Shown here: positions 1-64,000 of the stretch, in pieces
How the letters are laid out: each line of letters opens with the position of its first letter
Numbering within the stretch: position 1 is the stretch's first letter
Origin: Anaeromyces robustus
Lineage: Eukaryota > Neocallimastigomycota > Neocallimastigomycetes > Neocallimastigales > Neocallimastigaceae
NCBI GenBank assembly: GCA_002104895.1
Contig: MCFG01000020.1
Coordinates: forward strand, 81,001-145,000
Direction: 5' to 3'
Length of the DNA: 64,000 bases
The notes under the pieces: generated by a model
Database searches by the model: none
What the model was told of the DNA's origin: nothing
What the model saw: the letters and a program-made list of their open reading frames with translations, nothing else
Position numbers and translations under genes: made by a program

Positions 1-576
1 AATATATCATACAATCAGTTTCTGGAGCGAATAATATTAAATGATCATATAAACTCTCTTCATATTTAATAATTTCAAGCTTTTCATTTGAAGCAGTAGT
101 ATAACTAAGATCAAATCCTCTTTCTATATATACAATATTATGAAAAAAAATAATTATAATAAGAATATAAAAAAACATATTTATTATTAAATTTTATTAA
201 TATTATATTTATTTCTTCTGTTATTAGTATATTCAATAATTTATATTATTTTTCTTTTTCGTCTTATTTTGATCACAAAATATTTATTATAAATTAAATA
301 AAAAGAGAGACATTTCTTTGATTTAATTGAATTACTTCTTTTTTTTTTTTTTTTTTTTCTTTTGAATAAAAAAAAAAAAAAAATCTTTATTTTTATTAAC
401 ATATATTAGATTATTTTTTCTTTACCTTTAAGACTTTTAAAGAAAATTGAATATTCCTTTTTATCTTCTTCTTTATCTAAAATTACTAAAACTCTATTGC
501 CACTTAAGGAATTAGTTTTAGCGAAAATAAAACATGCGAGTTGTAATATCAAAGTAAATAAAAATAGTGTTTTCAT
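1..576 (-). CDS. WBP1: Oligosaccharyltransferase subunit WBP1/OST48, 5' exons only (partial)
   Basis: Two exons can be read: 576-426 (ATG at 576, 50 codons plus one base) and 123 down to the window edge, with intron 425-124 (GTAAAG..TATAG). Exon 1 gives a signal peptide (about residues 1-19, MKTLFLFTLILQLACFIFA), then a strand (NRVLVILD) and SIFFKSLK. Exon 2 continues ERGFDLSYTTASNEKL and YEESLYDHLILFAPE. This is the order seen at the N-terminus of OST48/WBP1 (SLxxRGFxLxxxxAxxxxLxLxxYGExLYDxLIxFxP). WBP1 is the ER type I membrane subunit of the oligosaccharyltransferase that transfers the dolichol-linked glycan to Asn in nascent proteins. A possible donor GTATGA lies at 12-7, so exon 2 may end at 13 rather than run off. 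The remaining ~350 residues and the membrane anchor lie outside the window. The neighbouring DEG1 is divergent. The family call rests on recalled similarity. Confidence 0.82.
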
Positions 577-1434
577 GTTGTATTATTTGTATTTTATATT
601 TGATAATCTAATTTTTTCTATATAATTTTGTTGTTATTTTTTATTCTTTTTATTCTTATTTTTTTTTTTTTGTTTTTATTTTTATTTTATTTTTTATTTT
701 ATTTTTTATTTTTTAGTTTAATTTTATTTTTATTATTTAAAGATTATTTATTTTACTTTTATTTATTTTGTTTTTTTGTTTTGTAATAAATCTTGATGAT
801 AATATTTCTTTTTTATGATAAAAATGTTATCTTTTCCTTTGATATTGCAAACTTTTTAGTTATTATAATAATAATAAAAAGTTATAATTAAATAAATATT
901 AATTTAAAAGATTAATTATCAATATTTTTTAATATACAAAATTTTCTTTTTTATAGTATCATAAAATAATAGATTATTCTTCTTCGTTGGGATATTAAAT
1001 TATAATAATTAAATATAATATTTGCATATTTTAAAAAATATTATAATTCCTTTTATTTCTATCGTTTATTAATATTTTTTCTAGATTTCTTTTGTATCTT
1101 TTTTTCCACTTTTTTTTTTTAGAAAAAAAATATGTTACTTTATTTATTTATACTTTTTTTTTTTAAAAGAAGTAGCATTTAATAATATAATATTATATTA
1201 TAATTTTTAAATTAAACAATTTAATCAATAATATATAAATACATACTATTTTTTAATTAAATCAGTAAAATTTTTTTTGGTTTGATAAATAATACATCTA
1301 AAGTTATAAATATAATAATGTATTTTTATTGTGGCTTAATATATATGAATGTACAAATAAATCAAATTTATATTGAATAAAAAAAAAAAAATTACAATTA
1401 TCTTTTTTTCTATAATTTTTTCAAGTAAAAATAA
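577..1434. other. Divergent intergenic region WBP1 / DEG1
   Basis: About 860 bases of A/T-rich sequence between two divergently oriented genes, so both 5' regions must lie here. It contains T-runs and A-runs but no convincing exon, tRNA or specific regulatory motif. Confidence 0.6.
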
Positions 1435-3204
1435 ATGAGTAATAACTTAAATAATTCTAATAATAATTTAGATTTTGAATCATGGGATAAAAAAGATCTT
1501 ATAGAATATATAAAAAAGAATATTAAAACAAATAATAAAAATAACAATACCAACAACAACAACAACAATAATAATAATAATAATACAGAAAATAACCATA
1601 AAGGTAATAAAGGAAAACGTGAATTTGATTTTACAAAATGTTGTTATAGATATATTGCATTAAAAATTGCATATTTTGGTTGGAATTATCAAGGTTTTGC
1701 TGAACAAACACAAGACAAAAATGTAAATACGATTGAGGGTCACCTATTTGAAGTATTAAAATCACTTAAATTAATTCAAGATAGAAAGACTTGTCATTAT
1801 AGTTTATGTGGTCGTACAGATAAAGGTGTAAGTGCCTTTTCTCAAATTGTTGGATTGTATGTACGTTCATCTTTAAAAAATGACCCAAAAAAAGGCATTT
1901 ATAGTTATGAAGAATTAAAAAATTTAAAAAAAAGTAAAGAAGTAGATATTAAAAATGGTGATAATTCAAATGAAAATGTTAATTCAAATGATAATGAAAT
2001 AAAAAATGATTGTGGTAAAATTGAAAATTCAATGGATATCGACAATGAAAATTTAAATTATAATATATTATCGGAACCGATACCTGAAGCAGTAATTCAA
2101 GCAACAGAAAATGAAATGGATTATGTTAGTATGTTAAATCGTATGTTACCAATTGATATTCGTGTTTTAGCATGGTCACCTATAAAATCTTCCTTTCACG
2201 CAAGATATAATTGTTCCTATAGAAAATATAATTATTTTTTTACAAAGCAAGATCTTGATATAGAATTAATGCAAAAAGCATGTAAAAAATTAGAAGGTCT
2301 TCATGACTTTAGAAATTTTTGTAAAATAGACCCAACAAAACATAATAAGTTTGAAAGAACCATTTATAGTTGTTCAATTTTCAAAGCAAGTGATATTTCT
2401 GAGCTTTATTACAAAAATAATACAGATAAAAAAATGATTGAGTCATCATCATCAATATCATTGTCTTCTTTAAATAATGATGATAATAAAAAAGATATAT
2501 CCCCATATAATCCATTTGATATATATGTTTTTGAGATTAAGAGTATGGCTTTCTTATGGCATCAAGTACGTTGTTGTATGGCTATTTTATTTCTTATTGG
2601 AAAGCATAAAGAAAATATAGATATTATTGATAAATTATTTGATGTAAATGATGAAAATGATCAAGGTAAACCAATCTATGATTTAGCACCTGAAATACCA
2701 TTAGTACTTGTAGATGCTGGTTATCCAGAAAATACATTTTATTGGATTAATGATAATAAATCTAAACCTTTATCAATGAAAACAGATTTAAATAATGACA
2801 AAAATGTAAAACGAAAAGATGAAAATATTTGTATTAATTATATTAGAAATTTAACAGTTCTTTTAGAAACTTGGCAAAATGAAGTAATTAAACTTTCTCT
2901 TATTTCCAAACTTTTATTAGACCAGTGGGATTTTCAAGAACTGCTTAATAATACAAATAATGAAATCGATAATAATCCAAAAACGAAAAGTAAAAATGTA
3001 TTTAATCAACAGTTTGTTAATATTTTAAAATTCATACAATCCCATAACTTGGATGGTTGGTATAATTTTAAACGAATTCAAAAAATATCTATTAAGGATA
3101 AAATTTCAAAATCAAATACAATAAATTATATACCTTTATTAAAAAGAAAGAAATGCACATCATTTAATGAAGCATTAAAAAGGAAAAAACAGAAAAAATC
3201 ATAA
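1435..3204 (+). CDS. DEG1: tRNA pseudouridine(38/39) synthase, TruA family (DEG1/PUS3)
   Basis: Intronless, 589 residues. TruA-type pseudouridine synthase predicted to isomerise U38/U39 in the tRNA anticodon stem. Residues 1-68 are a low-complexity leader with an Asn run at about 40-50. The catalytic domain starts near 72 (ALKIAYFGWNYQGFAEQ). The signature CGRTDKGVSAF is at 125-135, with the catalytic Asp at about 129. The further family blocks MLNRMLPIDIRVLAWSP (~234-250), LEGLHDFRNFCKID (~288-301) and AFLWHQVRC (~373-381) are all present. The eukaryotic PUS3/DEG1 subgroup is favoured over PUS1 by HDFRNFCKID and the PLVLVDAGY block. An Asn/Asp-rich insert at ~165-210 and a Ser-rich insert at ~336-360 interrupt loops of the fold, and a basic tail follows 560. 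The start at 1435 is chosen because stops lie upstream and the leader composition fits. Confidence 0.93.
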   Translation: MSNNLNNSNNNLDFESWDKKDLIEYIKKNIKTNNKNNNTNNNNNNNNNNNTENNHKGNKGKREFDFTKCCYRYIALKIAYFGWNYQGFAEQTQDKNVNTIEGHLFEVLKSLKLIQDRKTCHYSLCGRTDKGVSAFSQIVGLYVRSSLKNDPKKGIYSYEELKNLKKSKEVDIKNGDNSNENVNSNDNEIKNDCGKIENSMDIDNENLNYNILSEPIPEAVIQATENEMDYVSMLNRMLPIDIRVLAWSPIKSSFHARYNCSYRKYNYFFTKQDLDIELMQKACKKLEGLHDFRNFCKIDPTKHNKFERTIYSCSIFKASDISELYYKNNTDKKMIESSSSISLSSLNNDDNKKDISPYNPFDIYVFEIKSMAFLWHQVRCCMAILFLIGKHKENIDIIDKLFDVNDENDQGKPIYDLAPEIPLVLVDAGYPENTFYWINDNKSKPLSMKTDLNNDKNVKRKDENICINYIRNLTVLLETWQNEVIKLSLISKLLLDQWDFQELLNNTNNEIDNNPKTKSKNVFNQQFVNILKFIQSHNLDGWYNFKRIQKISIKDKISKSNTINYIPLLKRKKCTSFNEALKRKKQKKS

Positions 3205-3978
3205 TATATATAATATTATATAAATATATATTATTATTATTATTCTTTTCATATACCAAAAACAAAAATTTAAATAACTTATTTTCATATATAAATATAT
3301 ATACATATATATTTCTGTAATTTTTATTATAAAATAAAAAAATATATAATATATAACCATTAAAATATTTAAAAATTCTTAAAATTTTTGTATAAATATT
3401 TTTTTAATAATTTTTATTTTTATTTTAATTTTTTTCTTAAATAAAAGTATATAATTATTTTGATGATTATTATTGTTGTTTGTTGTTTGTTTGCTTGTTA
3501 TATCTATTATATTATGATTATTAATTATAAATTTTATAATTTATTTTATTTTATTATTATCATTAATTATTATTATTATTATTATTATTATAATTATTAT
3601 AATTATTATTATTATAATTATTATTATTATAATTATTATTATTATTATTATTATTGTAATAATATTACTTTTATTATTTTATCATTAAATTTGAATTATT
3701 TTATATATATTTTATAAATTTTATAAAATTAATTGTTTAATTGTTATAAAACATTCTTTGTTTGTTATATATATATATACTTTGGTTGTTCAATGAATGT
3801 TTAAAATGCTCATATATAAAAACATTTTTATTATTCTTGCAATTAATTAATTAATTAATTAATTAATTAATTAATTAATTTAAAATTGTATGTAATTATT
3901 TTATCAAATGAAAGTTTTTCCGTTAATAATTGTAATTAAATAAAATAATTGAATGAAATGAAAAAATATCCAAAGACT
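3205..3978. repeat. Convergent intergenic region with (ATT)n and (AATT)n microsatellites
   Basis: 3' ends of DEG1 (+) and the small coiled-coil gene (-) face each other here. It holds an interrupted (ATT)n block at about 3556-3657, which produces a meaningless Tyr/Ile frame, and a palindromic (AATT)n block at about 3838-3880. No gene is seen. Confidence 0.8.
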
Positions 3979-4418
3979 TTAATTTTCCTTATTTTCTTCC
4001 TTTTTTTCTTCTTTATTTTCTTCCTTTTTTTCTTCTTTATTTTCTTTCTTTGCTTTTTCTGATTCTTCAATTTCTTTTAACATTGCATCTAATGTAGCAT
4101 CAAATTTATTATATTTAGCTTCTAAAATATCTAAAAGAGCATTTGCATTATCAATTTGCTATTATTATAATGTTAAAAATTATTTTATAAATGTTACAAT
4201 AAATATAATATAGATAATTATTTAAGTATAAATTTATAATTAACATTTATAATTAATATTGATATTATTTATATTATGATACAAATAGATTTTATAATTA
4301 ATACTTTATTCATAGAGGCAATATCTAATCTTCCATCAGCATCATCGAAATTTTCGACTTTTCTTACTTCTTCTTGTAGCATTTTAACCATATCATCAAT
4401 ACTCATTTCGTTAGCCAT
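3979..4418 (-). CDS. Small acidic/lysine-rich coiled-coil protein, unknown function
   Basis: Two exons, 4418-4305 and 4158-3979, with intron 4304-4159 (GTATTA..AATAG). The joined frame is 97 residues. The first half reads MANEMSIDDMVKMLQEEV.. and is followed by a heptad-like segment around the junction (NKQIDNANALLDILEAKY, then FDATLDAMLKEIEESE), consistent with one coiled coil. The C-terminus is a tract of imperfect repeats of Lys/Glu/Asn (KEEKKEEN twice), encoded by a purine-rich repeat. I do not recognise the family. Size and helix pattern resemble small subunits of vesicle or tethering complexes, but that is only an impression. The exon join preserves frame and removes a stop-filled A/T intron, which supports the model. 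Confidence 0.65.
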
Positions 4419-4608
4419 CTTGAAAGTATTTGTTTAATTAAATAATTTATTATACTTTATTTATTATTTATTTATTTACTTATTTATTATTAAATTTTTA
4501 TTATAATTTTAATTATCGAGCACACTTTTATTTTAAAGAATAATTTAATAAAAAAAATAAATTATATAATATAATAATTAAATATTATTTATTTATTTAT
4601 TTATTCAT

Positions 4609-4675
<67 letters not shown>

Positions 4676-4940
4676 TCCTTAATCCCCTTCATTATATATA
4701 AATTTTTTATTAATTAAAAAATAAATAACAATTGTGTTACTGTATTTAATATTTACATTACAAGGGATTTTATAATTAATATGATTGGCTATTAATATAT
4801 TAAATACAATATTAATAAAATTTTAACTAAAAATTTATTATATTATTTCATATTAATATATATATAAATATTTAGTTAAATATTATATAATATTATTTTC
4901 AATCTACGTTATATATAATACTTTTTTGTTATTTAGTGGA
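4419..4940. repeat. Divergent intergenic region with (TTTA)n array
   Basis: Holds a (TTTA)n tetranucleotide array at about 4587-4675, more than 20 copies. It lies between the divergent coiled-coil gene and the orphan ORF at 4941. No other feature is seen. Confidence 0.75.
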
Positions 4941-5315
4941 ATGAATATAAAACAGGATGGTGGAAAAACGTCTAGTGATTTCGAGCCATCAAGAAAAAGG
5001 CAGAGAGTAGCTGTTGATCAGACCGAAGACAAAAATTCTTCAGTTTCTGTTGTTAATTCTTACTCAAAAAAAGATAGTTCTTCTTCCTCTAGTGAGTGGA
5101 TGGTTAAGCACGCTGATTTGATACAGAAAGCTTGTTACGAAGAAAGGGCTTTTGAGGAGTTAATTGATAAAATTGCTGAGTATTCGAACTCTATAGAAGA
5201 TCGAGAAATATTGTATAATGAGATTGAGGATACATGGGATGGCAGAAATATGTTTGGGGCGATAGTGTTAAATAATGGTGGTTTTGCTGTTTCTTATGCA
5301 GAGCATTGTGATTAG
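4941..5315 (+). CDS. Orphan ORF with atypical codon use, nuclear-localisation-like motif
   Basis: ATG at 4941 gives 124 residues ending at TAG 5315. An in-frame upstream extension to 4926 lacks an ATG, and TTATTTAG just before 4941 could also be a splice acceptor, so this might be a second exon. Residues ~17-24 (PSRKRQRV) look like a basic nuclear localisation motif. A Ser run (SSSSSS) follows, then an amphipathic helical region (ADLIQKACYEERAFEELIDK) and a C-terminal GAIVLNNGGFAVSYAEH segment. Codons ending in G or C (CAG, GAG, GTG, AGG) are far more frequent than in all neighbours, and base composition is visibly richer in G+C. The protein is not recognised. It could be a recent transfer, a fragment of a mobile element, or a gene under different codon selection. 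Confidence 0.5.
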   Translation: MNIKQDGGKTSSDFEPSRKRQRVAVDQTEDKNSSVSVVNSYSKKDSSSSSSEWMVKHADLIQKACYEERAFEELIDKIAEYSNSIEDREILYNEIEDTWDGRNMFGAIVLNNGGFAVSYAEHCD

Positions 5316-5444
5316 CAATATAGTAAGAATTAAAAAAAAAGATTTGTAAGGTAATTGGAATGGATTGTTAAGGTTGTGGGTAGAGTTTCCCTCCGTGGTA
5401 TTGGATTTGAGATGTTTTTTTTTTTTATTATAATTTAAAATGAG

Positions 5445-5760
5445 TATTTTATTTTATGGAGTAGATAATTTATATTGAAAAGTATAAAGTATTCCTATTT
5501 TTATTTTATTTTATTTTATTTTATTTTATTTTATTTTATTTTATTTTATTTTATTTTATTTTATTTTATTTTATTTTATTTTATTTTATTTTATTTTATT
5601 TTATTTTATTTTATTTTATTTTATTTTATTTTATTTTATTTTATTTTATTTTATGTTTTATTTTATTTTATTTTATTTTATTTTATGGAGTAGATAATTT
5701 ATATTGAAAAGTATAAAATATTCTTATTTTTATTTTATTTCATTTTATTTTAAAAATATT
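5445..5760. repeat. (TTTTA)n array flanked by a duplicated ~55-bp sequence
   Basis: A (TTTTA)n pentanucleotide array (about 5500-5686) lies between two near-identical direct copies of a sequence containing GGAGTAGATAATTTATATTG. The copies start near 5445 and 5674, offset 229, and differ by about two substitutions. The array gives a spurious Phe/Ile/Leu/Tyr frame that is not a gene. Confidence 0.85.
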
Positions 5761-6186
5761 ATAATTAAATAAAAATCAATAATTTAATTTTTTTTAATTT
5801 AAATGTTTTTTATATTTTTTTAAAAAAAAATAAAAAAAAAATCCAATGATATATAAAATATTAAAATATTAAATATGATAGATAATTTTACGATATGTAT
5901 ATATTGATTCATATTTAATACTTTTATTAATAAATAAATGTTAACAACGAAAATTCCAAAAAATCAATAATTAATATTAAAAATAACTAAATAAATGAAT
6001 ATAATAAAATAAGAAAAAAAATAGAAATAATATACATAAGTATATAAATATATATACTAATATAAAGATTTGTTGAGAATTATTATTTATATATTGATAA
6101 AGTGCAGTATATTTTTGTATATTATTAATGGTATTATTATTATTATTATTATTATTGTTTTAAAATTATATTGGTATTTTATGACA
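5761..6186. other. Intergenic, no gene seen
   Basis: A/T-rich sequence with short A- and T-runs and a short (ATT)n block near 6133. It lies downstream of the RasGAP stop codon on the minus strand. No supported feature. Confidence 0.6.
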
Positions 6187-7306
6187 TTAATTTAAAAGAA
6201 TGTTATTATTTGATGAACGTCTTGATTTGCTAAATGATTTTTCTATAATTAAATAAATTTGTATATTTAAAGTTAATTTATTTTCTAAATATATATCCAA
6301 TTAAATATAATATTATTTAAAACTTACGATTAATATTTTCTAAAGAATTACTATATTTTGCCCTATATAATAATTATATATTATTATTATTTAATTATAA
6401 TAATAATAATATAAAGTAAACAATAATTAAATAATAATTATATAATAAATTACTTAAAGATTTTCTTAAACCATCCTTTCATAGAATTATTGTCTTCTGA
6501 CAAGAAAATAAGTTGTTTTAATTCAAGAAATCCACTATACACACCCTACAATAATAATATAATAAATCATTAGTTTATAAATTATATTTATCATTATTAC
6601 TTTTTCTTTATATATATATATACATATATTTTTTTTATATATTTATTTTTTTTTATCATACTTCTGATTCTTCAAGTGGGATAATGCTTGTTTTAGATTC
6701 AATTTCTTTTTCTAATAAATGAATATTTTTTGATAAAAATGTTACAATATCTTTTATTTCTAATTCGAAATCTTTTTTAATATCTATGGAATTAAGATTT
6801 CTAACATTATTATTTTTTGATGAATCTAAATCAAGTATATGTTTTACCCTTACTGAACCAATTTTAAGATTTTGCTTGTAACTTCCTGTTTTTTTCGAAT
6901 TCAAATTTTCTTTACTTTTTTGTACCCTTTCTTTTGTATATAATTGTTCAAAACTTTCATCACCTTCAACATTTAAGATTGGCATAGAATTAAACTGAGT
7001 ACCTTCATCTGCTGAATATACTAAACGTTTTCTTGCTGCTGCACTTTTCTTCTTCGGTGTAACTAAAGTTTCTGCTTTATATTTTAGTTTGTTTTCATTA
7101 CTACTTTTTCCAGAAGGGGTATTAGGTTCTATATTGTTTAAACTTATATACGAAGATTGTTCTGATGAATATTCATTCTCATATCTATCTTTTTTACCCA
7201 TCATATTATCTAAATCATTTTCGAATTTTGATTTAGATGTAGCTGATATAGATTCTATGGTATATACATTAAATCCTTCAACCGCACTAGGTCCAGGTGA
7301 ATCCTG

Positions 7307-7361
<55 letters not shown>

Positions 7362-7804
7362 TATTATTATTATTATTTATTATTATTATTATTTATAAAT
7401 ATTTATTAATATACATTTTTTTTAAATAATTATTAAAATAATACTATATATTACATCTTCAATAGTCATAGCCCATCGTAAAAACTCTCTTGCTTCTTCT
7501 CTATGAACCTGTAAAAATGGATTTAAATATTCCATATATTTTTCTTTACTACCAAAATTAACGTTATTACATAGAGCAGTCAGTACTTTACCACATATAA
7601 TTAAACTTTTTCTTTCACTTGATGTAATTTTTTGCTTTGTTAACCCAAAATTTTCAGGTGATGTAATGGCTTTTTTTAGTATTTATGTATTTATATATAT
7701 ATATTTATTTATTTTAAAATTTAATATTGAAATGAAAAAAAATTTATCATTATAGTGTTATATACCATATAATATTCTTTTATAAATATCAAAATAATAC
7801 AAAA

Positions 7805-7835
<31 letters not shown>

Positions 7836-10800
7836 GTTTTATTTAAATCCAAACATACCTGGAACAAAAAATCTTAAAAATAAGAAGGTTCCTACAACTT
7901 TTTCAGCATTAGTATATTCAATAATATTTGTTAAGAAATAGCCACTACCTTGTTTATCTAACTTTCCTTTTTTACACTCATCATTACATTCCATATCATT
8001 CAATGTAACAAAATATCTTTCATTATCTTCATTATCATTATTGTAATTATCAACTTGAGAAGTATAAGGTCCTTTAGTATCAGGTATTTTAGTACTTCCT
8101 TTTACTTTAGCACTAATAAATTCACCCTTATTTTTATTTTTCTCTATATCATTACCTGATGGGTATGTTTCAAAATCATCTGATAATGGATAAACTTTAT
8201 TTCTCCGTGCTTTATTATAATTGGTTTCAATTTTGAGACCTAATTCATTTTTCCTTGTTGATAATGAAACTGAAGATTGTGAAGCTTCCTTAACATGACC
8301 TGATATTTTTGCATAACGAATATTATCATTATCATCTAAAACATCATTTCGTTTATCTGCTTTTCGTTTATTTTCATCTATTGCATTTTCACTATTATTT
8401 CTTCTATAATTAGGACGATCCGAATCGCTATTTTTATCTATCTCTGTTTTACTATCATCCATTGAATCACCTAAATCAGAAAAACTATCATGTGCCTCAA
8501 TTTTGGATATATTTTCCTCTTCCCTTATATCATTCTTGTTCTTTTCTATCGGTTCATCAACTGATTCAAATTTGTCCATTTTTATATCATTCAATTCTCT
8601 TTGAAGATAACTAAAACGCATGATTTTCCCTCTCGCTTCTTCGTTAATAATACCATTAATTACAGGAACTACTAGTTTTTTATTAGAATTATTATTATTT
8701 ATTCTAATAATATTACTAGAAAGTATATCCTTTATTTGATAATTATCTTTCACATTAAATTGTTTTAAAAATGTGTCATTATCAAAATTAGTGGCAAAAT
8801 TATTTAAAGATTCACTATTTATATTTTTGTATTCATTATACTCATCCCCATATAAATCAAATTTACTTAATTTTGAATTAAAAGTGTTTGATTGATAATA
8901 ATCCTTAGGTGTTAAATCTTCTCTGTTATCACTTGAATCGATATTGTTTGAATTATTTGAATTTTTTCTACTATCTCCTTCCCTTAACATTTCCTCCTCT
9001 TCTTCTTTTATGGTATAATTTATTTTATTCATATGTTCTATATTATTATTTGTATCAAGAGAACCCTCGGTATCATTTTTATTCAATATTCTTCCTTTAA
9101 AATTATCATTATCGTCACTGTAACTTGTATTATCATTTGTACCACAAAATCGTAGATCATTTTCACTTACAGATAAAATACTTCTTTTATCTGAAAGTGG
9201 TAATGAATTTCTGGTTTCACTACATTGACTGGATTGGATTTTAAAATTTTTTGAATAAAAATCATTATTAAATATATTATATCTTCGTTGTTTTAATATA
9301 TCTCTTTCTTTTGAATTTCTTCTTTCCACCACTATATTCATATTTAAATTATTATTACTACCAGTTAATCTATCTCCTTCTCTTGAATTTTTTCGTTCCG
9401 TTCCTATCAAATTCATATTATGATTACTACCTATATGTTCACCTGATCCATCTAATCTATTTAATGAAGTATTAAAACTACTATGAAGAGAAAGTTTTAA
9501 TGCTTCATTTAATTCAATTAAACTATTTCCACTACCAAGATCACAAAGTTTTAATGCTTCATTTAATCCAATTAAACTATCTTTTTCCCAAAGTTCTAAT
9601 GCTTCTTTTAACCCTATTAAGCTTTCTTTTTCTCTTATATTCCTTAAAACTGGACTTCTTGGACAAAGATATTTATTACCTCCATTAGTACTTTCCTCTT
9701 CACTTTCCATATCACAATTAAGATTATTTGAACTAGTTGAAACATTGCTAGTGCTAGAAGTTACTTTCAAAGGATTAAAATCCATTCCAGGATTATAAAT
9801 TCCACAAGTATAACTATCAAATTTTTTATGAGAACAACCATTAATATTAGCTGAAAGTGGACGACTGCTACTTGTATTTAAACTACTATTACTTTGAATT
9901 TCACTTTTAATTGAACCTTTATCATGATCTAATGAAGAAGTAGCAGCATAAATAGATTGATTATAAATATTCTGGGTATCAAGACAGTTATTATCTTTAT
10001 CATCTAAAAGAAAATTATTACATGACATAGGTGTTACAGATAATGGTGTCATTGAAATAGGTGTTGCTGTTATGGGTGTTGCTGATATTGGTGTTGCTGA
10101 TATTGGCGTTGCTGTAAATTCACTAGTTGGAGTTTTACATTCATCCATAATATTAAACATACTTAAATCAGAATTTTGTCGACTCATATAATACATATTT
10201 GCAAGATTAACTTCATTATTTTCATATTCTAAATTATAAGAAATCTCTACTACATTTCCAATAGAATAACATAAATGACGAAGTGAACTAGGCATTTTTT
10301 CTTTATTATTTATAATAGAATTAAGTAAAGAAAGACATATATTTTCAATTTTAGCAATATTATCATTAACAATACGCCGTGCTTTTATATCAATATTACT
10401 TTCACTTTCTAAATCAAAACAAGCACTTTGTCTTATACAACCAGTAAGAGGTTCATTTTGACTAGAAATTGAAGAAGTATTATCCATTACAGGTGCTGAA
10501 CGTAATTGTTGTTGATAATTTTCAGTTCTTTCAGCAAGTAAACGTTTTTTAACATGATTTGGGTCTAGTTCTAAATCATTTGAATAATGTAGAATTTCTT
10601 TTACTGTAGAACTTAAAGTATTTGTTAAATATCTATACCCAATTTCATGAGCATAAGAATTCAATATCATTGATATAAAACTATTTATATTTTTATTATT
10701 ATTATTATTATTATTATTAATTGATTATTTACAATATCATTTTCCAATTTATTTTATTATGTAATTAAAAAAATATATATATAAATATAGTAATTATTAT

Positions 10801-11262
10801 AATAATAATAGTAATGATATATAATAAATTTTCATCATGAGATGAATATATATATATATATATAATAAAAGTTAAAATTATATATTTAATATATAAAAAA
10901 CTCTTATATTAACCTATTATCTCTCAAAATATCGCATGCATCTCTATTTTTTATATCTTCCAAATAAATGAAAAATTTTAAATAATAAAAAAAATATATT
11001 AATCACTTTATTCTATAAAAATATTAAATATTTTTCAATTTATAATGTTATAAAAATACATACGATACATCCTAGCTTTATATGATAATAATCTTATAAT
11101 AAATGACTCCACTTCATCTGATTGATACGTCATTAATATTTTTAATATACTTTTTGGAAGTGATGAACCAGCTTCACTTATTAATGGTGATTGACATATT
11201 AATACTAATAAATTTAAATTATTTGATAATAATATTTCCAGAAGTCGTTTTTTGCATTCCGT
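6187..11262 (-). CDS. Ras GTPase-activating protein with large low-complexity insertion (5' end unresolved)
   Basis: Eight exons: 11262-11064, 10956-10914, 10680-7859, 7669-7455, 7303-6662, 6545-6454, 6362-6328 and 6242-6187. They join in one frame of about 1367 residues. RasGAP blocks in order: LLSNNLNLLVLICQSPL; DILRDNSFISM (the equivalent of the arginine-finger LFRxNS loop); YRYLTNTLSSTVKEI; LELDPNHV; PSSLRHLCYSIGNVVE; VVGTFLFLRFFVPAI, whose last residues come from a splice junction; SPENFGL; VNFGSKEKYMEYLNPFL. The protein would switch off Ras-type GTPases. About 770 residues rich in Asn, Ser and Asp separate the LRHLC helix from FLRFFVPA, where typical family members have about 20. The C-terminal exons (GVYSGFLELKQLIF, then a basic KSFSKSRRSS tail) are not recognised. 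The exon 1/2 junction is uncertain: an alternative (donor GTATCG, acceptor AATAG) also keeps frame. No convincing start exon upstream of 11262 was found. Confidence 0.85.
9490..9640 (-). repeat. Three-copy peptide-coding repeat inside the RasGAP insertion
   Basis: Three tandem imperfect copies of a segment encoding SLIxLxEALxL (ESLIGLKEALEL, DSLIGLNEALKL, NSLIELNEALKL). They are recent duplications visible at the DNA level. Just downstream in the same insertion, at about 9310-9400, two copies of an ERKNS/ERRNS motif occur. Confidence 0.75.
10025..10125 (-). repeat. TP-I/L-S/T hexapeptide repeat in the RasGAP insertion
   Basis: Tandem 15-bp units encode repeats of the type TPISA/TPITA/TPISM/TPLSV (about six copies). 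Each offers Thr-Pro sites that could be phosphorylated; that role is inference. Confidence 0.75.
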
Positions 11263-11938
11263 CTTTTTGAAGTATTTATAATAAAAATTTATTATTAATG
11301 TCATATTTATAAACAAAAATATATGTTAAGTATAAATTAATATATAAATATAATATAATTAAAATATTTTATTATATAATAAGAATGAATTTTAAAATAT
11401 ATATTATAGATCTATTTTTCATTTTAACTATTTGTTATTTATATATATATTCTTGTTTTCTGTTTTTAATTCTAATTATGATATATGATATAATCTTATT
11501 GTTTCATTATTTTATTTATTTTTTTCCATACTCCTTTAAAATATAGATATATTTCAATTTATATTCGAAGAAATATTTAAATAATTAAATTATCAATAAC
11601 TAATATTAATATATTATTAATAGCATTATTATTTAATATTTATTTAACGATGAATACTATTTATAGAAATTATTTTTTTCTCCATAGTGCAAACAATTAA
11701 AAAAATGGAATACTATTTCTATCTCTGAAATATTGATATTATTAATTTCAGTATTTATTAAATTGAAATTTCTTTTTGTAATATATATATATATTTGTTT
11801 TCTAATATTTGTATTTATATTTTAATGATAAAAATATTCACTCATAAAAATCATTCAACATAACGGAAAAATATGAAATATATATATCAAAATATTTTCA
11901 ATATATAACAAATAAAAAGATACATTATATTTAAATTT

Positions 11939-12195
11939 ATGTCGATTATTACTTTTGTACTATTTAACATAGCAGTACTAGCTACATGTTTTAGTGGACC
12001 CCCATTATTAGTATTTAACGCTTTCCAAGACATATTAAGGTTTTTATTTTATAATTTAATTAATTAATATATTATATTTATATTTTTTTTTAAAAGTTTT
12101 TAATATCTTCGATCTTTATTTAAAAATAATAGAAATAATTAGTCCCTCTCTTCTATACATCAAACGCTATTACTTCAATTGTCACTCTTTTATAT
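11939..12195. pseudogene. Coding-like island, either strand possible, unresolved
   Basis: A patch distinctly richer in G+C than its surroundings. On the plus strand an ATG at 11939 opens a 34-residue hydrophobic segment (FVLFNIAVLATCFSGPPLLV) before a weak donor GTTTTT, resembling a first membrane exon. On the minus strand the same bases read MSWKALNTNNGGPLKHVAST then AMLNSTKVIIDI, resembling one Kelch blade (Trp, Gly-Pro, His-Ala spacing). A second small patch at 12140-12195 is also open on both strands. No acceptor/donor chain joins them, so this is most likely a relic or an isolated exon of a diverged gene. Confidence 0.3.
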
Positions 12196-12904
12196 ATATA
12201 AAATAACCAAAAAAAATATTGTTTTAACAATAATAAATGTAATGTATATGTTTTTTGTTAATGCTGATTAGATTTTTTTTCTTTTTTTAATATCTTCTAT
12301 TCTTTTATATTAATCTTCAATATTTTATTTTTATTTCCTATATTTTCTTATTATGATAATTTTTCTTATATATTTTTATCTATAATTAAAATATATCTTA
12401 ATATAAGATTTTTAAATTATATATAAGATTATGTATTATATAAATTAATAAAAAAATGTTATTTTAGTATTGGAAGAGATTATATAATAATAATAATAAT
12501 AATTATAATAATAAATTAATTTTTAAATAAAAGATTATTAATAGAATTAATTAGATTTGGATAAAATAAATATCATTCTTTTATTAATAATCTTTTGTTT
12601 ACAATATATAATATTTAGTGAAGTATTATACACAGATTTATATATAAATCATATTAAAATACTGGAATACTTTATAAATCTATATAACCTTCCTCCACAA
12701 TAACGTATAATAAATTTATATATCAATTGAAAAATAAAAATCTATAAAATATATTTCCATTTCATATGTCTTTTTTTAATTTCATATATATTTTTTAAAT
12801 TTCTTTATATATAAATATATAAATATATGCTTTTTTTCTTTTATATATATATATATAGTTTTATACCTATATTTATACTGGCTTTATTGAAAGAAGACTA
12901 TTTT

Positions 12905-12941
<37 letters not shown>

Positions 12942-13610
12942 GACATAAATTATAAGTATATTGAAAATTAATTAGGTATTTTATTATTACAAATTAATTA
13001 TTTTTATTTCTTTCATTATAATTAATAGTGATTCTTTATATATATATTATATGTACATTTCTATATTGTATTTTATTTCATTTTATTTTTTTTATTTTTT
13101 TTTTTTTTTTTTGGATCAAATAATTATTTTAATTTTTATCAATTTTTTTTTTAGAATTATATTATTTCTCTAATATTTAACTGTTTATCTATATATAATA
13201 TATTAATATATTCACATCAATAATTATTTATACAACTTTAACAAATATAATTTTTTTATAAATTAATTGATAATACATATAATAATAATTAAAATTATTA
13301 TTTATTATTAAATAAAATTATAATATTTAAGGATTTTTTTTATTATAAAGTTTATTTTAATAATAATAAATGTTAAATAAATATTAATCTTTCATAATAA
13401 TAAAAATTATTTATTTCATTTTCATAATTAATATATATATTTTTTATTTGAACAATACATATTTAATTCTTATCTTCATATTACATGTTTACTTTTGTAA
13501 AATAAAAAAATTAATAATAATTTAAAATAATAATTTTTTTTGGAATATTTTATATAATTCTTTAATTGAATTGTAGAAAATAAATATATAAAAAATATGT
13601 ATATAATAGT

Positions 13611-13641
<31 letters not shown>

Positions 13642-14336
13642 AGTTTTTTCTTTTCTTTTTTATCTTATTTTTTTTTAACATTTATTTATAAAATTTTTAA
13701 ACTTTAAAAAAGTATTTTTAAAATAGAGTTATATAAATATAATATATACTGTGAGAATCATGTTAAATTAATAATACAATTTACGATATATTTTTACATA
13801 TAATTATTTGTTTTTTTCTAAATGTTTATATATTATTTATTAAGATGTATTATTTTTAATATGCATTATTCTATTTAATCAATTATTATTAATAAGTATA
13901 TTTTATAATATCATAAAATATAAATAAAAAATAATAAAGTTTTTCTTTTATTTTTTTATACTTTACTTTTTTATAAAATTGTAAAATTCTATGTATATTA
14001 ATATAATTATAATCAAAAATTGATTATTTAATTAAAGAATATATGTTATTTTATTATCTGTTTTATCTAAATTTTATTTAATAATATCATAAAATATTAA
14101 CAAAGAATAATAAAGTTTTGTATAATATATTGTTTCTTATAAAAATATTTTATATTTTTAATATTAATTTATATTATAGTTGAACTAGCAAATTACATAT
14201 ATATATAAAGCATTAGCTAATATTTTCTAGAATGAATTTCTTTACTTTATTAATTATTAAATAACAATATTAAAAAAAGAATAGAAAAAACTTTATTATT
14301 ATTATATTATTTTAAATTCAATATAATACCCAATTT

Positions 14337-14469
<133 letters not shown>

Positions 14470-14695
14470 GAAAATAAATATATATTTTTATATATATTTA
14501 TTTTCTATAATTCAATTAAGGAATTTCATATTCAAAATTTATAGACCATGAAGTATAAATTTATTATTATTCATTTTAAATAAATAGATATAAGCCATTT
14601 TTATCTTTAAAACAAATTAATAGTTGATATGAAAACAACATAGTGTAAATTATTCTATAATAGAAACGGAATTGATAAAAATATATCCTTAATAA

Positions 14696-14738
14696 TTATT
14701 AATGACTAGATAATATAATATTATCTGGTCATTAATAA
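14696..14738. repeat. 21-bp inverted repeat with 1-nt loop
   Basis: The left arm containing TTAATGACTAGATAATAT is followed directly by its reverse complement. Only one internal position (T opposite G) does not match at the DNA level, and it would be a wobble pair in RNA. The arms include non-A/T bases (GACTAGA), so this is not a simple by-product of base composition. Confidence 0.8.
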
Positions 14739-14955
14739 CTCTTAAAATTCTATATATCTCTAAAATAAATTAAATTGACAAAAAATAGGTTTATAATATT
14801 AACATTTTTTTAAACTTTTTTATATGAATAATAAATTTTGAAATAATTAATATTACAAATATTTATTTAATTATTTTTTATTTTTTTTTTATTTTTTTTT
14901 TTTTTAATTGATCAACATTTTGTGAAATAAAATATTATATGTAATTATGTTTATA

Positions 14956-15005
14956 AAGTATTTAAAAAGCTAATTTATAATAAATAAATTAGCTTATAAA
15001 TACTT
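14956..15005. repeat. Imperfect ~22-bp inverted repeat
   Basis: The core AAGCTAATTTAT and its exact reverse complement are separated by five bases. The pairing extends outward (AAGTATTT against AAATACTT) with one mismatch or indel. It could form a stem-loop or cruciform. Confidence 0.75.
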
Positions 15006-16813
15006 AATTTTTTATAAAATAATCAAATAATTGTAGTTTTAAAAATTTTAAATATTAATTTTAAAAAATTTTAAAATATTTAAAATAAAATGTTTTCTTA
15101 AATATAATTTATTACATAAATATAATATTTAAAATAGTTTTCTATATTATTATATAATATGGTTTTAATATTGAAAATTTATGAATTCTGTAGCTATTGA
15201 TTTAGATATTTCATATTGCAATAAGATTTTTACTAGTTTTAATAATTAAATAATACAATATTTAAATGAATACTCTTAATTTTTTTAATTGTGATATTTT
15301 TTATAAAACAATTTATAATGTTAAAATATTTAATATTTTCAAAAAAAAAAAAATAAAATAAAATAAAAATAAAAATAAAAACAAAAACAAAAATATTCTT
15401 ATTTTTATTTTTATATATGACTGAAATTTTGTAGTGGTTTTTTATTACTAAATTTATTATATAATGTTTATACAGAGAGTATATATTCAATATAAAGAAA
15501 TAGTTAATATAGCTTGAATATGAAGCTTTTATTAAATATTTATGGATATCACAATTGCTGATTAAGTTATTTCTTATTATAATAACAGAAAAACAAAAAT
15601 AATTAAAATAATTGTCTAATCTACTTCAGTGGAATAAAAAAAATTATAAATAAATATTAATAAAACATTAATAAATATTTACTATTGAAATAAAGCTTAT
15701 TACATAAAAAATAAATATTTTATTATTGAAAAATACATATTAAAAAATGAGGCTATTATTTCAATAAATATTTTATAATTGAATTAATTTCCTTTTTCAT
15801 TAAAAACTATGATTTTTTTTTTCTTTTTTTTTTTTAATAAAAAAGTTAAATAAATAAAATTTAATATTAAATAAAATACATAGTAAACTTTAAAACTGAA
15901 TTATTATATTATATATAATTAAATAAAAATTTTTGTTACACAAAACTAATAATATTCATTAATTATAAATAATTTGATTCTTGTAAGAAAAATTATAAAA
16001 CTGGAAATAAAGATGATAAATAATTATAATATTCATTATTCATCCTCAATAATTTAATTACTCATTTAAAAGTGATTTAAAAGATAACCTGGAATTTTTT
16101 TAGAATTTTCATTAATGTTAAATCATCATAAAAGTCAATAACTATTATGTTATATATCTTTAATATTAATTACTATAATTTTTTTTTTTTCCTTTTTAAT
16201 AATTTATATAAAAAAGAAAAAAAAAAAAAAAAAAAAAAAAACTAAAACATATAAAACTATAATATAATAATAGTACATACAATACAATACAATATAATAT
16301 AATATAATATAATATATCATTATATTATATTACATAACATAAGAATTATCAATAATAAAAAATTTTTATTAATAATATTAATTACAATATAATATAATAT
16401 ATAATTATAATATATTACATAACATAATATTTAATTAAGTTTTTTATTTTAAAGAATGTTCTTGTATAAATAAAGGAAATAAATTTATAAAGTAAAATTA
16501 AATAAAAATAATTATTAAAAGTATTAAAAGTAAAATTTAGTGAGAAATTAAAAATTTGAATTAAATTTTTAAAAAAATTAATCATTAAGAATATTAATAA
16601 AGAATTAAAATAAAGCATAAAATGTTTTAATTAATACTTTTTTAATGATTCTTGTAGTTAAATAATATTGTAAAAAATTGGTATAATTATTTTAATGAGT
16701 TTTTAATTTATTCTTCTTGATATTATTGATAATCCTCGTTTTTTTTTTCTTTTTTTTTTCTTATCGTAATATCAGAGAATTGATTACTTAATAATAATAG
16801 AAAAAAAATAATC

Positions 16814-16855
<42 letters not shown>

Positions 16856-17227
16856 TAATCATGTATATACTACATTTTAATTATTTTAAATATTGAAATA
16901 AAGAAAAAGTAAAATATCTATATCTAATCAATGAAATAATCTCAAATTTAAAATTTGTTTAATCTTCGTAAAAATAATAAGATAATTACAATAATTTCTG
17001 TTAGTAAATCCAATCGAAATAATTACATAATATCAATTATTACAATTATTATTTAATCTATAACAGTAACAACAACAACAACAACAACAATAATAATAAT
17101 AATAATAATAATAATATTTTATATAATACTATTAATATCCATACATTATATATTAATATTCATAATATTAAATACAAAATAAAAATTCATATAAATATTA
17201 CTAAAAGTATATATATATATATAAATA

Positions 17228-19576
17228 ATGGGGTTTGAACAATTGGATTCAAGAATTTTAATAGATTTGGAAAATAAAAATACCAAAGAATGTCTCCACA
17301 TCATTAAGAATAATAGAGAAATCATAAAAAAATATTTAAGTGATACAGCTGATTTAGAGACTGTTCAGAGTTTTGTCAAAAAATTAAACCAAATAATAAT
17401 TCATATTAATCCACCATTGGATTTTATTGAAACTATGTTAAATCTTCCTTACTTCAATAGGGTATATTCTGTTTTTCTTAATAGTGATATTCTCATTGAA
17501 GCATGTAAATTAGGAAGAAGAGAAACATTGGAATGGCTTTTAACTCTTGATATTAATCTTCGTGTTCGTGATTCTCAAGGTATGACAGCTTTAATGCATG
17601 CTTCAAAAAATCCAGCTTTATTATTTGTTGTTAAAAAGCTTATCACTTTTTCATCACCTAATATTAATAAAAAGGATGATAATAGTAATAATAAAAATGA
17701 TATCAATTTAATCAATGGAAATAATGTAAATAATAATACAAATAATGATAATTTAAAAAATGACATTAATAATAAAGATAATACAAATAATGATAATTCA
17801 AAAGAAGATATTAATGATAAAAATAATTCAAAAGAAGAAATTACTAATAAAAATAATATTACAAACAATGATAATTCAAAAGAAGAAATTATTGATAATA
17901 ACAAAAATAATTATAAAAATAATAATTGTGACTGTTTGAATGATGAAGATAATCAAGGCAGAAATGCATTATTTCATGCTATACGTAATACAATAGCGTT
18001 AAAAGAACTGTTGGAAACTAATATTGACATCAATCATTTAAACAAAAATCATGAAACAGTTTTACTTTATTGTTGTAAAAAGAATATTTTTGAACCTATT
18101 CAATATTTAACTCAGCATTCAGATGTTGATGTAAATATAACAGACTTAAGAGAATGGACGGCTGCTATGTATCTTACTGCAAAGGGTAGAAAAAATGAAT
18201 TATTTGATTCAAATTTAGTAGAAAAATGTAATTACGAATATCATAATAGTGAACATGAATCAGTCCTATCTATTGTTTTAAAGAAAATGTATTGGCCAGA
18301 TGAAGGAGGAGACTTAGATAGTATCTCAAACTTCTCAATTGATACCTTTAGTGATACTGCTTCAACTATCTATTCTGAATCTACATATAAACCTTCTCTC
18401 TATTCCCCCCTTACAAGTTACCGCGATTCATTAATTACTACATGTGTTAATCAACATTCCACATCATATATACCTTATGTCCATATTTTAACTCATTTTA
18501 TCCATAGAGGATTTAATTTTAATATACCAATGGATGATGATGGTAATACACCTTTAATGCTCATAGTTATAGTTCATGATATTCAAACTCTTCACTATAT
18601 ACTAAATACAAGTGATAACGTTGATATATCTGTAAAAAATCAATATGATGAAAATGCTTTCTCTCTTGCATTAAAGTATAATTTGCCAAAAGGTATTATA
18701 GATGATATGATAAATCATCCTTCATTCGATTATGACTATTACGATTCATACTATGGTAATAATTTATTTTTATTAAGTGCTATGGTGGAACCTTCATTGA
18801 TTAAGAATATTGTTGAAAAGGATCCGGAAATAATTCATAGTGTAAATCCTAATGGAAAAGAGAATGCTCTTATTTTAGCAACAAAATTACATCGTAAAGA
18901 TTCAATTCAAATCTTACTTCAATACCCTATTCCTATTGATTATCAAGATGAATTGGGTAATACAGCTCTCTACTATGCTATAGAAGGTAATGATATCCAT
19001 ATAGTAAAAATTCTTCGATCTAATCATGCAGATATGAATATTAAAAATAATGAAGGTATTTCTGCCTTAGATTATGCCAAATCCTTAGGCTATCATTACA
19101 TGTTGAATATATTAAAAGAAGAAAGAAATTCTGTGCTATTTTCTTTCCCATCTCCACCTACTAGTCCAAATTTGATCCAAGAATTTAGTACTTTAGATGA
19201 TAAAAATAAAAAAGAAAAAATCAACGTTCATTCTCGTAGTGAAAAAAGAAAATCTAAAACAAAAAAATCTTTCGATAATAATAATAAAAAGGAAGAAGTT
19301 AAAGACTTTTACTTTCAAATTTTAGATGAAATTGATAATTCAGGAGAAAAATTTATTGAAACAAATGAATATATTCAACCACATATAGGTTTATATTATG
19401 CTAATTTGGAAATAGAACTTCCATATGAACTAATTATAGCAGAACGAAAATTTTTCAATGAAGAGGTAATTCGTTCTCATTCACTTTTAAAACTCAGTAA
19501 TCGTAATGATACCACGAAATCTTGTGATACTGATTTTGAATACTTTATTAATTCTAAAGATTTACCAGTCATTTAA
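17228..19576 (+). CDS. Ankyrin-repeat protein
   Basis: Single exon, 782 residues; ATG at 17228 after a stop-rich A/T leader. Residues 1-90 form a helical N-terminal region. Ankyrin repeats start near 94 (DILIEACKLGRRETLEWLL, GMTALMHASKN). An Asn/Asp/Lys insertion (~150-235) separates them from a second set (NQGRNALFHAIRN, NHETVLLYCCKKN). Further repeats run from ~425 to 640 (DDDGNTPLMLIVI, NGKENALILATKLHRKDSIQ, ELGNTALYYAIEGNDIHIVK, NEGISALDYAKSLGY). A Ser- and Lys-rich tail with SPPTSP follows. Ankyrin repeats are protein-binding scaffolds; no enzymatic domain is visible and the partner is unknown. The C-terminal ~100 residues (YFQILDEIDNSGEKF, EIELPYELIIAERKFF) are conserved-looking but unrecognised. 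Confidence 0.88.
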   Translation: MGFEQLDSRILIDLENKNTKECLHIIKNNREIIKKYLSDTADLETVQSFVKKLNQIIIHINPPLDFIETMLNLPYFNRVYSVFLNSDILIEACKLGRRETLEWLLTLDINLRVRDSQGMTALMHASKNPALLFVVKKLITFSSPNINKKDDNSNNKNDINLINGNNVNNNTNNDNLKNDINNKDNTNNDNSKEDINDKNNSKEEITNKNNITNNDNSKEEIIDNNKNNYKNNNCDCLNDEDNQGRNALFHAIRNTIALKELLETNIDINHLNKNHETVLLYCCKKNIFEPIQYLTQHSDVDVNITDLREWTAAMYLTAKGRKNELFDSNLVEKCNYEYHNSEHESVLSIVLKKMYWPDEGGDLDSISNFSIDTFSDTASTIYSESTYKPSLYSPLTSYRDSLITTCVNQHSTSYIPYVHILTHFIHRGFNFNIPMDDDGNTPLMLIVIVHDIQTLHYILNTSDNVDISVKNQYDENAFSLALKYNLPKGIIDDMINHPSFDYDYYDSYYGNNLFLLSAMVEPSLIKNIVEKDPEIIHSVNPNGKENALILATKLHRKDSIQILLQYPIPIDYQDELGNTALYYAIEGNDIHIVKILRSNHADMNIKNNEGISALDYAKSLGYHYMLNILKEERNSVLFSFPSPPTSPNLIQEFSTLDDKNKKEKINVHSRSEKRKSKTKKSFDNNNKKEEVKDFYFQILDEIDNSGEKFIETNEYIQPHIGLYYANLEIELPYELIIAERKFFNEEVIRSHSLLKLSNRNDTTKSCDTDFEYFINSKDLPVI

Positions 19577-19588
19577 ATAATTTTTTTT

Positions 19589-19622
<34 letters not shown>

Positions 19623-19854
19623 TTTTGATTATTTGCAAAAATATATATATAATTATAAAAAATGTTATTTTATTATAAAATAAAAAAATTAAATAATAGT
19701 AAAAGCAAAAGCAAAAGCTAAAAAAAAAAAAAATAAAAAAAATAAAAAAAAATAAAAAAAATAAAAAAAAATAAAAAAAATAAAAAAAATAAAAAAAAAT
19801 AAAATAAAATATAAATGTAATATCTTAATTGTAAATATTAATATTAAATAATAA
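19577..19854. repeat. Ankyrin gene 3' flank: poly-T and (A)nT tracts
   Basis: A T-run directly after the stop codon (19583-19619), then a purine tract of A-runs broken by single T (about 19718-19805). Low complexity only. Confidence 0.8.
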
Positions 19855-20045
19855 TAATAACATCATTAATATTCATAATAATAATATCAATTATCATAAT
19901 AATAATATCAATTATCATAATAATAATATCATTAATATTCATAATAATTATATCAATTATCATAGTAATAGTATCATTAATATTCATAAAAATAATATCA
20001 GTTATCATAATAATAGTATCATTAATATCAATAATAAAATAAGTA
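19855..20045. repeat. Minisatellite of about 20 bp units
   Basis: Roughly eight imperfect tandem copies built from ATTATCATAATAATAATATC, alternating with a variant ATTAATATTCATAATAATAA. Unit-to-unit divergence is low, so the array is visible by eye. No coding frame. Confidence 0.8.
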
Positions 20046-20980
20046 ATAAAAATAATAATATTAAATTATAAATAACAATACTAAAAATAATAATAGTAAA
20101 ATTTAAATAACAATAAAAAAAATATTGGCATATATAATTTTTATTATTTTTATAAAGATTTTATATAAATAATATCTTTAAAGTGTTTCATGAAATAATA
20201 AATAAATATAAATATTATTTAATAAATTCAAAAAAAAAAAAAAAAAATATTAAGTAATTTTTATATAATTTTCTAAAAAATTATTATTTTGATATTTGTA
20301 TTATTTTTAAAATTACAAATAATAATTAATAATAATAATAATAATTATATTTATGTATTTATGTATTATTATTATTATTATTATTATTATAAGATAATTA
20401 TATGATTACACTTTATTGTTTTTATTAATGATAATAATTATTAAATTTATTTTCAAAAATTTTAACCTTTTACTATTATTTTTTTAATAATTAAAAACTG
20501 ATATATTACTTAATTTTATATATCATAGTTTATTTTATATCACATATTTTATAATCATTAAATATAATTAAAAGGATACAGGTTATTTAATGATTATAAA
20601 ATATAAATTCTTTTTATTAATTATATATTAATATAAAAAAACGGTCAAGTAAAATAATTAAAAACTATACAAATATTGGTTTTAGAATTTTTTTACTTGT
20701 TGAATGCTATTTAATAAAAAAAATTATATATATATATATATTAATGTTTATTTAATTTTTTTAACAGAATAAATTTTATATTTTTATTATATTATAATAT
20801 ATATGAAATCAAAGATTCAATATATTAAAATATATTATCAATTGTAAATGTATTATTTTACAATTATTAGATTTGAATTAATTTTAAATGAAAAATGAAT
20901 AAAATATAAATATACATATTTTCTTTTAAGTATATCTACTTTTTTTATTTATTTTATTTTTAGTAATAGATATTTTCAAC
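20046..20980. other. Intergenic upstream of NEDD8
   Basis: A/T-rich, with an (AAT)/(ATT) patch near 20335-20390, a perfect inverted repeat (20544-20604) and otherwise no gene. The NEDD8 5' region is at its right end. Confidence 0.6.
20544..20604. repeat. Perfect 21-bp inverted repeat with 19-nt loop
   Basis: The left arm at 20544-20564 (ATATTTTATAATCATTAAAT plus A) is the exact reverse complement of the right arm at 20584-20604. The loop carries AAAGGATACAGG. It is a candidate cruciform, transcript hairpin, or end of a very small inverted-repeat element. Confidence 0.85.
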
Positions 20981-22215
20981 ATGCTTATTAAGATTAAGGT
21001 ATATTTTGATTATAATTATTATAAATTATTATTTTTTTTAAAGAAATAAATAAAATGTAATATATTAATTCGAAAATTAATGATTTCTTTTTCTATTTTT
21101 TTTTTTTATTTATCTTAAATAAATGTTTATGTTTTTTTTTATTGAATTAAATAAATCTATTTTTAAATAATATATTTCTACATAAATATATAATGTATAT
21201 TAATATAATAGACTTTAACTGGAAAGGAAGTAAGTTTAACATTTATAAAATAATATTTATATTTATATATTTAATAATATGTTAAATGATTTATTTATGA
21301 TCATTATTTATATATATAAACATTATTAATTTTATTAATTATTTATTAATGTTTTTTATAATAAATATTAATATAAATAAATGTTTCATTCTAATTCTGT
21401 CCATTTATATAATATTTTCGATTCTTTTTTTTTTTATATTTATATTAATATATTAATATATGTAAATAATTTTTATATTTTATATACAAAAAAAATAATA
21501 ACAATTAACAATTAACAATTTAACAATAACAATAACAATAACAAAATTAATAATATTTTCAACAATAATCATAATAAAGATCGATATTGATATTGAACCA
21601 TCCGATCCAGTAAGTATAATTTTATTTTAAATAACAAATAAATTTTTTTTTTTAAGAAAAAAGGATAATATTTTTAATTAAATGTATATTAATATTTACT
21701 AATATTATATATATAATATATTTTTTTAAATATAGATTTCCAGAATTAAGGAAAGAATTGAAGAAAAAGAAGGTATTCCACCACCACAACAAAGGTAATA
21801 AAATTTTTATAATGAAGAAATATAAAGAAACATAATAAGAAGAAGAAGAAGAAAAGAAGAAATTGTTACAAATAGAAATATATATAAATATATATATTAT
21901 TATATTTATTATACTAATAAATATTTTTATAATTATATTAATAATATAAATATATATTTAAATATTTTAATATTTAAACCTGAAAAGATTAATTTTCAGT
22001 GGAAAACAAATGTAAGTATTTATTAAATATATATTAGAAATAATACATTATTATATAAATATGAATTCGAGTTTAAATATTAAAATATCGTTTAATTGTT
22101 TTAAATAATTCATACTTAAATATAAAAAAGGGATGATACCAGAAGTGCCGAAGAATACAAAATTACTGGTGGAGCTGTTCTTCACTTAGTTTTAGCTTTA
22201 AGAGGTGGTTTTTAA
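20981..22215 (+). CDS. NEDD8: NEDD8/RUB1 ubiquitin-like modifier
   Basis: Six exons: 20981-20998, 21212-21229, 21580-21609, 21736-21794, 21988-22011 and 22131-22215, all GT..AG and in frame. The product has 77 residues. Pieces in order: MLIKIK, TLTGKE, IDIDIEPSDP, ISRIKERIEEKEGIPPPQQR, LIFSGKQM, DDTRSAEEYKITGG, AVLHLVLALRGGF. NEDD8 is conjugated to cullins to activate cullin-RING ubiquitin ligases. NEDD8 rather than ubiquitin is indicated by ERIEEKEGIPP and by Ala in LALRGG, where ubiquitin has Arg. The precursor ends GG-F, so one residue must be removed by a Yuh1/UCH-L3-type hydrolase to expose the Gly-Gly C-terminus. Exons of 18, 18, 30 and 24 nt are shorter than ordinary ORF thresholds. 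Confidence 0.95.
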
Positions 22216-22634
22216 ATTTTTTAACGTAAAGCAAGGTTAATCGCAAAATAGAAATAAACATAATTAATGAACATATAGATTCATTTGAAAAATGTATATG
22301 GAATGAATAATTAATTATTTATTGTTATAAAACACATATATACTTAAAAATACATATACAACATTCAATTAAAAACAATTTAGCAAAAAAAAAAAAAAAA
22401 AAAAAAGCTAAAAAAAGTCATATTATTTATCTTTTATATTAATGATTATCCATTATATCTTTAATAATACAATGGAAAAAATAATAAGTAAATATTTAAT
22501 AAAAAACATATTTACTTTTTTTTTTTTTAAAAAAAATAATTTTTAATTAAAAAAAAAATAAATATTAAAGAATAAAAATAAGAACAAAAACAAAACAGAA
22601 AATAAAAACAAAAATAAAATTTATTACAATAAAA

Positions 22635-22670
<36 letters not shown>

Positions 22671-24328
22671 ATATGTATAATATTATTTTTAGATTGTTTT
22701 TTTATCATTATCATTATTATGTTCATTTATAGGTGTTACGTCTATATTATTATTAAAAGAAAAAAGTATAATCATGATAATAATATAATTTAGCAACTTA
22801 ACAATAAAATAAATGTTAAGGAAATATAATAATAAATATTTTATTATTATATATATATATTTGTTGATTTATTTTAAAAGTATAATACTAATTATGGCAG
22901 TTAATTTTGAAATATGATAAATTGTTTAAAAATTTTATTAATATTATTGCTATTAATAATTAATATGATGAATTGTTTTGATATTTAAAATTATAGCTAA
23001 AGTAAAAGTATTAATAATATATACATTTATTAATACATATATGTACTTTTGATTTTAGCTTGTAAATAAAATGGTTTTTAATGGAATATAATAGAAGAAG
23101 GAAAAGAAAAATAATAATAAAAAAGAAGTTTAACATATTTTTTAAACATTTTATTATTATTATTATTATTGTAAATAGATAAAAAATTTTTTATTATTTC
23201 CTTCTTGGTGTAAGTATTATTTTATATGATTTAGAGAAATTAGAATGAAACAATTCTTTATATAAATTATATATCAAAGTTATTTTTCAGATGTATATAT
23301 AGCTTTTTTTCCTTTTTTTACACTTTACCTATGCTTAGTTATTAAAAATTAAATTTTACTGTTATCTAATAAATTTAATTAATATTATTTTATATCTGTA
23401 TTTTTTAAGAAATAAAAAAGGAAAAATAAAAGAACTAAATAATATTTTGAAAAGGTTAAATTTTTGTATGAAATAAATATTTATATTCCAAAAGAGAAAA
23501 GAGAGAAAAAATTGAATAATGCTTGGATTTTTTTTTTTTTTTTACAAGAAATCGATTATTAAAAAAAATATGATATATAATAATTACTTTCACTTGTAAT
23601 GTAATAAATGAATAAATATATATATTATTATATTATGTTTAAAAGAACAGTTATTTAAAAAATTTTTTTCTATGTATTATAAAATTATTAAATATATTTT
23701 TATAAATATTTAATATAAAATTAAAAATAAAAAGAGTATAAAAAAAATGATAAAGTAAATTAAAATTAATAAAGTAAATTAATCAATAAAAAAAAAGTAA
23801 AATGTTTTGAAATCATATAATAAACTTTTATTATTTTAAGCATAATAAACGTTTAACTATAAACAAAACAAAAAAAAAAAAAAAAAACTATTTTGATTAA
23901 AATAAAATTTATAAAATTTAAAGTTTTAGTGAAACGAAACAAAAAAAAAGGTTATATAATATATTATAATATTTATATATAACCTTTTTATATTATCTAT
24001 TAGTAAATAGTATAAATAAAATTTATTTTTTGTTAATTAATAAGGTATAAAATTAAAGTTTTTATAATAATACCAATATGAATAAATAACATTTAAAGCC
24101 ATTAAAAACTTAAAAAATATACTTTTTTTATTTTTTTGGATAAAGAATTTTATTTTGATTTTTTGTGTATGTACTTACCTACGAAATGAAAAAGAATTGA
24201 AAAAATAAAAAAAAAAAAAAAAAGAAAAAACATTAATAATAAAAACAAAAAAAAAAAAGAAAAACGTAGAAATTAATATAAATAATTAAAATATAATATA
24301 TATACATAATATATAATTATCAGAAAGA
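22216..24328. other. Intergenic NEDD8 to Sel1 gene; possible unresolved small exons
   Basis: A-runs (22384-22406, 22630-22668) and A/T-rich DNA. A plus-strand hydrophobic open stretch near 22693-22770 (IVFLSLSLLCSFIGVTSILL) follows an AG, and a good donor (GTAAGT) occurs near 23210 after TTCCTTCTTGG. These are splice-like signals, but I could not build a gene from them on either strand. Confidence 0.45.
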
Positions 24329-27300
24329 ATGAGTGTCGGTATTGATAATTCTTATAATAGAGATTTAGAAAATCATAATATGAATACACGGGGAATCAAT
24401 TCAAAAGGATATAATGATAATAAAGAAGATATTGAAGATAATGATTTTTCATTTATACCATCCAAAGATGATCAACACTCTCTACCAGATTTAATAAAAG
24501 ATGAATTATTAGAAATGAGTTTTATTGTTCGAGAGTTATCCTTTAAATTACAATCAAATAATAAAAATAAAAAAACAAATAATTCAAATGATAATATTTT
24601 AATTAAAAAAGTTTCTGAAATATTAGTAAATATAAGATCGATCTTTATAAAAATTTATAAATATATTTGAATATAATTATCAATATGTTTTTTTTTTTTT
24701 TTTTACTTTTTTTATTTTATTAGGCTTTGATTTAATATATATATTAATTTTCTTTCTCAATATATATATAGGATGCCTATTTTATACATTTAAATATCAT
24801 TAAACAACAATATGCTTATTATACTAATACCAGAGCATCTAATAATAACAATAATAGTAATAATAATATTCAACACCCTGTTGTTACATCATTAATGAAT
24901 TTAAATGATAAAATTATTATATTATTAGATAAATTAAAAAGGTTTTTTTTTTTTTTATATTAATTCATATTAACATTAAAAAAATTTTTTTCATGACATG
25001 AAAAATATATAATAAATTTATATTATTTAAATTTATATATATAATTAATTATTTATAATTGATAATTTTTAAATATTATTTTATAACTTTTTAATGTTTA
25101 TTTATTTTTTATTTTATTTTTAGTTGGAATGAAGCCTATTTTAAGTGGTGGTTTAATATTAATAAATTTAATAAATATTTTGAAAAAATTGATGATGAAT
25201 GGAAAAATTTAGTATGTATTATTATGAATTATTATAGAATAAATAAAAACATTAGTTATAACAGATTATAATAAATAACTTCTATTAAATATTATTATAA
25301 TAATACGAAATATTTATTTTATATATTTTATAATAATAATACATTTTTAATATTAATACATTTTTTAATATTTTATGTATATATAAATAAAAGTTATTAA
25401 ATATATCAGTGAATAATATTTCCAGTTCCCAAAGTGATAATCAATTAAAACAGAAAAATACTATTATTTTAAGAAATAAAGAATTAAAAAAAAGTAATTA
25501 TTTTTAAATATATATCATATTTAAATTTATTAATGACATATTTTTAATTTAAAAAAAAAAAAAAAAAAAAACAAGATATTTTTATTTTAGTATTAATATA
25601 TTATTCAAAAAATCAAATAATATTTTTTATAAATAATAATAATTATAATTAAATAATTGAAATTGAAATAGACCCTGTAGAGATCTTTATTAATGGAGAA
25701 AAATGTTTTTATGGTATTGGAACAGAAAAATCTTATACCGAAGCATTCAAATATTATACTGTATATATTTATTATTATTATTATTTTTTTAAAATTTATC
25801 ATTTTTTTTATTAATACTTATTTATAGTTTATAAATAAATATTAATTATTCATTTTGATTTCATAATTAATAACTAATGAAACAATATCTATTTATTTAA
25901 ATATTTTTTTGTATTAAATAAAAAATATAATATATGCGTTTAAAATATTAATATTATAATAGAAAGCAACTGAATTAGGTATTCCAGAGGCTATGTATAT
26001 GTTAGGATTAATGTATGAAAAAGGATATGGAATATCAAATGATATTTGTATGGCTATCTATTGGTAAAAATTGGGAAAATATAAGATTTAATAGAAACTA
26101 TTTATTTATTTTTATAAATAATTTATATATATAAAAAAAGAATTTTTTTACTTAAAAATCAAAAATAAAAAAATTCTTTTTTATAAATATAAAGTAAAAA
26201 ATTTATATTTTTTATATAAAAAAAAATTAATTAAATAAGTAAATTAATATTTTTTTAATAATCGATATTGTTTAATATATATATATTTTAAAAAACAGGT
26301 ATAATGAAGCTGCTAAATATCATTATGGTAAAGCATTTAAAGCATTGGGCAATATATATGAAAATGGTATAGGTGTTATAAAAAATGATAAAAAGGCTTA
26401 TGAATTCTATAAAAATGGATCAGATATAGGAGAAGTAAGTTGTTTTACATGCTTAGGTCGAATGTATGAAAATGGACAATATGTAGAAGAAAATATAGGT
26501 AAAGCTGTTTATTTATATCAACAAGCCTCTCAAAAGAATTGTCCAAAAGCTCAATTAGCGTTAGGAAAAATATATTATTATGGTATGAGTCCATCACATA
26601 TTAATAATCAATCTTCAATTCTTTTAGATACAAATAATGGAGAAATATATACAAGAATAGAAAAAAATTTCACTGAAGCAATTAATTTATTTCAAAAAAG
26701 TGCAGAACAGGTAAAAAAAATTTTTTTCAATAATTTTTTTTTTTAATGATTGTACCATTGGGTGTCGGATAATTTATATAATGATTACAATATTAAAATA
26801 TATGTTTATTTTTTATTATTATATTTTAATATATATATTATTAATTAGGGTGAAGCTGAAGCACAAGTTTATTTAGGTTTATGTTATGAAAACGGTTATG
26901 GTGTAGTTAAAGATTATTTAATGGCTAAAATGAATTTTGAAAAAGCATCTAAACAAAATGACGTTCTTGGTTCTCTGTATTTGGGAAAGATATATATGAA
27001 AGAAGTAATTCGAACTTATAATTGATAAAATGTTTTATTTTTATAATATATATATATGTATTGTTAATAGTGTAAAAAATAAATATTTATAAATATTTAT
27101 AAATATAAAATTAATTCTTTAATATTTTATTATTATTACATTTTTATATTATATAAAAAAAATATAAAAAAAAAATATAAAAAAAGAACAATGTTACATC
27201 AGCATTAAACTGTTTTTTAATGGCATTATCTAAAGGAAGGTAAGCTATTAGAGAAAATATTTAAAAGTTATTAGTTATTTATATTTAATTTAAAACTTGA

Positions 27301-28606
27301 TAATATTGTTCAATATATAATATATTGAATAATATTATCATATTTTATATAATCTAGATATAAAATATATATAAATATGATACAATTTTGTATTATATTA
27401 TTTATCTTAAATATTTATAAATTTTATATAAATTTATTATAGTGTTGATGCTCTTTACTATATTGGGAAACTTTACGATATCAAAGAAGAAGAAACTGGT
27501 ATAATAACCCCTTGTGTAGGAGATAATAATATTTTAAAAATTTATAGTCCTACTTGTTTATTACCTTCTGACAAAAACATTGCTATAAAATATTATATGC
27601 AAGCTGCTGAAAAAGTAAATATGAAGTATATTTTAATAATATAATATATAAAATTTTAAAAATATTAATTTTTATATTATAATTATAATTATAATTATAA
27701 TTATAATTATTGCTATAATATTAATATTATTATTATAAAAGGGACACTCTTTAGCACAATATCGATTAGGCAATTATTATTGCCTACATAAACATTATAT
27801 TATAGCACTTTATTGGTATTTAAAATCTTCCCATTTAGCTAAAACTCAGAATGCACTGGGTCAATTTTATGAATTAGGTTTTGATTTTGAATTTAATGAA
27901 GCTGCTTCATTAACTGGATTAACTCTTGATTGTTTATTGCATTATTCAATAGATCAATTATTTTCCTTTTATAATCATTATCGTCAAATTGTAGAACAAT
28001 CCAAGTCTCAACAACATCAACAACGCCAACATCGAAATAAAAATAATGTTAATTCGAAATCTTATTCAAACCTTAAAGAAGCTAAAAAATGGTATTATCG
28101 ATCTATTAAACAAGGTTATGCTGATGCTGCTTTTAATTTGGGTCAACTTTATGAAACACGTTGTTTTGATCTTGTACAACTTGCAAAAGAAGATGAAGCA
28201 AGAGAAAAAGAAAAGAGTGAAGGAGAAAGAGAAGATGAATTTATAACGGAAGGTATTGATGATTATTCTCATCATTTTACTGCTTCAATTATTTCACCAT
28301 TACATAAATTAACAGATGAAGAAATTGCTGAAGGTCAATCAAGATATATACAAAAAGCTATTCTACTTTATGAAAAGGTATACATATATTAACTTATTCA
28401 CTAAATATAAATAATTCTTTTTTTTTTTTTTTTTGTTGTTGTTTTTTTCTATAATATAAAATAACATTTTAATTAATAATAATATGAAATCAATTAACAA
28501 AACTTTTTTTTCAAATATATATATATAGGCTAAAAAATTAGGAAGTAAAGAAGCAGCTAATAGACTAAAACAACTTCAATCCATCGCATACCAACAATAT
28601 ATATAA
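24329..28606 (+). CDS. Sel1-like (TPR-related) repeat protein, twelve exons
   Basis: Exons: 24329-24625, 24772-24941, 25124-25215, 25410-25493, 25672-25760, 25963-26063, 26299-26710, 26849-27004, 27187-27239, 27443-27614, 27742-28377 and 28529-28606. They sum to 780 codons in one frame (779 residues). The N-terminal ~260 residues are helical with Asn-rich inserts (ELLEMSFIVRELSFKL, DAYFIHLNIIKQQYAYY). The rest consists of Sel1 repeats: GIPEAMYMLGLMYEKGYGIS, AFKALGNIYENGIGV, VSCFTCLGRMYENGQYVEEN, PKAQLALGKIYYYGMS, GEAEAQVYLGLCYENGYGVV, DALYYIGKLYD, SLAQYRLGNYY and YADAAFNLGQLYE. Such proteins act as scaffolds, for example the chitin-synthase activators and the ERAD factor Hrd3. No signal peptide or membrane segment is seen, so a cytosolic scaffold is likelier. 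Exon 2 uses the unusual donor GTTTTT. Exon 1's end and exons 3-5 are the least certain. Confidence 0.85.
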
Positions 28607-28892
28607 TTTTATTCTTTTTTTAATAATAATAATAATAATTACAATTAAAAACAAGCAAATAAACTTTATTAAAAAAAAAAATTATCATTTTTATTATTTA
28701 AGCATAAAATTCTAATCTTTTTATATCCTCTATGTAGTCAACTTTTTGTTTATTTTTCAATAATATTAATATTTTATAGATTCCTCTTTTATATTTCACT
28801 TTATAATTATTTATTTATTAATAGATTAATAGAGTTTATTTATCATAGATATTTCTTATATATATACCAAATTACTCATGTTGTTATCAACA
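28607..28892. other. 3' flank of the Sel1 gene
   Basis: A/T-rich; nothing recognised. Confidence 0.5.
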
Positions 28893-29262
28893 TTAAAATA
28901 AAATAAAATAAAATAAAATAAAATAAAATAAAATAAAATAAAATAAAATAAAATAAAATAAAATAAAATAAAATAAAATAAAATAAAATAAAATAAAATA
29001 AAATAAAATAAAATAAAATAAAATAAAATAAAATAAAATAAAATAAAATAAAATAAAATAAAATAAAATAAAATAAAATAAAATAAAATAAAATAAAATA
29101 AAATAAAATAAAATAAAATAAAATAAAATAAAATAAAATAAAATAAAATAAAATAAAATAAAATAAAATAAAATAAAATAAAATAAAATAAAATAAAATA
29201 AAATAAAATAAAATAAAATAAAATAAAATAAAATAAAATAAAATAAAATAAAAATAAAAATA
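28893..29262. repeat. (AAAAT)n pentanucleotide array, about 365 bp
   Basis: More than 70 essentially perfect AAAAT/TAAAA units, the longest microsatellite in the window. It is the reverse complement of the (TTTTA)n motif at 5500-5686. A short third array with the same unit is at about 52749-52790. Confidence 0.97.
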
Positions 29263-30373
29263 ATTAACAGTGATATATATGAATTTACAAAATGTATAAT
29301 AAAAAAAAAATTTTTTTTAACCTTTATCTTTATATTTTTTATTTTTTATTTTTTTCATTTTATTCTTATTATTTTTATTATTATTTTTTTACTTTATTTT
29401 ATTTTATTTTTTAATTTTATTATTTAATTATTTTTTTTTATTTTTATTTTTAATTTATGTTAAAATTTATTAGAAACAAAATTTGTTAAAACATATAATT
29501 ATTAATATTAAAATTAATAAAAAATATTATCATTATTATTATACAATTAAAATAATTTAGAGATTGACGTGGGAAGGAAGATTGTATAATAATAAAATAT
29601 CAATTTTTATTATATAATATTCAAAAATAATAGTAAAGAACTATTATTTTTATTATATAATTATTATAATATTTACATTTATTTTCGCTCTTTTTTTTTT
29701 TTTTTTTTTATTTTTTTTTTTCTTTTCAATTATTTATTATTTTTATTATTATTTTTTTTAAAAAATAATAAATAAACAAAAAAAAAAAAAAAAAAAAGAA
29801 ACCGCTGCTATTTGTAATTATGCTATTATAAGCCAATGTTGATTTATATGATTTTATATATTATTTACTATAAAGTTTTTAATTATTCATTTATATTTAA
29901 TAACTTTAATAATAATAATATACATTTATCATATATATATTTTTAATATTAAATAACTGTAATATAATGTTCATTAAATTTGTAACATTATAACTATTCT
30001 TTTTTTTTTTTTTTTTTTTTTTTTATTATTATTACTATTAGTAGATATTATAGAAAATATTAGTTAGAAATAAAAAGTATAAAAGGTTTTGGGAAAGCAT
30101 TTAATATTTTAGTTTGTTATTATAAAATATTATTTCATTTATCTATATAATATAGTTAAATATATAGAAAAAGAAAAGAGAAAATATACATATATATTAT
30201 ATAATGTATGAATAATAATTATAATTTTTTTGTACTAAAAATGTTATGAAAAAAAAAAAAAATATAATTATATTTTCACTATAGATTTTAAAATTGTTAT
30301 CATTTTTATAAATTATTTATATATATATGTATAATATATGTTTATATTGAAATTTGCATTACTTTTTTATTAT
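29263..30373. other. Intergenic, poly-T/poly-A rich
   Basis: T-runs near 29690-29720 and 30000-30023, an A-run near 29780. Short G+C-richer scraps at 29558-29585 (GATTGACGTGGGAAGGAAG) and 29800-29840 are unexplained. No gene. Confidence 0.5.
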
Positions 30374-31030
30374 CTATGAGTTTTTTGCTTGAAAGAATTT
30401 TTCTTTTAATTTTTCTAAACGTTCTTGATTTTGTGGTTGATGTGAAATAGTGTTTGCTCTTGTATTTTGAATATCGGCTGAAAGTTTTAATTTTCTAGAA
30501 TTTAGCATAGGATTATTATAAAAAGTTGAACTACTATTTTTTAAAAGTTCTGCTTTTTCAGAAAGGCGAAGTGGTGATTGTCTAACTTGAAAACGAACAC
30601 CTTTTGTATTAAAAGCAGGATTATAGTTTACTGATTTAGCTATATTTAATGGAATAGTATTTTGTTGTTGATTAGCAAAAGTCATAGCATCTTTTGCAGC
30701 TAATTTTTTCTTTATAATTTTTAATAATTCTCTATCTTTATTATATATCCATTGTTCTTCAATAGCTGATTCTTTTTGAGCAAACATACCTCTACTTCCA
30801 GTATTAACAAAACGTTGTTGATATCCTTCAAATGAATTATAAGTATTTTGAAGCATTCTTGAATAATATGGTGAATAGTTATTTAAATAATTTGCAGTTA
30901 TTCTATTTCCATTTTCATTGGCTACAGTTGTATAATTATTAGCAGTAGTTGCAGAAGCTTTTGAATTTAAAGTTTGATATTTTGAACGAAGACCGTTAAA
31001 AGCAGTAGTAAATAACTTATTCCTGCTCAT
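30374..31030 (-). CDS. Protein with mitochondrial ATPase inhibitor (IF1)-like helix
   Basis: Single exon, 218 residues, ATG at 31030. The N-terminus MSRNKLFTTAFNGLRSKYQT has basic and hydroxylated residues without acids, resembling an organelle-targeting presequence. Residues ~80-113 read RGMFAQKESAIEEQWIYNKD then RELLKIIKKKLAAK, matching the IF1 pattern (GxFxKRExAxExxYxxxxxxExLxxLKxxL), which inhibits F1-ATPase when membrane potential collapses. The rest (PLNIAKSVNYNPAFNTKGVR, QSPLRLSEKAELL) is unrecognised, and at 218 residues it is more than twice the usual IF1 length. The C-terminus has a second short helix (NQERLEKLKEKFFQAK). A real gene is very likely; the IF1 assignment is tentative. 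Confidence 0.6.
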   Translation of the reverse strand: MSRNKLFTTAFNGLRSKYQTLNSKASATTANNYTTVANENGNRITANYLNNYSPYYSRMLQNTYNSFEGYQQRFVNTGSRGMFAQKESAIEEQWIYNKDRELLKIIKKKLAAKDAMTFANQQQNTIPLNIAKSVNYNPAFNTKGVRFQVRQSPLRLSEKAELLKNSSSTFYNNPMLNSRKLKLSADIQNTRANTISHQPQNQERLEKLKEKFFQAKNS

Positions 31031-33735
31031 TTTTTTTTTCTTCTTCTTTTATTAATATACTTAATTAAATTTATATTTTAATATTAATAATTATTTATTT
31101 ATTTATTTTTAATTTTTATTTTTATTTATTATTTAATTTATCTTGCACTTTGTTACTTTGTTCTATATGTCATAAAATAATATAAAAATTATAATTATAA
31201 TCACAACAAAAAAAAAAAAATAAAAGAAAAAAAGATAGATATTATATTAATTATTTATTCAATTAATATTATTATTTTTAATTAAAATATATTTATTTTT
31301 TTTATTATATTTTTCTATTTACTTAATATATATTTAATATTTATATATATATATATTTACTTTTATTTCTTTTCTATAGATATAGAAAAAAAAGTCATAA
31401 TGTTTTAATTATGAAAAGAAATTTAAACTCTTAATACATAAAAATTTTATTTTTATTTTATTTCATTTAATATTAGAAGAAAAAAACAAATATTGTAAAT
31501 AAAATAAAATAAAAAATAAAATTTGAATTATTTTATATTAAATAAATAAATAATAAATAAATAAATATAATTTATATTATAATTACTATATAATAAAATA
31601 TATTTTAAATATATTATGAATATATTATAAATATATTATTTATTTAGTATATAATTAGTTATTTATTTATTTTATTATACAAAAAAAGTTTATTTATTAT
31701 AAAAATTACTAAAAATAAGAATAATTTATTTAACTTCATAAATATATGTTCATTTATTTATTATTTATATTAATTAATTGTTAACCATCCCATTAAACCA
31801 CATTTTTTTTTTAAAAAAAATTTTTTTTACCATATTTATGGTTTTGTTAAATAATTCCATACATACATAATATTATAAATTATTAATAAATAATTTTATA
31901 ATTATAATTATAATTAATATATATATAATAATATATAAAAATATATAAAAATATATAAAATAATAATTAATCCTATATTAAAGATTAAAAAAATAAAGTC
32001 AAATGATAAAATTAAACTTTTTAATTTGTTGAAAAAATCATATATAAAAGTATTAATTAATTAATAAATTAATTATATTATTTAAAAGGAAGTAATTGTA
32101 TAATTATAGCAATCATTAATACTTTTATATTATATTATAAGATAAAGTATATCATTTTTATAATATAAAATTTTCAAAAATATTTACGAATTATGAATTT
32201 TATAGAAAAAGTAATTTTTTACAAATATTTTTATGTTTAGTATAGACAATATTTACCAAAAATATAAAATAAAATGTAAATACTTTTGATGTTTTGAATA
32301 AGGGGCTATAGAGAATCGAGTTAAATAAAACTTTCTGAAAGAAGTGTAGTAATATGTATTAGGATAAGAAATAATATTATGAATGAACTTCAACAATTAG
32401 ACTTTAAAAATCTAAATATTATTTCTAGTAAAATAATAAAGAACTATATATATCACTATTTTAAAAGTTATCAGTATTTACTAACATATTTAAAAGTAAT
32501 TCATATTTATCATTGGATAATAATTAACTATTTTAAAGTTACTTTAGAGAAAAAATTTATATACACTGAAGAAATAAGTATGGATAGTTATACAGAAATA
32601 TTACCTATATTTAATTATGCTTTTTAAAATAGATTCCCATTATAGTATTATTTGAAAGCTTAATATTTAATGAATTTTCTATATCAAGTTTATTTTCAAT
32701 TGCATTAACAATTTATGAATTTGCTCACCGTTAATACTTGTTTTCTGATTGATGTCAATTCCATTTCATTAATAGAGTGTAATTCACATAAGCTATTATA
32801 TATATTTACTAATATATTTAAAAGATGAAATTGTTCCTCATATTTATTTCATCTTTTAAATTTTAATGAATTATGAAGTGAATATAATTGACAATAATTT
32901 AACTTTAAAATACTTTAGAACCTTTGGAAATTTATTTCACAAAAAAGGATAATAATAATTATTCAAATAAAGAGGATTTACAAAATAAAAGTAATAAAAT
33001 ATTATGGAAATATATCAAAGAAATAAATGTTTTTTTGTCATAAACTAACTCTATTCCTTTGAAATCTTTGAAACTTTTGTCACAAAAAGAAAAATAATAA
33101 TTCATAATTTTTTAATTATTTTTATTTTAATTATCTGTATTATTTACCTATATTTATATTGCCTAATATTTAAGATTAACGATATAAATAGTTTTACTAT
33201 TAATATTTTAAAATAATCGACAAAAATTTTGTATTTATGTACTATAAAATCAAAAATATTTATTTTAATATATATATAGTTTATTGCTGTTGATATATTA
33301 TATATATATTCCATCTTAGATAATTAAACATCAATAAAATATAAATATATATAATATATTTATTAAACTCAAATATTAATATAATAATAAAAATAAATAT
33401 ATTAAAAATATTTTACTTCTTATTAATATATATTGTTATTTACTTATATACTTATTTTATTGTTTTTGTTTTTGTTTTTATTTTTATTTTTATTTTTATT
33501 GTTATTGTTATTTTTATTTTTAAATATTATAAAAATTAAAATAATAATTTTTATTTATTTTAATTTTTATTTTTATTTTATATTATTTTATTATTATATA
33601 ATAAATTATTTGTTTAAATATTTGGATATAATAGCAATTAATTATTCATTATATTAATGAATGATACATATTATTAATGTGATCGGTTGATTATGATTAT
33701 GATTATGATTACAATTATGATTATGATTATTATTC
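31031..33735. other. Intergenic region containing a decayed coding patch
   Basis: Promoter side of the IF1-like gene and downstream side of the FKBP gene. A/T-rich with (AAT)-like runs. A 15-bp inverted repeat (ATTAATACTTTTATA and complement) pairs about 32045 with 32120. It contains the relic 32286-33095. A TTTTTA-rich stretch at 33450-33600 yields only a spurious Phe/Leu frame. Confidence 0.5.
32286..33095 (+). pseudogene. Decayed protein-coding relic, family unknown
   Basis: Base composition and codon-like texture differ from the surrounding A/T desert. An ORF at 32379-32627 encodes 82 residues (MNELQQLDFKNLNIISSKII at its start). Further downstream, in other frames, come blocks such as PIIVLFESLIFNEFSISSLF, LEPLEIYFTKKDNNNYSNKE and LQNKSNKILWKYIKEI, each broken by stops and frameshifts. 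This pattern suggests a once-coding gene now disrupted. No family is recognised. Confidence 0.35.
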
Positions 33736-34147
33736 TTAACTAAACATCTTAGCATACATTTTCTTTTCAGATGCCTTAAATTCTTTTTCCTTCTTCTTAC
33801 AAATAGCAGCTTGACGTTTGAATAAAGCATCATCTGGATTAATCTAAATATTAAAAAAATATATATTTTTTGAATTTATTTTTTTATTTCATTAAAAAAA
33901 TTTTATAAGAAAAAAAAAAAAAAGATTATTATGATTATTAATATTATATGTTATAAAAAAAATAATTAAATAATAATATATAAATATTATTTATTTATTT
34001 ATTTTGAAAATAAAAAATCATTATAAATAATTACTTCTAAACATTTATTAATAACTTCAGTAGCCTTATCGAAGTTGGAAAGACCAATATAAGCTTCAGA
34101 TAAACGGTAAAGAGCCTTTGTATTAAATGGATCAAGTTCAATAGCCT

Positions 34148-34180
<33 letters not shown>

Positions 34181-36223
34181 TTAATATTTTTTTTTTATTA
34201 TGATAAAAAAAGTATAAATTTAAATATATGAAGATTTTCATTTATTCATTCATTTATTTATTTATTAATAAAAATTAAGTTTATAGATTTCAATTTTTTT
34301 TAATAATATTTAATAAATACTTACAGTATTACAGAATTTAACAGCAGCATTTAAATTGTTAGTTTTTAAAGAACACATAGCAGCATTGCTATTAAGAATA
34401 ACTCTTAAAGTTTCAATATTTTTTTCTTCAATTGGAGTAGCTCCCCATCTGTAATCAAGAGTTTTGATACCCTATGTAAGAAGAAGGAGAAAATATATAT
34501 ATATATAATATTGTTGATTATTCATTATTATAAACAATGATTTTTATTGTGATATAGAAAAATATTATTATATATTAAAGATTATATTGATAAAATAATA
34601 TATCATTAGTATATATATATAAAAGAATTATTTATTATTTTATATATTTATCATATAATAATAAACATTGATATATATACTTGTCTGTATGAGTCAATAG
34701 CTTCTTCAAATTTTTTTTCTTTAAAGAGAGCATTACCTTCTTCCTTTGATTTAGTAGCACTTTCAATTCTTTCAGCAATAGTTTGATGTGGCTATTTTAA
34801 AGAATAATTATTTTATATAATAAATATAGGAATACATTATTTATTTAATAATATTTTACATAATAATAATAATAATAATAAATAATAATAATAATGATAA
34901 TTAATAATTAATAATTAATAATTTTTAATCACTTTTAAAATTAAAATAAAATTATTAGATATAATTTAAAATATATATAATATATATATATATAATATAA
35001 AGATACTATACTGGTTCAATATTTAAACCTTCAATTTCGAATCTTAAGGTAGCATTCTTTGGAATGGATGGTGGAGAACCACTTTCACCGTAAGCTTAAT
35101 TAACAAATAGAATATTTCAAAATAATGATATATATATTATATTAAGAACATATTATTTTTTCAATTTTTTTTTTTTTTTATTTTTATACTATTCTATCTT
35201 TCTAATTTATTTCTTTGTTTTTATTTTTATTATTTATTATTTATTATATAAATAAAAATATATAAATTTATTCTATTTTACAATTATATTTATTTATTTA
35301 ACTAGTTATTACTACTAATTATTAATATTATATTTCTTTTATATAATTAAAAAAAAATATTTTACCATAATCTGGAGCACAAAGAAGGGAGGCTTTTTCA
35401 CCTCTACGAATAGTAGCAATACCAATATCCCAAGCCTTAATAACTTCACCTATATACATGATAATTTTTTAAAATATATATATATATATTTTAAAAAAAT
35501 ATCAATAGCAATAATATAATAATATAATTATATAATAGTAATAAAAGTTTTGGTAAATAAGAATAATTATTAAATTTTCAAATTTCTGAATTAAAAATTT
35601 TTTTTTTTTTATTTTATTCTTTAAAAAAAAAAAAAATTAATTTTTAACTAAAAATGATAATAATAATAAATGTTTATGTTACCTTTGGATAAATTGAAAG
35701 TAAATGGTGAATGACGTTTTCTACTGGAATCAAATTCATCACCACTTGGGTATAAATAACCATCATAGTGAACTAAATTAATCCATTGATTTAATTATAT
35801 TTTTTATTTTTATATTGAATTTTTGTTTAATGTTTAAAATATCAACATATTAATGGAATAAATATATATATATATATATGTATATGTATGAAAATGTTAC
35901 ATTTTAGTAATTATAATATTAAAATTGGTAGAAAAAGATATAAAGAATAATTAAGTACACAATAAACACAAAAAACAAATTATTGAAATTCAAATTTTAA
36001 ATATTAATAAAGCTTTTTTTTTTTCTTCTTCTTCTTTTGTAATGTTTTATTTTATTTTCTTCATTTTTCATTTTCATTTTCATTTTTATTTTTATCTTTA
36101 TTTTTATTCATACTTTTTACTATATAAAGTTTTTATTTTACTTTTTTAATGATTAATTTAATTTTAATTTTTTATTTCTATCAAAAAAAATTTTTTTTTT
36201 CAGAATTTGAATTTTCAATAATC

Positions 36224-36260
<37 letters not shown>

Positions 36261-37102
36261 TTTCCAATAAAGAAATTTTGTTAAAATTGTTTTATATATA
36301 TATATATTATTTAATTTTATTATTATTTTAATTTTGAAATATATGTTTTTTATATATATATATATATATTATTTAATTTTATTATTATTTTAATTTTGAA
36401 ATATATGTTTTATATATATATATATATCATTTTTTTTTATAATTATAATTATTTTTTTTTAATTTATCTTCCATTTATAAATATGGTTTAATAGTTTTTT
36501 TTTTTATACATATAAATCATAAATATGAAACTAATAAATTGAAAGATATATAATAATAATTTTTTTTTTCTTTCTTTTTTTTAATTCAATTATCTTCTTT
36601 TACCTGTAACCTTAGAGCCAGCTGGTGGAAGATCACCAGTACCTTCCTTAACAATCTTCTTTTTTACACCACCATCTTCAGTTAAAAGAATGTAACCATT
36701 TTCATCAACACCATAAGTAGCATATGGATATTCACCTTGACAACCACAATCACATCCACAACCTTCACAACCTCCTTCATTTGGACAACCTTCACAACCT
36801 CCTTCATAACCTCCTTCATAACCACATCCACAACCACAACCACCGGCGTTTGGACAACCTTCACAGCCTCCACAACCACCGGCATTTGGACAACCTTCAC
36901 AGCCTCCACAACCACCGGCATTTGGACAACCTTCACAGCCACCATAACCACCGGCACTTGGACAACCACCACAGCCGCCACAGCCACCGGCATTTGGGCA
37001 ACCTTCACAACCTCCATAACCACAACTACCAGCATTTGGACAGCCTTCACAACCACCACAACATCCTCCTGGACAACCTTGGAATCCTTCTTGAGTACTC
37101 AT
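33736..37102 (-). CDS. FKBP-type prolyl isomerase with TPR domain and N-terminal Cys/Gly repeats
   Basis: Eight exons: 37102-36604, 35772-35683, 35449-35366, 35094-35012, 34791-34681, 34471-34325, 34145-34035 and 33843-33736, giving 410 residues in one frame. Residues ~10-121 are a repeat domain of [11 protein letters not shown] units with 29 Cys. The FKBP domain follows at ~140-265 ([83 protein letters not shown]). It is a peptidyl-prolyl cis-trans isomerase fold with VHYxGxL, the V/I-I-xxW core and the YGxxGxPPxIP loop. Three TPR motifs ([60 protein letters not shown]) and the C-terminal EKKMYAKMF follow, as in FKBP51/52-type Hsp90 co-chaperones. The Cys-rich head is not part of that family and may bind metal (inference). 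Confidence 0.93.
36290..36431. repeat. Tandem duplication (~66 bp x 2) in FKBP intron 1
   Basis: A block containing ATTATTTAATTTTATTATTA followed by TTTTGAAATATATG occurs twice in succession within the 831-nt first intron, with only length changes in the flanking TA tract. This is recent slippage or duplication. Confidence 0.85.
36733..37080 (-). repeat. G+C-rich minisatellite encoding the Cys/Gly repeats
   Basis: About seven imperfect units of 33-36 bp encoding [11 protein letters not shown] variants (one GCGGCPSAG, one GCEGCPNEG). This is the most G+C-rich segment of the window. Three consecutive central units are almost identical at DNA level, indicating recent unit amplification. Confidence 0.9.
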
Positions 37103-37622
37103 TATTATTATATTATATTTTATTTTATTTTATTTATTACTTATTAATTATTATTGTTTTTAATTTAAAATTTTTCTTTTATTTTCTATATTTTAAATTT
37201 AACAATTATATTAATATTAAAATTAATATAAGAAAATAATAAATTAATTTAAAGTAAAGAAAAAAAAAAAAAAAAGATATAATTTTTTTTTTTTAATTTT
37301 AATAATTTTTTTTTTTTTTTTAATTACTGATAAAAAATAATATATGATAGTTCCATTTATTATAAATTGAAACGAATATATTTTAATATTATATAGAATC
37401 AAATAGAAAAAATAGTTTTTAAAAATTTTTATATATATATTCATTTATTTTTTATATTAATTTATTTAATAATTAATATATTCATAAATTTATTTATTAT
37501 AATAAATAATTATAATAAATATTTTTAAAATTTTTTAATTTTATTATTAATAAATTAACATTTTATTAAATACTTGATATACCAAAAGTAAGTTGTGAAA
37601 CTCTACATTGCTATATAAATAA

Positions 37623-37661
<39 letters not shown>

Positions 37662-38735
37662 GAAAAAAAAAAGAAAAAGAAAACTCATTTGTCTTTGATG
37701 TTTCTTATAAGAATAAAATTTAAATATATATAAAATAACTATAAAATAAAAAAGTATATTATATCAGACTTTTTTTAATATATGTAATATATAATATATA
37801 TATAAATAATAACATATATTTTATAATTACATAACATACAATACAAATTAATACAAATTACTAGATTTGATTAATATTTTTTTTTTATTATTTATAAATT
37901 TTTTTAAGTACTAATAAATTAATTTAAATAATTAAAGGCGTCTTGTTTATTTATGATTTTGTATATAAATTTATTTGGTGTAACAATAATATCGGAGAAG
38001 ATGTAGGAAGATTTATTGGTTTTTAAACAATTTTTTTATCTTAAATTCCTAACTTATTTTATTATTAATACTTATTATTATTAATTATTATTATTAATTA
38101 TTAATTATTAATTATTATTAAAATTAATAATAATATTAAATATTATTATTAAATATTTCATATATCATATAAAGAGTTTTTGATTTCAATATGAAATATT
38201 TTAAATAATTATTTTACAATATTCATTATATGAATCTTTATTAATTACTCTAAACTTAATTATAATAATAATAATATATATATATTTTTAAGTTTAAATA
38301 ATATATATATTCATTACTTATAAATCTAATTGTTAAAAAGATAAATTAGTCTATTAAAAAATACTATTAAATTAAATTAAATTGAATATAATCTAATATA
38401 TAGTTAATATATATTAATATAGGTTAAAATCTTCTTTATAAATAAGAAATTAACAATTATAAAAATAAAATCAAAACTTCTTTTTTTAATTTCTATCATA
38501 TATATAAAAAAAGAATTAAAAATATTTTAATTTCTATTATATATATAAAAAAAGAATTAAAAATAAATAATAAACTTAATTATAACTTTTATATAGATAA
38601 TTATTTTTATTTTTACTTTTATTTTTATTTTTACTTTAATTTTTATTTTTATTTTTATTTTAATTTTTATTTTTTTGGTTTGTTTTGTTAATTACTTAAC
38701 GTAAAAAAAAACTTGTTTTGTTCGTTTGTTTTACG

Positions 38736-38771
<36 letters not shown>

Positions 38772-38960
38772 TTTTGTTTTGTTTTGTTTTACTTAATTAC
38801 TTAATGTAAAAAAAAAAATTATTTTTTTTTTTAATTATTTTAATTAATTATAAATTTTTTCTATATTATTAATTACTTTTTGTAAAAAAAAAGTTTAAAA
38901 AAAAAAAAAAAAAATAAAAACTAAAACTAAAATTGTTTTATTTTTTCTATTTTATTTTTC

Positions 38961-39001
<41 letters not shown>

Positions 39002-39180
39002 TTATGTATTATTTATTTATTTTTTTATTTTTATTATTTTGTTTATTTTTTTTGTTATATATATTTATTTTTAGTTAAAAAAAATATTTAAAAAAAAAAA
39101 AATGTCTATCTTTTTTTTTAAAAAAAAAATTATTTTAATATTATAATTAAAATAAAATATAATATAATAATTGATTAAAT
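37103..39180. other. Intergenic FKBP to C2 gene, simple repeats
   Basis: 5' flank of the FKBP gene and 3' flank of the C2 gene. Holds T-runs (37305-37322, 38739-38770), (AAAT)n at about 37620-37660, a 40-bp tandem duplication at 38484-38564 (TTTTAATTTCTATCATATAT and a one-base variant), a TTTTTA-rich block at 38600-38675, TTTTG repeats near 38770 and (ATT)n at 38965-39000. No gene seen. Confidence 0.65.
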
Positions 39181-42100
39181 TTATAATTGATTCATAATAG
39201 GTTGTAATTCAACTTTACTACTTGGAATTGCATTAACATTTGAAGTTGAACCATTACTATCATGAGATAAAGAAGAATTATTACGTTTATGACTTAAAAA
39301 TGGAATACGACTTGGTTTAGATTTATTAGATTTAGAATTTGTATTAGCGTCATTCTGACCACCAGCACCACTACTAGCATTATTTGTAGATTTAATAGGT
39401 GAATTAACGGCTTCTTCATCATTTTTTGAAGATGAAGAAGTAGCATAATGATATAGACTAGAAGATAAATTATTAAGTGATGGTTTCTTGAAATGAGCAA
39501 ATCTTTTATAGGGTTTTTGTGGTTTGGTAGCTGATGGTGTTTTATTATCAGCGTTAGGTATAGATAAATTATTATTATTATTATTATTATTATTAACATT
39601 ATTGGTATTATTATTATTGTTGTTGTTTTTGTTGTTATTGTTAATATTATTATTATTATTGTTATTATTATTATTATAATTTGAATTCATAGTATTATAT
39701 GGAGAAAGAAGATTTGGATTTACAGTATTTTCTTGTGGATCATTATAATCATATTCAAAGGAAGGTTTTGTTCTTAAACCACTAATATTATTAGATGAAG
39801 GAGTATTAATATTAGTATTAATACCATTATTATTGTTGTTTATACCTCTTCCATATTTTGGAATAAAAGTAACAGCTGTATAATAAGTACTTGGTCCCAT
39901 ACCAGAGTTAATAGTAACACTGTTACCATTATTTGGTCTTCCTCCAAGATTATTATTCAATCTTGGTTTAATATCAAACATTGGACGAACTGGTGGAATT
40001 CTTTGAGGACCATAGATTAATTTATTATTATTACTAAAACTATTTTTATGTCTTTCATTATCTCTAGTGATTAAGTTATAAGTATATGAAGATGTAGTAG
40101 AAATGGATGACATAGAATTACTACGTTTAAGTTTAGAGAAAAGTTGATCAGAGGTATCAAGACCAAAGGTTAAACGACGATTTGATACATCACTTGAACT
40201 AGAATTTCTTCTTTCAGATACAATAGATTTTTTCTCATCATCATCGCTCCAACCATTATGAATACTATGAGTAGAAGATATAATTGATGAAAGACTATTA
40301 CCTCTCATTCTTAAACCCTTTCCACCATTAGTATTATTTTGATCATTATTATAATAAAGTGAAAGAGTACGTGGAGGAAGTTCTTCCTCCTCTACATCTT
40401 CATCAAATGATATATTATAAATTTCAGCTTGTATTGCTGAACTACTTGGAATATGGAATACAGAATTACGTAAATCTGGTGTAGAAATATAAGTAGCTTG
40501 TTGAAGTTTTGGAGTAACCATCATATTTAATCTTTCTTCTTCATCATCCATCTTTTTATTATCATTATCACCATGATTATTTATGGAACTATTCTTAGAA
40601 GTTTTACGAGTAATAGTACCTTGAGATTCATTATCTTCATCATCAAGAGGATTTGTTGGATAAACAGTTAAATCAGCATCTTCATCTTCATTTTCATCAG
40701 TATGATAACTTTGAGTTGGTGTTGTTGTTATACTATTATTAGTGATATTATTATTCGAATTTTTCTGTGATAATTTCATAGTGGATTTTAAGTTTATATT
40801 ATTTCTATTACCATAAACTTTATTGAATAACATAGAATGATCAACATTAAGACTATCATTTCTTTGACAATTCTTAAGCATTTCCTCTAAACTACTATTA
40901 GGATTATTAGTATTATTATTATTGTTACTTTTATTATTAGTAGTAGTGGTTGTTGATGTTGATGTTGATGTTGATGGATTTATTAAAGATGATGAAAAGT
41001 TTTGATTCTTAAGTTGACTGTTATTATAATCATCCATTACATCATTCAAGTCAACTTTGGAATCATATCTTGGTGGATCAACATAGGAAGCAGAATCACT
41101 TTTTTCATCAGAACTGAAAATAGAACGTGAATGTTGATCTTGAAGTTGTGTTGGAGTTGGCATAGTAGGAACTTCAATTGAACTCATATCATCTATTGAA
41201 TTTGAATTACTATAATCTATGGTATTATTAACTTCATTTTTAATTTTTTGGATTTGTTGAGAAAGAAGATTAAGATGATTATCAAGTTTCTTTTTCCTTT
41301 CTATATCTATTCGATTATATTTATCGCTATTCATAATTGGACTTAAAAAGAAATTATTATCTTTATTATTGTTATTAACATCGTTGTTATTATTTATTAC
41401 TTCATAAGAAGGTTCATTAAGCATTTTAGGTGTATTAAGTAAAATATCTTGATCACTTTTAATATCATCATCTTGGTCAATTGTAGAAAAGGATGGCATT
41501 TTAAAACTATCTTCATGGAATCGATTATAATTAACAAAATTAGAATAATTTCCTTCTTTACTATGAACATTATTAATATTTGGTGTTGATTCTAATGTCA
41601 TATCTATATTTGAAGGATATGTATTAATATTAGGTGTTGACATACTACTACTACTTTCTTCAATAATTCTAACTTCTTCAGTAGTTGTTGAAGAATCTGG
41701 TGTTGGCATATATATGTTATTATTATTATTATTATTATTATTAATATTATTATTATCATCATTCACCTTTATAATTTCAATATCTTGTTTATTATTATTG
41801 GATGAGATATCAGATGAAGTTTCACTCATTCCTTCAGATATACATTGATCTAATTTTGATCTTTCTTGGGATAAAGAATTTTTTCTAATATATCTTAAAT
41901 ATTTATCCTTCCACATCATTTTATCTTTTCTTTCCTTATCAGAAGATGAATTAAAGGAATAATCTTCAGAAAATTCTTGTGATTTCATTTCTTCTGAATA
42001 ACTTGAATTACCAGTAGCATTTGGATTTGTATTAAGAGTTATACTATTTTCTGAAGTATTACTATTTTGATAGGTATTAGGATTCATCTTACTGGTATTT

Positions 42101-42892
42101 TTAATTTTTGGACTCGAACTAGAAGCTGAAGTAAAGCTAGTATTATGAGCATTATTAATGATTGGACTTGAATGACCACTACCAATATTAGAATTATTAG
42201 TATTAGAATTTGATCCAAATGATTCATAAGACTTTTCAGATTTTATATTACTCTCATTTTTCATAGTTTTATCCATTTTTTTCTTTTTTAATGATAAAGA
42301 AATTTTATTTAATTCTTTTTGAAGAAGATCAATATTTTGTGAACTTTCCATTGTACCAGAATAATTTGAAGATTTATTAGATGGAGTACGTGAAATTTCA
42401 TCAGATGAATAAACATTTTCTTTTTGAGAAGATACTTTTGTATTATATGGATTAGGAGTAGATGATGGAGAAATAACTTTCACAGGTTTCATATCCTTAT
42501 TAAGAATAATTTGTTGTTGACGAGATTTTAATGAAAGAGAAGATCTTCTAGGAGAATACTTCTTTTGTGGTTTTGGTTGTACAATTTCTAATGATGTTGG
42601 ATTAGAGTTTTCATTAATATTGGTATTGTTATTATTTTCATTATTTTGAATTGATGATGTTACTTCTTTTTCATTTTCATTTTCATTACTGTAATTGTTA
42701 TTGTTTTTAATTCTTGAAACGGGTTGTGAAGCACTACGATAATGTTTATTTAACACTTTTAAACTAGAACCACGAGTTAAAGATATTTCTCTATTATTAT
42801 CAATACCTGTTGGGGTTAACATTAATTTTTCTCTGTCAAATCTTCTATTTCTTACACCTTCATTACTTATTGATCTTGTCATTTTAATACCG

Positions 42893-42927
<35 letters not shown>

Positions 42928-45523
42928 ATTGTTATTATTATTAATATTGTTATTATTATTAATATTGTTATTATTATTAATATTGTTATTATTGTTATTA
43001 TTTTTATTAAGATTCATTCTGTTATTTTTAATAGCATTATTTTTATTAGAATCTATAAGGGAATAATAACGTGGAGGATTATCGTTTTCATCATCTGTTA
43101 ATTGTTTTTCATTAAATTTAGTCGTGGAATTATTATTTATATAACAACTTCTTGAACTATTTTGAGAGTAAAAACGATTATTATTATTATTATTATTATT
43201 ATTAAGATTTATACTTGGACTTGGGCTTATTCTTGGTCTTGGACTTATATTTGGATTAAGGTTTTGACTTTGATTTTGATTTGAATTTGGATTTGAATTT
43301 GGATTTGGATTTGAATTTGGATTTGAATTTATATTTGAATTTTGATTTTGATTTTGATTTTGATTTTGATTTAGATTTTGATTTGGTATACGATTAGTTC
43401 TACTTCTACCTCTTTCATTTTCCCATTCTCTATTTTTTTCTTCAAAATAATACTCATTCTGATTATGTTCATGATCTTTTTCTTTCATAAATGAATCCCA
43501 ACTTGATGAACGTCTTAAAGAATTTCTATTTGGACCATTTGCTGATAATAATTTTGAAAGATTAAATGAAGTATTACTAAGGGTATCACGAGAACTACGA
43601 TTATCTGAGTTATCATTACTTGAATCAATAACTAAAACTTCTGTAGAATAACTACTACTTTTACTATATTCATCAGTTCCATTACTATATCTATACATTT
43701 TTTCATAAAAATCTTCACTACTAGTAATAGTATTATTACTAGTAAGACTTAGATGACCTCTATAGAGACGTGAATCATTAGAAATACTTCTAACTTTATA
43801 ACGATTTCTACGTCTAGAACTAACAACTTCTGATTTGTCCTTTTCTTTTTCTTCTGTTCTTAAAGGTGACATTGCTCTATTATTTGCTACTCTTGGACCA
43901 TATAAATAAGCTGAAGTCGATGATTTAATAGTCATATTATTTTCATGATTAATTTTAGTTTTATTATTAAATGAAAGACGATTACCTCTTAAACGACTAG
44001 AACTTTCTTCTTGAATTGGTTCCTCAGTCTTACTCTTACTTGATTCTGTTGGAACATTATTCTTCATTTCAGTTGAAAGTTCATAACGAAGATCTTCATT
44101 ATTATCATTTCTTTTATTATTCATATTCATACCTATACCACCTATACCATTATTTCCATTTCTATTATTATAATTATTCATCTCTGAACGATCTACGGTT
44201 TTACCAATACTACTACCACTTCCATTTCTGTTATGGTAGCTTTCAGAACGATCAACAGGAGTATAAGATTTCAACATATTTTGACGACCATTTTGTATAG
44301 GTTTTGGTAAAAGTGAAGTATTACGTACTGGATTACTAATCTTTGAATTTGATGAGGAAACTGAATTACTTGAATTAGGAGTAGGTGTTGAATTTGCTGA
44401 ATTAAGTGTAGTACCTTTCTTTATAGAATTAACAGAAGTTTTAATGACAAGGGATTGAGATTTAATATGAAGTGATCCATTACCTTTTTTATTAGTATTA
44501 TTATTGTTGTTGTTAGTATTATTTAAAGAGGCAGGAGAAGGTGATGCTCTGCCATATTTTGGTCCTAATAGAGGTTTATTTATATAAGATGATGATGTTT
44601 TATTGTTATTAAGATAATTTCCAAATTTACCAGGAGAAGAAAGGTATCCAGTTGGATTAGGTAAAGAAGTAGAATAAATTTCCATTTCATCTCCAGCTTC
44701 AGATTGAGAATTAGTATAATAACCATTATAAGTAGGTTGACTTGTTATATTTGTATAATTATCTATATCAGGAGTATTAAGACGAGGGCTTTGATTTGAA
44801 TTCAAACTATCAGATGATTTAAAGTGGTAAAGATTTTCTTTTGGTGTATGAGGAGTTTGTTTTGATAATGGTGAAACCGCTGATTGACTGCGACTATATA
44901 CATCCATATTATCATAAATCATTGGTGAAAGACTTCTTGAACGACCATTAGAATTTTGTACCATTTTTACAGGATGATTATTATAAATTTTTAATTTTGG
45001 AAGTGCATTTTTATTTATTGGTATAGAACTATTTGAATTCATAGGATTATTAACACTATTACTTTTAGTCAATTGATTATTGTAAATATTTGAATTTTGA
45101 CTCATAGAAATGTGTTTACTTTGACCAGCAAAGCCTTCTTTCATATGAACAGGTGAGGTATATGTATCACTATTCATATTACTATCTTTACGAGGTAAAA
45201 CAATATCATCATTATTATTATATGAAATATTATTTTTTGGGGAATAATAATTTTGAACAACTTTCTTTTGAAATTTCAATAATAATTGAATTTCACCCTT
45301 TTCTTGTTGTTTCTCATTACGAATTTTCATTTTTACATTTTGTTGTTCTATAAATTAAAAAATTTAATATTAATTAATATTTTTAATGAAAAGCATATAT
45401 TTAGTTTGAAATATAAATTTATCAAAATTTATTCGATATATTATTAATTTTTTTTTTTTACTTTAATACTATTATTACTATTACTATTATTACTATTACT
45501 ATTATTATTATTATTATTATTAC

Positions 45524-45614
<91 letters not shown>

Positions 45615-46071
45615 TTATGATTTTATAAATCTTATATATATACTATCATAAAGAAAAATGTATACCTTTATAAATAACTTCTTGTAATGAAACTTCAAAA
45701 CCGCCCAATGATTCACTTGATTTATTACTAAAAACGTTAACTTTTAATACACTATTTTCACTGATTTCAAATTGAAATGTTTCATTCCATTTTGGATTTT
45801 TTCCGGATTTTTCCAAAGTTTTTTGTTTTTTATTTCCTACTTCAAAAACAACATATATATTTGGTTTTGAAACACGAGATTTAGCTTTTATATCACTACC
45901 ACAAATGGCTATATATATATATTGAATATTATAAAGATATATATGTTAACATTAAATAAATAAAAAACAAGTATAAAAGTTAAGTATAATATAATTATTT
46001 AAAAATAAAAAAAATAAAAAAATACCAGTAACATTTAGATTCCCTATAATATTACTAAATTCCTTAGACAT
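39181..46071 (-). CDS. N-terminal C2-domain protein with ~2000-residue disordered tail
   Basis: Three exons: 46071-46026, 45908-45666 and 45347-39181, giving 2151 residues. Residues ~10-125 form a C2 domain: IIGNLNVTAICGSDIKAKSR, KPNIYVVFEVGNKKQKT, KSGKNPKWNETFQFEI, VLKVNVFSNKSSESLGGFEV, GEIQLLLKF. C2 domains bind membrane lipids, often with Ca2+; the Asp-rich Ca2+ loops look poor here, so binding may be Ca2+-independent (inference). The remaining ~2000 residues are disordered, with Asn runs, NQ/NS/NP repeats and many Ser-Pro sites, and with NPPRYYS and DPPRYDS, two PPxY-type motifs. The arrangement of an N-terminal C2 and a long unstructured tail recalls the fungal ingression proteins Inn1/Fic1 of cytokinesis, but length and sequence are too divergent for a firm name. 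Confidence 0.85.
45465..45614. repeat. (TTA)n microsatellite in intron 2 of the C2 gene
   Basis: About 150 bp of (TTA)n with early TTACTA interruptions. It fills much of the 318-nt intron 45348-45665. Confidence 0.9.
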
Positions 46072-49000
46072 TTTATTTAATTTTTATATTGTTTATATAT
46101 GGTATTATATGGTATATATTTAATTATATATTGTATTGATTTTAAAATTATATTCTTTGAAATAAAAATAAAAAAAAATAAAACAGTGACTATTTTTTTT
46201 TTTTTTTGTAATGTCGAAATATATATCAAAAAAAATTAATTTTTATTTTTATTTCTTCTATTGTTATTTTAGTTATAAATATATAATATATATTTTTGTT
46301 TTTTATTATTTGTATAAGAAAAATATATTATATATTCAAAAATTACTATTAAAGAAAAAATTTTTTCAATAATTATTCTCTACTTTATCAAAAAAAAAAA
46401 AATCTATTTTTTTAATGGGTAAGATATAGTAGAGAAGATATTATTAAAATAATTTGCTATATGTCAATTAATATATATATATAGAATTAAAAATTAAAAA
46501 TCAATGACAACTTTTTTAATATTTTTTAGTTTTTGTTATTTCTTTTTAAAAAAAATAAATAAATAATATTTAGTTTTTAAAGACCCTTATCAACTTTTTT
46601 ACTATTATCACTAATGTTATAGTTGTTATTACTATTATTTATTAAAAAATATTTAAATAATTATTTGAATCTGGATTCTATTTTATATTATGTTATATTA
46701 TATTATGATTATTATGATTATATTAAAAATATTTAAACAAATAATATTGTAAATGAATTATTAAACATTATAATTGTATGATTAAAATGTTAATTATTAT
46801 AAATAATTTTTAACATAAAAAAATTAATTGTTTTAAAGTATTTGTTTGATATGAAAATTATTAATAATTTTTAATTTTAATCATTATTTTTTTTTATTTA
46901 TTTTTATTTATTTGATTTTTTGATTTATTTTTCTATTTTATTTTTATCTTTTTTTTTTATTTTCTTTTTTTTTTTCTATTTTATAATATTTATATATTAA
47001 TGTTGTAATAAAATTAATCTATAATTTTTAATATAAGAATTCCAATAATGAATAATTTATAATTATATTTGGTTATTATTTTTATATTTTTTTCATAATA
47101 TTATTGTTTTATTTTATTTTATTTTTATTTGATTTGATTTATATTTTTATTTTTTTATTTTGATTATGGTATTTTTAATTATATCTAATTGACTTTTTGT
47201 AAAAAAAAAACAATCTGATTAAAATGTCAATTATATGTTAGTATTTTATTTTTTTTTTTTTATCAAAGAAAATAAAAATTTTTTTTTAAAATTCATATAT
47301 ATAAAATAAAATTCTTTTTTTTCTTTTTTAATGAAACAAGTATTAATAAAGATTAATATATTTATTACATATTAATATTATTCAATTAATATATTATTCA
47401 TAAATATTGTAATATAAATATAGTATTATTTATAATATAAAAATAATTTATTATTTAATATTGATTATTTATTATTTATTTCAGTATTAATTATTTATTT
47501 TATTTTTTAGGTTATACAAAATTTAATATAAAATTAATTTATATGAAAACCTTATTTTATAATAAATTTAATTTCATAAAATCTTTTAGATTTGATTAAA
47601 AATGTTATAATGATAAAAAAAAAAACATAAAATTGTTTTTTATGTCCTTTTTTTTTATTATTATTATTTTATAATATTTTATTAGGAATAATAAAGCAAT
47701 AAAAAACTGTTCATTATTGAAGTAAAAAAAAAAGATATGTAATAAAAAAAATGAAAAACGATGTTTAAAATTATTTTAAATAATAAAATAAAAACTTGAA
47801 TAAAAAAAAAATAAAATGACTTACTTATTAATCAGTTTGAATAAATAAATAATAAATAAAAATATAATGCCAATTATAATTTAAAAAGTATGAATTTTAA
47901 GGATTTAAGGATTTCATATAAAATTTACAATATTAAGTCTTAAATAAATAGTAAAATAATTATTTAATTAAAAAAAATTTTCATATCTTCTTATTTATAT
48001 AATAAAATTAATCTTTTCTCCTATTAATTCATCTTTTTTTTTTTTAAAATTAGAGTGAAATTTTTAATATCTCATTTATTATTTTTCTATTTCTTTTCTA
48101 TTCAACATTCATATATAATGTATGGAAACATACCAATAAAATAAAGAAAGATTAATATTCCATAATTTTTTTTATATTCAATACTATCAAAAACATGTAA
48201 TTGTAAAAAATTAAATATGAATAATATATATTAAAATAAAAAGATTATAAAAAGAATCTGAGTAAAAAAAATCATAGTAGTAAGAAAAATTGTTAATAAT
48301 ATAACAAATAACATAATAATAAGAAAAATATTTAATAATAAGAATAACATTTATTAATAACATTTGGCAATTGAAAAATATTAATTAATAAATAAAATAA
48401 TAAAAATTATATTATATATAATTCTTTTCTTTTTTTTTTTCTTTCATCTTTTAATAATAAATAATAATTTAATAAATAGTAATTGTTAAAGATAAAAGAG
48501 TTAATAAAATACTAGTTAATAAAGTTTTTATTATAAATATTAGTTCTGTGAAACAATGTCAATTCTTTAATATTTAATATATTAATAATATGTAAATACT
48601 ATATTACACAATGCCGTCAAGAATAATATCAATTATATTTTTTGTAGTATTTGTTTTAGTATATATTATAATATATATTAACAATATATTTAAAGTTTAA
48701 TATTTATATGAATTAATTAATTTATACTTTAGGGTTTATTTGTAATATTTAAAAAAATATTTGTAACTTTTTTTTCAAAAAATTAATAAAAATATATTCA
48801 ACATATATTATTATATATATAATTATTATATTAATATATGTAAATATATTATATATAAATATATTAATAATATATTAATATTTAAATTTTTAATACAAAT
48901 TAATATAAATAAAATTAATTTTAATATGTTTGTTTTTAAAATATAAGAAGCATAAAAAAATCATAAAATATATATATGATATTAATATATATTCATATTT

Positions 49001-49928
49001 AATTTATATAAAAAATATATATAATATATTGATAATATATTAAAATATATTGATATTTATACAAAAGAAAAAATACTTGTTACAAATATATTATAAGAAT
49101 TTAGAATAAAAGAAGCAATAAAAATAAAAAATTATTAATACTAAGAAAAAAATATTAAAGCTATGAATATTGGTTTTGAATTAAATAAAAAAAGTTCCAA
49201 TATTTCAAAGATATTATAAAAAAAACTGCTTTAAAATAAAAAATATTATTTATCATTATAATTTAATTAATTGATAATATAAATATAAATATAAATATAA
49301 ACAATTAAAAATATTATAATTCTTAATAATTGCATGTGGCATTGAAATAAATAATTTATTTATTATTATTAGAATTACATTACGTATATTAACTATTTTG
49401 TATCATTTTTCAAACAAAATAAAAAAGAAAAAGAAAAAAAAAAAAGTAGATTAAAGAATATTAATTACTTTTAATATATAATATACATTGAATACTAATA
49501 TATTAATATTATTCATGTCATATTCATTCTATTATTACATTTATATTAATAGAATCTATTGTATTTTCATAAATAATTTGTATACATCTACATAAAAAGT
49601 TTTCTTTTATATTTATTTATTTATTTTAGTTTTTGTTTTATGTTATTGTATTTTTGTTTCAATTTTTTTTTTTGTTTTTTTTTTTTTTTTTATGATATCT
49701 TTTATGTTTTCTCAAAAAAATCATTAAAAAAATTTTTTTAAATTAAAAAAAAATTAAAAAATTAAATTATTAAACTTTATTTAGTAATATTTTTTTTTGT
49801 TTTTGTTTTTTAAAAAAAAATTGAATAAAAATTTTAACCATTTTTATACATAATTAATTTGTATTATTTATTAAATATATTAACTCTATCTCTTTAAGGA
49901 AATTAATTATGAATAATAAATTAATTAT

Positions 49929-49964
<36 letters not shown>

Positions 49965-50226
49965 ATTTTTTTTTTTTGTTGTTGTTATCGTTTCTTGAAA
50001 ATGAAAACATTTGAAAATGAAAAATCTTTATGTTTTTATTTATTTATCATAAATATATAATATATATTATGAATAATATAATAATACAAAATTATAAAAT
50101 TTTCAAATTGTTAAACAATATGATAGTTTCATATATTATAACAAAAAAAAAAAAAAAAAAAAGATATTATTTTTTACTTAAAATTTTTAAGTATCTTAAT
50201 GTCAATTTATAATAATACCTTTTTAA
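46072..50226. other. Gene desert upstream of the C2 gene
   Basis: About 4 kb of very A/T-rich DNA with T-runs and A-runs (for example 49929-49970). A 29-codon hydrophobic ORF at 48611-48700 (MPSRIISIIFFVVFVLVYII) is the only gene-like item and is not supported further. No RNA gene was recognised. Confidence 0.5.
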
Positions 50227-50380
50227 TTATCTGTAATATTTTATATTTTATGATATTAATATTTTTATTATTATCTGTAATATTTTATATTTTATGATAC
50301 TAATATTTTGATTATTAATATTTCCTATTTAAAATTACGCCATTTCATTAGTATTAATATTTCCTATTTGAAATTACGCC
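50227..50380. repeat. Two nested tandem duplications
   Basis: TATCTGTAATATTTTATATT.. (about 40 bp) occurs at 50227-50266 and again at 50270-50308. TATTTCCTATTT(A/G)AAATTACGCC (about 28 bp) occurs at 50314-50341 and again at 50353-50380. Each pair differs by about one base. Confidence 0.85.
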
Positions 50381-50402
50381 AAATTTTATGATAATTAATC
50401 CC

Positions 50403-50690
<288 letters not shown>

Positions 50691-50879
50691 ATTATTATTT
50701 ATTATTATTATTTACTATTATTATTTATTACTATTATGTCTATTAATGTATTTTTGTTGTCTATTTATATAGTTTTGTTATTTGCTATGTAATATAATTA
50801 TATATAATTATATTATATTAATATTTTTTTTAAGATAAAAATAATGTATTATTAATATTATAATGTCATTTAATAATAC

Positions 50880-52720
50880 ATTGGTCGTAATCTGATTATC
50901 AAGATATTAAATGTGCTACTAATAATCTTCTTAAGAATTACCTCTTATTAATTTATTCTCAAATATTATTCATCATTTTTTTCTTCAAAAAAAAAAAAAA
51001 AAAAAAAAAAACGAATAATTGATTTAATGGTAAATCAAAAAAGGCACTATCAGAATCATTATTATTTAATAAAATATATATTTTGATTTTTTAAACTGAG
51101 TTTCAAGACAAGAAATTTAGGAGAATATATTAGACTATTTCATTTTACAAATGATTGCTATAGTATGTTCTCATAAATCTTATATAAATTGAAGAAAAGT
51201 GAAATCTGAATATTTATATTTTGTTGAAATTAAAAATATGATAAATAATTATTTTTCGAATATTGATAGCAATTATATTACAATGATAATATATTTAATT
51301 CATTTTTATTTACATTTACATTTATATATTAAAACAAAATAGTTATAAATTTTTCTTTAAAATTGATAAAAAAAATTTTTATTTTTTTCCAATTAATAAA
51401 ATAATTTCAAAAATATTTTATTATTTAAATAATTTTAATTTATTATTTTATTTTAACTGTTTTACATATTGTTCAACATTCTTTTCAAAGTTTTTCTTTT
51501 TTTTTTTTAGTCTTAATTACATGAGTTTTAGCATTTTTTATATCTGAAATGTATTTATTCCTATATAAAAATAATGAGTAGTCACACTGAACAACTATTA
51601 TTCCAAAGGATATGATACAATATTAATAGAAGATGCTTATATGAAAGAAAATTTATTATTTTATTGATAGTCCAAGTTTTAAAGTCATAGATAAATAAGA
51701 GAATTAAGATCTGTTGAAGTAAACTTCAATGAAATAACTGAAGATTAAAGTGATATATGAAGTTCACTATGAAAACTAAACCTAAATATATATATATAAG
51801 GAAAAAACTAAAAATATAAAAGGTAAAAATTAATATTTTTTTATTAATATATTATATAATAATTTAAAAAATAAAAAATAAAAAAAAAAAAAATATGAAA
51901 AAAAAGTACAACAAAACTATTGTAAAAAATCGTCGAATAAAAGTGAAATTAATTAAAAGAAAGTATGTATTGATAGTTAGTTGTAAGAGAATTTTAAACT
52001 AGAGGGTTTTTTTTTTTTTTTTTTTGTATTAACCGTTGTTCATACTTAGAATACTTAGACTGTGTTGAACAAAATATTTTTTGGTACATTTCATATAATA
52101 GATTGTGGTTGGTAAAATTATAATATATATTACTTAAACGGGTTAGTTAGTTTTAATTTGCTTCATCGTTACGGTAAAGAAGCAGTACTGAAATTTAATC
52201 AAAATATTACCATTGGGAAATAATGCTCTCCAATTACTGATAAAATACATATACTGAAAATTGCTTATATGAAAAAAAAAAAAACATCCTTAAAAAATGC
52301 TTCTTTACGAAGAAACATTTCAAATTTTCTTAACAAAAGAAAATGCTTTTAAAGTTACTATATCATGACAGGCATTCTTCTCTTTTCTGACCATTCCAAA
52401 AAGGAAAAAAAAAAAATGGAAAAGTACAAGGACCTTAGAAGAGGGTAGAATCAATAAAACTTATTTATTAAGTTCAAAAATTATTTCCTTCCTTGTATTT
52501 TCATCAATTCTTTTTCTAAATTTATCTTAAAATTTTTTAATATATTATAGTAAAATATCAATACTATTAAATATTGTATTATTATCACACCATAAAACAC
52601 TATACCAAATTAATCTTAGCATATTCTTCAATCGTTTTACCAATAAATAAATTTTTCTTCATCATCAAAGTAAGCTGAATTAGAAACTTCAGTTACACTT
52701 TTTTAATTGTGGTGGAAAAA
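50880..52720. pseudogene. Scattered decayed coding fragments, identity unknown
   Basis: This region is visibly less A/T-biased than both flanks. Plus-strand fragments without a continuous frame include FTNDCYSMFS, RKVKSEYLYFVEIKNMINNY, NYYSKGYDTILIEDAYMKEN and RELRSVEVNFNEITED. A minus-strand fragment near 52690-52610 reads EVSNSAYFDDEEKFIYW. Stops and frameshifts separate all of them. GTAAAGAAGCA (~52176) and its reverse complement TGCTTCTTTAC (~52300) form an 11-bp inverted pair. It is best explained as an old gene or transposon eroding toward A/T; the family is unknown. Confidence 0.35.
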
Positions 52721-54194
52721 TATTCTTGTTAATTATATTTTAGCAAAAATAAAATAAAATAAAATAAAATAAAATAAAATAAAATAAAATAAAAATTCAT
52801 ATAGAATCAAGAAAAACAACTAAAAATATATATTTTTTATATAATAAAATATAACTCGATTAAATTATAGTACTATTAGTCAAAAAAAAAAAAATTTAGA
52901 ATTAAAAATATAAATAATATATGTAATTGTACATTTAAAAAGTATAATAATTATAAATAATAATAAATAATATCAATGGTAAACTTTATATATATAAATA
53001 TAAACATATATAAATATATATGTATTATATATATAAACAATAAACATATAAACATATAATATTATCATATAAAATATATATTATAAATATAAACATATAT
53101 ATATTTTTTTGCCATATTTTTTTTTTTATATTATTATAAAATTTTATTTATATTTTTATTTGCATTTATTAATTTTTTTTTATATATTATTATTATTATT
53201 ATTCTTTATTTTTATCATTTTACTATTATTATTACTATTATTACTAATAATGATTATTAATTATTATATTTATATTTTTTTATATATAAAAATCTACTTT
53301 TTCTTTTTTTTATTATTTTTCTACACCTAAATTTAATTTAACAAAAATATTTTCTTTTTTTTGTTATTAATCTTAATTGATATATAAGGATATATATTAT
53401 TTTATTTTTTTAATAAATATGTTAACATTAAATAATTACTTGTAGTATTAAAATTATTATTAGAGAATATATTTTTATTGAAAAAATAATAATAAAATAA
53501 AATTAAGAATGTATATTAATTTAAAGATTATTTTTTTTTTTTCTATTTTTATATTTTATATAAATAGATGGTTGAATAAAATGATTTTAATTAAGAAAAA
53601 AAAAAAAGTATTGTATTTTTTTTTTATATATAAATATATATATGACAATGTTAAAATAAAAAGATAATAATTAATTTATTAGTTATAATATATATATAAA
53701 AATATATATTATCTTCTTTTTTTTTTTTTTTTATATTATATGTACTTTTTTTTTTTTCTTTTAATTTTTTTTTCTTTTTTATAATAATAAAGAGAAAAAA
53801 ATTATAAAAGTTAAAAAAAAAAAAAATAAATAAAAAAAAAAAAAATAATTGGATATATATAAAATAATTTTTTATATTAGTGTTTTATATTAAAAATTCT
53901 ATAGCTTAAAAAAATTTTAAAATTTAAAATGATTTTGTTAAAAAAAAAAATATATATATATATTGTATTATATAAATAATTAATGATTATCTTATAAATA
54001 TATATATATTTAATAATATTATTATTATTTTTTTTTCCTTTCTCCTTTTTCTTTATTCTTTCATGACAGTCGTATATATAATAATAAAATGGTTAAACTC
54101 TATAATTATGATTTAATAATAATATACTATATAATTTAAGTTTTCCTTTTTTCTTTTTTAAAGGTTTCCTTTTTCTATTATTTTTCTCCATTCG

Positions 54195-54256
<62 letters not shown>

Positions 54257-54397
54257 ATTATTTGTAATTGTTTTGTTTGTTTGTTTGTTTGTTTGTTTTT
54301 TTTTCTCATTTTTGTCTATTTCTATTTACTTTTTTTATTCTTTTTTTATTTTTTCAGTTTATATAAATATTGAGTATAATATAATAATTATATTTCC
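52721..54397. repeat. Low-complexity intergenic, (AAAAT)n and a 54-nt poly-T
   Basis: Holds (AAAAT)n at about 52749-52790, TA-rich stretches at 52980-53100, T-rich stretches at 53109-53320 and an uninterrupted T-run at about 54199-54252, followed by TTTG repeats at 54270-54298. It lies just 3' of the transporter stop codon. No gene seen. Confidence 0.75.
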
Positions 54398-57132
54398 CTA
54401 ATGATTTGGTTCTATATAATTAGATTTATCACCCATAAGGAACAATAAATAATATTGGTAAACTAAAAAGATAGTTCCTAAAACATCTGATAAAGCTGTT
54501 AATGTTGGTAAACAATAATTATCTGGGTCAAAGTGATGATTCCAGAACCAATGGGTTGCCTTATGAGCAAATAATAATATAATTGTCATCTATGATTATT
54601 TTGATTATTTAAATTATATAAATTATATATATATATAATAAAAGTAAATTAATAATATAATAAAATTAATAAAAAATAGTAAAAATATATATATATATTA
54701 ATATAATATATTATTTTTAAAATATATAAAGTAAAAAGATTATGTAAAAATATATATATAATATAATAAATAATTTATTTGATTTATTTATGATTAATTA
54801 CCAATAAAACACTCATTAATGTATATACGATAATAAATAATAAATTAACATTAGTATCACCCAAATTGAAAATTTCGATTAAAATAAGGAAGGACCATTC
54901 AGTTGGTAAATGAATCCAGAATAATGTAATAAATGTTTGAATATAATTATTAACAACGCCAACATGTAAATCTGTGGAAAGTCTACTAACATATAAAGAA
55001 CCAATATTACCAGCAATACCATTAAGAACTGGCATAATGACAGCAATACCCTTATATGAATCCATATATTTTTCAAATACAATACCAGCAATACTATAAT
55101 ATTTTTATAAATATTTAATATTAATATAAAATTTATATATATAAATATTCATAATAATATTAATAATATAATGAAAAAAAAAATTACCTTGTAATTACTA
55201 ATGAAGATAAAATTGGTACCCAACCAGCGAATAACACATCATGAACATACTATTTATTAATGATCAAAATTATGATTATTATTATGATGATGATAATGAT
55301 GATGATGATGATTAAATAAATAAATCAATAAATTTTACTATTTATATACACTTATTTCATAATTAAAAATAAAAATTTTAAAAAAATTACCTTATTCTTT
55401 AATGCTAAATAACACCAATATGGAATTAAAGCAAATAATAATACTAAAAGTATATCATTAAATATTGTTCCTTTTAATCTAATCAAAATATCACCGCATA
55501 CAGATAAAACAAGTAATGTAACTAAATCACCCATACTGGCTGTATATAACAAAATATTACACATTATAATAAAAATAATAAAAACAATTAAAAAGTTTAT
55601 TCAAATATTTAAATATATACATATATATTCTTTTTTAAATAATCATATTATATAGAAAAAAAAGTTATTTATATAAATATATATTTAACCTGCTAATGGA
55701 GTAGCGACATTATCTGGATTAATTCTTAATTTTTTACTATAAATAATAATAACCGAAACCATGGTACCACTTTTTTTATTTATTTTATTTTAAATTATAT
55801 ATAGATTAATAAAATAAATATATATTAGAGTTTAAAAAGAGAAAAAAAAATTATAAAATGATAAATTTAACCATAAATTAATAAAACAATTTTTTATTAT
55901 AATTAAAATAAATATAAAATTACTTACAGAATAAAACTACATATGGAAGCGGAAAAAATTGATGAAATAACCAATACAATAGTTTTATCCAAAGCTAAAA
56001 AGCTACCATTTGACATACCACCCATAAACCAAGCAAATAAACCTGATATTGAACCAACAATAAATGCTTGAGCTTGTAAAACAACCATATTACCTATAAT
56101 AATTTGTTTTCCCATTTCATATGTATCTAAATGTCCTAAATTCGACTATTAATTTAAATATATTAATAAATAAATAAATAAATATAATTAATTATTTATT
56201 TATTTATTTATTTATTCATTATTCATTCATTCATTCATTCATTCATTCATTTATATTATTTATTTATATTATTTAATTTTTATGAATAAATATAAATTAT
56301 TATTTACCTCTGTTGATAAACGTGAAGCTAAGTTCATTTCTAAATTACCTTTTAAATTTAATAAAATTGGAATTAAAACAATTAATTCTGAAATATTTTC
56401 ATAAACTTCCCAACCCTAAAATTAATTAAAAAAAATATATATATATAATGCATATTAATAATTAAGAATAAAAAATATATTAATTGAATTAAAAAACATT
56501 AATATTATATCATTTTTTACCATAACAATATTTAAAAGCCATCCTGATATGGTTAAACCAATAACTGATATAATAAGTGAAGGTAATGCCTAAAATGATA
56601 ATCATATTGGTTAAATATTATTTAGTTTTATAAGAAAAAATTTTTTCAAAATAACATATCGAATTTAACTTAAAAATTTATAAATTAAAAATAAAATAAA
56701 AAAAAAAGAAAAAAAATAGAATACTGAAAATAATTATTTATTTCTTATTATTATTATTATATTATTATTATATGAAGTACTTACTTCAACTGTTAATTCA
56801 AAATCTAATGAAAACAATGATTTAAATGTAATTTTATTTTTAATATTTTGTTGTATTGGAGAAGAAATATGAATGTCTAAAGAATCTTTATTAGATTTAT
56901 TTAAAAGTGAATGTCCTTCAGTTCCTGATAACACTGGAGTAAATTCAGAAACTGAAGATGTTTCATGAATATCATCTTCATTTGGTATTTTTACTGTTAA
57001 ACTAATTTCTTCATGATCTTGACTTCCAACAGAATGATTATCTGGTAGTAAAAAATGTTCTTCGTAATTTGTAATATCATTAGCATCATTTCTTGTAGAT
57101 ATATCATTCAATTCAATATATTTATGATCCAT
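54398..57132 (-). CDS. SLC41/MgtE-type magnesium transporter
   Basis: Nine exons: 57132-56785, 56589-56521, 56415-56308, 56145-55928, 55769-55690, 55539-55391, 55249-55188, 55093-54802 and 54589-54398, giving 505 residues in one frame. A hydrophilic, acidic cytosolic N-terminus (~110 residues) precedes a membrane domain built from two MgtE halves. The first half has LLNLKGNLEMNLASRLST, RINPDNVATPLA and MGDLVTLLVLS. The second has VLNGIAGNIGSLYVSRLSTD and ends with HFDPDNYCLPTLTALSDVLG plus a last membrane helix. These paired motifs, (N)LxGNxxxxxxSRLST and DPDNxxxPxxTxxxDxxx, are those of eukaryotic SLC41 carriers, which mediate Mg2+ transport at plasma or organelle membranes. The N-terminal regulatory CBS and N domains of bacterial MgtE are absent, as usual for SLC41. 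Confidence 0.93.
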
Positions 57133-58240
57133 TTTGAATTATATATATGATTAATTATATTATACTATTTATGTTATGATAAGTTATATTATATTATTAA
57201 TGTACTGGATATTTAATTCTTATTTGATAATGATAAATTACTTGTCTTAAAATTATTTATGATAAAGAAATAAGTATATATTAATATATTAAAATAATAT
57301 AATAAACCAAAATAGTTAATAATAATATAATTTTTTTATATTAATAATTATTAATATAAGTTCATGAAATACATAAAACTATATATGTATATAATACCTT
57401 GAATGTAATTTTATTTAAAAAAAAATATTAATAATTCATTGAATTTTTAATAATATTATTCTCTTTTATTATTAACTTTAAATTTTTATAAAAAAAGAAA
57501 ATTTTTCAAATTAATTTCTCTCTTCTCTTTTTATTATATATATGTGTGTATAAAGCAAAGTACAGAATATATCTTTGTTATTAAATAATATATCGATAAA
57601 TATGTAATAAAAATTAAGAACTTTTTTTTTGTTATTTCCTTTTCTTTATTTTTTTTTTTTTTTTATTTTTGAATTTTAATTAATTTTGTTTTCCAAACTT
57701 TTTTTAAGCTTTTTTTTTTTTAAAAAAAAAATATTATTTTATAAATATTATATATATTAATAATTAATAATGTTAGTATAAATATCTATATACTATTATT
57801 TAAATTTTATTCTTTGATTTCTTTTGTTTTTATACTAAAGTGAAAAAAAAATAATAATAATTAATATTAATGATTATTAAAATTTATACAATTATTTTAT
57901 ATATATAATATCCCTAGAATAAAAATGATTTAATTCTTTTTGATGAATTCTATTTATAATAATAACTTTATTTAAAATTTATAATTCTATTTTTTTTTTA
58001 TATAAAATAAATCTATTTCATGTTAAAAATTGATATTAAAAGGCAATAAATTAAATTAATTCTGAAGTAAAATATATAAATATATATATATATAAAGAAT
58101 ATAAAAAATAATAATATATACTTTTTATTATATTAAGTAAATCTATTACTCTATTATAAAAATCATATTTAAATATATGTTTTTATTTAATTTATGATTT
58201 TTTTTATTTTATTTTTTATTTTTGATTTTTGATTTTTGTT

Positions 58241-58272
<32 letters not shown>

Positions 58273-59258
58273 TTTTATTTATTTTTTTTTTTTTTTTTTT
58301 TTTTTTTTTGTAATACAGAAAGTATCAAGAGTAATAATATAAAGTCGGTTCTAATATTATTTAACCTATATTTTTTTCTCTTATCTTTTTATTTTATAAA
58401 AAAAAGAAAAATATTTTTTTCTTTTTTCTTTTTTTTTTTTTTTAATTATATAAAGAACTTATTTTTATTATATAATTATGTAATTAGATTGTTTATTTAA
58501 TGTATATTATAATATATTATAATATATTGTTAATATATTTTATATGTAAGGATTTATATATATTTAAAAAAAAATTAATAAATAATAATTAATAAATTTT
58601 TTTATGATAAAAAATCTAGTAATATTTATCATTTATATTATTTGTTACATTAAAAGTAAATAAAAAAAAAATATAATAAATATTTTATTATATTATGTAA
58701 ATATTTTTAAATACTTCTATTATAATATTTATTGTAATATATTATATAAATATATAAATATATATAAATTTTTTATTATATTTTTCATATTAAATATTAT
58801 ATAATACATTATTACATAATTAATATTTATTAATTTATTCTGTTTATTAATGTATTATTAATGTATACATTATTCATTTAATCAATTTTTTTTTATTTTT
58901 TTTATTTTTTTTTTTTTATATCAATCGAGAATAAATTATTAATTCATAAATAAGAAAAAAAATATATTAATTTATTTATTGTAATAAATTCATTAAATAT
59001 AATTAAGTAATGGTTACACTACATAAATTTATTAAATTTATTAATAATAATATATTAATATAATTTAAAATTATATTATTTAATTAAATTGATTCATTGA
59101 TATTATATAATAAAATTTAATTTATTATATTAATTGAAAATTTTTATGTCATTTCATTTTTATTATTTAACTTTATGTATAATATATAATTATAATAATT
59201 CACTTTAATTACATCAAATATATTAAAAGGATGAATACTAAATAATATATAATAATAT
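57133..59258. other. Intergenic upstream of the SLC41 gene
   Basis: 5' flank of the transporter. T-runs (57650-57664, 58287-58309) and TA-rich DNA. A pyrimidine-rich stretch at 58222-58290 gives only a spurious Phe-rich frame. No gene or RNA recognised. Confidence 0.55.
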
Positions 59259-59263
59259 ATAAT

Positions 59264-59448
59264 TATTAACAGTCAGTTAATTGGGTTTAATATTATGTCA
59301 ACTTTATTAATATATTTTTATGATAAAGAGTTACAAATATTTAAATTATGTAAATTACATGCTTTTATATTCATACAATGTGGCTCATACATTATATTTA
59401 ATACAATACATTTTAATACATTTAACACATATTTCACATATTCTAACA
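59264..59448 (-). repeat. 3' LTR (element orientation)
   Basis: 185 bp, identical base for base to 60344-60528. TATA box at about 59363-59370, AATAAA signal at 59303-59308 (both minus strand). Confidence 0.93.
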
Positions 59449-59462
59449 CTCCCCCCTAAACC
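59449..59462 (-). other. Polypurine tract next to the 3' LTR
   Basis: Minus-strand GGTTTAGGGGGGAG runs directly into the LTR start TGTTAG. A PPT in this place primes plus-strand DNA synthesis in LTR elements and fixes the element's orientation. Confidence 0.85.
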
Positions 59463-59776
59463 TAATTATTCTGTAAGAGATAATTTGGTTTACTGGTGAA
59501 TATGTGTACTAAATACTATTTTATATTCTATACTAATATTTTATATACTATAAATCTATTTTCATTAATTGTAATTATATACACTTATGTATATACTAGC
59601 TTAATTTATTTTAATAAACTATATTATTACCCTATGATATTTTTGTGGCGAAATATCCTAAAACCATATTTATTTATGGGTAAATAAACTATATTTAAAT
59701 TATTTATGGATTGGTTACTTATTTGTACCATCCTATACTATATTTTGGCAACCTCATTGGGATTCACACCTTAAAA

Positions 59777-59855
59777 TCTTGACAACTCATGGTTTACCTC
59801 TTTGGTTTTACGTACTCTTGACAACTCATGGATTAACTCTCTGGTTTTTACGTCC
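59777..59855. repeat. Direct repeat (2 x ~39 bp) inside the LTR element
   Basis: TCTTGACAACTCATGG.. recurs immediately as a second copy (59777-59815 and 59816-59855) with about five differences. It is non-coding and of unknown function. Confidence 0.85.
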
Positions 59856-60328
59856 TAACATATTTAATTTTAAATTTTATTATTTTTGTAGAAAAATAAC
59901 CTTTATATATATAAAAATAGCCTTTAATATTCAAAAGTTATATTTATTTATCAATTAATGATTTAATTTCCTATTTATTAAGAGTCTCAAATTTATTTGT
60001 TTACACGTGTTTCTTCCAAACCTTTTACGCGTAATTTAAACCTTATATTCTTAACTATTTTATTTTAGTATTATACTTTTATTTAGTTTCTTTAGGGGGT
60101 TTTATTTTATAATAATATTAAATATTTGACGCGATTTTCCATTTTTAAAATTTTAGATCACTCATCTTCAATGTAGATCAAGATTAATTTTCTATAAAGC
60201 TAACATAATGGCAACTCATCATAATTTAAATTTTACAATAACCACAATACTTAGATCATTTCCATGTTGACATAATATTCTTTGTCCGGCACGAAATTCT
60301 ATCTTCAAAGAATCTCTTTTTAGAGTCG

Positions 60329-60343
60329 ATGAGACTCTTAATC
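60329..60343 (-). other. Candidate primer-binding site for a tRNA-Lys(CUU) fragment
   Basis: The plus strand here reads ATGAGACTCTTAATC, the sequence of the tRNA-Lys(CUU) anticodon arm (about nucleotides 26-40, anticodon CTT in the middle). The element's RNA, from the minus strand, is therefore complementary to it, with the primer 3' end abutting the LTR. Copia and Ty5 use half-tRNA primers annealing at the anticodon region in the same geometry. The tRNA sequence is recalled, not searched. Confidence 0.7.
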
Positions 60344-60528
60344 TATTAACAGTCAGTTAATTGGGTTTAATATTATGTCAACTTTATTAATATATTTTTA
60401 TGATAAAGAGTTACAAATATTTAAATTATGTAAATTACATGCTTTTATATTCATACAATGTGGCTCATACATTATATTTAATACAATACATTTTAATACA
60501 TTTAACACATATTTCACATATTCTAACA
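60344..60528 (-). repeat. 5' LTR (element orientation)
   Basis: 185 bp, identical to 59264-59448. TATA box at about 60443-60450 and AATAAA at 60383-60388 on the minus strand, so transcription would run toward lower coordinates. Confidence 0.93.
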
Positions 60529-60533
60529 ATAAT

Positions 60534-61372
60534 AATAAATAATAATAAATAATAATAATAAATAATAGATGATATAATATAATACTTTTAATTTTAAATA
60601 ATTTAACTATTTATATTTAAATGTAATATATTAATATTTTAATAAAAAAAAAAAAAAAAAAACAATAGATTATTATTATATTAAACAGCCACAATAATAT
60701 ATAACTGATTAAATCATATCTGTGGATTAATTAATTAATTAAACTTTAGTGTGGCTTGAATATTCTAATTAAAAACTAAAAATTAGTTTTTTTTCGTTTT
60801 TTTTTTTTTTTTTTTTTTTAGTTTAGTCATCATTATTAGAACATTTTTAACAAATGAAGTAATGATAACGACATATTTTTATTAATTTTTAAAAGAAAAA
60901 TTCTAAATTTGTTATTTTTTCTTTATATATTATTTGTTAAAAGTATTATATTAGTAATACTAAAAAAAAAATAAAATGCTTTTATTATTTATTAAAATTA
61001 CATATTAAAATAATTTTAAAATTTAAAAACTAAAATTTTATAGTTAAAATAACCAAGGTTTGAAAAAAAAAAAAAAAAAAAACTTTTAATATAACAAACA
61101 AAAAAACTTTCAATGGATTTTTTAAAAAAATAAAATAAAATAAATTTTCCAATGCTTATTAATTAAAAAAAAAAAAAAAAAACATTAGAAATATATATAT
61201 ATTGCAATTTACAATAATTTATTACAAAATTTATTATATAACCTATTGAAAAAAATTGTTCCTATTTATGTACCAAGTATTTAAACTATATAAATACCCA
61301 AGAAAAATTATTAAAAATTTTTACCAATTTATAATTAACTATATTAATTTATTTATTTATTTATTTATTTTT

Positions 61373-61419
<47 letters not shown>

Positions 61420-61453
61420 TTTTACTTATTAATTAATTAATTTATTAAATACT

Positions 61454-61516
<63 letters not shown>

Positions 61517-61565
61517 TTAATTAATTAATTTATTTATTTATTTATTTATTTATTAATTAATTAAT

Positions 61566-61616
<51 letters not shown>

Positions 61617-61641
61617 TTAATTAATTAATTTATTAAATATT

Positions 61642-61677
<36 letters not shown>

Positions 61678-62261
61678 TACAATTGAATAATATATTAAGC
61701 ATATTAAAAGTTATTACACATTTTATAAACCATAAAGAAAAAAAATCAATTATTAGAAATAACTATTATTTAATCAAATAGAAAAAGAAAAAAAGAATAT
61801 AATATATCATATTATTATTATTATTATTATTAATATTTATTTATTTGCTTTGATTATAATTTTAATTAAATAATCCTATATTAAATAACTGTATACATAA
61901 TTGTTATTAAAAATCTATAATACAAACTATTTATCAATATTTAAAAAGTGTTGATAAATACTAATGAATAATCGTTTAATTATAAAGTAACAATTTACAA
62001 ATATATAAAAAAAAATTAATTAATTAATCTATTTATAAATATATAAAAACTGATAAAATAAATAAATTTATTTTCGTAATAATATTTTTATAATTTCATG
62101 ATATACTTTTTTTTTTTTTTTTTTGAAAAAAAGAATATCAAAAAAAGAATATAAAAAAAAAGTAATAATAATTTATTTGGATACTTTTGATATAACTATT
62201 TAATAAAAAACAATATAATAATATAATATAATATAATATAATATAATATAATATATAATGA
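60534..62261. other. Intergenic between the LTR element and the Alba-like gene
   Basis: Contains A-runs, a T-run near 60800, a pair AGCCACA (~60665) / TGTGGCT (~60751) that could close an 85-nt stem-loop, the large (TTTA)n block described separately, and (AATAT)n at about 62216-62255. No gene seen. Confidence 0.6.
61345..61677. repeat. (TTTA)n array with periodic TTAATTAATTAATT interruptions
   Basis: About 330 bp of TTTA units interrupted by TTAATTAATTAATTTATT several times at irregular spacing, twice followed by AAATA(C/T)TTTA. This gives a higher-order block structure beyond simple slippage. Confidence 0.9.
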
Positions 62262-62613
62262 TTAATATTCTAAATATGAGATAATTATATATTTATTTAA
62301 TAAATTATTATTATTTTTTTTTTTTTTGTTTTTTTACCTTTATTTGTACTGGGGTATAATTCTGCAATAATACCACTTTTCAAATTTTTATTTTTATCTT
62401 CTAATGTTTTTGTTAAAATGACAGGCTTTCGTATAGTCTTCTGTTCTTCGAGAATTAATATTATTGATATTGTCAATGCTAAAGCTAAATAAAATTTTAA
62501 ATAATTATATAATTATATACATATAATATAATCAAATTATAATTATTAATAAATGAATGAAAATATATTTAAATTTAAACAAGCATATTTTTTTAATTTA
62601 TATGATTTTATAA

Positions 62614-62660
<47 letters not shown>

Positions 62661-63435
62661 ACTCAAAATCATAAATTATATACCTGGTTCAACTCTGTAT
62701 TTATTAATAATTAGTTATAAAATATATATATAATTAATAATTATTCTTTATTTTAAATTTATCCTTATGTTATATCTATATTAATAATTTAAATGAAAGT
62801 TGAAATGAAAATTTAATATTTTTATATACCCTATTAATTTAACTTTTCCAAGATCAGTTAAAGATTGTTTTATTAAATTGATAAATTTATCCATTCCTAT
62901 ATATAAAAAAAAGGATACAAAAAAAAAAAAAAAAAAAAAGATTTATATTATATTTTAACATTTATTACATAATTTAAATATTATAATTATAGACATTTTA
63001 TAAAATGAAGAAAATATATATATATATATTTATGTATAAATAACAAATTACATTTGCATATAATTGCTTTTTTAAAAAAAAAAAATATTTACATATTCTT
63101 ATTTAAATTACACATACCATTATCTATTAATTGGCCATTTATATATGAAGGAAGTTTTGAAACACATACAGTTTCAACACTTTTATCAAATACTTCCGTA
63201 GGTTGAGGTACTTTCAGTATTATATTATCACTATTAGAATTCTTTCTATTTGATTTTTTATTATAACCACTTGAAAATGAACTTTTTTTATTTAAACCAA
63301 GATTTTGTTTAGACTTTTTCTTTGAAAGATTATTATTATTTCCTTTCTTATTATGATTATTTCCATTATCCTCATTATTCGATTTTCCTCTATTATTATT
63401 TGTTGATTTTATATGCTTATTATTATTATTATTAC

Positions 63436-63468
<33 letters not shown>

Positions 63469-63676
63469 CCATTCTAGACTTCCCTCCCTTTGTTGTATTA
63501 TGCTTTGTTGAACCTTTTCTATCAGAATTTAACGAAATATTTTCTTTATTATTTACATTATCTTTTTTATTTGATACAAAATCTCTTCCTTTTACATTCT
63601 TATTAACATCATTATCGTTTCCAATATTATTTTTCTTCAATGAAGATTTATTTTTTGAATTTGTTGAATTTTGCAT
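62262..63676 (-). CDS. Alba-like nucleic-acid-binding protein with Asn/Lys-rich N-terminus
   Basis: Five exons: 63676-63118, 62896-62830, 62694-62684 (11 nt), 62484-62338 and 62269-62262, summing to 264 codons in frame (263 residues). Residues 1-150 are a basic, Asn-rich disordered region (Lys/Arg/Gly/Asn), as in RNA-binding tails. The folded part reads ETVCVSKLPSYINGQLID, MDKFINLIKQSLTDLGKVKL, then IGVEPALALTISIILILEEQ and IIAELYPSTN. This fits the Alba order: strand, helix, strand, the GxxxAxxxAVxxxxIL helix, final strand. Alba-domain proteins bind RNA or DNA, including RNase P/MRP subunits. Skipping the micro-exon introduces a stop, which supports it. The last exon (two residues and stop) is uncertain: reading through the donor at 62337 would instead add a Lys-rich tail. 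Confidence 0.6.
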
Positions 63677-64000
63677 GATATATAAAATTATACAAAAATT
63701 GAAAATGTAATTATAAAATTAAAAAAAAATATATATGATATATATTTTATTAATTATATATAATTATTCGTTCCTATTAAAATAATTATTTTTTAATACA
63801 AAAAGTATACATTAAATAAATTATAACTAATAATCTATTGATAAATTGATAATGAAAATTTAATAGTAATTAATTTTTACAAAATAAAAAAAATATATAT
63901 ATTTTATTAAATATTGTTATAATTTATTTAATGAAAAAAATTTATTTAAAACTTTTAAATAATAAGTTGTACCATAATTTTTTAATATTTTGTTAGTTAT
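63677..64000. other. 5' flank of the Alba-like gene
   Basis: A/T-rich DNA; no gene recognised up to the window edge. Confidence 0.5.

Follow-up and report, generated by a model that had tools for sequence, protein, structure and literature searches.

Results

A short LTR element in the window

The window analysed here is a 64-kb stretch of DNA (G000:C113:81001-145000) from a 70-Mb genome of 769 contigs. It carries, on the minus strand at 59264-60528, an element of 1265 bp whose long terminal repeats (LTRs) read TGTTAG...TTAATA in the element sense (Table 1). The LTR at 60344-60528 is the 5' copy, because the element lies on the minus strand. The features of a Ty1/copia LTR element are present, namely LTRs, a primer-binding site (PBS), a putative polypurine tract (PPT) and a 5-bp target-site duplication (TSD), and G-rich tracts resembling this PPT adjoin the 3' LTRs of most of the autonomous elements described below. 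Given the length of its longest frame, the element is taken to be non-autonomous and, since it has no coding domains, its affiliation to Ty1/copia rests on the shared LTR and PBS.

Table 1. Features of the LTR element in the window (positions count from the first base of the window)
Feature	Position	Strand	Remarks
5' LTR	60344..60528	-	185 bp
3' LTR	59264..59448	-	185 bp; 185/185 identity with 5' LTR
Target-site duplication ATAAT, left	59259..59263	.	
Target-site duplication ATAAT, right	60529..60533	.	
Internal region	59449..60343	-	895 bp; longest stop-to-stop frame 98 codons
Putative polypurine tract, AGGGGGGAG in element sense	59449..59457	-	abuts 3' LTR
PBS	60330..60343	-	element RNA GATTAAGAGTCTCA, complementary to tRNA-Lys(CUU) nucleotides 27-40
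Fifteenth base of the match first proposed	60329	-	plus-strand A, host tRNA G26; outside the Watson-Crick match
Internal 13-nt tRNA-sense copy TGAGACTCTTAAT	59977..59989	-	complementary to the element's own PBS

A genome search with the right end of the element gave 42 matches, of which the best 12 (L001-L012) were surveyed as a family. Full-length copies of 1226-1322 bp lie at 10 of the 12 loci, the window's own copy included; all ten have a 5-bp TSD, their LTRs are 99.5-100% identical, and the family looks young. L012 is a decayed copy (555 bp, LTR identity 87%) and L011 contained neither of the PBS forms sought. TRIM elements are defined by two LTRs, a PBS, a PPT, no coding capacity and a length under 1000 bp (PMC10886601, excerpt); the family is non-coding, but its ten full-length copies are all longer than this. 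Many of the copies at L001-L010 are inserted, judging by their flanking sequence, in ATT/TTA-like repeats; this may be due to a preference for such targets or just to how common these repeats are. The internal 13-mer is intact in all ten full-length copies, and its immediate neighbours differ by small indels.

The PBS matches the anticodon arm of the host tRNA-Lys(CUU)

A reading of the window made from its sequence only had proposed that the 15 bases beside the 5' LTR are those of the tRNA-Lys(CUU) anticodon arm. Positions 60329-60343 read ATGAGACTCTTAATC and stand flush against the LTR at 60344-60528. The exact full arm, TGAGACTCTTAATCTCA, is found at two places in the genome, both of them tRNA-Lys(CUU) genes by ARAGORN and each adjoining a tRNA-Ile(AAU) gene. 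Both genes read ...GAGCG-TGAGACTCTTAATC-TCAAGG, in which TGAGACTCTTAATC represents nucleotides 27-40 numbered from the tRNA 5' end. Since 60329 is A where the host tRNA has G26, the exact match is one of 14 nt, pairing 60330-60343 with tRNA 27-40. The proposal was therefore right in placing the match beside the 5' LTR and for 14 of its bases, and wrong for the fifteenth; comparison with the genome's own tRNA-Lys(CUU), which had been set beforehand as one of two refuting tests, agreed at 14 of the 15 positions. Within the window, the 14-mer with up to two mismatches has two sites (one exact) against 0.23 expected, and two or more sites arose in 2 of 100 shuffles.

An inverted repeat (AGAGTC/GACTCT, 60322-60338) overlaps the PBS, and in a number of unrelated families some inverted repeat pairs with part of the PBS. 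Clusters of many nearly identical tRNA genes (L036-L065, on C219, C378, C151, C181 and others) were among the highest-scoring tRNA matches in the genome, and ARAGORN made 41 tRNA-Arg(UCU) calls across the fetched loci, which overlap one another. Elsewhere in the genome, PF02013 (CBM_10), the fungal dockerin domain of Neocallimastigomycota, matched at 150 of 150 scored places out of 683 candidates. Taken with the AT-richness of the genome, this makes an anaerobic gut fungus the probable host.

The 14-mer recurs beside many kinds of LTR

With at most one mismatch, ATGAGACTCTTAATC has 117 sites in the genome, whereas its reversed pattern has 3. Exact copies of the 14-mer number 110, 52 of them after an A and 58 after another base, and the reversed-pattern control for the latter gave 0 sites. 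At two mismatches the contrast is weaker (355 sites against 194) and the loose matches are mostly background; the counts were therefore restricted to exact sites, and the flanks of all 110 were examined. Two are the tRNA-Lys(CUU) genes and the other 108 lie elsewhere. The 110 places comprise 91 distinct sequences, which fall by LTR-side flank into 28 clusters: 2 tRNA genes, 2 truncated known LTRs (L033, L148), L157, and 23 remaining. No LTR-like sequence adjoins L157, which is among the 108 sites and may be a chance match. About 23 kinds of LTR-side flank bear the exact 14-mer, as counted by a crude clustering that lumped C13 with C179 and L182 with C230. Sixteen of these kinds occur at two or more places and seven at one; paired LTRs prove 11 of the 23, and the LTRs adjoining the seven single-place kinds are putative. 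The second refuting test, a lack of the match beside the LTRs of related elements, also came out in favour of the sequence-only reading, since related and unrelated elements alike have the same PBS there.

The bases on either side of the exact sites vary among flanks, while the 14 bases are constant. In the 89 non-tRNA sequences, the base at tRNA position 26 is A in 41, T in 41, C in 5 and G in 2, and that at position 41 is T in 86, A in 2 and G in 1; the predominance of T at 41 may stem from the terminal A of most of these LTRs and not from the tRNA. The conserved block equals tRNA 27-40 and is bounded at both ends.

Breadth among Ty1/copia elements

The RVT_2 profile has 103 matches in the genome, and the best 51 of these (197.8 bits or more) were taken as the strong set. 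A correctly oriented 14-mer lies 2-7 kb upstream of 25 of these 51, and is found for 19 of the 25 strong matches whose open frames span 1000 aa or more; the exact site is missing at the expected place in 26/51 and 6/25, respectively. Long frames without it there include those on C22, C255, C601 and C767. The nearest 14-mer to C88 is 11.8 kb away, and C364, which looks 5'-truncated, has none within the 2.3 kb read. At the guessed 5' ends of site-less loci (15 stretches, one masked), which may miss the true ends and of which one further place fell beyond its contig, the only near match was on C178; this site has one mismatch, in a stretch 99% identical to a PBS-bearing element.

The C-terminal RNase H pieces of the elements form two groups, all sharing the same PBS. 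Identities between families are 56-67% in the first group (C41, C56, C345/C535, C203/C193), to whose other families C94 is 47-63% identical, and 59-86% in the second (C229, C230, C277, C175, C13); between the groups they fall to 40-46%, or 29-34% for C94. Being shorter than 120 aa, the C388 and C294 pieces were dropped from this comparison; C79 and C179, whose pieces probably do not represent homologous stretches, were left out of the group identities. A search for relatives in viral contigs gave 27 stretches that matched a pattern, none of them confirmed, and a search of solved structures gave no match.

LTR edges and the probable primer 3' end

Both ends were fetched for 16 autonomous elements. 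In each of them, the final 18-25 bases of the 5' LTR are repeated at the 3' end of the element, and LTR identity at the 3' end breaks exactly where the PBS of the 5' copy starts. The LTR ends in A in 15 of the 16, the exception being C13, where the last base is T. With LTRs called automatically, 11/16 had an exact 5-bp TSD; for C535 and C41 one appears by eye if the LTR start is shifted by two bases or one, respectively, to TG, and neither calling nor inspection established one for C388, C203 or C193.

Since the LTR ends exactly at the edge of the PBS, the first copied base should lie opposite tRNA nucleotide 41 and the primer 3' end should be C40, an assignment that presumes no leftover ribonucleotide and no trimming of the ends. 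Because the 3' LTR ends where the site begins in 16/16 elements, we infer as primer a 40-nt 5' half produced from tRNA-Lys(CUU) by a cut between nucleotides 40 and 41. In C13 the LTR-terminal base and U41 do not pair, consistent with a primer whose last nucleotide is C40. The earlier remark that the match ends near tRNA nucleotide 40 agrees with this geometry in every element of the set. Like the PBS of Hemivirus-type elements, the site adjoins the 5' LTR directly and is complementary to an anticodon arm, and the Hemivirus primer 3' end is reported to be nucleotide 40 (PMC1181622, excerpt).

An autonomous relative and recombinants

A composite locus, L031 (C257:120200-128100), reads on the plus strand as LTR-A, window-type interior, PBS, LTR-B, gag-pol frame, PBS, LTR-A. 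The window-type interior is 98.7% identical to that of the window element over 895 bp. The gag-pol frame is of 1754 aa on the minus strand, and its three scanned pieces matched Retrotran_gag_2 and Pol_BBD; rve and SH3_retrovirus; and RVT_2 (198.9 bits), the rve match (28 bits) being below the cut-off of 32.6. This autonomous relative has gag, integrase and reverse transcriptase in the copia order, with the integrase upstream of an RVT_2-type reverse transcriptase. A frame of equal length is found on C229, with LTR-B at both ends and a TSD, and PBS-to-LTR joins like those of L031 occur on C337 and C60 (the latter truncated).

In L031 the switches between families fall exactly at the PBS. Such swaps at the PBS suggest that the two families may be packaged together. 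The window element is presumably mobilised in trans by autonomous Copia elements with the same PBS, and the family of the 1754-aa frame is a candidate mobiliser because the recombinants join its parts with the LTR of the window element.

Discussion

The 14 bases beside the 5' LTR are very probably the minus-strand PBS of a small non-autonomous Ty1/copia-type LTR element, and we hold the explanation as a whole, half-tRNA priming included, with high confidence. Three other explanations were weighed. The element might prime itself, in a manner loosely resembling that of Tf1, which uses its own 5' end: the internal tRNA-like copy at 59977-59989 would pair with the PBS, and a cut would give it a 3' end. 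The element RNA carries this 13-mer some 340 nt 3' of the PBS; together with the A that follows, the 13-mer was found at 20 of the 30 loci from L001 to L030, including all ten full-length copies but not the decayed L012. However, it ends in A where C40 is needed, leaving the terminal pair mismatched, and L031 has the full 14-mer at its two PBSs only; we regard self-priming as very unlikely.

It is just as improbable that the 14-mer is kept for some other reason, such as folding into a hairpin or acting, at the edge of the LTR, as a signal for integrase or packaging, with the likeness to tRNA-Lys secondary. Pairing between the PBS and the bases that follow it is indeed favoured (energy summed across 25 flanks, p ~5e-5, with shuffles that preserve base composition only and flanks that are partly dependent, four being from cluster 0 and one the doubtful L157). 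The conserved block, however, coincides with tRNA 27-40 and extends no further on either side, and families differ in the hairpin partner, which is absent from several flanks. Moreover, the window PBS in its U5 context folds no better than dinucleotide shuffles (z -0.65), and we therefore treat a local PBS hairpin as a lead, not a claim. The least credible alternative is priming by an uncleaved tRNA-Lys paired past base 27, or by another tRNA: the 22 bases beyond the PBS somewhat resemble tRNA 1-26 (local alignment score above composition-only shuffles, p 1e-4; duplex energy, p 0.003), but the hairpin motif confounds this D-arm alignment signal, and an uncleaved tRNA has no 3' end at 40/41, opposite which the LTR edge lies.

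Pairing extended into the tRNA D-arm is not claimed here, the motif being common to the hairpin. Priming by the initiator-Met arm was also rejected: the pattern GGGCTCATAACC has 17 sites, none of them on a contig with an RVT_2 match. Fourteen of the 17 are on G000:C219 and C476, where they are probably tRNA gene clusters.

Priming by a half-molecule of tRNA-Lys(CUU) could proceed as follows. Inside the particle, the tRNA would be cut within the anticodon stem between nucleotides 40 and 41, and the resulting 40-nt 5' half would anneal to the PBS via its 3' 14 nt and be extended into U5. During plus-strand strong-stop synthesis, reverse transcriptase would copy the tRNA back to base 27, which would renew the PBS in each cycle and, in this reading, explain its invariance. 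A modified G26 may stop the enzyme and so set the 14-nt length of the PBS; this would explain why the conserved block ends at 27, just before G26. m2,2G is common at tRNA position 26, and the PBS of HIV-1 is 18 nt long. On the tRNA of HIV-1 it is a modified base, m1A58, that halts plus-strand synthesis and sets the PBS length (PMC13191261, excerpt). The same review also reports a stop at ms2t6A37, and a modified A37 would therefore need to be read through here. We put forward only tentatively, as a possibility less likely than not, that most Copia elements of this fungal lineage, deep branches included, rely on this one elongator tRNA half, with a 14-nt PBS determined by a stop at modified G26 and rewritten each cycle.

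Both the half-tRNA kind of priming and the tRNA are already known; what is new is the host, the breadth within one genome and the exact edges. Hemiviruses are distinguished by their use of a short tRNA segment (ICTV; PMC8515867). As in copia and Ty5, which have been named as known anticodon-loop cases (PMC10886601, excerpt), the primer 3' end would lie inside the anticodon arm with a complementary PBS (PMC8515867; PMC1181622 and PMC5371799, excerpts); those elements use initiator tRNA-Met, in contrast to tRNA-Lys(CUU) here. The plant Ty1/copia lineages Bianca, Osser, Bryco and Gymco-II are also reported to use half-molecule primers, of tRNA-Ile or tRNA-Met (PMC6317226, excerpt), and GalEa an acceptor-end tRNA-Met primer (PMC3587641, excerpt). 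The excerpts of PMC2194720 and PMC7175516 yielded nothing on the primer of Tca2, and the main text of a gut-fungus paper (PMC6875170) has neither 'PBS' nor 'primer binding'. The fungal Helenus elements resemble the window family in being short, non-autonomous LTR elements with a 5-bp TSD and an anticodon-loop PBS common to autonomous Copia elements (PMC10886601, excerpt). Helenus and its Copia partners, however, use tRNA-Tyr, Ile, Asp/Asn and iMet, unlike the tRNA-Lys(CUU) found here, and Helenus LTRs hold tRNA-like sequence (same excerpt), whereas ARAGORN found no tRNA in the 64-kb window.

A close precedent is FunCo1, a group of Copia elements of Pezizomycotina for which tRNA-Lys has been reported as primer (PMC5445492, excerpt). 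The PBS of FunCo1, ATTAAGAGTCT, is contained in GATTAAGAGTCTCA, a likeness in PBS sequence. The idea of a lysine-tRNA half as a variant primer is supported by our results, yet it is less novel than first thought, since a role of tRNA-Lys was already reported for FunCo1 (PMC5445492, excerpt). That report, in the one sentence of the excerpt that concerns it, comes almost entirely from one ascomycete subphylum. Here, by contrast, the host is another fungal-like organism, about 23 flank kinds and two RNase H groups are involved, and the LTR ends fix the 40/41 junction.

What was one sentence on ascomycetes thus becomes a pattern seen across a whole genome, with exact edges and an exactly specified predicted primer, which makes it possible to test where the half-tRNA comes from and why the PBS is 14 nt long. 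Unless it has arisen twice or moved horizontally, priming by the tRNA-Lys anticodon arm would seem to have an older origin or a wider spread among fungi than a single ascomycete clade.
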